NCBI GenBank assembly: GCA_039815145.1
Contig: JBCBZW010000041.1
Location: 1 to 38,617, forward strand
Source of the DNA: Pseudomonadota bacterium
GTDB taxonomy: Bacteria > Pseudomonadota > Gammaproteobacteria > Steroidobacterales > JBCBZW01
Direction: 5' to 3'
DNA length: 38,617 nt
Shown: piece after piece, positions 1-38,617 of the stretch
Position numbering within the stretch: position 1 is the first letter of the stretch
Layout: every line of letters starts with the position of its first letter
Made by a program: the position numbers and the translations under genes
Notes under the pieces: model-generated
What the model was told of the DNA's origin: nothing
What the model saw: the letters and a program-made list of their open reading frames with translations, nothing else
The model's database searches: none

Positions 1-39
1 ACAATTCATCTGAACCACTAGAGATTTGCCCCGGTCCAA

Positions 40-246
40 TTAACCAAAACTACAGCGTACAGGTGGGCCACAACTGTTTGGTGTCTTACCAACCCAAACG
101 ATTTCCGCCTCGACACTTACACCTCGCTCATCCAGTGCCTTTAGAATTGGCAGATTTACAATTGCAATCCAAAGGCACGCCCAAAGGATTACTACAGTAA
201 CGACAGCCAGCGCGAATAAACGATAAGGAACATTGAAGAATCGCAT
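40..246 (-). CDS. hypothetical small membrane protein (68 aa)
   Basis: I do not recognise this protein. The frame starts at ATG 246 and encodes 68 residues. One strongly hydrophobic segment spans about residues 10-33, followed by a short polar tail containing two Cys, so a single-pass membrane protein is possible. No convincing Shine-Dalgarno sequence precedes the ATG. It lies in AT-richer DNA beyond the truncated radical SAM gene, in a stretch whose base use differs from the conserved genes to the right. It could be a decayed or spurious frame; the hydrophobic segment is the only reason to list it. Confidence 0.33.
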   Translation of the reverse strand: MRFFNVPYRLFALAVVTVVILWACLWIAIVNLPILKALDERGVSVEAEIVWVGKTPNSCGPPVRCSFG

Positions 247-710
247 GGCGTCTACGTAGCTCTATATTCGGGCAATTTTTAGCCCGCCATGGATGCGCTG
301 CTGATGGCTGCTTTGCGGACAAAACAGACTATGAGTGTTTGTCCGCGCTTTGGGTGTTGATTGTCTTAAAGACAAAATTACGGAGCTCAAAGCGCGCGCC
401 ACAACTCACTTAGACTTCTGATTTAATCGATTGAGTTTCCGGTTCGGAGGCAACCGGCGGAAGTCCATCGGGGGCTTCAAGGTGACTACAGACCACACTA
501 ATTAATTCGCATTTGCATGCGATCCAACACTGAGCTGTCGATCCCCAAATTTGCAGTTTCAGGGTATCCATGAATTTTGCGAACACCACTACGGAATTCG
601 AGACGCGCCGCATCCAGAGCTCGGTAGGCCATGTTATTTGAAATATGCCTGCTGCCAGTCGGAGATGGCTTATAGAAATGCGTGTCTGACGTCAGCACTA
701 ATGGGACAGT
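247..710. other. intergenic stretch without a convincing gene
   Basis: No frame here has recognisable protein features. Two overlapping minus-strand frames (about 410-613 and 498-698) show no motif, no usable ribosome site and no hydrophobic pattern. The stretch is less GC-rich than the conserved genes and contains the hairpin at 315-346 and a TGACGTCA palindrome near 687-694, close to the point where the radical SAM gene is broken. It may be foreign or decayed DNA. Confidence 0.4.
315..346. repeat. 9-bp inverted repeat, possible hairpin
   Basis: GCGGACAAA at 315-323 is repeated as its exact reverse complement TTTGTCCGC at 338-346, with a 14-nt loop. It could be a transcription terminator or an element end. 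No clear T-run follows in either direction. Confidence 0.4.
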
Positions 711-1415
711 TTAGGTCGAGTTGATAAGAGAGGGTTTCTGGCTCGGCACTCCCGCCGCGACCAGTCGCTCGATCATCTGCAGCCGCCTCGGCCCACTGCT
801 CGCCCGCGGTTCGAGCTGGCGCTTGAGCTCGGGGGCCAGGGTGGTGACGCTGACCGCCACGCTGACCAGTCGCTGGGCAGCCAGCTCCGCCAGCAGGTCG
901 AGGTCGCGCTCGATGAGTGCGCCCTTGGTGACGATCGACACGGGATGTCGGCAGGCGAGCAGCGTTTCGAGAATTCGGCGGGTGACGCCGTAGCGACGTT
1001 CGATCGGCTGGTAGGGATCGGTACTCGCCCCCAGGGCGATCGGCGCGCACCGATACGAAGGACTCCCCAGCTGTCGCAGAAGCACCTGATCCGCATCCGC
1101 CTTCCAGACCAGCCGTGTTTCGAAATCCAGACCGGGCGACAGGTCCAGAAAGGCGTGCGTCGGGCGCGCGAAGCAGTACACGCAGCCGTGCTCACAGCCC
1201 CGGTAGGGGTTGATGGTGCGGTCGAAGGGCAGGTCCGGCGAGCGATTGAAGGTGATGAGCGAACGCGGCACTTCGCGACGCACGTGAGTGTCGGGCGCCC
1301 GCTCCGGCTCCGCGACGGTCCAACCATCGGCCACCGCCTCGTGGCTTGCCGCGAGAAACCGCGGCGCGGGCGAGCACGTCGCGCCCCGGCCACGGATGAC
1401 ACCCGAATCACTCAT
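711..1415 (-). pseudogene. C-terminally truncated radical SAM protein (PA0069/SplB-like, COG1533 type)
   Basis: Intact members are iron-sulphur radical SAM proteins of unknown substrate. The N-terminal two thirds is well preserved. The cluster ligands Cys74, Cys78 and Cys81 form the CxxxCxxC motif in GCEHGCVYC, followed by the family-typical stretches GASTDPYQP and TKGALIERD. Homology stops at about residue 224 (nt ~744), after RLVAAGVP, where the family continues into a strand usually read as VGVMVAP. Here the frame runs into ten unrelated residues and stops at 711. From memory of the family (around 350 aa) roughly 120-130 residues are missing, including the end of the TIM barrel. The new sequence is AT-richer, which points to a deletion or insertion junction. 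Loss of function is likely but is an inference. Confidence 0.8.
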
Positions 1416-1511
1416 GATGGCCCCGCTGAACTACTGGTTATTCATACAGTATCAGCAAGCGCACGAAGGGTGTGAGGCCCTTGGGGCACGGGTGCGCTGA
1501 AACGAATGAAA

Positions 1512-1588
1512 TGGCGCGCCTGACAGGATTCGAACCTGTGACCCCCGCCTTCGGAGGGCGGTACTCTATCCAGCTGAGCTACAGGCGC
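1512..1588 (-). tRNA. tRNA-Arg (anticodon CCG)
   Basis: The minus strand folds as a complete cloverleaf. The acceptor strands GCGCCTG (1582-1588) and CAGGCGC (1516-1522) pair fully. The D-arm contains AGCTCAGCTGGATAGAG. The anticodon stem CCGCC/GGCGG encloses loop CTCCGAA, giving anticodon CCG, which reads CGG. The T-arm contains GGTTCGAATCC. The discriminator base is G and CCA is encoded at 1512-1514. The gene is 77 nt including CCA. A minus-strand TATATT at 1639-1644 could be its -10 element. The truncated radical SAM gene starts about 100 nt beyond its 3' end. Confidence 0.96.
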
Positions 1589-1688
1589 GTTGGGGTGGGG
1601 CGAGACCGGCGGGATCGCCAGGTCGAGAACCAGCGCGCAATATAACCGTGCCGGTGTCACGACGTCCACGACACGTGCGAACGGGCGC

Positions 1689-1717
1689 TTTCTGCTGCCG
1701 TGCCGCACCGTTATACT
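1689..1717 (+). promoter_or_regulatory. putative promoter of the cytochrome c gene
   Basis: TATACT at 1712-1717 matches the sigma-70 -10 consensus at five of six positions. A weak TTTCTG lies 17 nt upstream at 1689-1694. The cytochrome start is about 40 nt downstream. The -35 match is poor, so this rests mainly on the -10 box. Confidence 0.35.
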
Positions 1718-1758
1718 TCGCGATCCTTTTTTGGCCTAGATGAGTCAAGGTTGCAAAC

Positions 1759-2454
1759 GTGACGGCACAAGACATCCGGTTCTTCCAGACCTTTTCCTAC
1801 GTGCTCGCCTCCCTGGTGGCATTCACGATTTTCATCTACGTCCTGGCGAAGGTGGTCGACAGCAACACCCAGGATCAGTGGGTGAGCGCCGATCCCGCTC
1901 GCCTGGAAGCGATCGAGGCTCGCACGGCGCCCGTGGGCACCGTCGCCCTGGCCGGTGCCGGCGTGACGGTCGCGCCGACCGCTTCCACCGCTCTCACGTT
2001 CCGCGATCCGCCCGCCGCCCACGGCGATGACGCCGCCCACGGCGATGACGCCGGCCATGGTGGTGACGAAGGCCACGGAGAGGCGGCCGAGGAGCATCAC
2101 GCTGAAGCATCGGGCGAGGATCATTCGCCGGTCGAAGCCGTCGCCGCCGTGGCTGAGACGGTAGAAACCGCCGTTGACGCCGCCGCTGAGGGCGTCGCCG
2201 CGGCTGCCGCCGACATCGACGGCAGCACGATCTACAACCAGGGCTGCAACGCCTGTCACGCCGCCGGCATCGCCGGTGCGCCAAAGGTCGGCGACCCCGC
2301 TGCCTGGACGGCGCGTATCGCCCAGGGCAACGACACGCTCTACGCGCACGCCATCAACGGCTGGAACGCGATGCCGCCCAAGGGGGGCTTCAGCTATCTC
2401 TCCGACGATCAGGTGAAGGCTGCGGTCGACTTCATGGTGGCCGAGAGCCAGTAA
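1759..2454 (+). CDS. membrane-anchored cytochrome c (cytochrome c5-like) with His/Asp-rich linker
   Basis: A predicted inner-membrane-anchored c-type cytochrome facing the periplasm, an electron carrier in respiration. Residues about 10-32 form one transmembrane helix. Residues ~85-120 are a low-complexity linker rich in His, Asp, Glu and Gly with repeated HGDDA/HGGDE units. The C-terminal domain has the haem-binding motif CNACH and a distal Met in the WNAMPPKGGF segment, the arrangement of cytochrome c5/cbb3-type mono-haem domains. The start is GTG 1759, chosen because the helix begins soon after it and no in-frame ATG precedes it. The linker might bind divalent metal, which is inference. 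It is transcribed alone between the tRNA and an accessory region, so a partner oxidase cannot be named. Confidence 0.85.
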   Translation: MTAQDIRFFQTFSYVLASLVAFTIFIYVLAKVVDSNTQDQWVSADPARLEAIEARTAPVGTVALAGAGVTVAPTASTALTFRDPPAAHGDDAAHGDDAGHGGDEGHGEAAEEHHAEASGEDHSPVEAVAAVAETVETAVDAAAEGVAAAAADIDGSTIYNQGCNACHAAGIAGAPKVGDPAAWTARIAQGNDTLYAHAINGWNAMPPKGGFSYLSDDQVKAAVDFMVAESQ

Positions 2455-2476
2455 GCTCAGGACTCGCCCGACACCG

Positions 2477-2505
2477 ATGCCCCGTCGCTCTGCGCGGCGG
2501 GGCGT
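2477..2505 (+). terminator. possible terminator after the cytochrome c gene
   Basis: GCCCCG at 2479-2484 pairs with CGGGGC at 2498-2503 and the stem can extend by two more pairs (one T-G wobble). The stem starts 25 nt after the cytochrome stop codon. Only a weak pyrimidine tail (GGCTTTCC) follows. I see no gene from here to 2693. Confidence 0.4.
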
Positions 2506-2693
2506 GGCTTTCCGCTCCCGCCTGCGATCCTCCAGCGCCCCGTCAACCCGGGGCGCCCGAAGGCCAGCCGAGCTCGCCTTCGACCGACAACAGTACCGTT
2601 CGAGCAACGCCCTGGCTTGGGCCAAACGTACTTGGGGGCGGATCTCGTGAAGCTCCCGGCAGGGCTGGCTTCTACAACCTAGTAATCAAGCAC

Positions 2694-2999
2694 TCAAGTT
2701 ACACAGTGTGTGACACCCGGTGGCGCGCTGGATGAGTGTTCCGCATACTGCAAGACAAACGATGTAGACCCATCGTAGGCGGTGACGAAAACAGCGTTTC
2801 TGGGGGTACACACCAACGCACTACTTATGCAGTAGTACTCAGTCGAATCGAAGTACCCTGCATGAAAGATACCCTCCTTCGTGATAGGGAATCCGTGTTG
2901 GCTGGACAAGTCCCTCAGCAAACCGCTGCACTCTACCACCCGTGAACACCCCCCAAGGTTCACTAGAACGGCAACCAATAACCCTGCCCTCAGCCACAT
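2694..2999 (-). CDS. small putative lipoprotein (101 aa), unknown function
   Basis: I do not recognise a family. The start ATG 2999 is chosen because GAGGAG lies 6 nt upstream and because the protein then opens with a canonical lipoprotein signal: MWLR, a hydrophobic core LLVAVLVNL and the lipobox LGGC with the acceptor Cys at residue 18. An upstream in-frame ATG would bury this signal. The mature part is about 83 residues with several further Cys, which could form disulphides in the periplasm. Its 5' neighbour on the same strand is the three-helix membrane protein, 55 nt away, so the two may be cotranscribed. The DNA is AT-richer than the housekeeping genes, consistent with accessory origin. 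Confidence 0.6.
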   Translation of the reverse strand: MWLRAGLLVAVLVNLGGCSRVVECSGLLRDLSSQHGFPITKEGIFHAGYFDSTEYYCISSALVCTPRNAVFVTAYDGSTSFVLQYAEHSSSAPPGVTHCVT

Positions 3000-3054
3000 A
3001 GCAGACTCCTCAAGGTGGCATCGATCGCTCGTGCGCATCGCTACCTTAAGCCTG

Positions 3055-3351
3055 CTACTTCCCAAAGTAACGCAGCCACAGTATCGCCACTACGAACAAC
3101 ATCGAGAACGTCGCTAGCAGAACAAAGATCGCCATGGAGACTTTGCCTGCAAATCCCGTATCCCCGAAGAACAGCCAAAAGCTAAGGTTGAACCCAACAG
3201 TCGCGCCCGACACCACGGCCACTCCTGTAGCTTGTTTCCAGTCCACTGCGCGAGGAGCGATTCCGGGTAAGTAGGAGACAAGATAGCCTACGAGGAATGC
3301 GAATACGCCGAACCCAATCCACGCCACGACGCTTGCTTCGTGAGCCGTCAT
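3055..3351 (-). CDS. small three-helix membrane protein (98 aa), unknown function
   Basis: No family recognised. From ATG 3351 the protein has three hydrophobic stretches at about residues 8-28, 40-60 and 70-93, separated by short polar turns, which fits a small integral inner-membrane protein. The start is supported by GGGAGG about 10 nt upstream. The longer open frame that continues to 3609 must not be taken as the N-terminus: that part translates the decayed comM fragment in the wrong frame. It is followed on the same strand by the small lipoprotein gene, so the two may form a pair. Confidence 0.6.
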   Translation of the reverse strand: MTAHEASVVAWIGFGVFAFLVGYLVSYLPGIAPRAVDWKQATGVAVVSGATVGFNLSFWLFFGDTGFAGKVSMAIFVLLATFSMLFVVAILWLRYFGK

Positions 3352-3400
3352 AGCCACCGCCCTCCCATAGGCGTTTCCGGCAAGAAGTACACGCGTCCAG

Positions 3401-3560
3401 TGCCGGCGTCTGGCGCGGCATGTGTAATTGCAAGTCGATCCGATCGAGCAGCGGACCGCAGATGCGCTGACAATAGCGGTGACCATGGAGAGCGTACAAC
3501 GGCAGTGAGACTCACCGGGATAACCGCAAGGCATGCTGCGAGGCAGCAACCAGCAGCGCC
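3401..3560 (-). pseudogene. decayed fragment of a comM-like gene
   Basis: Positions 3401-3531 align with 4726-4857 inside the intact comM on the same strand. By hand count about 20 of 131 positions differ and there is one single-base deletion, so identity is near 85%. The fragment corresponds to the part of ComM encoding the MNPCPCGY segment through GPLLDRIDLQLHMPRQTP. Weaker similarity runs on to about 3560 over the LVAA segment. Reading it requires at least two frame changes, so it cannot be expressed as ComM. Its divergence from the neighbouring comM argues against a very recent duplication. It could be an old duplicate or a fragment brought in with the surrounding small genes. Confidence 0.85.
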
Positions 3561-3661
3561 GGCCGGCGTAGGCAGCCAACTTCGAGCGAGTCCGCTTGTT
3601 GTGTGCCATGAGCTAGTGCAATCATAAGCCTATCAGAAACAACTAACTCGGACAGCCAACC

Positions 3662-4249
3662 TTGAAGCAAACAGTCCTCGTACTCTCACTGATCAGCGCC
3701 GTCCTCTTGGTCCGGTCGGAAGCCGCAACGCTCGACTTTCTCGCGGAGTTTCCTGGGGATACGTACCTCGGAACCCCGAATTTCTCACTCGTGAATGCGC
3801 AGATCACAGCGAGCGGAGGCGACGTGTTCATCTTCGACGCGGATACCGGGAACAATCCGCCCGGACCGTTGGGTGGGTTCTGCGGGGTCACCGAAATGCA
3901 GGGGGCTGACTGCTCTACAGACATCGAGATCAGGTTCGCTCAGAGGATTGGCAACCTGACGTTCACCACGAACCAGTTCGATGACGGGGATGTCTTACGA
4001 GCACAGATCTTCGATGGCGCTCAGCTTCTATCAGAACAGGTGATTGCCGCGAACCAACTGGTGGATTTCAGCGCCTTCAGTGGAATAGATCGACTCGTCC
4101 TCATCGGGTCCGAAACCACTGGTGATGGCCTTGGACTCGCCTACGGTCGCTTTCAATTCGCCGTGGTCCCTATTCCCGCCGCCGGCCCGCTGTTGTTGCT
4201 ACCCCTTGCTTTAATCAGCGTGGTCGGCCGGTTGCGGCGACTGAACTAG
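3662..4249 (+). CDS. secreted protein with C-terminal CTERM-type sorting signal (PIPAAGPLLLLP)
   Basis: A predicted exported 195-aa protein. It has an N-terminal signal peptide (about residues 1-21, cleavage near SEA-A), a beta-rich body of about 150 residues without a recognised catalytic motif, and a C-terminal tripartite signal. That signal is the motif PIPAAGP, a hydrophobic helix LLLLPLALISVVG and a basic tail RLRRLN. This is the pattern of PEP-CTERM/VPLPA-CTERM proteins, which are processed by an exosortase and associated with extracellular polymer. No exosortase gene is in this window. The start used is TTG 3662, which places the signal peptide at the N-terminus; its ribosome site is weak. 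Two Cys in the body could form a disulphide. The gene is convergent with comM. Confidence 0.75.
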   Translation: MKQTVLVLSLISAVLLVRSEAATLDFLAEFPGDTYLGTPNFSLVNAQITASGGDVFIFDADTGNNPPGPLGGFCGVTEMQGADCSTDIEIRFAQRIGNLTFTTNQFDDGDVLRAQIFDGAQLLSEQVIAANQLVDFSAFSGIDRLVLIGSETTGDGLGLAYGRFQFAVVPIPAAGPLLLLPLALISVVGRLRRLN

Positions 4250-4326
4250 CGGTGACTTCCTATCGCAGGCGCTACGCTGGCCGGCGGAGTCCCGTGCCTG
4301 GCATCGGTCGCCTGGGTCGAGTGATT

Positions 4327-5901
4327 TCACGAGCTATCTGACAACGAAACCCCTGAGCTGCTGACGCCAGGCCCATGTACCGAGGGCAGCGCAGCCCAAC
4401 GCTCCTCCAGCGAAGTCCGCCAACCCAGTGCTTCCGACAGGTGCGCAGCGGTCACTTCTGTCGATCCTGCAAGATCGGCTACTGTCCGCGCCACGCGCAA
4501 GACACGATGAATCGCACGCACAGACAAGCCGAAGCGCTCGCCCGCCGCACGAATCAACGAACGCCCCACTTCGTCAGGCGCAACCACCTCGCCCAGTTGG
4601 GCCGGCGTAAGCGCGTGGTTGAGGCGGCCGCTGCGCCCTCGCTGCGCGCTGTGCGCGGCTGCCACTCGACGGGCGACGAGCGCACTCACTGACGGCGGCG
4701 ATGGTGCCGTGTCACCACCCACCTCTGCCGGCGTCTGACGCGGCATGTGTAGTTGCAAATCGATCCGATCGAGCAGCGGACCGGAAATGCGCTGGCGATA
4801 GCGATTGATCATCGCTGGGGTGCAACGGCACCGAGGCTCACCGAGATAGCCGCAAGGACAGGGATTCATGGCCGCCACCAACTGAAACCGCGCCGGAAAC
4901 GACGCCCTACCCCCGGCACGGGCAAGCTGCACCACCCCCGCTTCCAACGGCTCGCGCAGCCCCTCCAGCACATCGCGCCGAAACTCGGGGAGCTCATCCA
5001 GAAACAACACCCCACAGTGGGCGAGGGAAATCTCACCGGGGCGAAGTACAGCCCCGCCGCCGAGCACGGCAGCGGCGGTGGCGCTGTGGTGGGGAGCACG
5101 GAAGGGACGCTCCAGCTGCGGCCCCACGGCTCCGCCCGCCAGCGAGTGCACCACTGCCGCTTGCAACTGCTCCTCATGAGTTAACGGTGGCAATAGGCCC
5201 GGTAAGCGAGTGGCCAACATGGTCTTGCCCGTGCCCGGAGGCCCCACCAACAGCAAGCTGTGGCCCCCGGCGGCGGCGATTTCCAGCGCCCGCCTGGCGG
5301 TCGCCTGGCCTTGCACATCGCCGAGGTCGAGAGCGTTGCCATGCGGGTCCGGTGGTGCGAAGCGCGGCGACGGACAGGCCCGCAGGGGACGTCTCCCACA
5401 CAGGTGCGCTCCCACCTGCTCGAGGGTGGCAGCCGCGTAGACCTCGGCCTGGCGCTGCATGGCCGCCTCCTCGCCGTTGGCCACCGGCACGATCAGCGCA
5501 TGCTTCGCTGAGGCGGCGTGGGTGGCGACGCAGATGGCGCCACGGATCGGCCTCAAGGTGCCCCCCAGCGAGAGCTCGCCGTAGCACTCGATGCCCTGCA
5601 GGGCGTTGCCCGGCAGCTGTCGGCTGGCCACCAGCACCCCGACGGCGATGGCGAGGTCGAAGCGACCGCCTTCTTTGGGGAGATCGGCCGGTGCGAGATT
5701 TACGGTGATCGGGCGCGCTGGAAATTCGTAACCACTCTGGGTGATGGCCGCGCGCACTCGCTCGCGCGCCTCGCGCACGGCGGTCTCGGGCAGACCGACC
5801 ATCGTGAAGCGGGGCAGGCCGCGGCCGAGGAACACCTCGACCGTGACCTGGGGCGCTTCCACCCCCACCTGCGCTCTGCTCAGCACGCGCGCCAGCGTCA
5901 T
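4327..5901 (-). CDS. comM: ComM/YifB family Mg-chelatase-like AAA ATPase
   Basis: ComM is a hexameric AAA+ helicase that promotes branch migration during integration of incoming DNA in natural transformation. The protein is 524 aa, normal for the family. An N-terminal Lon-substrate-like domain (MTLARVLSRAQVGVEAP onward) precedes the Walker A box GPPGTGKT at residues 220-227, Walker B VLFLDELPE near 298-306 and the Cys-rich MNPCPCGYLGEPRCRC segment at 345-360. The C-terminal Mg_chelatase_C region follows. ATG 5901 is chosen over the upstream ATG 5922 because GGGAGG lies 8 nt before it and because homologues begin with this M-(S/T)-LA sequence. It is divergent from ubiK, a common gammaproteobacterial neighbourhood. 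A decayed partial copy lies 1.2 kb downstream. Confidence 0.95.
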   Translation of the reverse strand: MTLARVLSRAQVGVEAPQVTVEVFLGRGLPRFTMVGLPETAVREARERVRAAITQSGYEFPARPITVNLAPADLPKEGGRFDLAIAVGVLVASRQLPGNALQGIECYGELSLGGTLRPIRGAICVATHAASAKHALIVPVANGEEAAMQRQAEVYAAATLEQVGAHLCGRRPLRACPSPRFAPPDPHGNALDLGDVQGQATARRALEIAAAGGHSLLLVGPPGTGKTMLATRLPGLLPPLTHEEQLQAAVVHSLAGGAVGPQLERPFRAPHHSATAAAVLGGGAVLRPGEISLAHCGVLFLDELPEFRRDVLEGLREPLEAGVVQLARAGGRASFPARFQLVAAMNPCPCGYLGEPRCRCTPAMINRYRQRISGPLLDRIDLQLHMPRQTPAEVGGDTAPSPPSVSALVARRVAAAHSAQRGRSGRLNHALTPAQLGEVVAPDEVGRSLIRAAGERFGLSVRAIHRVLRVARTVADLAGSTEVTAAHLSEALGWRTSLEERWAALPSVHGPGVSSSGVSLSDSS

Positions 5902-6092
5902 CGACAGGCCTCCCGCGCCCATTTGGTAGGATTGCCCCTCGCTTGGCTCCCATGGGGCCCAACGCGAACGGCACACCAAGCCGAGTGTGCGCAGGAAGAC
6001 GGGCGCCTGGAGCGCGTATTTCTGTCGCAGATATCGAGTTACGCGGCGTTCGCCAAGCCGAGTGACGCAGCGAACCCGACGAGGACCCCACC

Positions 6093-6356
6093 ATGAGCAA
6101 CCCAGGTTTCGATCCACGATTCATCGACGATCTCGCCCGCCGCCTCGACGCGGCCATGCCCGAGCGGCTGCGCGCCCTGCGCGAAGATGTCCACGGCAAC
6201 TTCAAGGCCGTCCTGCAGTCGGCCCTGGGGCGCATGGATCTGGTCACCCGGGAGGAGTTCGACGTGCGCAACGATATGCTCAATCGGCTCTACGAGACGG
6301 TCGAGCAGCTGGAGCAGCGAATCGCCGAGCTGGAGGGTAAGCCGCCTCAGGACTGA
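6093..6356 (+). CDS. ubiK: ubiquinone biosynthesis accessory factor UbiK (YqiC)
   Basis: UbiK is a small accessory protein that works with UbiJ in the soluble aerobic ubiquinone-synthesis complex. The 87-aa protein has the family pattern: an N-terminal amphipathic region (FIDDLARRLDAAMPE), a central segment (FKAVLQSALGRMDLVTREEFDVR) and a C-terminal coiled coil (YETVEQLEQRIAELE). Length is typical. The start ATG 6093 follows GAGGACCCCACC. It is divergent from comM with a 190-nt gap that must hold both promoters. Its functional partners ubiE, ubiJ and ubiB are about 15 kb to the right. Confidence 0.93.
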   Translation: MSNPGFDPRFIDDLARRLDAAMPERLRALREDVHGNFKAVLQSALGRMDLVTREEFDVRNDMLNRLYETVEQLEQRIAELEGKPPQD

Positions 6357-6479
6357 CCGTCGTCTCCCGGCGACCGCTGATCGGCAGCGCCCCGCGGAAA
6401 CGTGCGTTCGTCGAGAATTCGCGCCCAACGGCGGTGATAGACTCGAGATCGGTATTGGGACCCTCTTCGAGACCTGACC

Positions 6480-6953
6480 ATGATGGCTAAGCAACGACCT
6501 CAAATCGCCGCCGCCGCGGCACTGCTCACCGTGCTCGCCAGCGCCGGCATCGCGGAGGAGCAGACGCTGTTCACCTGGGTCGACGCCGACGGCACCGTGC
6601 ACTACAGCGACAAGCCCGAACATCCAGGCGCCAAGGAAATGGAGATGGCCAGCCGGCGCACGGACGAGGCCCGCGTGGCCAACGAAGTGGCCACGCGCGA
6701 GGCGCAGCAGACCGCCCGCCAGCAGGCGGCGGCGGAAGCGCAGCAAGCGAGTGCCGAGCAGGCGCGCGAACAGGAGCAACGCCGCTATCGCTGCGACCAG
6801 GCGCGCTCGCGCTTACGCACCCTGTCGGTGGCGCGCCGTCCCTTCCGCGTGGACGAGAACGGCCAGCAGATCTACCTGAACGACGGGCAGATCGCCGCCG
6901 AGCAGGCGCAGGCGCAGGCCGCCGTCGACCAATGGTGCAGCGGTACCCCGTGA
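6480..6953 (+). CDS. DUF4124 domain protein, exported
   Basis: A predicted periplasmic 157-aa protein of unknown function. A signal peptide covers about residues 1-25 (MMAKQRPQIAAAAALLTVLA, cleavage near GIA-EE). The DUF4124 core follows at about 29-55 with the hallmark FTWVDADGTVHYSDKP. Residues ~60-110 are a long Ala/Gln/Glu-rich helix that probably forms a coiled coil, and two Cys remain in the C-terminal part. The next gene overlaps its end, so the two are likely cotranscribed. DUF4124 proteins are common in gammaproteobacteria with no settled role. Confidence 0.85.
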   Translation: MMAKQRPQIAAAAALLTVLASAGIAEEQTLFTWVDADGTVHYSDKPEHPGAKEMEMASRRTDEARVANEVATREAQQTARQQAAAEAQQASAEQAREQEQRRYRCDQARSRLRTLSVARRPFRVDENGQQIYLNDGQIAAEQAQAQAAVDQWCSGTP

Positions 6954-7837
6954 CCGTGACCCGCGCTGGCGTACTCGGTCTCGGCGCCATGGGCGCGCCG
7001 ATGGCAGCCAACCTTGCCAAGCACGAACGCTTGGGCGGCGTGTGGAATCGCACCGCTAGCGTCGCCATACAGCTTGCCGATTCATTAGGCTGCGCAAGCG
7101 CGAGCACTCCCGCTGACCTGGCCGCCGAGTGCGACGTACTGATCACCAATGTCAGCGCCGACGCCGACGTGCTCGCCGTGGTGGACCAGCTCCTCCCCGG
7201 CCTCAGCGAAGGCAAGCTCGTCCTCGATTGCTCCACGACCTCGCCGCAGACGGCGCGCGAGGCCGCGAAGCGCGTGGCCAGTAAGGGCGCGCAGTTTCTC
7301 GATTGCCCCGTCACGGGGGGCACCGAAGGGGCGATCAACGCCACCCTCGCGATTCTCGTTGGAGGCGAGCGCGACGCCTACGAGCGCGCGTTGCCGGTGC
7401 TGGAGAGCCTCGGCCGTCGAATCACCCATATGGGCCCCGTCGGCGCCGGGCAGGTGACCAAAGCGGTGAACCAGATCATGGTCGCCGGCATCAACCAGGC
7501 GGTGAGCGAAGGCATGGCCTTGGCGCAGGCCGAGAGCCTCGACCTCGACGCGGTCATCGCCACCCTGGCGACGGGCGCTGCCGGCAGCTGGTTCCTGGAG
7601 CAGCGCGGCCCGAACATGCGGGACGACACGTATCCTCTGGGATTCAAGGTCGCCCTACACGCCAAGGACCTGGCCATCTGTCGGGCCATCGCCGATGAGC
7701 ACGACGTGCGCTTGCCCGTGGTCGAGATGACCCTGCTGCATTACGAACGCCTGCTCGCGCGCGATCCCGACGCGGAGGAGGACATCTCATCGCTGTTCCG
7801 CCTGAAGCGGGAAATGTTCGCAAGCGACGACAGCTGA
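6932..7837 (+). CDS. NAD(P)-dependent beta-hydroxyacid dehydrogenase (3-hydroxyisobutyrate dehydrogenase-like)
   Basis: A cytosolic oxidoreductase of the beta-hydroxyacid dehydrogenase superfamily (3-hydroxyisobutyrate dehydrogenase, tartronate semialdehyde reductase, GLYR-type enzymes). The N-terminal Rossmann motif GLGAMGAPMAANL (residues 16-28) binds the cofactor. The substrate motif LDCPVTGGTEGA lies at ~123-134 and the catalytic Lys177 with Asn180 in GQVTKAVNQ. Length (301 aa) is normal. ATG 6932 overlaps the preceding gene by 22 nt; GTG 6950, which overlaps the TGA stop as GTGA, is an equally good start and would give translational coupling. The exact substrate cannot be told from sequence. 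Confidence 0.88.
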   Translation: MVQRYPVTVTRAGVLGLGAMGAPMAANLAKHERLGGVWNRTASVAIQLADSLGCASASTPADLAAECDVLITNVSADADVLAVVDQLLPGLSEGKLVLDCSTTSPQTAREAAKRVASKGAQFLDCPVTGGTEGAINATLAILVGGERDAYERALPVLESLGRRITHMGPVGAGQVTKAVNQIMVAGINQAVSEGMALAQAESLDLDAVIATLATGAAGSWFLEQRGPNMRDDTYPLGFKVALHAKDLAICRAIADEHDVRLPVVEMTLLHYERLLARDPDAEEDISSLFRLKREMFASDDS

Positions 7838-7896
7838 GCGGCTCCCCGGCCGCCACCCCGGCGGACTGCTACCTCCCGGATTTCTGCCAGCCGCGT

Positions 7897-8925
7897 ATGG
7901 CGCTCACCGTCGTGCTGATCGTGGAGCTGGTCGCGATCGTGCTGACCTTCGCCCGCGTGCCCATCGGGGAGCTGTTCTGGCTGGAGCTCGCGCGCATCTC
8001 CCTGCTCCTGATCTGGATTGCCCTCACCGGCACGGCCCTGCTCTGCAGCCTTCGCCCCAAGCTCGCTACCCTGGGTACGGTAGGCCTGTCCATCGGTGGC
8101 TTCCTGGTGATCCTCGGCGTGACCGCCGCGATCGCCGAAGCAACCTGGTGGATCGGATTGCTCACCCTGGGCGGCTCGGGGGGCGGCCCCCAGCTGTTCT
8201 TCCCCCAGCGCCACGGCCCCTTCCTGCTGGGTAGCCTCGCCGTCAGCGCCGTGGTCTGTGCGTTGTTGCTGCGCTACTTCTACGTCACCCACCAGTGGCG
8301 TCTGAACCTCGAGCGCCAAGCGCAGGCACGCATCGGTGTGCTCCAGGCTCGCATGCGGCCGCACTTTCTCTTCAACAGCATGAACACGATCGCGTCCCTC
8401 ACCCGCTCGGACCCGGCGGCCGCCGAAGCGGCGGTGGAGGATGTGGCCGAGCTGATGCGGGCGAGCCTGTCGGATACGGGTCAGCGCATCCCCCTACGCC
8501 AGGAGATCGAAGTCTGCCGTGTCTACGCGCGCGTCGAGCAGCAGCGCCTACGCGAGCGCTTGCGCGTGGATTGGCAGATCGATGATGTTCCGATGGACGT
8601 GCCGATTCCGGCGCTGACGCTCCAGCCGCTGCTCGAGAACGCCATCTATCATGGCGTCGAGCGGCTGACCGAGGGAGGGACCGTCTCCATTCGGGGTCAG
8701 GTGCTCGGCAAACAGGTTGAGCTCATGATACATAATCCGGCGCCTCGCCTGGACACCACTGCTGCGCCGCCGCATCAAGGAAATCGGATGGCCCTTGCGA
8801 ACATTCACGAACGTTTGGCGCTTATCAGTGAAGGTCGGGCCCGGCTCGACACTCACCGTGAGCAGGACGGCTTTCGCGCCACGCTCACGCTGCCCATGGA
8901 CCAATCCAGGGACGAAAGTCAGTGA
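7897..8925 (+). CDS. algZ: AlgZ/FimS-type sensor histidine kinase (LytS-like)
   Basis: Membrane histidine kinase paired with the LytTR regulator encoded next. About four hydrophobic segments occupy residues 1-130. The His_kinase domain follows with the phospho-acceptor His156 in RPHFLFNSMN and the ATP-binding Asn248 in LQPLLENAIYHG. In Pseudomonas this family controls alginate, twitching motility and virulence genes. The 12 codons just before ATG 7897 encode ADCYLPDFCQPR, which resembles the conserved N-terminus of AlgZ (F-L-P-(D/E)-(L/F)-C). The true start may therefore be upstream; the only start-like codon I find in frame is CTG 7834. The stop overlaps the GTG of algR. Confidence 0.9.
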   Translation: MALTVVLIVELVAIVLTFARVPIGELFWLELARISLLLIWIALTGTALLCSLRPKLATLGTVGLSIGGFLVILGVTAAIAEATWWIGLLTLGGSGGGPQLFFPQRHGPFLLGSLAVSAVVCALLLRYFYVTHQWRLNLERQAQARIGVLQARMRPHFLFNSMNTIASLTRSDPAAAEAAVEDVAELMRASLSDTGQRIPLRQEIEVCRVYARVEQQRLRERLRVDWQIDDVPMDVPIPALTLQPLLENAIYHGVERLTEGGTVSIRGQVLGKQVELMIHNPAPRLDTTAAPPHQGNRMALANIHERLALISEGRARLDTHREQDGFRATLTLPMDQSRDESQ

Positions 8926-9668
8926 AGATTCTTATCGTCGACGATGAAGCTCCGGCGCGCGAACGCCTGCGCCGGCAATTGGTGGAGATCGCGCCGAGCA
9001 ACAGGGTCACGGAAGCCATGTCCGGCGAGGACGCGGTACGCCTGTGCTCCCAGCAGGAGCCGGACGTGGTCCTGATGGACATCCGCATGCCCGGCATGGG
9101 CGGCCTGGAAGCCGCCGTGAAGATCAGCAGCATGCCGAGCGCGCCTGCCGTGATCTTCACCACCGCCTACGGCGAGCACGCCCTCGAGGCCTACTCCGCG
9201 AGCCCGGCCGACTACCTGGTGAAGCCCATCCGCCAGGAGAAGCTCGCCAACGCGTTGGAGAAGGCCAAGCGCCCGACGCGGCCGCAGATCCGCGAGTTGG
9301 AGGTGCGGCCGGAGCCTGCGAAGGAGCAACGCACCACCATCAGCGCCCGCTGCGGCGAGCGCCTGCAGGTGATCGCCCTCGACACGGTCGTCGCCTTCTG
9401 CGCGGACAACAAGTACACCAACGTCATCCACCACGCCGGCGAAGTGCTCATCGATGAGTCGCTGAAGTCGCTGGAAGCGGAGTTTCCCGAGCGCTTCGTG
9501 CGGATTCACCGGGAAACGCTCATCTCCCTGCGCCACCTCGACGCTCTCGAGCGTACGCGCGAGGGGCACTACCAGGTGAGGATGGTCGACGAAGGCGGTG
9601 AAGGCCGCTGCTTCCGTGTCAGCCGTCGTCACGCCGCCTCCGTAAAGCAACGGCTGCGCGCGCTCTGA
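8922..9668 (+). CDS. algR: AlgR-type LytTR response regulator
   Basis: DNA-binding response regulator of the AlgR/LytTR class, the partner of AlgZ. The receiver domain has acidic residues Asp7 and Asp8, phospho-acceptor Asp53 (VLMDIRMPG) and Lys101 (YLVKPIR). The C-terminal LytTR domain begins near residue 140 and includes FVRIHRETLISLRHLDAL. The 248-aa length matches AlgR. The start is GTG 8922 sharing bases with the TGA of algZ (GTGA overlap), indicating translational coupling. In Pseudomonas algR sits directly upstream of hemC, as here. Confidence 0.94.
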   Translation: MKILIVDDEAPARERLRRQLVEIAPSNRVTEAMSGEDAVRLCSQQEPDVVLMDIRMPGMGGLEAAVKISSMPSAPAVIFTTAYGEHALEAYSASPADYLVKPIRQEKLANALEKAKRPTRPQIRELEVRPEPAKEQRTTISARCGERLQVIALDTVVAFCADNKYTNVIHHAGEVLIDESLKSLEAEFPERFVRIHRETLISLRHLDALERTREGHYQVRMVDEGGEGRCFRVSRRHAASVKQRLRAL

Positions 9669-9735
9669 CTCGAGCGACCGGTAACTCGCGCGCTTCATGT
9701 CGCGAGCACACTCGGGCACACTTGTGGTTTGACCT

Positions 9736-9768
9736 CACGGGGTAGCGGCTCGCCGCCGCTACCCCGTG
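9736..9768 (+). terminator. strong hairpin between algR and hemC
   Basis: CACGGGGTAGCGGC at 9736-9749 pairs perfectly over 14 bp with 9755-9768, leaving a 5-nt loop. It begins 68 nt after the algR stop and ends 68 nt before the hemC start. Downstream is TTCGTATTG rather than a clean T-run. It most likely ends algZR transcription, and could instead lie in the hemC leader. Confidence 0.65.
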
Positions 9769-9836
9769 TTCGTATTGCGATTGTCGAGACCGCGCCAACG
9801 ATGTGGCGGTTCGGCAGCCGAAGGACCGGAGCCCGA

Positions 9837-10757
9837 ATGTCCAGCTTCAGCATCGCCACGCGACGCAGTGAACTCGCCCTCTGGCAGGCGCACCATGTAA
9901 AAGACGCCCTCGCCGCCGCCCACCCCGACCTCGCCACCGAACTCCTGCCCATGACCACCCAGGGCGATGAGATGCTCTCCCAATCGCTCGCCGAGATCGG
10001 CGGTAAGGGATTGTTTCTTAAAGAACTGGAGGTCGCTCTGGTTGAAGGCAGGGCGCACATCGCGGTGCATTCGATGAAGGATGTACCCGCCGAGTTACCC
10101 GACGGGATGACTATCTGCGCTGTGCTGGAGCGGGCTGATCCCCGGGACGCCTTCGTCTCCCTCAAGCACCGACGCTTCGCCGACCTGCCCCAGGGGGCAC
10201 GCCTGGGCACGTCGAGCCTGCGCCGACGGGTGCAATTGCTCGCCAAACGCCCGGACCTGCAGATCGGCACCCTGCGCGGCAACCTGCAGACGCGCCTCGC
10301 CAAGCTCGAGTCCGAGGGGTGGGATGCGATCGTGCTGGCCGTGGCCGGTCTGGAGCGACTGGGCCTGGGCGAGCGCATCACCGATGCCTTCGATATCCAG
10401 ACGTCCTTGCCCGCCATCGGCCAAGGTGCCGTCGGCATCGAATGTCGTGAAGACGACACGCGGGTCATCGAGCTCATGGCCGCCATCAACCATGCGCCCA
10501 CCGCCACCTGCGTGACCGCCGAGCGGGCGCTCAACCTGGCGCTGGAAGGCAATTGCCATTCCCCGATCGCCGGCTTCGCCACCCTGGCCGACGACGGCGA
10601 ACTCACCCTGACGGGTCGAGTGGGGGCGCTCGACGGGTCGCGGCTGCTGGAAGCGACGGCCAGTTCCCGGGGCGACCCGAAGGCCCTCGGGTCACAGGTC
10701 GCCGACGCGCTGCTCGAGCAGGGCGCGGCGGAATTGGTTGCCGCGCCGAACGCTTGA
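9837..10757 (+). CDS. hemC: porphobilinogen deaminase (hydroxymethylbilane synthase)
   Basis: Third common step of tetrapyrrole synthesis: polymerises four porphobilinogen molecules to hydroxymethylbilane in the cytosol. The start ATG 9837 gives MSSFSIATRRSELALWQAHH, the usual N-terminus. Motifs include GGKGLFLKELE, VHSMKDVP (catalytic Asp region), GTSSLRRR, LRGNLQTRLAKL and the cofactor-carrying Cys in EGNCHSPIAG, which holds the dipyrromethane primer. Length is 306 aa, normal. GGACCGGAG-like sequence precedes the start. The stop overlaps the TTG start of hemD. Confidence 0.96.
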   Translation: MSSFSIATRRSELALWQAHHVKDALAAAHPDLATELLPMTTQGDEMLSQSLAEIGGKGLFLKELEVALVEGRAHIAVHSMKDVPAELPDGMTICAVLERADPRDAFVSLKHRRFADLPQGARLGTSSLRRRVQLLAKRPDLQIGTLRGNLQTRLAKLESEGWDAIVLAVAGLERLGLGERITDAFDIQTSLPAIGQGAVGIECREDDTRVIELMAAINHAPTATCVTAERALNLALEGNCHSPIAGFATLADDGELTLTGRVGALDGSRLLEATASSRGDPKALGSQVADALLEQGAAELVAAPNA

Positions 10758-11557
10758 ACGGCGAGGCCCGGCCTAGCGGTAGCCTAACGGGCCTACGTGT
10801 CCTGATAACGCGCCCGGAGCCCGCCAATGGCACGCTGGCCGAGGCAGTCACCGGTCGCGCCGGCCAAGCGATCCGTTTGCCGGCGATCGAAACCAAAGCG
10901 ATCGAGCGCGCGGCGCTCCTCGATGAGTTCGCCTCGCCGGGCGACGTCGGCCTCGTGATCTTCGTCAGCGTGCCGGCGGTGACCCACGGCAGCTGGTTGC
11001 TGCGCGAGAAGCACGTGCGCCCTCGGCGGGTAGCTGCCATCGGAGGCACCACCGCCAACGCCCTCGAGGCCTGCGGAGTACGCGTCGATATCACCCCAGA
11101 GAACGACGCCTACACGAGCGAGGACTTGCTGGCACACCCGTCGCTTACGGCATCGCACGCGCCACTCGATGTGCTGATCGTGCGGGGGGTGGGCGGTCGC
11201 GAGCTGCTCGCCAACACCCTGAGCGAACGCGGGTTCCATGTGCGCTACGCCGAGACCTACGTGAGGCGCCGCCCATCGGCGGACTGTGCCGTTGAAGCGA
11301 AGGCGGCCATCCGTTCGGGGGATGTCCCACACATCATTACAGCAACTAGTTTAGAAATCCTGGATAATGCGTTGTTATTACTCGGCGCTGAAGCGGATGC
11401 GGTGCGCGGCGCATCGACGGTCCTCGCGCCGAGCGAGCGAATCGCCCACGCCGCTGTCAGCAAGCTTGGGTTTGAGCTGCCGCCCCTAAAGAGCCGGGGC
11501 GCCGACAACGAGGCGCTGATACGCGCCATGGAGGCATGGTGGGGAACACGACGCTAG
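10754..11557 (+). CDS. hemD: uroporphyrinogen-III synthase
   Basis: Closes and inverts ring D of hydroxymethylbilane to give uroporphyrinogen III. Sequence conservation in HemD is low; recognition rests on LRVLITRPEPANGTLAE at the N-terminus, FVSVPAVTHG, VAAIGGTTANALEACGV, LIVRGVGGRELLA and the ITATSLEILDNA segment, together with its place after hemC. The start TTG 10754 overlaps the hemC TGA (TTGA) and brings the protein to 267 aa, a usual length. An ATG much further upstream would lie deep in hemC and add a meaningless Arg-rich leader. Confidence 0.88.
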   Translation: MNGEARPSGSLTGLRVLITRPEPANGTLAEAVTGRAGQAIRLPAIETKAIERAALLDEFASPGDVGLVIFVSVPAVTHGSWLLREKHVRPRRVAAIGGTTANALEACGVRVDITPENDAYTSEDLLAHPSLTASHAPLDVLIVRGVGGRELLANTLSERGFHVRYAETYVRRRPSADCAVEAKAAIRSGDVPHIITATSLEILDNALLLLGAEADAVRGASTVLAPSERIAHAAVSKLGFELPPLKSRGADNEALIRAMEAWWGTRR

Positions 11558-11588
11558 CCATTTGCCGTACACACCGAGTGCCCGCGAC

Positions 11589-12767
11589 ATGAGCACCGAG
11601 CCCGAGACGGCCAGCGCGCCGGCCGGCAGCAGCAGCGGCGGTAGCGCCACGCGGGCGCACGAGTATCCCCACGAGGCGACTTCGCCCACTAACCACAACC
11701 CGCTCGGGTTCGCGGCCCTGGTGCTCGCCGCTGTGGCCTGTATCGCGGTGTTCTCCTTTTGGCAGAACCAGTCGTCACTGCTGCAGGACCTGGGCTCCGC
11801 CCGCGAAGCCGCCGGCGCCGCCAGAGCCGATGTAGCCACCACCTCCAGCGCCATCGAGACGCGCCTGGCAGGACGCATCGACAACCAGGAAACCACCCTG
11901 CGCCAGCTTGCGCCCACGGTCGCCGCCCTCGAGGTGCAAAGCGCCCAGGGGGACGCAGCGGTCGAGGCCCTCGGGCGCACCGTGGAGGACCTCACCTTAC
12001 AACTCGGCCAGGTGAGGCAGAGTGTCTCGCGCAACGAACAAGCGCTGGCGGATGCGGGCGGCGTGCTGCGCAATGCGCGTGACCGGTGGGTGCTGGCCGA
12101 GGCCGAGTACCTCATGCAAACGGCGAACACCGCCCTCGCCCTCGCCGGCGATCGCCAGGTAGCGCTCGCCGCGTTGGAGGCGGCCGACGATCACCTGGCC
12201 TCCCTCGCCTCGCCGCGACTGACGCCGGTGCGAGAAGCCCTCGCCGCGGATATCAGCGCGGTGAGCGCAATGCCGCGCACGGATGTGTCCGGGGTGGCGG
12301 TCAGTCTCGGTGCGCTCGCCGCACAGGCGCTCGAACTTCCGCTGATTGAGGATCGAACCCAGAATTTGTTGGTCGAAGGCGGCGACCCGGACGAACCTGC
12401 AGGCTGGGGCCGCGCCCGCGCGGCGTTTCAGGGCGCCCTGTCGAGCCTCGTGTCTTTCCGTCGCGACGACTCGCCGGTGGTACCGCTGCTCGAGCCGGAT
12501 GAGAAGTTCTTTCTTCACCGCAATCTCGAGCTGCAACTACTCACCGCACGCCTATCTAGTTTGAAAGGTGATCAGATCAACTACCGGATCAGCCTGGAAG
12601 CTGCCCAGCGAACGCTTACCGGTGGCGGCTTCGATCTGCAGTCGGGCGCGGTGGATGGCATGCGCGAGCAGCTCGCTGAGCTCTGGGAGGTGGAGATCGC
12701 TCCCGAGCGCCCGGACATCAGCGGATCGCTGGTGGCGCTGCGGGAGGCCGCGGAGCGCTTGCCATGA
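11589..12767 (+). CDS. hemX: HemX-like membrane protein of the hem operon
   Basis: Often annotated as uroporphyrinogen-III C-methyltransferase, but this family lacks methyltransferase motifs and its role in haem synthesis is unsettled. The 392-aa protein has a polar Ser/Gly/Thr-rich cytoplasmic tail, one transmembrane helix at about residues 41-60 (GFAALVLAAVACIAVFSFW) and a long periplasmic part that begins with a predicted coiled coil and carries the HemX core (RDRWVLAEAEYLMQTANTAL, FFLHRNLELQLLTARL). ATG 11589 is preferred over the TTG at 11562. It overlaps hemY by 4 nt. Confidence 0.9.
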   Translation: MSTEPETASAPAGSSSGGSATRAHEYPHEATSPTNHNPLGFAALVLAAVACIAVFSFWQNQSSLLQDLGSAREAAGAARADVATTSSAIETRLAGRIDNQETTLRQLAPTVAALEVQSAQGDAAVEALGRTVEDLTLQLGQVRQSVSRNEQALADAGGVLRNARDRWVLAEAEYLMQTANTALALAGDRQVALAALEAADDHLASLASPRLTPVREALAADISAVSAMPRTDVSGVAVSLGALAAQALELPLIEDRTQNLLVEGGDPDEPAGWGRARAAFQGALSSLVSFRRDDSPVVPLLEPDEKFFLHRNLELQLLTARLSSLKGDQINYRISLEAAQRTLTGGGFDLQSGAVDGMREQLAELWEVEIAPERPDISGSLVALREAAERLP

Positions 12768-14095
12768 GGCTCGGCATCGTACTGCTCATCGGCCTGTTCC
12801 TCGGCGCCTTCAGCGCCCACTTCCTGCTCGAAGATCGGGGCTACGTACAGATTCGCTTCCTCGATGCGAGCCTGCAGACCTCCGTGCCCGGGCTCATCAT
12901 GATCCTGGTGGCCCTCTACGTGGCCATTCGCATTCTGGTGCAGGTGCTCGGCGCGCCCAGGCGCATCGGCAGCGCACTAGGCGCGCGCGAGAAAGCGATT
13001 GCGCAAGGCGCCCTCACCCGCGGCTTGAGCGAGATCAGCGCCGGCAACCTCGCCCGCGGAGAGCGCATCCTCACCCGCCAGGCGGTGCGCGGTGATGCGC
13101 CGGTGGTCGCATACCTCGAGGCGGCTCGAGCGGCGCAGCGCCAAGGTGCGCGTTCACGGCGCGACAGCTGGCTCAAGCGAGCCAACGACCACGCTCCCGG
13201 TGATGCACCTGCCATCCTCATCACGCAGGCGGAACTGGAGATCGGGGAAGGCGATCTCGAGCGCGCGCTGAAGACCTTGCGACGTCTGGAGGCGATGCGG
13301 CCGCGCCACGCCCGCTGCCTCGCCCTGCAGGCGGAGATCTATCAACAGCAGCAGGAGTGGACGCTGCTGGACGAGTTGCTGCCGCGCCTGCGCAAGGAAA
13401 AGGCCCTGCCCGCCCCAAGCCTGCGAGCGCTGGAGAGCGAAGTGACCGGGCATGCGATCACCATCGCGGCCAAGCGACTCGATGGACCGGGCCTGAAGCG
13501 TCGCTGGAAGCAACTGGGACGCAAGCAGAAGGACGCCCGCCTCACCCATCGCTACGTCGGCGCGCTCATCGAAGCCGGCGACGAAGCCGAGGCGGCGGAG
13601 GTGATCAAGCGCAGCATGCGCGAGCAGTGGCAGCCGGAGCTGCTGTACACCGTGGGGCAGTTGAGTGAGGCGCAGCAACGCAAGCTGCAGCCGCAGATCA
13701 CGGCCTGGCGACGTAAGCGCCAAGAGGACCCGGCGCTGCTCTACGCGGCCGCGGCGATCGGGGCATCGCACGACCCGTTGAAGGCGATCGCGCGCCTGGA
13801 GTCGTCCCTCGAACAGGCGCCACGGCTGGAGAGCTTCGAACTCTACGGTCGTCTGCTGGATGAACAGGGCCGCCACGCGGAGGCCACTATCGCCTTCCGC
13901 TCTGCTTTGGCCCACACCACGGAGGGCCGCAGCAGCGGCGTTCCCGCGCGGCTGGAGAGCAGCGCGGCCAACGATGCGCACTCCGCCGAGGCCACCGTCA
14001 CGGTGAGCGATGAAGACCCAGCACCCGTCTCCGGCACCTCGCAGGGTAGCGGGGCGCGCGGGCGCCGCGGACGCAAGCGCCGCCCCACCTCCTAG
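12764..14095 (+). CDS. hemY: HemY-like TPR membrane protein
   Basis: Proteobacterial HemY (not the protoporphyrinogen oxidase of the same name) is a membrane protein with tetratricopeptide repeats found next to hemX. Residues 1-20 and about 43-65 are hydrophobic helices that form the HemY_N domain (VQIRFLDASLQTSVPGL between them). TPR-like helical pairs fill residues ~95-385. The C-terminal ~55 residues are low-complexity, with Ser/Thr/Glu then a strongly basic end (RGRRGRKRRPTS). ATG 12764 overlaps the hemX TGA (ATGA). The total of 443 aa is slightly long because of the tail. Its biochemical role is not established. Confidence 0.88.
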   Translation: MRLGIVLLIGLFLGAFSAHFLLEDRGYVQIRFLDASLQTSVPGLIMILVALYVAIRILVQVLGAPRRIGSALGAREKAIAQGALTRGLSEISAGNLARGERILTRQAVRGDAPVVAYLEAARAAQRQGARSRRDSWLKRANDHAPGDAPAILITQAELEIGEGDLERALKTLRRLEAMRPRHARCLALQAEIYQQQQEWTLLDELLPRLRKEKALPAPSLRALESEVTGHAITIAAKRLDGPGLKRRWKQLGRKQKDARLTHRYVGALIEAGDEAEAAEVIKRSMREQWQPELLYTVGQLSEAQQRKLQPQITAWRRKRQEDPALLYAAAAIGASHDPLKAIARLESSLEQAPRLESFELYGRLLDEQGRHAEATIAFRSALAHTTEGRSSGVPARLESSAANDAHSAEATVTVSDEDPAPVSGTSQGSGARGRRGRKRRPTS

Positions 14096-14145
14096 GCCCT
14101 AAGGGGCCTGCGCCTGGCCCTTTCCCGCGGTGCGCAGTGCGCACC
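14094..14145 (+). terminator. two hairpins after the hem genes
   Basis: AGGCCC (14094-14099) pairs with GGGCCT (14104-14109), overlapping the hemY stop codon. GGTGCGC (14129-14135) pairs with GCGCACC (14139-14145) around a 3-nt loop. Neither is followed by a T-run. Together they plausibly end the hem transcript. Between 14146 and 14399 I see no gene, only the dyad at 14249-14293 and a GCCCCC-A-GGGGGC palindrome at 14312-14324. Confidence 0.4.
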
Positions 14146-14248
14146 ATCACGACTGCCTGATGTCGGCGCGACAAAATGCCCGGCATTTCTTTGGGTTCTG
14201 TAAGGGAAAACCGCGAAACCTACGGCAGGAATTGCGTGTAATGTCGAC

Positions 14249-14293
14249 CTGACACATGTATCTGTAATGCAATCTAGACACAGATGTGGTCAG
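14249..14293. promoter_or_regulatory. imperfect dyad upstream of the AraC-type regulator
   Basis: CTGAC (14249-14253) mirrors GTCAG (14289-14293), and inside them ATCTGT (14260-14265) mirrors ACAGAT (14280-14285). The spacings of the two halves differ by 3 nt, so the dyad is imperfect. The stretch is AT-richer than its surroundings and lies about 107-150 nt before the regulator's likely start. It may be an operator or promoter region. Confidence 0.4.
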
Positions 14294-14399
14294 ATGGACT
14301 TACCGCGACGGGCCCCCAGGGGGCGTGCGCGGGGATTTGCACAAGGCCGGAGATCACTACGGCGGGGCACGCCCGCTCGCTCACTGGCCCCAAGATGGG

Positions 14400-15035
14400 A
14401 TGACGGCAGTGGCAGAGTTCGATCCTGACAAGATCAAAACGGAGTCGTTTCGCGATAACCCGCGACTCGCCCGGGTGAGGCGGTATTGTGAGGACAATCC
14501 GACCGCGCGTATCTCCCTCGTCGACGCCGCGCGAGTGGCCAACCTGGAAGCCAGCTACTTCTCGTCTTTCTTCCACGAGAAGACCGGTGTTTGCTTCCAC
14601 AGCTGGCTGAACTACACGCGCGTCCTGAGAGCGATGCACCTGCTCGCGGACACGGACCTCAGCATCACCAATGTCTCGCGTAAGGTCGGCTTCCGCGACC
14701 TGCGCACGTTCCAGCGGGCCTTCAAGCGCTTCGCGAGCGTCACGCCCACCGAGTACCGCAAGCAGGCGCGTGCCGAGCAGGCAGAGCGCGATGCACGGGT
14801 ACCGGTGAATGCGGGACATCGCCTGGTCGCGACGCATGCGAACGGCAACGGCAATGGCCACGTGAACCATGGCAATGGCAACGGCCACTACGGCGTCATT
14901 GGCAATGGGAACGGAAACGGCCATAGCAACGGCAACGGTCATGCCGAGCGCCGCAGCAGTGACCAGCAGGGTGGTGGTTCCTCCGAGCGCGCCTCAGACG
15001 ACGCACGCCTTCAGCAGCGCGACGACTCGGCCTAA
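14400..15035 (+). CDS. AraC-type HTH regulator with Asn-Gly-His-rich tail
   Basis: A predicted DNA-binding transcription regulator. From ATG 14400 the protein has 211 aa. Residues about 20-122 form one AraC/XylS-type double HTH domain: the first helix-turn-helix lies around ISLVDAARVANLEASYFSSFF, the second around LSITNVSRKVGFRDLRTFQRAF, ending in VTPTEYRKQ. There is no separate sensory domain. From ~147 on, the tail is low-complexity, made of NGNGH-like units followed by a Ser/Gln/Asp-rich end. An in-frame GTG at 14286 would add 38 residues encoded by what looks like promoter DNA, so I prefer the ATG. It stands alone, convergent with ubiD. Target genes are unknown. Confidence 0.8.
   Translation: MTAVAEFDPDKIKTESFRDNPRLARVRRYCEDNPTARISLVDAARVANLEASYFSSFFHEKTGVCFHSWLNYTRVLRAMHLLADTDLSITNVSRKVGFRDLRTFQRAFKRFASVTPTEYRKQARAEQAERDARVPVNAGHRLVATHANGNGNGHVNHGNGNGHYGVIGNGNGNGHSNGNGHAERRSSDQQGGGSSERASDDARLQQRDDSA
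14840..14942 (+). repeat. imperfect AAYGGC-type repeats encoding Asn-Gly-His tail
   Basis: Degenerate hexamer-like units (AACGGC/AATGGC, interrupted by CAY codons) encode alternating Asn-Gly with periodic His. Codons for Asn and Gly vary between units, which argues for maintained protein sequence rather than a fresh slippage product. Confidence 0.7.
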
Positions 15036-15046
15036 GCGAGTTTGCC

Positions 15047-15092
15047 GCCCCGCTGGGGGCATACCCGGCGAGACCTAGTCGATACCTAGGTC
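15047..15092. terminator. convergent-gene hairpins (AraC regulator and ubiD)
   Basis: GCCCC (15047-15051) pairs with GGGGC (15056-15060). GACCTAG (15072-15078) pairs exactly with CTAGGTC (15086-15092) and covers the ubiD stop codon. These are the only structures in the 39-nt gap between the two convergent genes. They may act as a bidirectional terminator, although no T-run is present. Confidence 0.4.
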
Positions 15093-16541
15093 GCTCCAGA
15101 TCGCGTCTACGCGCGCAATCACCGATGGATCCATACGGATGGGGGTACCCCATTCGCGATCCGTCTCGCCCGCCCACTTCGACGTCGCGTCGATCCCCAT
15201 CTTCGAGCCGAGGCCCGCCACCGGCGACGCGAAGTCAAGATAATCGATAGGTGTGTTATCCACCATGGTGACGTCGCGCGTGGGATCTACTCGCGTCGAG
15301 ATCGCCCAGATCACGTCCTGCCAATCACGCGCATTGATGTCGTCGTCAACAACGATCACGAACTTCGTGTACATGAACTGACGCAGGAAGGACCAGACCC
15401 CCATCATCACCCGCTTCGCATGGCCCGGGTATTCCTTCTTCATGGTCACCACGGCCAAGCGGTATGAACAGGCTTCCGGCGGCAGGTAGAAGTCGACGAT
15501 CTCCGGGAACTGCTTGCGCAAGATGGGCACGAACACCTCGTTCAGGGCCACGCCGAGGATGGCGGGCTCGTCGGGCGGGCGACCGGTGTAGGTGCTGTGG
15601 TAGATGGCGTCATCACGCCAGCTCATGCGGTCCACCGTGAACACGGGGAAGTCGCTGACCTCGTTGTAATACCCCGTGTGATCTCCAAAGGGTCCCTCAG
15701 GCGCCATGTCGCCGGGATGGAGATGACCTTCCAACACGATTTCCGCGCTCGCCGGGATGTCGAGGCCGGTGAGGTCGCTCTTCACCGTCACCGTGCGCGA
15801 ACCGCGCAGCAGGCCGGCGAAGGCATGCTCGGAGAGCGTGTCCGGCACGGGTGTGACCGCCCCTAGAATCGTCGCCGGGTCCGCCCCGAGCGCGACGGCG
15901 ACCGGGAAGGGCTTGCCCGGGTGCTCCTGCTGGAAGGCCTGGAAGTCCGTCGCCCCCCCGCGATGGGCCAGCCAGCGCATGATCAGGCGATTGCGCCCGA
16001 TCAGCTGCTGCCGGTAGATACCAAGATTATGCCGCTTACGGGCGGGGCCGCGCGTGATCGTCAGGCCCCAGGTCACCAGCGGGCCGGCGTCGCCGGGCCA
16101 GCAGGTCTGAATCGGCAGGCGCTCGAGATCGACCGCATCGCCTTCCAGCACGTTGCGCTGCCACGGCGCACTTCCTGCTGTTTTCGGCGCCATTGAGAGC
16201 ACTTGGCTGAAGATTGGCAACTTCGACCAGGCATCGCGCATCCCCCCGGGCGGCTCGGGAGACTTGAGAAAGGCCAGCAGCTCCCCCACCTCTCGTAGGG
16301 CGCCGACGGACTCCTGCCCCATCGCCAGGGCGACACGGCGGGGGGTGCCGAAGAGGTTGCCCAGCACCGGCATGCTGTGACCCTTCACGTTCTCGAACAG
16401 GAGCGCGGGGCCGCCCTTGCGCAGGGTGCGGTCACAAATCTCCGTCATCTCCAGCCGGGGATCGATCTCGATCTGCACCCGACGCAGCTCGCCGATCGCT
16501 TCCAGCTGCCGTACGAAGTCCTGTAAGTCGCTGTATTTCAT
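15075..16541 (-). CDS. ubiD: UbiD, 3-octaprenyl-4-hydroxybenzoate carboxy-lyase
   Basis: Decarboxylates the prenylated 4-hydroxybenzoate ring in ubiquinone synthesis, using prenylated FMN supplied by UbiX (not in this window). The 488-aa protein begins [22 protein letters not shown], the standard N-terminus, from ATG 16541. Characteristic stretches are the cofactor-binding [14 protein letters not shown] and [10 protein letters not shown] segments, the active-site [13 protein letters not shown] with conserved Glu, and the C-terminal MGIDATSKW. Length matches E. coli UbiD. A longer frame to 16625 adds no conserved residues. It is divergent from dapF. Confidence 0.96.
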
Positions 16542-16680
16542 GAAATGGTCTGGCTCCAATGGCTGGGGCGGGATCATACCGCGGGCGCTCGTGCCGCCAC
16601 CACGGAACGCCGAATCAGGCGGCACCAGCCATGAACCCGCGCTTGTTCACGACACCCTGACGGGTAAGCTCCAGGCCCCT

Positions 16681-17523
16681 ATGGAACTGACTTTCGACAA
16701 GATGGAAGGCTGCGGTAACGACTTCCTCGTGCTCGACTTCCTTGACCAAACCGCGCCGCGGATGCCGCTCTCTGCCGCCACCATCCAGGCGTTGGCAGAT
16801 CGGCGCCGGGGCATCGGGTTCGATCAGCTGTTGCTGATCCAGCAAGCCGGGGACGGGGCGGAACTCGCGGCGGAATTCAAGATCTACAACGCGGACGGAT
16901 CGGTGGCGGGCCAGTGCGGTAACGGCGCACGCTGCGTTGCCGCACTTCTGAAGCAACATCATGATTATCCAGAGGAATTTACCTTTGGCAGTCCGGCAGG
17001 ACCGATCCAGGCAAGGGTCACCCCAGAGCGCGTGAGCGTCTGCATGGGGGTGCCGGAGTTCACCCCGGCGAAGGTGCCGATCGCGGCCACGCCGGCGGCG
17101 GACGGGCGATACGACCTCGATGTGGTCGACGGAACGGTTAGACTGGGGGCCGTTTCGATGGGAAACCCCCACGGCGTACTTTTCGTCGACAACATAGACA
17201 ATGCTCCCGTCGAACAGCTCGGCCCAGCGATTCAGCAGCTAGACGCCTTTCCAGCCGGCGTAAACGTGGGCTTCTTGGAACCCCTCACCGACCACCGCGG
17301 AAGACTTCGCGTCTTCGAGCGCGGCGTCGGCGAGACGCTGGCCTGCGGGTCTGGTGCCTGCGCCGCCGCGGTGATCGGCCTGGCCACAGGAAGGTTCGTC
17401 GGGAGCGAGGTGACACTGGCGCTCCGCGGCGGAGAACTGGTGATAAGCTGGCCCGGCGAAGGCCACCCCGTGTGGCTCGAGGGGGCCGCCCGATGGGTGT
17501 TCAGGGGACAGGTAACAGTATGA
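16681..17523 (+). CDS. dapF: diaminopimelate epimerase
   Basis: Converts LL- to meso-diaminopimelate, the lysine precursor and peptidoglycan cross-linker. It is PLP-independent and uses two Cys. Both are present: Cys79 in AGQCGNGARC and Cys222 in LACGSGACAA. Other motifs are KMEGCGNDFLVLD at the N-terminus and SMGNPHGVLFVD. Length is 280 aa, normal. ATG 16681 begins the conserved MELTFDKMEG; the frame remains open far upstream only because it crosses ubiD antisense. The stop overlaps the start of the DUF484 gene (ATGA). Confidence 0.96.
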   Translation: MELTFDKMEGCGNDFLVLDFLDQTAPRMPLSAATIQALADRRRGIGFDQLLLIQQAGDGAELAAEFKIYNADGSVAGQCGNGARCVAALLKQHHDYPEEFTFGSPAGPIQARVTPERVSVCMGVPEFTPAKVPIAATPAADGRYDLDVVDGTVRLGAVSMGNPHGVLFVDNIDNAPVEQLGPAIQQLDAFPAGVNVGFLEPLTDHRGRLRVFERGVGETLACGSGACAAAVIGLATGRFVGSEVTLALRGGELVISWPGEGHPVWLEGAARWVFRGQVTV

Positions 17524-18230
17524 GTTCACAACAAAAAACTGGAACGGCGAGTCAAGACCCCTCGGAGGAGGCGATCGCCCAGTACCTGCAGATGCACCCT
17601 GACTTCTTCGAGCGCCACAGCACGCTCTTGGGTGCCCTGCGCCTGAGCGATCCGGGCAGCGGCCCGGCAGTCTCGCTGATCGAACGCCAGGTGGCGATCC
17701 TGCGCGCGCGCAACGTGAAGCTTGAGCGCAAGCTGCAGGAACTCGTGTCCATCGTCGGCAGCAACACGGCGCTCGCCGAGAAGATTCACGGACTCGCGGA
17801 GAAGCTGCTCGCCACCGGCTCCGCCGACGAGGCCGTCGCCGTGCTCGAGCGCTCCTTGGGCGAAGACTTCAGCGCCGAGTTCTCCGTACTGCTCATGTTC
17901 GACGATGCCCTCGAGGAGGGGATCCCCGCCGAGGGCGGATGGGTTCGGCACATCGATCGGCGCGATGAGAGCGGCGACTTCGTCTCTCTGCTGACCTCCG
18001 AGACGCCGCGCTGCGGACGTCTCACAGAGGCCCAACGTACCTTTATCTTCGGCGAGGAAACCGGGCAACGGGTGGCATCGGCCACCGTGACCCCCCTCGG
18101 CGATCCGGCGATCGGCATGCTGGCGATCGGCAGCGTCAATCCGGATCGCTTCCTGCCGACCATGAGCGTCGACTTCCTCAACCGGGTCGGCGGCCTGGTC
18201 GCCCAGGCGATCCGACAACGGGGCCGGTGA
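17520..18230 (+). CDS. DUF484 family protein (GAF-like)
   Basis: A cytosolic protein of unknown role found between dapF and xerC in many gammaproteobacteria. The 236-aa protein shows the family start (EEAIAQYLQMHPDFFERHSTLL), the segment SLIERQVAILRARNVKLERKL forming a coiled coil at about residues 55-80, and a GAF-like C-terminal domain with GMLAIGSVNPDRF and the MSVDFLNRVGGLVAQAI ending. ATG 17520 overlaps the dapF stop and its own stop overlaps the xerC GTG, so it is translationally linked on both sides. Confidence 0.92.
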   Translation: MSSQQKTGTASQDPSEEAIAQYLQMHPDFFERHSTLLGALRLSDPGSGPAVSLIERQVAILRARNVKLERKLQELVSIVGSNTALAEKIHGLAEKLLATGSADEAVAVLERSLGEDFSAEFSVLLMFDDALEEGIPAEGGWVRHIDRRDESGDFVSLLTSETPRCGRLTEAQRTFIFGEETGQRVASATVTPLGDPAIGMLAIGSVNPDRFLPTMSVDFLNRVGGLVAQAIRQRGR

Positions 18231-19207
18231 ACCGCGAGCCGGCGAGCGCTCAGGCGGAGGGCAAGACAGCTCCCGCAGCGCATCCCCTAGACAGCTTTCC
18301 GCCCTCCTTCAGCCGCGGCGCGAAACGTTTTCTGCACGGCCTCGCCGTCGAGCGCCGCGCCTCCGAGCACACGATCAGCAATTACGCCCGCGACCTCGCG
18401 AGCGTGCTCGAGTTCTGCCAGGCGCGCGAGCTTGGCGCGCCGGCCGATATCGGCACCACTGACCTGCGCGATTGGCTGGCCGGGGAACACCGTCGAGGGC
18501 TGTCACCGCGCAGCCTGGCGCGGCGGCTGAGCGCGGTAAGACAGTGGCTCAACTCGCTGGTGGAGTTCGGCGAACTACCGAGCAATCCGGCGACAGGCTT
18601 ACAGGCCCCAAAGGCCGACAAGCGTCTGCCTGCCGTGCTCCCGCCGGATACGATGGCGCGCCTCCTGGAGGGGGCCGATGACGATCCCCTTACTCACCGC
18701 GACTTCGCCATCATGGAGTTGCTCTACTCCTCCGGCCTGCGCCTTGCGGAACTTACGGGGGCGGACGTCACAGACCTCGATCTTCGCGACGGCACCATCC
18801 GCGTCACGGGGAAGGGCAACAAGATGCGAATCGTCCCGGTGGGCGCGCAGGCGCGTGAGGCGCTCAGCCGCTGGTTGCGCGTGCGCACCGCGCAAGAGGG
18901 CGAGCAGGCCCTGTTCACCAGCCAACGTGGCAAGCGCTTGAGTCGACGCTCGGTGCAGCAGCGGGTGCAGCACTGGGGGCAGGTACAGGGCCTCGATCAC
19001 AAGGTGCATCCGCATCTATTCCGCCACAGCTTTGCCACCCACGTGCTCGAGTCGAGCGGTGATCTTCGCGCGGTGCAGGAACTACTCGGCCATGCCGACA
19101 TCAGCACCACGCAGGTCTACACGCACCTGGACTTCCAGCATCTGGCCAGCGTCTACGAGAGCGCCCACCCGCGCGCGAGCCGGCGCCGTTCCACCGATCA
19201 GGATTGA
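18227..19207 (+). CDS. xerC: tyrosine recombinase XerC
   Basis: With XerD (not here) it resolves chromosome dimers at dif sites. The N-terminal SAM-like core-binding domain covers about residues 30-115. The catalytic domain carries the full tyrosine recombinase set: Arg172 (SSGLRLAEL), Lys196 (TGKGNK), His263 and Arg266 (HPHLFRHSFATH), His289 (LGHADIS) and nucleophile Tyr298 (TTQVYTHL). The start GTG 18227 overlaps the DUF484 TGA. At 326 aa it is slightly longer than the usual ~300 because of a 25-residue polar N-terminal extension. Its place after dapF-DUF484 marks it as housekeeping XerC, not a mobile integrase. Confidence 0.96.
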   Translation: MNREPASAQAEGKTAPAAHPLDSFPPSFSRGAKRFLHGLAVERRASEHTISNYARDLASVLEFCQARELGAPADIGTTDLRDWLAGEHRRGLSPRSLARRLSAVRQWLNSLVEFGELPSNPATGLQAPKADKRLPAVLPPDTMARLLEGADDDPLTHRDFAIMELLYSSGLRLAELTGADVTDLDLRDGTIRVTGKGNKMRIVPVGAQAREALSRWLRVRTAQEGEQALFTSQRGKRLSRRSVQQRVQHWGQVQGLDHKVHPHLFRHSFATHVLESSGDLRAVQELLGHADISTTQVYTHLDFQHLASVYESAHPRASRRRSTDQD

Positions 19208-19268
19208 TCGCTGAGGTCTTGTCGGCTGCCCGCGGGTCCACGCGAGGCACCGGGAGAGAAGATATTCA

Positions 19269-19832
19269 ATGAGTCAGCAACCTTTCTTCGACGCCCACGG
19301 CACCACCATCGTGTCCGTTCGCAAAGGCAACCGGGTCGCCCTCGGCGGTGACGGCCAGGTTACCCTCGGCAACACGGTGATGAAGCACAACGCGCGCAAG
19401 ATCCGGCGCCTCGGTAACGATCGGGTAATCGCGGGCTTCGCCGGTGGCACCGCCGATGCATTCACGCTGTTCGAGCGCTTCGAGGGCAAGCTCCAGCAAT
19501 ACGGCAGCCTCACCCGCGCCGCGATTGAACTCGCCAAGGACTGGCGCGCCGAACGCGCCCTGCGCCAACTCGAAGCGCTGCTGTGTGTCGCCGATCAGGA
19601 ACGTTCGCTGATCGTGAGCGGCAACGGCGATGTGATCGAACCGCCCGACGGCCTCATGGCCATCGGCTCCGGCGGCGCCTTCGCCCAGGCAGCGGCCCGC
19701 GCTCTCATCGACCACAGCACCCTCGACGCCCGCAGCATCGTCGAGCAGGCACTGCACATCGCCGCCGACATCTGCATCTACACCAACGACCAGCTCACGA
19801 TCGAAGAGTTGGAGAGCACCACCGCGGAGTGA
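19269..19832 (+). CDS. hslV: HslV protease subunit of HslUV
   Basis: N-terminal-nucleophile protease of the two-ring HslUV (ClpQY) complex that degrades misfolded proteins after heat stress. The conserved [10 protein letters not shown] starts at Thr12, so an 11-residue propeptide ([11 protein letters not shown]) must be removed to expose the catalytic Thr. Other hallmarks are [20 protein letters not shown] and the [16 protein letters not shown] segment. Length is 187 aa. GGGAGAG lies about 10 nt before ATG 19269. hslU follows after 49 nt. I could not identify a sigma-32 promoter upstream. Confidence 0.96.
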
Positions 19833-19881
19833 ATACGGCCGCGAGCCGCCCCGCGTTGAGCACAGAACGACAGGTCCCAGC

Positions 19882-21219
19882 ATGTCTCAGATGACACCGA
19901 GAGAGATCGTCCAGGAACTGGACAAGCACATCATCGGCCAGGAGGACGCCAAGCGCGCCGTGGCCATCGCCCTGCGCAATCGCTGGCGCCGCTCTGCCGT
20001 GGACGACCCCCTGCGCCAGGAGATCACGCCGAAGAACATCCTGATGATCGGCCCCACGGGCGTGGGCAAGACGGAGATCGCCCGACGCTTGGCGCGGCTC
20101 GAGAACGCGCCCTTCGTGAAGGTGGAAGCCTCCAAGTTCACGGAGGTCGGCTACGTTGGCCGTGAGGTGGATAGCATCATCCGCGATCTCGCCGACGTCT
20201 CGATGAAGCTCGCCCGCGAGCACGAGGTGGCGCGCCTGCGCCATCGCGCCGAGGACGGCGCGGAGGAAAGGGTGCTGGATGCGCTCCTGCCCGGGTCCAA
20301 GCGCGACAGCTTCACCGACGCCGCCGATGCGTCCAGCAGCGACACACGCCAGAAGTTCCGCAAGATGCTGCGCGAAGGCAAGCTGGACGATCGCGAGATC
20401 GAGATCGACATCAGCGCCACGCCCACATCCTTCAACATCATGACGCCGCCGGGCATGGAAGAGCTGAGCGGCCAGATCCAGAACATGTTCCAGGGGCTCA
20501 ACCAGCAGCAGCGCAAGAGCCGCCGCGTGACCGTGCGCGAGGCGATGAAGCTGCTCACGGATGACGAGGCCTCGCGCATGGTCAACGAAGAGGAACTGCA
20601 GGCGAAGGCCCTGGAGGCCGTCGAGCAATCGGGCATCGTCTTCATCGACGAGATCGATAAGGTCACGCGCCGCTCGGACGCGGGCGCCAGCGGGGCAGAT
20701 GTGTCCCGCGAAGGCGTGCAGCGAGACCTGTTACCGCTGGTGGAAGGCTGCACCGTCAACACCAAGTACGGCATGATCAAGACCGACCACGTGCTCTTCA
20801 TCGCCTCCGGCGCCTTCCACCTGTCCAAGCCTTCGGATTTGATCCCCGAGCTGCAGGGCCGCTTCCCGATCCGCGTCGAGATGAACGCGCTCACGAGCGA
20901 GCACTTTCAACGGATCCTCACGGAGACCGACGGCGCCCTGTGCGAGCAGTACTCCGCCCTGATGGCGACCGAAAACGTTAGCCTCACCTTCGCCGAAGAT
21001 GGCGTGCGGCGTATCGCCGAGGTGGCCTTCCACGTCAACGAGCGGATGGAGAACATCGGCGCCCGTCGCCTGCACACGGTGATGGAGCGGTTGTTGGAAG
21101 AGGTGTCCTACCACGCCGCCGATTGGGGCGGTCGGGATATCGTGATCGATGCCGCCTACGTGGATCAGCACCTCGGCGACCTGCTCGCCGACGAAGACCT
21201 CACCCGCTACGTGCTCTAG
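19882..21219 (+). CDS. hslU: HslU ATPase subunit of HslUV
   Basis: AAA+ unfoldase that feeds substrates to HslV. The protein is 445 aa, the usual size. Motifs: [17 protein letters not shown] at the N-terminus, Walker A GPTGVGKT (57-64), the pore loop region [16 protein letters not shown], the inserted I-domain at about 110-230, Walker [10 protein letters not shown], the sensor region [11 protein letters not shown], and the C-terminal DLTRYVL tail that docks into HslV. AGGTCC lies upstream of ATG 19882. It is followed after 9 nt by the DUF971 gene. Confidence 0.97.
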
Positions 21220-21228
21220 GCGCCACCC

Positions 21229-21627
21229 ATGAGCGAACACAAGGATGGCGCCAGCGAGCGGCGCTTCGGGGAGCCCGTGCCGAGCGAGCTGCGTCTGCGC
21301 ACCGGGGGTCGCGAGCTCAAGGTGTCCTACGCGAGCGGCGAGGCCTTCGCGCTCAGCGCCGAGTACTTACGCGTACACTCCCCCTCGGCCGAGGTGCGAG
21401 GCCACGGTGGGCCGGGTCAGGAAAACTGGCCGGTGGGTAAGCACGAAGTGGTGATCGAGCGGATCGAACCGGTGGGCAACTACGCCGTGCGCCTGGTCTT
21501 CGATGATGGCCACGACTCGGGGCTGTACTCTTGGCGCGTGCTCTACGAGCTCGGCCGGGATCACGACAGCAACTGGGCGAAGTACCTCGCGCATGTGGAT
21601 GGATTGCACGGAGCAGATGAGTCATGA
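21229..21627 (+). CDS. DUF971 (gamma-butyrobetaine hydroxylase-like N-terminal domain) protein
   Basis: A small cytosolic protein of unknown function commonly located between hslU and ubiE. The single DUF971 domain includes [39 protein letters not shown] and the end pattern [20 protein letters not shown]. The family is related to the N-terminal domain of gamma-butyrobetaine hydroxylase, but the catalytic oxygenase domain is absent. Length is 132 aa. The stop overlaps the ubiE start (ATGA). Confidence 0.92.
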
Positions 21628-22424
21628 GCGACGATAAGGTCACGGCCAACGACGCGCCGTCGCGCGACGACGGCAGCACGCCTGGCGACACCACCCACTT
21701 CGGTTTCTCGAACGTGCGCAGCGATGAGAAGGCGGGGCGTGTACGCGAGGTGTTCGACTCCGTCGCCGATCGCTACGACCTGATGAACGATCTCATGTCG
21801 GGCGGTATGCACCGCCTGTGGAAGCGCTTCACCATCGACGTGGCCCGCCTGCGCCCGGGGCAGCGCGCCCTCGACGTGGCCGCCGGCTCCGGCGACCTGT
21901 CGCGCGCCATGCTGCGCGAAGTCGGTCGCGAGGGCCTGGTGGTGATGTCGGACATCAACCAGCGCATGGTCTCGCGCGGGCGCGATCGCCTGCGCGATGC
22001 GGGCGCCGGCGCCAACTGCGCCTTCGTCCAGGCCAGCGCCGAGTCTCTGCCCTTCCCGTCCAACTTCTTCAACGTCGTGACCATCGCCTTCGGCCTGCGC
22101 AACGTCACCGACAAGCCGCGCGCCCTGCGCGAGATGCGTCGAGTGCTGAAGCCCGGCGGGCAGTTGCTGGTGCTGGAGTTCTCGCGCCTCACCCTGCCGC
22201 CCCTGCAGCCGCTGTACGATCGCTACTCCTTCGACGTGTTGCCGGCGATGGGCAAGTTGGTGGCGAACGACGCGGACAGCTACCGCTACCTCGCCGAGTC
22301 CATCCGCATGCACCCGGATCAGGACACGCTGCTCGCCATGATGGAGGACGCCCAGTTCGCCCGCTGCCGGTACCATAACCTCATGGGTGGTATCGTCGCG
22401 GTCCACCGTGGTTATCGCGTGTAG
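21624..22424 (+). CDS. ubiE: UbiE, ubiquinone/menaquinone C-methyltransferase
   Basis: SAM-dependent C-methyltransferase of ubiquinone (and, where present, menaquinone) synthesis. Features: [35 protein letters not shown] near the N-terminus (in two conserved blocks), the SAM-binding motif [11 protein letters not shown], and the C-terminal [16 protein letters not shown] 25-residue polar leader makes it 266 aa, slightly longer than E. coli UbiE (251). ATG 21624 overlaps the DUF971 stop. It starts the ubiE-ubiJ-ubiB run. Confidence 0.96.
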
Positions 22425-22453
22425 CGCGCCCTGCTGCTCGAGGAGGTTCCGAG

Positions 22454-23053
22454 ATGCCCTTGCCCGACTCCCTGTTGATGCCGCTCGAAGCCCTGCTCAA
22501 CCGACGCATCGCCGCCGCCACCCCTGCCCACGATCTGTGTGCGGATCTTGAGGGTCGAACGCTAGTGATCGATGCCACGGAAGCGCCCGCGATCGGCTTC
22601 ACGGTGGTCGAAGGGGCCCTGCGCCTGAGCTTCGACGTGAGCGAGCAGCCGAACGCCATCGTCTCCGGGCCCCTGCTGGAGCTCACCCGCTTCGCCCAGG
22701 CAGGCAGCCTCGAGGCTGCCCGCGACGTGGAGGTCAACGTGCAGGGCGATGTGCGCACGGCCGGCGGCTACGCCAGCCTCTTCGCCATCGCACGGCCGGA
22801 CTTCGAGGCGGAGCTGTCGCGCCTGGTCGGCGACCTGCCGGCCCATCAGCTCGGCAACGCCATGCGCGGCCTCGGCGACTTCTTCGCCCGCGCCGGCAGC
22901 ACCTTGCAGCGGGATCTGGGCGAGTTCCTCAAGGAGGAGAGCCGCGACGTGCCCCCGCGCGATGAGGTGCAGCGCTTCGAGGAGCGCTTGTCAGCTCTGA
23001 GCGAGCGCGTCGAGGGCTTGCGCCAGCGGGTCGATGCGATAGGCCGCCGTTAG
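22454..23053 (+). CDS. ubiJ: UbiJ, ubiquinone biosynthesis accessory factor (SCP2 domain)
   Basis: UbiJ binds lipid intermediates through an SCP2 domain and organises the ubiquinone-synthesis complex together with UbiK. The 199-aa protein has the SCP2 fold at about residues 15-105 (IGFTVVEGALRLSFD, NAIVSGPLLELTRFAQAG) and a C-terminal coiled coil at ~165-197 (EVQRFEERLSALSERVEGLRQRV in two pieces). AGGAGG at 22439-22444 is a strong ribosome site. The position between ubiE and ubiB is the usual one. Confidence 0.94.
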   Translation: MPLPDSLLMPLEALLNRRIAAATPAHDLCADLEGRTLVIDATEAPAIGFTVVEGALRLSFDVSEQPNAIVSGPLLELTRFAQAGSLEAARDVEVNVQGDVRTAGGYASLFAIARPDFEAELSRLVGDLPAHQLGNAMRGLGDFFARAGSTLQRDLGEFLKEESRDVPPRDEVQRFEERLSALSERVEGLRQRVDAIGRR

Positions 23054-23083
23054 TCGATTCGCTAGGTAGAAAGCAACCCTCAC

Positions 23084-24727
23084 GTGTCCGTCATTCGCCA
23101 GCTCCTGCGCCTGGTCGCCATCGCCCAGGTCCTCGCCCGTCACGGCTTCGAGCACATCGTCGTCAACCTGCGGCTCCTGGGGCCCTACCGCTTCCTGCTG
23201 CTGCTGCGTCCCGGCCGCAAGCGGCGCCGTGAGAGCGCGCCCGCCGGCGCGCGCCTGCGAGCGGCACTGGAAGATCTCGGCCCGATCTTTGTCAAGTTCG
23301 GCCAAACGCTGTCCACTCGGCCGGACCTGCTGCCAGACGATATCGCCACCGAACTCACGCGCCTGCAGGACCGCGTGCCCGCCTTTCCCGGCGCCCAGGC
23401 GAAGGCGATCCTGGAGAAGGCGTACCGCAAACCCCTAACGGAAGTCTTCGCCGAGTTCGATGAGGAACCCCTGGCGGCGGCCTCTATCTCCCAGGTCCAT
23501 GCGGCCACCCTGCCGAGCGGCCAGCGGGTCATCGTCAAGGTGCTTCGTCCCGGCATCGAGAAGACTATCCACAGCGACGTGCAGGTGCTGCAGACGCTCG
23601 CTGTGCTGGCCAAGAAGTACTGGCCCGAGGCCCGGCGCCTGCGCCCCGTGGACGTGGTGAGCGAGTACCGCAAGACCATCCTCAACGAGCTCGACCTCAT
23701 GCGCGAGGCCGGCAACGCGGCGCAGCTGCGACGCAACTTCGAGGACAGCGACCAGCTCTACGTGCCGGAGGTGCACTTCGAGTACTGCCGCTCCAACGTG
23801 ATGGTGATGGAGCGCATCCACGGCATTCCCGTGAACGACATCCCCGCCCTCAGCGCAGTGGACGCCAACCTGGAACAGCTCGCCCGCTACGGCGTGGAGA
23901 TCTTCTTCACCCAGGTGTTCCGGCACAACTTTTTCCACGCCGACATGCACCCCGGCAACATCTTCGTCAACGCCAGCGAGCCGGCGAACCCCAGCTACAT
24001 CGCCGTCGACTTCGGCATCGTTGGCACCCTCACGGCCGAAGACCAACACTACCTGGCGGCTAACCTGCTGGCGTTCTTCAAGCGCGACTACCGACGCGTG
24101 GCGCAGCTGCACGTGGAGTCAGGATGGGTACCCGCTGGCACACGCGTGGACGAGTTGGAGACGGCGGTGCGCACCGTGTGCGAGCCGGTCTTCAACAAAC
24201 CGCTGAAGGAGATCTCCTTCGGCATGTTCCTCCTGCGCCTGTTCCAGACCGCACGCCAGTTCGACATGGAGATTCAGCCGCAGCTGGTGCTGCTGCAGAA
24301 GACCCTGCTCAACATCGAGGGGTTAGGTCGCCAGCTCTATCCTGATCTGGATCTTTGGGTCACGGCCAAGCCGTTCCTCGAGGAGTGGATGACCGAGCGC
24401 CTGAGCGGCCGGGAAACGCTGGAGAAGCTGCGCGCCCACCTGCCGCAGCTGCGCGAGGATGTGCAGTCCCTGCCCTCCCTCGCCCTCGAAGCGCTGCATC
24501 ACCTCTCCCGCGGCGACTTCCGCCTGCGCCTGGACAGCGCGCCGATGGAACAATTGCAAAACGCCATGCGTGAGAACGCGCGCTGGCGTCACGGCGTGTA
24601 CGTCGGCGCCGCGATGCTGGTCGCCGGTACGATCCTGATAGGCCTCAACGGCGGTCAACCGCCCTGGCTCGGCTGGGGCATGGCGGGCCTCGGCCTGGCC
24701 CTCATGCTCATCTCGCGACCTGGCTGA
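23084..24727 (+). CDS. ubiB: UbiB, ubiquinone biosynthesis protein kinase-like
   Basis: Membrane-associated atypical kinase/ATPase needed for ubiquinone synthesis. The protein is 547 aa. It has the family-specific KxGQ motif Lys71-Gln74 (FVKFGQTLSTRPDLL), the Ala-rich loop AAASIS (131-136) replacing the Gly-rich loop, the catalytic region NFFHADMHPGNIF (Asp287, Asn292) and DFG at 309-311. Two hydrophobic helices near the C-terminus (about 503-543) anchor it in the inner membrane. The start is GTG 23084, directly at the conserved SVIRQLLRL; GGTAGA lies upstream. Confidence 0.96.
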   Translation: MSVIRQLLRLVAIAQVLARHGFEHIVVNLRLLGPYRFLLLLRPGRKRRRESAPAGARLRAALEDLGPIFVKFGQTLSTRPDLLPDDIATELTRLQDRVPAFPGAQAKAILEKAYRKPLTEVFAEFDEEPLAAASISQVHAATLPSGQRVIVKVLRPGIEKTIHSDVQVLQTLAVLAKKYWPEARRLRPVDVVSEYRKTILNELDLMREAGNAAQLRRNFEDSDQLYVPEVHFEYCRSNVMVMERIHGIPVNDIPALSAVDANLEQLARYGVEIFFTQVFRHNFFHADMHPGNIFVNASEPANPSYIAVDFGIVGTLTAEDQHYLAANLLAFFKRDYRRVAQLHVESGWVPAGTRVDELETAVRTVCEPVFNKPLKEISFGMFLLRLFQTARQFDMEIQPQLVLLQKTLLNIEGLGRQLYPDLDLWVTAKPFLEEWMTERLSGRETLEKLRAHLPQLREDVQSLPSLALEALHHLSRGDFRLRLDSAPMEQLQNAMRENARWRHGVYVGAAMLVAGTILIGLNGGQPPWLGWGMAGLGLALMLISRPG

Positions 24728-24732
24728 TCCCG

Positions 24733-25938
24733 ATGGCTGATGCGGCCAGCGTCCCGCGGCGCTTCCTGCCCCGGGCGGCCGTGGTGCTCGGGGTGATCTC
24801 CCTCTTCAACGATCTCGCCGGCGAGATGCTCGCGCCGGTCGTCCCCCTGTTCCTGACGGCCACGCTCGGTGCTGGGCCCGCCATCGTCGGCCTGGTGGAG
24901 GGCTTCGCCCAGTCGTGCGCGAGCGTGCTAAAGCTCATCGCGGGCCTGTTGGTCGACCGGGGCGTACGGCCGAAGCGCCTGATGCTCGCCGGCTACGGGC
25001 TCGCCAGCAGCGTGCGACCCCTCATCGGAATCGCCGGCAGTTGGGGGCCGGTGCTGGTGTTGCGCGCCCTCGATCGCATCGGCAAGGGGCTGCGGGGCGC
25101 CCCACGCGATGCCCTGCTCGCCGCCTCCGTGGAGGACGCCCGCTTAGGTCGAGCCTTCGGCTTCCACCGGGCGATGGACTACGTGGGCTCGGGCTTAGGC
25201 CCGGCGATCGGTGCCGGCGCCCTCGCCCTCGGCCTCTCGCTCAAGGGCCTCTTCGCCCTGGCCGTGATCCCCGGGATCGCCGTCATGGCGCTGATCGTCT
25301 TCGGCGTGAGCGGTGAGCGCCTGGCGCCGAATGCACCGACCAAGCGCCCCGCCCTACCCGCCTGGAGCAGCCTGCCAGGACGCCTGCGCGGGCTGTTGCT
25401 CGCCGCCACCCTGCTCGCCGTCAGTGCCGTGCACGACGCCTTCCTCGTACTCTGGTTGGCCAAGCAACTCGATGACATCGCCAGCGTGTTGCTGGTGTTT
25501 GCCTTGATCAACGGCGTGCGCGCGGTGGTGGCCATGTTCGGCGGCGAGCTGAGCGATCGCCTCGGATCATTGCCGGCGATTCTGATCGGGTGGAGCCTGC
25601 GCATCGGCCTGCTGCTGTGGATCGCGAGCGCGTCGACCGCGCCAGCGACGCCCGGGGCCGCGATCATATGGGTGGTCGCCCTGACCGCCGCGATGGCGTG
25701 GAGCGCGCCGGCGGAGCTGGCCCTGCTCACGCGGGCCGCGCCTGACGGGCAGCGCGGCACCCTCCTCGGCACGTATCACATGCTCACCGGACTGGCGATG
25801 CTGCCAGGAACAGCCTTGTTCGGCCTGTTATGGCAGCAGTTCGGTACATCCATCGCCTTCTTGAGCGCTGCCGTAGGCTCAACGCTGGCGGCAGTGACCT
25901 TACTCGCTCTCTCACGACCCTCGAGGCCTCATCAATGA
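24733..25938 (+). CDS. major facilitator superfamily transporter
   Basis: A predicted inner-membrane secondary transporter of 401 aa with about 12 hydrophobic segments. MFS signatures are GLVEGFAQSCASVLKLIAGLLVDRG (loop 2-3, in two parts), DRIGKGLRGAPRDALLA and FGFHRAMDYVGSGLGPAIGA in the N-terminal half. The GKGLRxxPRDAL pattern marks a subgroup whose substrates I cannot name. It follows ubiB by 5 nt and overlaps the hotdog gene by 4 nt (ATGA), so it is in the same transcription unit, although no functional link to ubiquinone is evident. Confidence 0.88.
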   Translation: MADAASVPRRFLPRAAVVLGVISLFNDLAGEMLAPVVPLFLTATLGAGPAIVGLVEGFAQSCASVLKLIAGLLVDRGVRPKRLMLAGYGLASSVRPLIGIAGSWGPVLVLRALDRIGKGLRGAPRDALLAASVEDARLGRAFGFHRAMDYVGSGLGPAIGAGALALGLSLKGLFALAVIPGIAVMALIVFGVSGERLAPNAPTKRPALPAWSSLPGRLRGLLLAATLLAVSAVHDAFLVLWLAKQLDDIASVLLVFALINGVRAVVAMFGGELSDRLGSLPAILIGWSLRIGLLLWIASASTAPATPGAAIIWVVALTAAMAWSAPAELALLTRAAPDGQRGTLLGTYHMLTGLAMLPGTALFGLLWQQFGTSIAFLSAAVGSTLAAVTLLALSRPSRPHQ

Positions 25939-26372
25939 CGCGCGCTGAATCCCCCACCGCCCTCGCCCGAGTACGTGCCCTCGCTGACGCATCGCCCTTC
26001 GTTGCCTGGCTGGGGATCGAAGTGGTAGCTGCGGGGCGCGGTTGGGTAGAGACGGCGTTGACGCTCACGCCGGAGCATCTACAGCAGACAGGCGTGGTGC
26101 ACGCAGGCGTGCAGGCGACCCTCGCCGACAACACCGCGGGCGCAGCGGCCACTACGGTGATCGACGAAGATCAGACCGTCGTGTCCGTCGAGTTCAAGGT
26201 AAACCTCCTACGAGGCGCGCAGGGGAAGAAGCTGCTCTGTCGCAGCGATGTGCTGAAGGCTGGCGGGCGAATCGTGGTCGCCGAAGCGGCCGTGATGGTG
26301 GAAGGCCACGAGGGCTCGCGCCTGGTGAGTAAGGCGACCGTGACCTTGATGCCGGTGCCAGCGATACGCTGA
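25935..26372 (+). CDS. PaaI-type hotdog thioesterase
   Basis: A small cytosolic acyl-CoA thioesterase-like protein (145 aa) of the PaaI/YigI group. The hotdog core shows PFVAWLGIEVVAAGRGWVETAL, then the family signature QQTGVVHAGVQATLADNTAGAAA (two parts), where the His/Gly and Asp residues line the active site, and VSVEFKVNLLRGAQGK. The start ATG 25935 overlaps the MFS stop as ATGA. A longer frame from 25830 would lie within the transporter gene. The substrate is unknown. Confidence 0.88.
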   Translation: MTRAESPTALARVRALADASPFVAWLGIEVVAAGRGWVETALTLTPEHLQQTGVVHAGVQATLADNTAGAAATTVIDEDQTVVSVEFKVNLLRGAQGKKLLCRSDVLKAGGRIVVAEAAVMVEGHEGSRLVSKATVTLMPVPAIR

Positions 26373-26377
26373 CCCGC

Positions 26378-26407
26378 GGCGGCGGCAGGCCCTCCCCTGC
26401 CGCCGCC
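26378..26407. terminator. bidirectional hairpin between convergent genes
   Basis: GGCGGCGGCAGG at 26378-26389 pairs perfectly over 12 bp with 26396-26407 and leaves a 6-nt loop. It sits in the 53-nt gap between the thioesterase gene (plus) and the DUF5666 gene (minus), as expected for a shared terminator. It lacks a T-run on either side. Confidence 0.65.
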
Positions 26408-26425
26408 ACCGCGACTGACTAGGGA

Positions 26426-27964
<1,539 letters not shown>

Positions 27965-28012
27965 TGTGTCCTATAGAAAGTAGTAACTAAGTAAACAAAA
28001 GGTGATGACGAC

Positions 28013-28840
28013 CTAGTCGTCTTGAATGAGGTAGATGCCAATCCCCAGACGGCTCGTGCCACGCGATTTGCTGCCTTCGGGGTCCGCCTCGTGGCGGGCG
28101 AGCCAGTCATCGCTCTCCTGCAGCAGCGTGGCGGCTCGCGCTTCGACAAACTCGGCGAAGGCCTCCGCGCTCGTACTGGCGACGGCCTCACGGGAGGCCC
28201 GGCCTTCGAAGCGGCTGGGCGCCTCCGCGTCGCGGAACAGGTTGTAGTTGATGGTGTTGCCGAGGTCTTCGAGCACGGAGCCCCCGCGCACGATGGCGGA
28301 GAGATCCAGCTGCGCCGGCATGTAGTAGCGCTTCAGCACCCGCCAGCACCCGTCTTCCCCACGACTGATCGCCCCGACCTGCTCGAGCTCTCCGATCAGC
28401 GCTCGCGGGGGCAGATCCCCGGCGAAACGCTTGAGTAGTGCCGACAGGGAAGGTGCAGCGAGGTCGTCAGGGTTGTCGTCCGGTAGGGGCAGCGGACCCC
28501 CGGAGGCATCGCAGAAGTCGCCGTCGAGATGCCAGCCGGCGAGCACGCGCGTGGCGGGCAGCACGTAGCCGAGATCCCGATCCTCGGTCCGTTCCCGGGC
28601 CGATTTACGGATACGACCGACCTCCTTGCGGCTGATGCCGGTGAGGATCGCCACCCGGGCACTGTTGGTCTCGCGTCCCCGGATGCCGTAGTCCTCACCG
28701 GCGACATCCACGAAGACCGCCTTGGCCAGCTCCACGAAGTCCTTGAAGGGCACGCTGGAGCGAATCAGCAGCCGAGCGATGGGCCGAAGCATCAGGCGAC
28801 AGGCCCGAGCGATGGCTGAGTTTCGATTAGCATCGTCCAT
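28013..28840 (-). CDS. DUF6502 family protein, possible DNA-binding regulator
   Basis: A 275-aa cytosolic protein of the DUF6502 type. The N-terminal half contains LMLRPIARLLIRSSVPFKDFVELAK and a segment SARVAILTGISRKEVGRIRK (residues ~60-79) that looks like a helix-turn-helix, suggesting transcription regulation. The rest shows VLAGWHLDGDFCDASGGPLPLP and a conserved NTINYNLF. Function is not established for the family. The ATG at 28840 lies inside a perfect inverted repeat and only about 8 nt after a TATATT box. The DUF5666 lipoprotein gene follows 48 nt downstream, so the two are probably cotranscribed. Confidence 0.8.
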   Translation of the reverse strand: MDDANRNSAIARACRLMLRPIARLLIRSSVPFKDFVELAKAVFVDVAGEDYGIRGRETNSARVAILTGISRKEVGRIRKSARERTEDRDLGYVLPATRVLAGWHLDGDFCDASGGPLPLPDDNPDDLAAPSLSALLKRFAGDLPPRALIGELEQVGAISRGEDGCWRVLKRYYMPAQLDLSAIVRGGSVLEDLGNTINYNLFRDAEAPSRFEGRASREAVASTSAEAFAEFVEARAATLLQESDDWLARHEADPEGSKSRGTSRLGIGIYLIQDD

Positions 28841-28877
28841 ATGTGGTCAATATACGCCCACATATGGAGATTGAGAA
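28837..28877 (-). promoter_or_regulatory. promoter with operator-like inverted repeat over the DUF6502 start
   Basis: CCATATGTGG (28837-28846) and CCACATATGG (28858-28867) are exact reverse complements separated by 11 nt. On the minus strand the spacer contains TATATT (28849-28854), a -10-like box. TTCTCA (28872-28877), matching TTGACA at four of six bases, lies 17 nt upstream of it. The start ATG (28838-28840) is inside the promoter-distal arm. A transcript would begin within a base or two of the ATG, so it may be leaderless. A protein bound to the repeat would block the promoter; autoregulation by the DUF6502 protein is an inference. Confidence 0.6.
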
Positions 28878-29002
28878 GTGTTTGGGGATGGCGACAGAGC
28901 ACCGCCCCGGAAGCGAACCCGGTGTCGCGCAACGAGGCGTGCGTCGGCTGGTTGCCGGAGCAGGGGCACGAGCAGGGGCCCAGCCGCGAACCGGCGGAGC
29001 GG

Positions 29003-29018
29003 CGCGCCTGCAGGCGCG
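29003..29018. terminator. 16-nt palindrome after the permease gene
   Basis: CGCGCCTGCAGGCGCG is a perfect palindrome starting 23 nt beyond the permease stop. It could fold as a 6-bp stem with a TGCA loop and act as a weak terminator. The rest of 28868-29040 contains no gene that I can support. Confidence 0.35.
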
Positions 29019-29040
29019 GTAGGGCGGCGGGGAGGGCGGC

Positions 29041-30870
29041 CTAGAGGCCGTAGAGCAGCGTGAGCACCACGGAGAGGGTCAGCCAGACGATCAAGGTCAG
29101 CGGCACGCCCACGCGCAGAAAGTCGCTGAACTTGTAGCCGCCGGCACTCAACACGAGGAGATTGGTCTGGTAGCCGATCGGCGTGGCGTAGCTCATGTTG
29201 GCACCGAACAAGACGGCTAGCACGAAGGGTTCGATCGGGGCGCCGAGGCTCTGCGCGATGCCGATCGCGATCGGCGTGCCGATCACCGCCGCGGCGTTGT
29301 TGGAGACCACGTTGGTGATCACCGCCATCAGCAACATCAAGCCGCTCATCACGATGGGGATGGGCAGGTTCTGCGTCAGCCCCACATAGGAGTCCGCCAG
29401 GAAGGCGGCACCCCCCGTCGCCATCAGGGCGGACCCCAAGGCGAGACTCACCACGATCACCAGGATCACCGGTGCGCTCAGCGCGGAACTCAGGTCCCGC
29501 CAGGTCAGACAGCCCGTGAGAATCATCAGCGCCACGCCGGTAAGGGAGCTTACGGAGATGGGCATGATGTCGAGGGCGGCAGAGCCGATGACCGCGAGCA
29601 TGATGCCGAGCGCCCAGCGAGCGCGTTCGGTGTAGGGCAGATCGGTGGTGCCGTCCAACACGAGCATGTCGCTCGAGCGCTTCAGTTCGTTGATCGCATC
29701 GCGCGTGCCCTGGACGAGAATCACATCGCCCGCGCGCAAGCGCACGTCTCGCAGCTCGCTGTTACCCGTCGGATCCCCCTTGGCGCGGTGGAGTGCGAGC
29801 GGCATCAGGCGATAGCGGGTGGAGAAGCGAGTTCGGCGCAGCGTGCGATGGTGCAGGGGCGAGCCACGGGTGACCACTACCTCGGCCAGCTGCTGGCCGG
29901 CGGCGGCAAGCTGATCATCACCGGTGATCGGCTGTTCCGGATCGTCCGCGCTGTACAGGCGCGTGCCGAGCACGCGCTCGAACTCCTTCAGGCGCTCGGG
30001 CGTGTCGTTCACCACCAGGCGATCGCCCGCCATGATCTGCACCGAGGGCAAGCGCGTGAGGTAGAGGTTCTCACCGCGCTGGATGCGCTCGATCTTGATG
30101 TTGTCCTCCGTGCGCTTGCGCACCTCGGCCAGCGTACGGCCGTTGGCGAAGCTGTCGTCATTCACGTGGAGGAGGGCGGTGAAGACGCGGGGTGAAGTAT
30201 CACTGAGCAGGGCCTGGCGCTCGGGGAGAAGGCGCGGCGCCACCTGCCACAGGTAGATCACACCCACGGTGCCGGCGATCAGCGCAGGCAGGGTGAAGTC
30301 GAACATGCCCATGCGCGGCTGCCCCAGGTCCTGCGCGATGGAGACCACCAGCAAGTTGGTCGACGTGCCGATGGTCGTGGCCATGCCGCCGAGCAGCGTC
30401 GCCAGGCCCATGGGCATCAACACCGCCGAGGCCGGCTTGCGGTTCTGAATGGACACGCTGACCAGAATGGGCAGCAACATCACCACGATCGGCGTGTTGT
30501 TGACGAAGGCACTGAGCAGCGCACCTAGCGTCAGCGTTAGTAGCAAGGACATCACCGGATTGCGCTGCCAGCCCTGGGAGAGGGCAACGGCGAGCGGTTT
30601 CAGCGCGCCGGTGGTCTCCAGGCCCTTGCCCACGATCATGAGCGCACAGATGGTGATCAGCGCCTCGTGGCCAAAGCCCATGAGGAACTCGGTGGGGGCG
30701 AGGGGTACACCCTGGGGGGCGTAGGGGAAGAACTGAAACAGCAATACCAGCAAGACCAGAATGGTCAGGCAGGACGTCTCGAGCGGCAGGCGATCCCGGG
30801 AGAACAGCACCAGGGCGCCGAGCGTGAGCAGCATGACGATGAGGCCGTGCAGATCGGGCAGGGAAGCCAT
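29041..30870 (-). CDS. SLC13/DASS-type permease with TrkA-C (RCK) domains
   Basis: A predicted inner-membrane anion or dicarboxylate/sulphate transporter of 609 aa. Two membrane halves flank a soluble centre. The N-terminal half (about residues 1-215) has LLSAFVNNTPIVVMLLPI and GMATTIGTSTNLLVV. The C-terminal half (~415-609) repeats the pattern with VVSNNAAAVIGTPIAIGIAQ and SYATPIGYQTNLLVL; the SNT/NNT-like motifs are the substrate and sodium sites of the family. The centre (~225-400) holds two TrkA-C-like modules ending in GDRLVV and GDVILVQG. This architecture is that of SLC13 permeases annotated as SLC13/ArsB-like. The actual substrate is unknown. Confidence 0.9.
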   Translation of the reverse strand: MASLPDLHGLIVMLLTLGALVLFSRDRLPLETSCLTILVLLVLLFQFFPYAPQGVPLAPTEFLMGFGHEALITICALMIVGKGLETTGALKPLAVALSQGWQRNPVMSLLLTLTLGALLSAFVNNTPIVVMLLPILVSVSIQNRKPASAVLMPMGLATLLGGMATTIGTSTNLLVVSIAQDLGQPRMGMFDFTLPALIAGTVGVIYLWQVAPRLLPERQALLSDTSPRVFTALLHVNDDSFANGRTLAEVRKRTEDNIKIERIQRGENLYLTRLPSVQIMAGDRLVVNDTPERLKEFERVLGTRLYSADDPEQPITGDDQLAAAGQQLAEVVVTRGSPLHHRTLRRTRFSTRYRLMPLALHRAKGDPTGNSELRDVRLRAGDVILVQGTRDAINELKRSSDMLVLDGTTDLPYTERARWALGIMLAVIGSAALDIMPISVSSLTGVALMILTGCLTWRDLSSALSAPVILVIVVSLALGSALMATGGAAFLADSYVGLTQNLPIPIVMSGLMLLMAVITNVVSNNAAAVIGTPIAIGIAQSLGAPIEPFVLAVLFGANMSYATPIGYQTNLLVLSAGGYKFSDFLRVGVPLTLIVWLTLSVVLTLLYGL

Positions 30871-31167
30871 AGAACGCTTAAGGGAGCTGGGCCGAAGCTT
30901 GACTGCGGTTCGGGTGAGGAGAAGCTCAGCGGCTACGTGGCCGCAGCACCCACACCGAATCGAAGCGCAGCGCCGAGGCGACCGCAGACGACGCTGCTGC
31001 GGCAGCGCAGACAGGTGCCGACATGATTCCCCCGGAGCTCGATTGAGAAGTGGCGAACGCGACGCGTTCGTGTTTGGCGTGCTCAGCTCAGGGGAGAGTT
31101 AGCCCTTCGCTCGGCGAACGCCCTGGCAGGTTAATCGGCCCCGCCCGGACGGGCAAGCGTGTGAAGC
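30871..31167. other. intergenic region between permease and FlhC-like gene
   Basis: No gene seen over 297 nt. CGAACGCG (31054-31061) and CGCGTTCG (31063-31070) form a perfect inverted repeat around one base. The promoter of the permease should lie near 30871-30950, but I could not pick a convincing -10/-35 pair. Confidence 0.4.
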
Positions 31168-31794
31168 TCACCCCGCCTGAGCGCGACTCGCCGCGTGGCG
31201 TCGGCGGGTGGCGAGGTCACAGACGGATTTCGCCGATCGCCGCCGCTGCACCCCTTTCAGTCGGCAGCAGGGGCAGTGACCCTCATCCATCTCCATCACA
31301 TGATGCACGTAGACGCCCGCACAGGCAGCGCAGGCCATGAGCACGAGCTCATCGCCGCGCTCCAGGGCCCGATACAAGCCCCAGGCGCGCTCGAAGCAGA
31401 AGTGGGGGGTGCGATGGAGGGACCGGTACGTCTCGAAGGCCAGGCAAAAGCGCAGACCGATCTCCAGGGGGTTGGCGCGTTCGAGATCGTCGAGGCTCCC
31501 GTCGGGCGCCAGCGCAAGCACATCGCTCGCCAGCAGGAGCATCGCCAGCGACGTCGCCTCGCACTGGTAGGTGGCGTTGCGCACGTAGATCGACGTGCGT
31601 GACGGTGACTTGCCCCGTTGCCGCTTGACGGCGTGCACCTCGTCCTTGAAGTACCGTCCGTAGAGGCGGCGGATACGGTCGTCCGACAGCCCCGTGCACG
31701 ACTTTATCGTGCACGTGCGCGCTTCGTGCCCAATCATCCGTAGGGCGAGTTCGGTGCGCTGGCGCTCATCCAGATAGCCGGCAATCTGCTCCAT
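31168..31794 (-). CDS. flhC: FlhC-like transcriptional regulator
   Basis: FlhC joins FlhD in the FlhD4C2 activator of flagellar class II genes in enteric and related bacteria. This 208-aa protein follows FlhC along its length: RTELALRMIGHEARTCTI resembles the N-terminal helix, GLSDDRIRRLYGRYF matches the LSRxRLxKLYKE region, and PHFCFERAWGLYRALERGDELVLMACAACAG (in parts) matches the stretch before the zinc site. The four zinc Cys are kept: Cys155, Cys158, Cys174 and Cys177 (CAAC...CPCC). Similarity to the enteric protein is low, so its targets may not be flagellar. AGGAGAG precedes ATG 31794. It is divergent from a tandem FlhD-like gene. Confidence 0.72.
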   Translation of the reverse strand: MEQIAGYLDERQRTELALRMIGHEARTCTIKSCTGLSDDRIRRLYGRYFKDEVHAVKRQRGKSPSRTSIYVRNATYQCEATSLAMLLLASDVLALAPDGSLDDLERANPLEIGLRFCLAFETYRSLHRTPHFCFERAWGLYRALERGDELVLMACAACAGVYVHHVMEMDEGHCPCCRLKGVQRRRSAKSVCDLATRRRHAASRAQAG

Positions 31795-31860
31795 CTTTCT
31801 CTCCTGATCGCGGTCCTACGATACCAGGTGTACCGCACCAATGATGATGCATCGCACAGG

Positions 31861-31886
31861 AAAATTGCGCCTTTTGGAGCAATTTT
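31861..31886. promoter_or_regulatory. operator-like palindrome P1
   Basis: AATTGCGCC (31863-31871), four T, GGAGCAATT (31876-31884): an inverted repeat with one mismatched pair, extended by AA and TT on the flanks. It lies 69 nt before the FlhC-like start. P2 is its near-exact reverse complement. Confidence 0.75.
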
Positions 31887-31903
31887 CGCGCCTCGGCTTC
31901 CCT

Positions 31904-31925
31904 AATTGCTCCATTTGGCGCAATT
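31904..31925. promoter_or_regulatory. operator-like palindrome P2
   Basis: AATTGCTCC (31904-31912), ATTT, GGCGCAATT (31917-31925). Both arms are identical to those of P1 read on the opposite strand. The centres of P1 and P2 are 41 bp apart, close to four helical turns, so proteins bound to both would face the same side of the DNA. P2 ends 115 nt before the FlhD-like start. Confidence 0.75.
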
Positions 31926-32040
31926 ATGGGGATGAAACCCGCCTAGGGGCAATGCCTAGAATCGAGTCAGAGCAGGCAGCGCGCGGCGAACCTTGAGCCA
32001 CACGACGGCTCGGAAGGGCACCGCGAAGGGAGATCTGGAG

Positions 32041-32739
32041 ATGGACGTCCTCAGTAGCTCGGCACCGCCGGGACCTTGGCAGCACAGCCCACCGGACGAG
32101 CGCGCGAGACGCGAACTCGCGGCGCTGAACGATCGGTTCCTCGAGGTCATCCGCCTGCTCGCCCTGGCCCCGGCGCACGCGGCGGACAACGCCGAGCAGG
32201 ATGCCCACATCCTGGGCTTGGACCTCACCCTCGCCGAACGTGTGGCCCACCTCCCCATGGCGCGCCGGCGCGAGCTGGCCGCCTGCCCCTACGCCCTGGT
32301 CGGGGTCGGGTTGGGCGATCTGGAGTTTTGGCGACAGACGGCCGGCCCCCACGGCAGGCCTGCTACCTACCGGCGCGCCCCGGGTGGCGGGAGCTTCTCC
32401 CCCGCCCACGCCGCAGCACTGCGAGACGCGCTGTTCCTGACCCTGGCCTACGCCTGGCATCTGGCTCAGACGGCCCCGGTGAGCGCGCGCTGGATGCTGG
32501 GCGCATGCCCGGAGGCTTTGACCTTGCTGCGCCAGCTGCCCTTCAGCAGCCTCGGTCGGATCGCCGATGAATGCCCCGGGCTGCTACGCGCTCGCCTGGC
32601 AGACCACAGACGGTTTTGGAACGACCTGGTGAGCGCCGTGGCGAGCGGCGCCCAGCAGAGCCGCTTCGCTGCCGTTTCACTGGGGTTGCAGCTATCGGCC
32701 GCGGCGGGCGCGCCGCGCAATCGAGAGGGCACTTCCTAG
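32041..32739 (+). CDS. putative tandem FlhD-like protein
   Basis: The 232-aa protein appears to contain two FlhD-like units. Unit 1 (residues ~25-98) reads ELAALNDRFLEVIRLLALAP, HILGLDLTLAERVAHLPMARRRELA and LGDLEFWR, resembling the FlhD pattern of LNLSYLLLAQRLI, FRLGINEEMATTLAALTLPQ and CHFRFD. Unit 2 (~124-196) repeats it with LFLTLAYAWHLAQ, WMLGACPEALTLLRQLPFSS and LADHRRFW. FlhD normally works as a dimer of ~115-aa chains, so this could be a covalent dimer. The assignment is by eye and supported by the divergent FlhC-like gene. ATG 32041 is preferred to TTG 31993 because GGGAGATCTGGAG precedes it. Its end overlaps the dehydratase gene by 4 nt (CTAG). Confidence 0.5.
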   Translation: MDVLSSSAPPGPWQHSPPDERARRELAALNDRFLEVIRLLALAPAHAADNAEQDAHILGLDLTLAERVAHLPMARRRELAACPYALVGVGLGDLEFWRQTAGPHGRPATYRRAPGGGSFSPAHAAALRDALFLTLAYAWHLAQTAPVSARWMLGACPEALTLLRQLPFSSLGRIADECPGLLRARLADHRRFWNDLVSAVASGAQQSRFAAVSLGLQLSAAAGAPRNREGTS

Positions 32740-33773
32740 GGCAGTGGCCGGCCTTCGAGTACGGCGGCAAAGAGGGATGCGTCCACGTTCCCGCCGCTGA
32801 TCACGGCCACGGTGCGGCCCTGATCAGGCGCGAGCGGCCCTACGGCACCTTCGATCAACGCCGCCGTCCCCAGGGCACCGGACGGCTCTACCACCAGCTT
32901 GGCCTGCCGGAACAGCAGGCGCATCCCCTGCATGATGGCGTCCTCCGACACGGTGACCATGTCGTGAACGAGGTTCATCACGACGGGAAAGGTGTGCTGG
33001 CCGAGAAACGGCGTGCGCGTGCCATCGGCAATCGTGGGCGGATTATCCACCCAACAGAGGCGTTTGCTGCGGAAGGAGCGGGTGGCGTCATCGGCCAACG
33101 CTGGCTCCACGCCGATCACCTGACAATTCGATTCGCTCATCGCCACCGCCGTGGCGATACCGGATAGCAGGCCGCCGCCGCCCGTGCACACGAGGATTCG
33201 CGCCACGTCGGGTGCCTGCTTGAGGATCTCCAGCCCCACCGTCGCCTGCCCCCCGATCACATCGAGGTGGTCGTAGGGCGGAATGATCGGCAGGCCGCGC
33301 TCGGCGGCGAGCTGCGCGCCGAGGGCTTCGCGGCGCGTGGTGGCGGGATCGTACTGCACGATCTTCGCCCCGCGCGCCTCAGTGGCCTCGCGCTTCACCG
33401 CCGGCACGTTGCTCGGCATTACCACCGTCACCTCGATGCCCAGCATCGCGCCGGCCATGGCAAGGGCCTGGCCGTGGTTGCCTGAGGAGTAGGTGAGCAC
33501 GCCGTTCTCGGCGCTGCCGGCGTCGCGCAACGCGGTGAGGGCGTTGTAGGCGCCGCGGAACTTGAAGGCGCCCGTGTGCTGGAGGTTCTCGCACTTCACC
33601 GCGACGCCTGCACCGCCGCCGTTCGCCGCCAAAGCGTCGAGGCTCAGCAGCGGGGTCGGGCGGGCCTTGCCGGCGAGGCGTTGCTCCGCTTGGCGCACGC
33701 GCTCGAACAGGTCCTCGCGTTGCGCGTCGGAGAAGGTCTCGGAGACCTCCGGCAGCTCCATCGTTTGCGCCAT
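32736..33773 (-). CDS. PLP-dependent threonine/serine dehydratase family protein
   Basis: A fold-type II PLP enzyme of the threonine dehydratase/serine racemase/hydroxyaspartate ammonia-lyase group. Lys71 in AFKFRGA binds PLP, SSGNHGQALA (residues 96-105) contacts the cofactor, and TGGGGLLSG (197-205) holds its phosphate. Near the C-terminus ISGGNVD is the usual SGGN motif. The 345-aa length lacks the ACT regulatory domain of biosynthetic IlvA, so a catabolic or racemase role is more likely; the substrate is not certain. The ATG at 33773 directly abuts the stop of the upstream peptidase gene. Its stop overlaps that of the FlhD-like gene on the other strand. Confidence 0.9.
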   Translation of the reverse strand: MAQTMELPEVSETFSDAQREDLFERVRQAEQRLAGKARPTPLLSLDALAANGGGAGVAVKCENLQHTGAFKFRGAYNALTALRDAGSAENGVLTYSSGNHGQALAMAGAMLGIEVTVVMPSNVPAVKREATEARGAKIVQYDPATTRREALGAQLAAERGLPIIPPYDHLDVIGGQATVGLEILKQAPDVARILVCTGGGGLLSGIATAVAMSESNCQVIGVEPALADDATRSFRSKRLCWVDNPPTIADGTRTPFLGQHTFPVVMNLVHDMVTVSEDAIMQGMRLLFRQAKLVVEPSGALGTAALIEGAVGPLAPDQGRTVAVISGGNVDASLFAAVLEGRPLP

Positions 33774-35486
33774 CTAGTGCGCGTCGCCGCTGCTGATGGC
33801 GGGAGCGGATGGCAGCTTCAGGTCTTGTAGGCCGAGCACCTCGCGCCCCTGCTCGAAGATGATGTCTACCGCAATCCCCGCCGTCGACAGACGATCCAGA
33901 TCCGCCTGCAGCTGGGGTTTGATCACGCCGAAGTCGTTTAGCAATTTGCGCGTACCCTCGACGTCGCCGTCACCTTGCAGCATCAATAGGCGGCGGGAGA
34001 GTTCGGTCATCGCCAGTTGCATGCGATCGAAGTCGACCCGGTAAGCGCCCGTCTCCTCGTCGCGGGTAAAGGCACCGGCCTGCTCGAAGAAATTGAAGCG
34101 AATCATGTTGGCGCGGCCGTGGGCGCTGGAGGCGCCGAAGCGTACGCTGCGGAAGATGCCCGCGAGGAAGGTCACGTAGTTGTCCATCAGGTGGCTGTCG
34201 GGCAACTCGTTCATCGCGTGCAAACGGGTGATCATGTAGAGGCCGAGGATGTCCGCCTTACCCTCTTCGATGGCGCTCGCCGTCTCCAACAGGGCGCTGC
34301 GCACCGTGCCCTTGCCGTCCAGCGTGTTCTTGATGCCGAGCCCGTGAGCCACCTCGTGGAACATGGTGTTGCCGAAGAAGGCATCGAAGGTGATGTGCTG
34401 GCGTTGATCTTCGGCGATAAGCAACTCGCTGATGGGCAACAGGATCTTGTCGAACTTCGCCCGCATGGCGTTCTTCAGCTGCAGGCGACGGGTGCCCTTG
34501 GCCAGCTGCACCTGCTCGTCGTTGGGCAGGTTGATGGCGATGGTCTTGCTGCCCGCGTTGCAGTCGCCGGCGTAGTAGATCACGTCGTAGGCATTGAGCT
34601 CCGCGTCGCTGCCGGGCGTCTCCGCGCGGTAGGCCGCGGGCACGGGCAATCCATCCTGCAGGGCCGGCAGGAACTTCGCGTAGCGGGCGAGGCGGGCGCT
34701 CCACGCCATGTCCTTGAGCAACACGTAGCCTTCGAAGGCCGCGCGGTAGCCGTAGCGCTGGTCCTCGTAGGTTTCGATGGGGCCGATCACCACGTCGATG
34801 CGGTTGGACTTCATGTCCATCCAGGCGAGGTCGCTCGGCTGGTAGTCGCTGGTGAGGAAGGCGTCGGCGCGCAGGCGCAGGTAGTTGGCGAAGGCCGGAT
34901 CCTCAGCCAGCGCGGCGGCCTCGCGCAGCAGGCCGGCGGCCTCGGTCAGCTCGGCGCGGTAAGCCACGTGGTAGGGCACCAGGGAGAGGGCGCCGTCCTC
35001 GCCCCGCCTGACCAGCGAGTACAGCCCGTCCTTGCCCGGCAATGCGGCGTTGGCAAACTCCTCCTCGGTCAGATCAGCCGGATAGAATCGGGCGCCCGCC
35101 GGCTTCTCGCCGACGCCGTCGAGGAACGGCTCCAGGCCGTTGAGGCGATCCCAGGGACCGTAGTTGATGCGCGCGAAGGCTCGCGCCTTCTCATCGTCGA
35201 TCGACTTCAGGAAGGGCTCTCGCTCGCAGCAGGCCTGGCGCCAGAACAGGCCGTCCATGATAGCCGCGGCGCGGATGAGCCGATCGATCACCGCCTTCTG
35301 CCGATCGCTCAGGTCGGCGAGATCCGCCGTGAGCGTGAACGGCGTGTACATGGCCAGGCGTTGGTCGATGCTCATCGACTCGGCGACGCTCATCGACGGC
35401 GCGGTGAACACGGCCAGAGCGGCGAGAGCGGCGCCCGCCAGGCGCGCAACGCGTGGCCGCAACGAGGGCGCGGAAGTCGAGGTCAT
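33774..35486 (-). CDS. exported M49-like (dipeptidyl peptidase III-like) metallopeptidase
   Basis: A predicted periplasmic zinc hydrolase of 570 aa. A signal peptide covers about residues 1-36 (cleavage near SVA-ES). The zinc motif HEVAH is at 377-381 and the third ligand is probably in EEGKAD at 407-412, the arrangement of bacterial M49-like proteins. DVVIGPIETYEDQRYGYRAAFEGYV (230-254, in two blocks) is another family hallmark. Classical M49 has a HELLGH hexapeptide, so activity against dipeptides is not assured. ATG 35486 has GGAGG upstream and exposes the signal peptide; the frame continuing to 35933 has no such features. The dehydratase gene starts immediately after its stop. Confidence 0.85.
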   Translation of the reverse strand: MTSTSAPSLRPRVARLAGAALAALAVFTAPSMSVAESMSIDQRLAMYTPFTLTADLADLSDRQKAVIDRLIRAAAIMDGLFWRQACCEREPFLKSIDDEKARAFARINYGPWDRLNGLEPFLDGVGEKPAGARFYPADLTEEEFANAALPGKDGLYSLVRRGEDGALSLVPYHVAYRAELTEAAGLLREAAALAEDPAFANYLRLRADAFLTSDYQPSDLAWMDMKSNRIDVVIGPIETYEDQRYGYRAAFEGYVLLKDMAWSARLARYAKFLPALQDGLPVPAAYRAETPGSDAELNAYDVIYYAGDCNAGSKTIAINLPNDEQVQLAKGTRRLQLKNAMRAKFDKILLPISELLIAEDQRQHITFDAFFGNTMFHEVAHGLGIKNTLDGKGTVRSALLETASAIEEGKADILGLYMITRLHAMNELPDSHLMDNYVTFLAGIFRSVRFGASSAHGRANMIRFNFFEQAGAFTRDEETGAYRVDFDRMQLAMTELSRRLLMLQGDGDVEGTRKLLNDFGVIKPQLQADLDRLSTAGIAVDIIFEQGREVLGLQDLKLPSAPAISSGDAH

Positions 35487-35541
35487 GGTGTGAAGCCTCC
35501 GTGGCTGACAGGCAGTTGCAGACGCGGCCGAGGTCGCGCGT

Positions 35542-36411
35542 TCAGGGGCGCTCGTCAGCCGTCTCGGCCGAGAGGATAAGCGCCTCACGCCCGCGCGCCA
35601 ACGCCAGCTCGTCCGGCGTGCGCTCCGCCTGCCGGCTCTGCAGTGCGATGAGCTCGCGAACGGACAGCACCTGAAAACCCTCCTCACGCAGCGTCGGGAT
35701 GGCCGTGCGCAGGAGTCGCAGGGTGGGTGTGCCTGGGTGGCCGATGGCCAAGGCACTCCCGCGCTCGCGCGCCAGACGACGCAGGCGGTCCAGCTGCTCG
35801 CGCACCGCGCCCTCGCTGGGGTCATGGTCCAGGAAGACATCGCGACGTGTGGTTGGCAGGCCGTGCCGACGCGCCTGGCGAAGGCCGACGCTCTCAGGGT
35901 GGGTGAAGCTATCCAAAAAGAACAGATCATCACCGCGCCGGCGCAGTATCCGCATCACCTCGCGCATGACGTCGGCGTGGGTGGTGAGCAGGCTGCCCAT
36001 GTGGCCGTTCACGCCCACCGCCCCGGGCACACGCGCCAGGTTTTCCGTGAGCATGGCGTCCAGCTCCCGCGCGGACATCTGCAAGGTAAGCACGCGCGGG
36101 CCGGGATTTCGCTCGCCACTTCGCGGCGCCATGGGCTGATGCAGCAGCACCTCGCGGCCCCCATCGCCCGCGCGAGTCGCGACGGCGGCCGCGTAGGGGG
36201 TGTCGGGGAGTACGGCGACGGCGACCGGCCCGTCGAGGGCGAGCACCTGGTCGACCTCGTCGAGCACATAGCCCATGTCGTCGATGACGAACGCGACGGC
36301 AGGGGCCTCCTGGGCCCAAGTAGTGAGGCTCGCGAGTGACAGAAGCAATATCAGACTAAAGGCTAACGGATACGTCAGCCTGGCGTTCGGGCGGTGGAAG
36401 GAGCGCCCCAT
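35542..36411 (-). CDS. yibQ: YibQ-type divergent polysaccharide deacetylase
   Basis: An exported protein with a divergent polysaccharide deacetylase (NodB-like) fold, usually encoded after envC and ctpA; its substrate is unknown. The 289-aa protein has a signal peptide or anchor at about residues 13-33, then AVAFVIDDMGY with the two Asp of the family, PVAVAVLPDTPYA, GREVLLHQPM, GVNGHMGSLLT and FFLDSFTHPES. ALAIGHPGTPTLRLL near the C-terminus keeps the conserved His. It begins 13 nt after the ctpA stop, so it is in the same operon. The ribosome site is weak. Confidence 0.92.
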   Translation of the reverse strand: MGRSFHRPNARLTYPLAFSLILLLSLASLTTWAQEAPAVAFVIDDMGYVLDEVDQVLALDGPVAVAVLPDTPYAAAVATRAGDGGREVLLHQPMAPRSGERNPGPRVLTLQMSARELDAMLTENLARVPGAVGVNGHMGSLLTTHADVMREVMRILRRRGDDLFFLDSFTHPESVGLRQARRHGLPTTRRDVFLDHDPSEGAVREQLDRLRRLARERGSALAIGHPGTPTLRLLRTAIPTLREEGFQVLSVRELIALQSRQAERTPDELALARGREALILSAETADERP

Positions 36412-36424
36412 CGGTCAGAACGGA

Positions 36425-37684
36425 TCAGGAAGCGTCGGTCCGCGTGGCGATGACCGATGCGCGCTGCCGGCTCAAGCCCTTCAAGTGGATGAGTCCCTTT
36501 TGCAGCACCTCATCGTCTTTGCGCAGCATGTCTTCGATGACATCGCTGGTGGGCGTGAGGGGACGCGATCCGTCCGCCGACACCACGATGTCCGGCTCGA
36601 TGCCGCGCTCGTGGATGGAGGCGCCGGACGGCGTGTAGTAGAGCGAGGTGGTGAGCTTGATCGCCCGCCCTGCCGACAGCGGCATGACGGTCTGCACCGA
36701 TCCCTTGCCGTAGGTCTGCTTGCCGATCACGACGCCGCGTTCGTGATCCTTCAGCGCACCCGCCACGATCTCCGAGGCGGAGGCCGTGCCACCGTTGACG
36801 AGCACAACGATCGGCGCACCATCCAACTGATCGCCAGGGTGGGCGTTCATGCTGAAGCGCGCCTCGGGCACGCGGCCATCGGCGGACACGATCAGACCCG
36901 ACTCCAGGAAGGCATCGGCCACGTCTGCCGCCGCCTCGAGCACGCCACCAGGGTTGTTGCGCAGATCCAGCACCAGCCCGTTCAAGGGCCCCTCGTTGGT
37001 CTGCGAAAGTGTGGCCAGGGCGCGGTTGGTATCGCGCGCCGTGGTAGCGCTGAACTGGGAGATTCGAAGATAGCCGAAGCCTGGCTCAAGCAGCTGGGAG
37101 CGCACGCTGGCGACGGCGATGTTGGTCCGGCGCAGGGCGCGGCTCAGGTGCTCACGCTCACCTTCACCGCGTTCGAAGTCGAGCACGACCTCGCTGCCGG
37201 GGCTGCCGCGCATGCGCGTCACGGTCTCGCTGAGGCCGACGCCGACTACCGACTCGCCGTCGATCGCCGTGAGCTCATCGCCGGGTTGAATGCCCGCGGC
37301 TTCGGCGGGCGTGCCCTCCATCGGCGTCACGACGATGATGTGGCCATCCACTTCGTTGACCTCGAGGCCGACGCCGGAATAGCTGCCCGTCGTGCTGATG
37401 CGAATCTCGCGGTACTGCTCAGCGTCGAGGAAGGCCGAATGGGGATCGAGCTCGGAGACGAGCCCGCGAATTGCGCCCTCGATGAGTTGCGCCTCATCGA
37501 CATCGTCCACGAAATCCCGCTGCACCCGTTCGAGCACCTCCGCCAGCAGCCGCGCTTGCTCCCAGGGCAGGGCGCGCGGCGCATCGGCACTGGCGCCGCG
37601 TTCGGCGAAGCCGATGGGCGCAAGGGCGAGGGTGCCGCCGAGCAATGCACCGACGAGCAGCAGTAGGGTGGCGCGGGTCTTCAT
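36425..37684 (-). CDS. ctpA: C-terminal processing protease (S41 family)
   Basis: A periplasmic serine protease that trims or degrades envelope proteins. The 419-aa protein starts at ATG 37684 with a signal peptide (MKTRATLLLLVGALLGGTLA), followed by a helical N-terminal region, a PDZ domain at about residues 97-170 (GSYSGVGLEVN, AAGIQPGDELTAIDG) and the protease domain. The catalytic Ser302 lies in GTASASEI and Lys327 in QTYGKGSVQ, exactly 25 residues apart as in other CtpA enzymes. The upstream frame to 37840 contains no conserved residues. envC lies 128 nt upstream and yibQ 13 nt downstream. Confidence 0.95.
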   Translation of the reverse strand: MKTRATLLLLVGALLGGTLALAPIGFAERGASADAPRALPWEQARLLAEVLERVQRDFVDDVDEAQLIEGAIRGLVSELDPHSAFLDAEQYREIRISTTGSYSGVGLEVNEVDGHIIVVTPMEGTPAEAAGIQPGDELTAIDGESVVGVGLSETVTRMRGSPGSEVVLDFERGEGEREHLSRALRRTNIAVASVRSQLLEPGFGYLRISQFSATTARDTNRALATLSQTNEGPLNGLVLDLRNNPGGVLEAAADVADAFLESGLIVSADGRVPEARFSMNAHPGDQLDGAPIVVLVNGGTASASEIVAGALKDHERGVVIGKQTYGKGSVQTVMPLSAGRAIKLTTSLYYTPSGASIHERGIEPDIVVSADGSRPLTPTSDVIEDMLRKDDEVLQKGLIHLKGLSRQRASVIATRTDAS

Positions 37685-37812
37685 GGTTGGGAGGGTCTCC
37701 CCAGGGCACTGGGCCGGCAGTCGAACATACCACAGCTGTTTCCGCCCCCGCAGGACGCCTGCACCCAAGCGGCGACATGAGCGGGGGCGGGTGGTATCGA
37801 GGCCCGCGAGGC

Positions 37813-38617
37813 CTATCGTCCGATGCGGCGGGTGAACCACCGCTGGGGGTTCTGCTGCTTACGCCCCTTACGGATCTCGAAGTAAAGGCCGGGCTCCTGC
37901 AGCGCGCCGGAATCGCCTACGGTGGCCACCGCCTCGCCTGGCGTCACCCAATCGCCCACCTCACGCAGCAGGGTCTCGTTATGCCCGTAGAGACTCAGAT
38001 AGCCCTCGCCGTGCTCCAGGATCAGCAACAACCCGAGCCCAGGCAGCCAATCGGCGTAGGCCACCCGGCCGTGGGCGACCGCCCGCACCGGCGCGCCGCG
38101 ATCGGCGGCGATCATCAGGCCGTTCCAGCGTAGGCTGCGACCCGCCCTCGGGTCGCCGTAGTCCGCGGCCAGGCGGCCTTCCACGGGCCAGGCCAGGTGG
38201 CCCTTGCGCGAGGCGAAGGGCTCCTCCAACTCCGCCGCGGGTGAATCGGAGAAGAGGCGGGCCAGATCCTCGATGAGTTTGAGCAGCTCCTGCTCGCGCT
38301 GGGCGATGGTGCCGATCTGCGCCTCGGTCTCACGCAGGGCGTCCTCCAAGGACTGCACGAGGGCGGTGCGCTCGGCGCGTACTTGCTCCAGCGATTGTTG
38401 ACGCTCGCGTCGCTCGCGGGCCAAGCGAGCGAGGCTGGCGTCCTCCCGGTCGCGGGCCGCGCGCAGCTCGCGCAGCTCGGCGAGGGCGGCGGCCAAGGTG
38501 TCCACGAGGGCGCCCTGGTGGCGGGCGAGGTACTCCTGGTAGGTCAGCATGCGGCGTAGGGCGGCCGGGTCTTCCTGACTGAACAGAACCCGCATGGGTT
38601 GCGCGGGACCGGCCCGG
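37813..38617 (-). CDS. envC: EnvC-type murein hydrolase activator (N-terminus beyond window)
   Basis: EnvC activates the amidases AmiA and AmiB at the septum during daughter-cell separation. The visible part has a long coiled coil (about the first 120 residues) and a C-terminal LytM/M23 domain. Two zinc ligands of active M23 peptidases are replaced: WNGLMIAA stands where HxGIDIAA is expected, and LYFEIR instead of LHFEIR. This is the degenerate active site typical of EnvC activators. The frame stays open to the window edge, so the signal peptide and part of the coiled coil lie outside; the ATG at 38595 is internal. The order envC-ctpA-yibQ is the standard one. Confidence 0.92.
   Translation of the reverse strand, partial: RAGPAQPMRVLFSQEDPAALRRMLTYQEYLARHQGALVDTLAAALAELRELRAARDREDASLARLARERRERQQSLEQVRAERTALVQSLEDALRETEAQIGTIAQREQELLKLIEDLARLFSDSPAAELEEPFASRKGHLAWPVEGRLAADYGDPRAGRSLRWNGLMIAADRGAPVRAVAHGRVAYADWLPGLGLLLILEHGEGYLSLYGHNETLLREVGDWVTPGEAVATVGDSGALQEPGLYFEIRKGRKQQNPQRWFTRRIGR

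Follow-up and report, generated by a model that had tools for sequence, protein, structure and literature searches.

Two mirror-image 22-bp palindromes, P1 and P2, lie between a divergent FlhC-like gene and a tandem FlhD-like gene in the window, the 38,617-nucleotide stretch of DNA analysed here. They probably act as autoregulatory, outward-facing boxes of a divergent FlhDC branch, a reading in which the identity of the binder, the direction of regulation, cooperativity and looping are deduced from the sequence. The element is unique in its genome, part of the order conserves its geometry, and the two flanking genes are kin to the FlhDC family.

Architecture and genomic uniqueness of P1 and P2

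P1 (AATTGCGCCTTTTGGAGCAATT, 31863-31884) is composed of the arms AATTGCGCC and GGAGCAATT around a TTTT centre and P2 (AATTGCTCCATTTGGCGCAATT, 31904-31925) of AATTGCTCC and GGCGCAATT around ATTT, with the outer, conserved arm of P1 facing the FlhC-like gene and that of P2 facing the FlhD-like gene. A 19-bp spacer (31885-31903; like the palindromes, without strand assignment) sets the two centres 41 bp apart and has the same length in a relative of the same genus (G001). The two genes are separated by 246 bp (31795-32040), of which the element takes up 63 bp. Searching the window for AATTGCKCC-N4-GGMGCAATT returned exactly two exact matches, P1 and P2, and none when the window was dinucleotide-shuffled 100 times. 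Reverse-complementing the arms of P1 reproduces those of P2 at 18/18 arm positions, compared with 16/18 for a direct-repeat reading, and the four central bases are not mirrored. A preceding sequence-only reading, which described two mirror-image 22-bp palindromes 41 bp centre to centre with identical arms in opposite orientation, proves exact on both points; its interval of 31861-31925 captures the right element and the right end but starts two bases before the correct 31863.

Across the whole genome of the window (G000; 6.02 Mb in 295 contigs), P1 and P2 are the sole matches with 0-2 mismatches, and the 4 further places reached at 3 mismatches compare with 5 for a reversed-pattern control; the pattern is therefore not a dispersed repeat, and the genome holds no further near-perfect sites. 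Random genome-wide copies, named beforehand as the mark of a generic repeat, are absent from G000 at 0-2 mismatches beyond the two palindromes, and the scan proposed for a regulon of AATTGCKCC-N4-GGMGCAATT sites gave no clear target in this genome beyond the locus itself. A regulon of relaxed sites (TTGMKCC-N4-GGMKCAA, at most one mismatch) was also considered and found no support: with own sites counted, the pattern matched at 12 places in G000 (control, 10) and at 20 in G001 (control, 9), with no evident target common to the matches in the two genomes.

An FlhC-like protein and a putative tandem FlhD

The FlhC-like gene (31168-31794, minus strand) encodes a 208-aa protein that matches Pfam FlhC (PF05280) at 35.2 bits, above the curated cut-off of 27, finds FlhC 8j56_C in a PDB search at 4e-6, and, with 34.8 bits, stays far short of the 216 bits required by the flagellar FlhC equivalog model of NCBIfam. 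Four of its cysteines, C155, C158, C174 and C177, are invariant in 22/22 aligned sequences and are the FlhC-type predicted zinc-binding cysteines of the C-terminal part. In a midpoint-rooted tree of 38 FlhC-like proteins, the window's family groups with families f5 and f16 at a support of 85/86, under the tool's starred level, and locus L092 is placed away from this group. A plasmid collection searched with the protein gave no match. One relative (G028) carries an extra FlhC-like copy (L203, 1605-2306) with no evident FlhD partner, and in another (G078; L205, 1308-2671) the longest open frames of an FlhC-like/FlhD-like pair nearly touch.

The tandem FlhD-like gene (32041-32739, plus strand) encodes 232 aa from an ATG at 32041, a start chosen by eye, and appears to comprise two FlhD-type halves. 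Pfam and NCBIfam gave no match to the protein, which falls below the FlhD (PF05247) cut-off, and a single-sequence PDB search reached FlhD 8j56_A only at E 0.83. A profile of 38 sequences matched the N-terminal half to FlhD structures (8j56_A, 7.4e-9; 5hxg_B, 3.6e-8; 1g8e_A, 2.2e-7). In the AlphaFold (AF2) model (pLDDT 88.9), residues 118-226 of the C-terminal half match five FlhD entries at Z 7.7-8.1, with the next entry at 3.7; by the tool's own note a Z near 8 can be generic among helical proteins, and the weight lies in five FlhD entries standing apart from the rest. Foldseek alone returned no match to the model at E <= 0.001, and the FlhD fold was identified through the profile search and a structural second look (VIA), the Foldseek E-values alone not being significant. 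Because the profile finds FlhD with the N-terminal half and the model matches FlhD with the C-terminal half, the product looks like two FlhD-type domains in one chain.

The FlhC/FlhD-like label first given to the divergent genes is right for both, although the second matches no Pfam or NCBIfam family. The accompanying proposal of an operator for a dimeric regulator holds in part: the element is operator-like, genome-unique, kept in one same-genus relative and matched in geometry by several more distant ones, but "dimeric" is probably too simple, because the products of the neighbouring genes resemble the different subunits from which an FlhDC-type heteromer is built.

Within the order, 74/97 genomes encode FlhC-like proteins, a count that includes the genome of the window. 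Flagellin was found in 38/97, 34 with and 4 without an FlhC-like gene, and is undetectable in 40 of the 74 FlhC-like genomes, several of the assemblies behind both counts being incomplete. The genome of the window itself has three flagellin matches and one FleQ match. Pfam FlhD exceeds its cut-off in 0/97 genomes, and its two weak matches both lie beside an FlhC-like gene. Among named genomes, a scan identified 232 relatives, 80 of which were kept; the group names in their titles are Gammaproteobacteria or Proteobacteria, and the 80 include many Woeseiaceae, along with Peristeroidobacter and Thioalkalivibrio. A divergent FlhD-like gene stands beside the FlhC-like one in most loci among those listed, and a simple rule recovers this neighbour in 74/80. 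The canonical single operon of flhD and flhC was not encountered, the genes being divergent in the window and among the loci listed.

Conservation of sites and spacing among relatives

Alignment of relatives' intergenic regions, suggested at the outset as a check, reveals that the element is kept in G001 and that the 41-bp spacing recurs elsewhere with other arm sequences. In G001, whose FlhC-like protein is 89% identical, P2 is identical at 21/22 bases, and P1 retains its outer arm and CC-N4-GG core (one central base differs), with its inner arm partly lost. The inner arms of both palindromes change from GGAGC to GGATC in this genome, and both outer arms stay GGCGC. Family f5 carries TTGGTCC-N4-GGACCAA twice, 41 bp apart, in 3/3 genomes, with exact copies at the FlhC-like locus only; in both f1 and f5, near-perfect copies of the site are confined to this locus.

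At nine loci picked by eye for the spacing and mirror tests, 41 bp reaches a combined z of 11.4, against 4.7 for the next best spacing. It ranks top in L005, L007, L008, L018 and L019 and ties for top in L092 (6/9 in all), and is not the top spacing in L006, L009 and L011; the remaining 75 loci show raised values at many spacings, and 41 bp (6.3) does not stand out there from the highest value, 7.2. For L005, L006, L008, L018, L019 and L092 (6/9), the best mirror identity over 26 bp is higher than in any of 200 mononucleotide shuffles; it lies within the shuffles in L007, L009 and L011, where it is reached by 16, 110 and 19 of 200. Compared over the same 26 bp at 41-bp spacing, the mirror clearly outscores the direct repeat only in L006 (19 against 17), L008 (22 against 18) and L019 (23 against 20).

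Other relatives replace the P sequence with boxes of the CC-W6-GG or CCA-W4-TGG type (CCATATATGG-type). At least one such box is present in 74/84 deduplicated upstream regions (shuffle mean 11.6, maximum 19), which is not an order-wide figure, the 84 regions being drawn from the 110 best-scoring FlhC-like relatives (L005-L114) after removal of loci with less than 150 bases upstream and of near duplicates. Box pairs lie at exactly 20 bp in 19/84 loci and at exactly 31 bp in 14/84, with none in 50 shuffle rounds. Across 97 genomes, CCATATATGG-N10-CCATATATGG with up to three mismatches marks 26 places in 22 genomes, compared with 0 for a reversed-pattern control, and 20/26 sit just upstream of an FlhC-like gene by coordinates. 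Of the six off-locus pairs, one (in G051) precedes a DUF6502 gene, two similar ones lie near a Fic-like gene, and three show no evident pattern. The pair before the gene that resembles Fic by eye is common to G011 and G024, members of one genus (L147 ~2559, L148 ~2432). Twenty more distant loci (f2, f6/g18, f9, f10, f12), many of them chosen since their genomes lack DUF6502, possess the genes but show no boxes paired at 20 or 31 bp, and only 6/20 have any box at all; the box architecture thus belongs to part of the order, and the gene pair to more of it.

Candidate promoters and proposed mode of control

A consensus scan finds one promoter-like sequence toward the FlhC-like gene, TTGCCC-N18-CATAAT (31923-31952, minus strand; 9 of 12, with 1 found against 0.2 in shuffles), which reaches the edge of P2 and whose counterpart in G001 is TTGTCC-N18-CATAAT. 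As read from the sequence, the FlhC-like transcript would start at ~31916, inside P2. Toward the FlhD-like gene, a candidate -10, TAGAAT (31957-31962, plus strand), was identified by eye; it has no recognisable -35 and was missed by the consensus scan. A putative start at 31969 would place the centre of P2 ~54 bp upstream, with P2 spanning -44 to -65, inside the zone protected by AcaCD at its own promoters. A 29-base block, CAATGCCTAGAATCGAGTCAGAGCAGGCA (31950-31978), which lies upstream of the FlhD-like gene and holds the candidate -10, is identical in G000 and G001. In Woeseiaceae loci the boxes fall, by eye, in the apparent promoter zone toward the FlhC-like gene.

In the proposed mechanism, P1 and P2 would be two opposed boxes for an FlhDC-family complex built from the products of the adjoining genes (FlhC-like plus fused tandem FlhD), the conserved arm of each box facing one gene, and this complex would control its own synthesis. 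Binding would probably activate the FlhD-like gene, because P2 occupies an FlhDC-family activator position before a candidate promoter that has a -10 and lacks a -35. The same complex would probably limit the FlhC-like gene, because P2 overlaps the putative start of its promoter, which the bound complex would block; the repressing half is one that we infer, since the FlhDC-family complexes known so far are reported to be activators. That the spacing is fixed at 41 bp suggests binding of the two boxes on one DNA face, perhaps by one two-fold symmetric complex.

Comparison with known FlhDC-family systems

The published complexes offer a common style of site rather than a common sequence. In the accessible text of the cited reports, AcaCD of IncA/C plasmids, an FlhDC-family complex studied by experiment, recognises the core GCCCAAAATGGGC and protects ~40 bp located 31 bp upstream of the start (PMC5058578, PMC4605294), a footprint position that we read as like that of P2. 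AcaCD and FlhDC-SGI1 have in common with the window system a probable FlhDC-family complex in a non-flagellar role and a GC-flanked, A/T-tract inverted repeat (PMC4207636, PMC4605294, PMC5058578). Some divergent promoter regions of the AcaCD and SetCD systems hold two opposed boxes, each serving one promoter (PMC4207636, PMC4344509), and opposed boxes in a divergent region are likewise what AcaCD shares with the window. The AcaCD box differs from P in having five central bases, where P has four, and other flanks. Its core matches P1 or P2 at best at 9/13 positions, at P2, a score reached at 83 places in the window; P resembles the AcaCD core in style only, not in sequence. AcaCD serves plasmid and island genes with many targets, whereas the only target found for the window system is its own locus, and the tandem FlhD of the window has no counterpart mentioned for AcaCD or FlhDC-SGI1 in the portions of those papers available. 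SetCD of SXT/R391, similarly FlhDC-related and an activator, resembles the window in its back-to-back boxes for divergent promoters and a poorly conserved -35, and differs in residing on integrative elements (PMC4344509). The AcaCD motif is called unrelated to that of FlhDC by its authors (PMC4207636), and the SetCD motif is reported as drastically different from both (PMC4344509), again as far as the accessible text extends.

E. coli FlhD4C2 has in common with the window system FlhC-type cysteines, the FlhD fold, two inverted half-sites and an expected heteromeric complex (PMC9962212, PMC3510510). In E. coli flhDC is one operon, whereas the window genes are divergent and FlhD appears doubled in one chain. 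The E. coli box measures 42-44 bp with a 10-12 bp spacer (PMC9962212), compared with 41 bp between palindrome centres in the window, and window-type genes, unlike those for E. coli FlhD4C2, are found in many genomes without detectable flagellin. The identification of P as a canonical E. coli FlhDC box was tried and rejected: the half-site has 9 matches in the window at up to three mismatches, against 11.4 expected, 2/9 of them on P2, and its best agreement with P, 11/14, is not above chance across the window. No inverted pair of the form AAYGSSNNAAATAGCG-N10-12-inverse, with the 10-12 bp spacer, exists among these nine matches.

Alternative binders and alternative roles

That the encoded pair itself binds the palindromes is favoured by sites and genes staying together across many families, by the restriction of near-perfect copies to the locus in f1 and f5, and by the sites of comparable style that FlhDC-family complexes use. 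The main rival is an outside regulator, with DUF6502 proteins the most plausible candidates, that would bind the palindromes and control the FlhDC-like genes. By eye, inverted pairs of a similar style occur in several DUF6502 promoters, among them that of the window's own DUF6502 gene (CCATATGTGG-N11-CCACATATGG at 28837-28867), and the box-pair match directly upstream of the DUF6502 gene in G051 resembles that genome's FlhDC-like site. DUF6502 is present in 19/20 genomes with a strict pair at the FlhDC-like locus, compared with 65/97 overall; put the other way, and against autoregulation, strict pairs occur in 19/58 FlhC-like genomes with DUF6502 and in 1/16 without, a contrast confounded by kinship. 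We nevertheless regard an outside DUF6502 regulator as unlikely, although it is the strongest competitor: G000 has no P-like site at any of its four DUF6502 genes and no other P copy with 0-2 mismatches, and G000, G001, G029 and G041 share one unchanged DUF6502 site, TGGGATATATTTCCCA, whereas their FlhDC-like sites fall into three different sequences (G000/G001, G029, G041). Furthermore, G073 has the pair with no detectable DUF6502, and G001 keeps P1 and P2 without an adjacent DUF6502 gene, although it does carry three other DUF6502 genes.

The remaining alternatives concern what the palindromes do rather than what binds them. A looped or bridged operator, in which one two-fold symmetric complex or two touching ones would hold P1 and P2 together and repress both genes, is a version of autoregulation compatible with it, and we consider it possible but doubtful. 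The 41-bp spacing is exact in several lineages, the spacings of 20, 31 and 41 bp each come close to a whole number of helical turns, mirror identity stands above every shuffle in six of the nine picked loci, and the putative FlhC-like start falls inside P2. Mirror symmetry needs no loop, however, because AcaCD and SetCD boxes are oppositely oriented with one per promoter, and two independent outward-facing boxes explain it equally; in L018 the direct repeat surpasses the mirror at 41 bp (22 against 19), and L005 and L092 are tied. An RNA-level role, in which the palindromes would form hairpins within the FlhC-like mRNA leader, is very improbable: P1 would lie inside the leader if transcription starts near 31916, but P2 is at or upstream of that putative start, and a scan found no terminator-like site. 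Least probable of all is a repeat remnant or a chance pair of palindromes without function, for which we found no support, given the absence from shuffles, the uniqueness in G000, the retention in G001 and the recurrence of the spacing in relatives.

The DUF6502 genes have features of their own. The gene in the window (28013-28840) bears a perfect inverted pair at its start (28837-28867; 0 in shuffles), which resembles the boxes of FlhDC-like loci in relatives. Several DUF6502 promoters (among L153-L182) contain their own inverted repeats, by eye of two kinds, CATATATG-type pairs or TGGGATATATTTCCCA-like sites, which suggests an autoregulated, putatively DNA-binding family; no mention of DUF6502 was found in the literature, with most subscription journals outside the scope. 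Because the corresponding position in G001 shows neither the DUF6502 gene nor its 512-aa neighbour, DUF5666-like by eye, the segment they occupy (26426-28840) looks like an inserted or lost cassette.

Implications for the FlhDC superfamily

Returning to autoregulation by outward-facing boxes as the preferred reading, the loci may together represent an undescribed branch of the FlhDC superfamily spread across one gammaproteobacterial order, with FlhD doubled in the chain, divergent genes, mainly self-directed control, a chiefly non-flagellar role and boxes that change fast at a fixed helical spacing; as a whole, we advance this broader proposal tentatively. Non-flagellar FlhDC relatives as such are already known. 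The literature on FlhC in Woeseia and on FlhD/FlhC homologues, in the accessible text and with most subscription journals outside the scope, gave no account of the branch. A larger ring, which the fused FlhD may form, would account for the wider spacing of 41 bp.

FlhDC is the textbook master regulator, its relatives AcaCD and SetCD have boxes reported as unrelated, and the way in which such complexes read DNA is not settled. FlhDC-type genes are kept in many genomes without detectable flagellin, and the branch proposed here would provide many naturally matched proteins and neighbouring sites, constant in spacing and changing in sequence, through which the rules of recognition would become testable.
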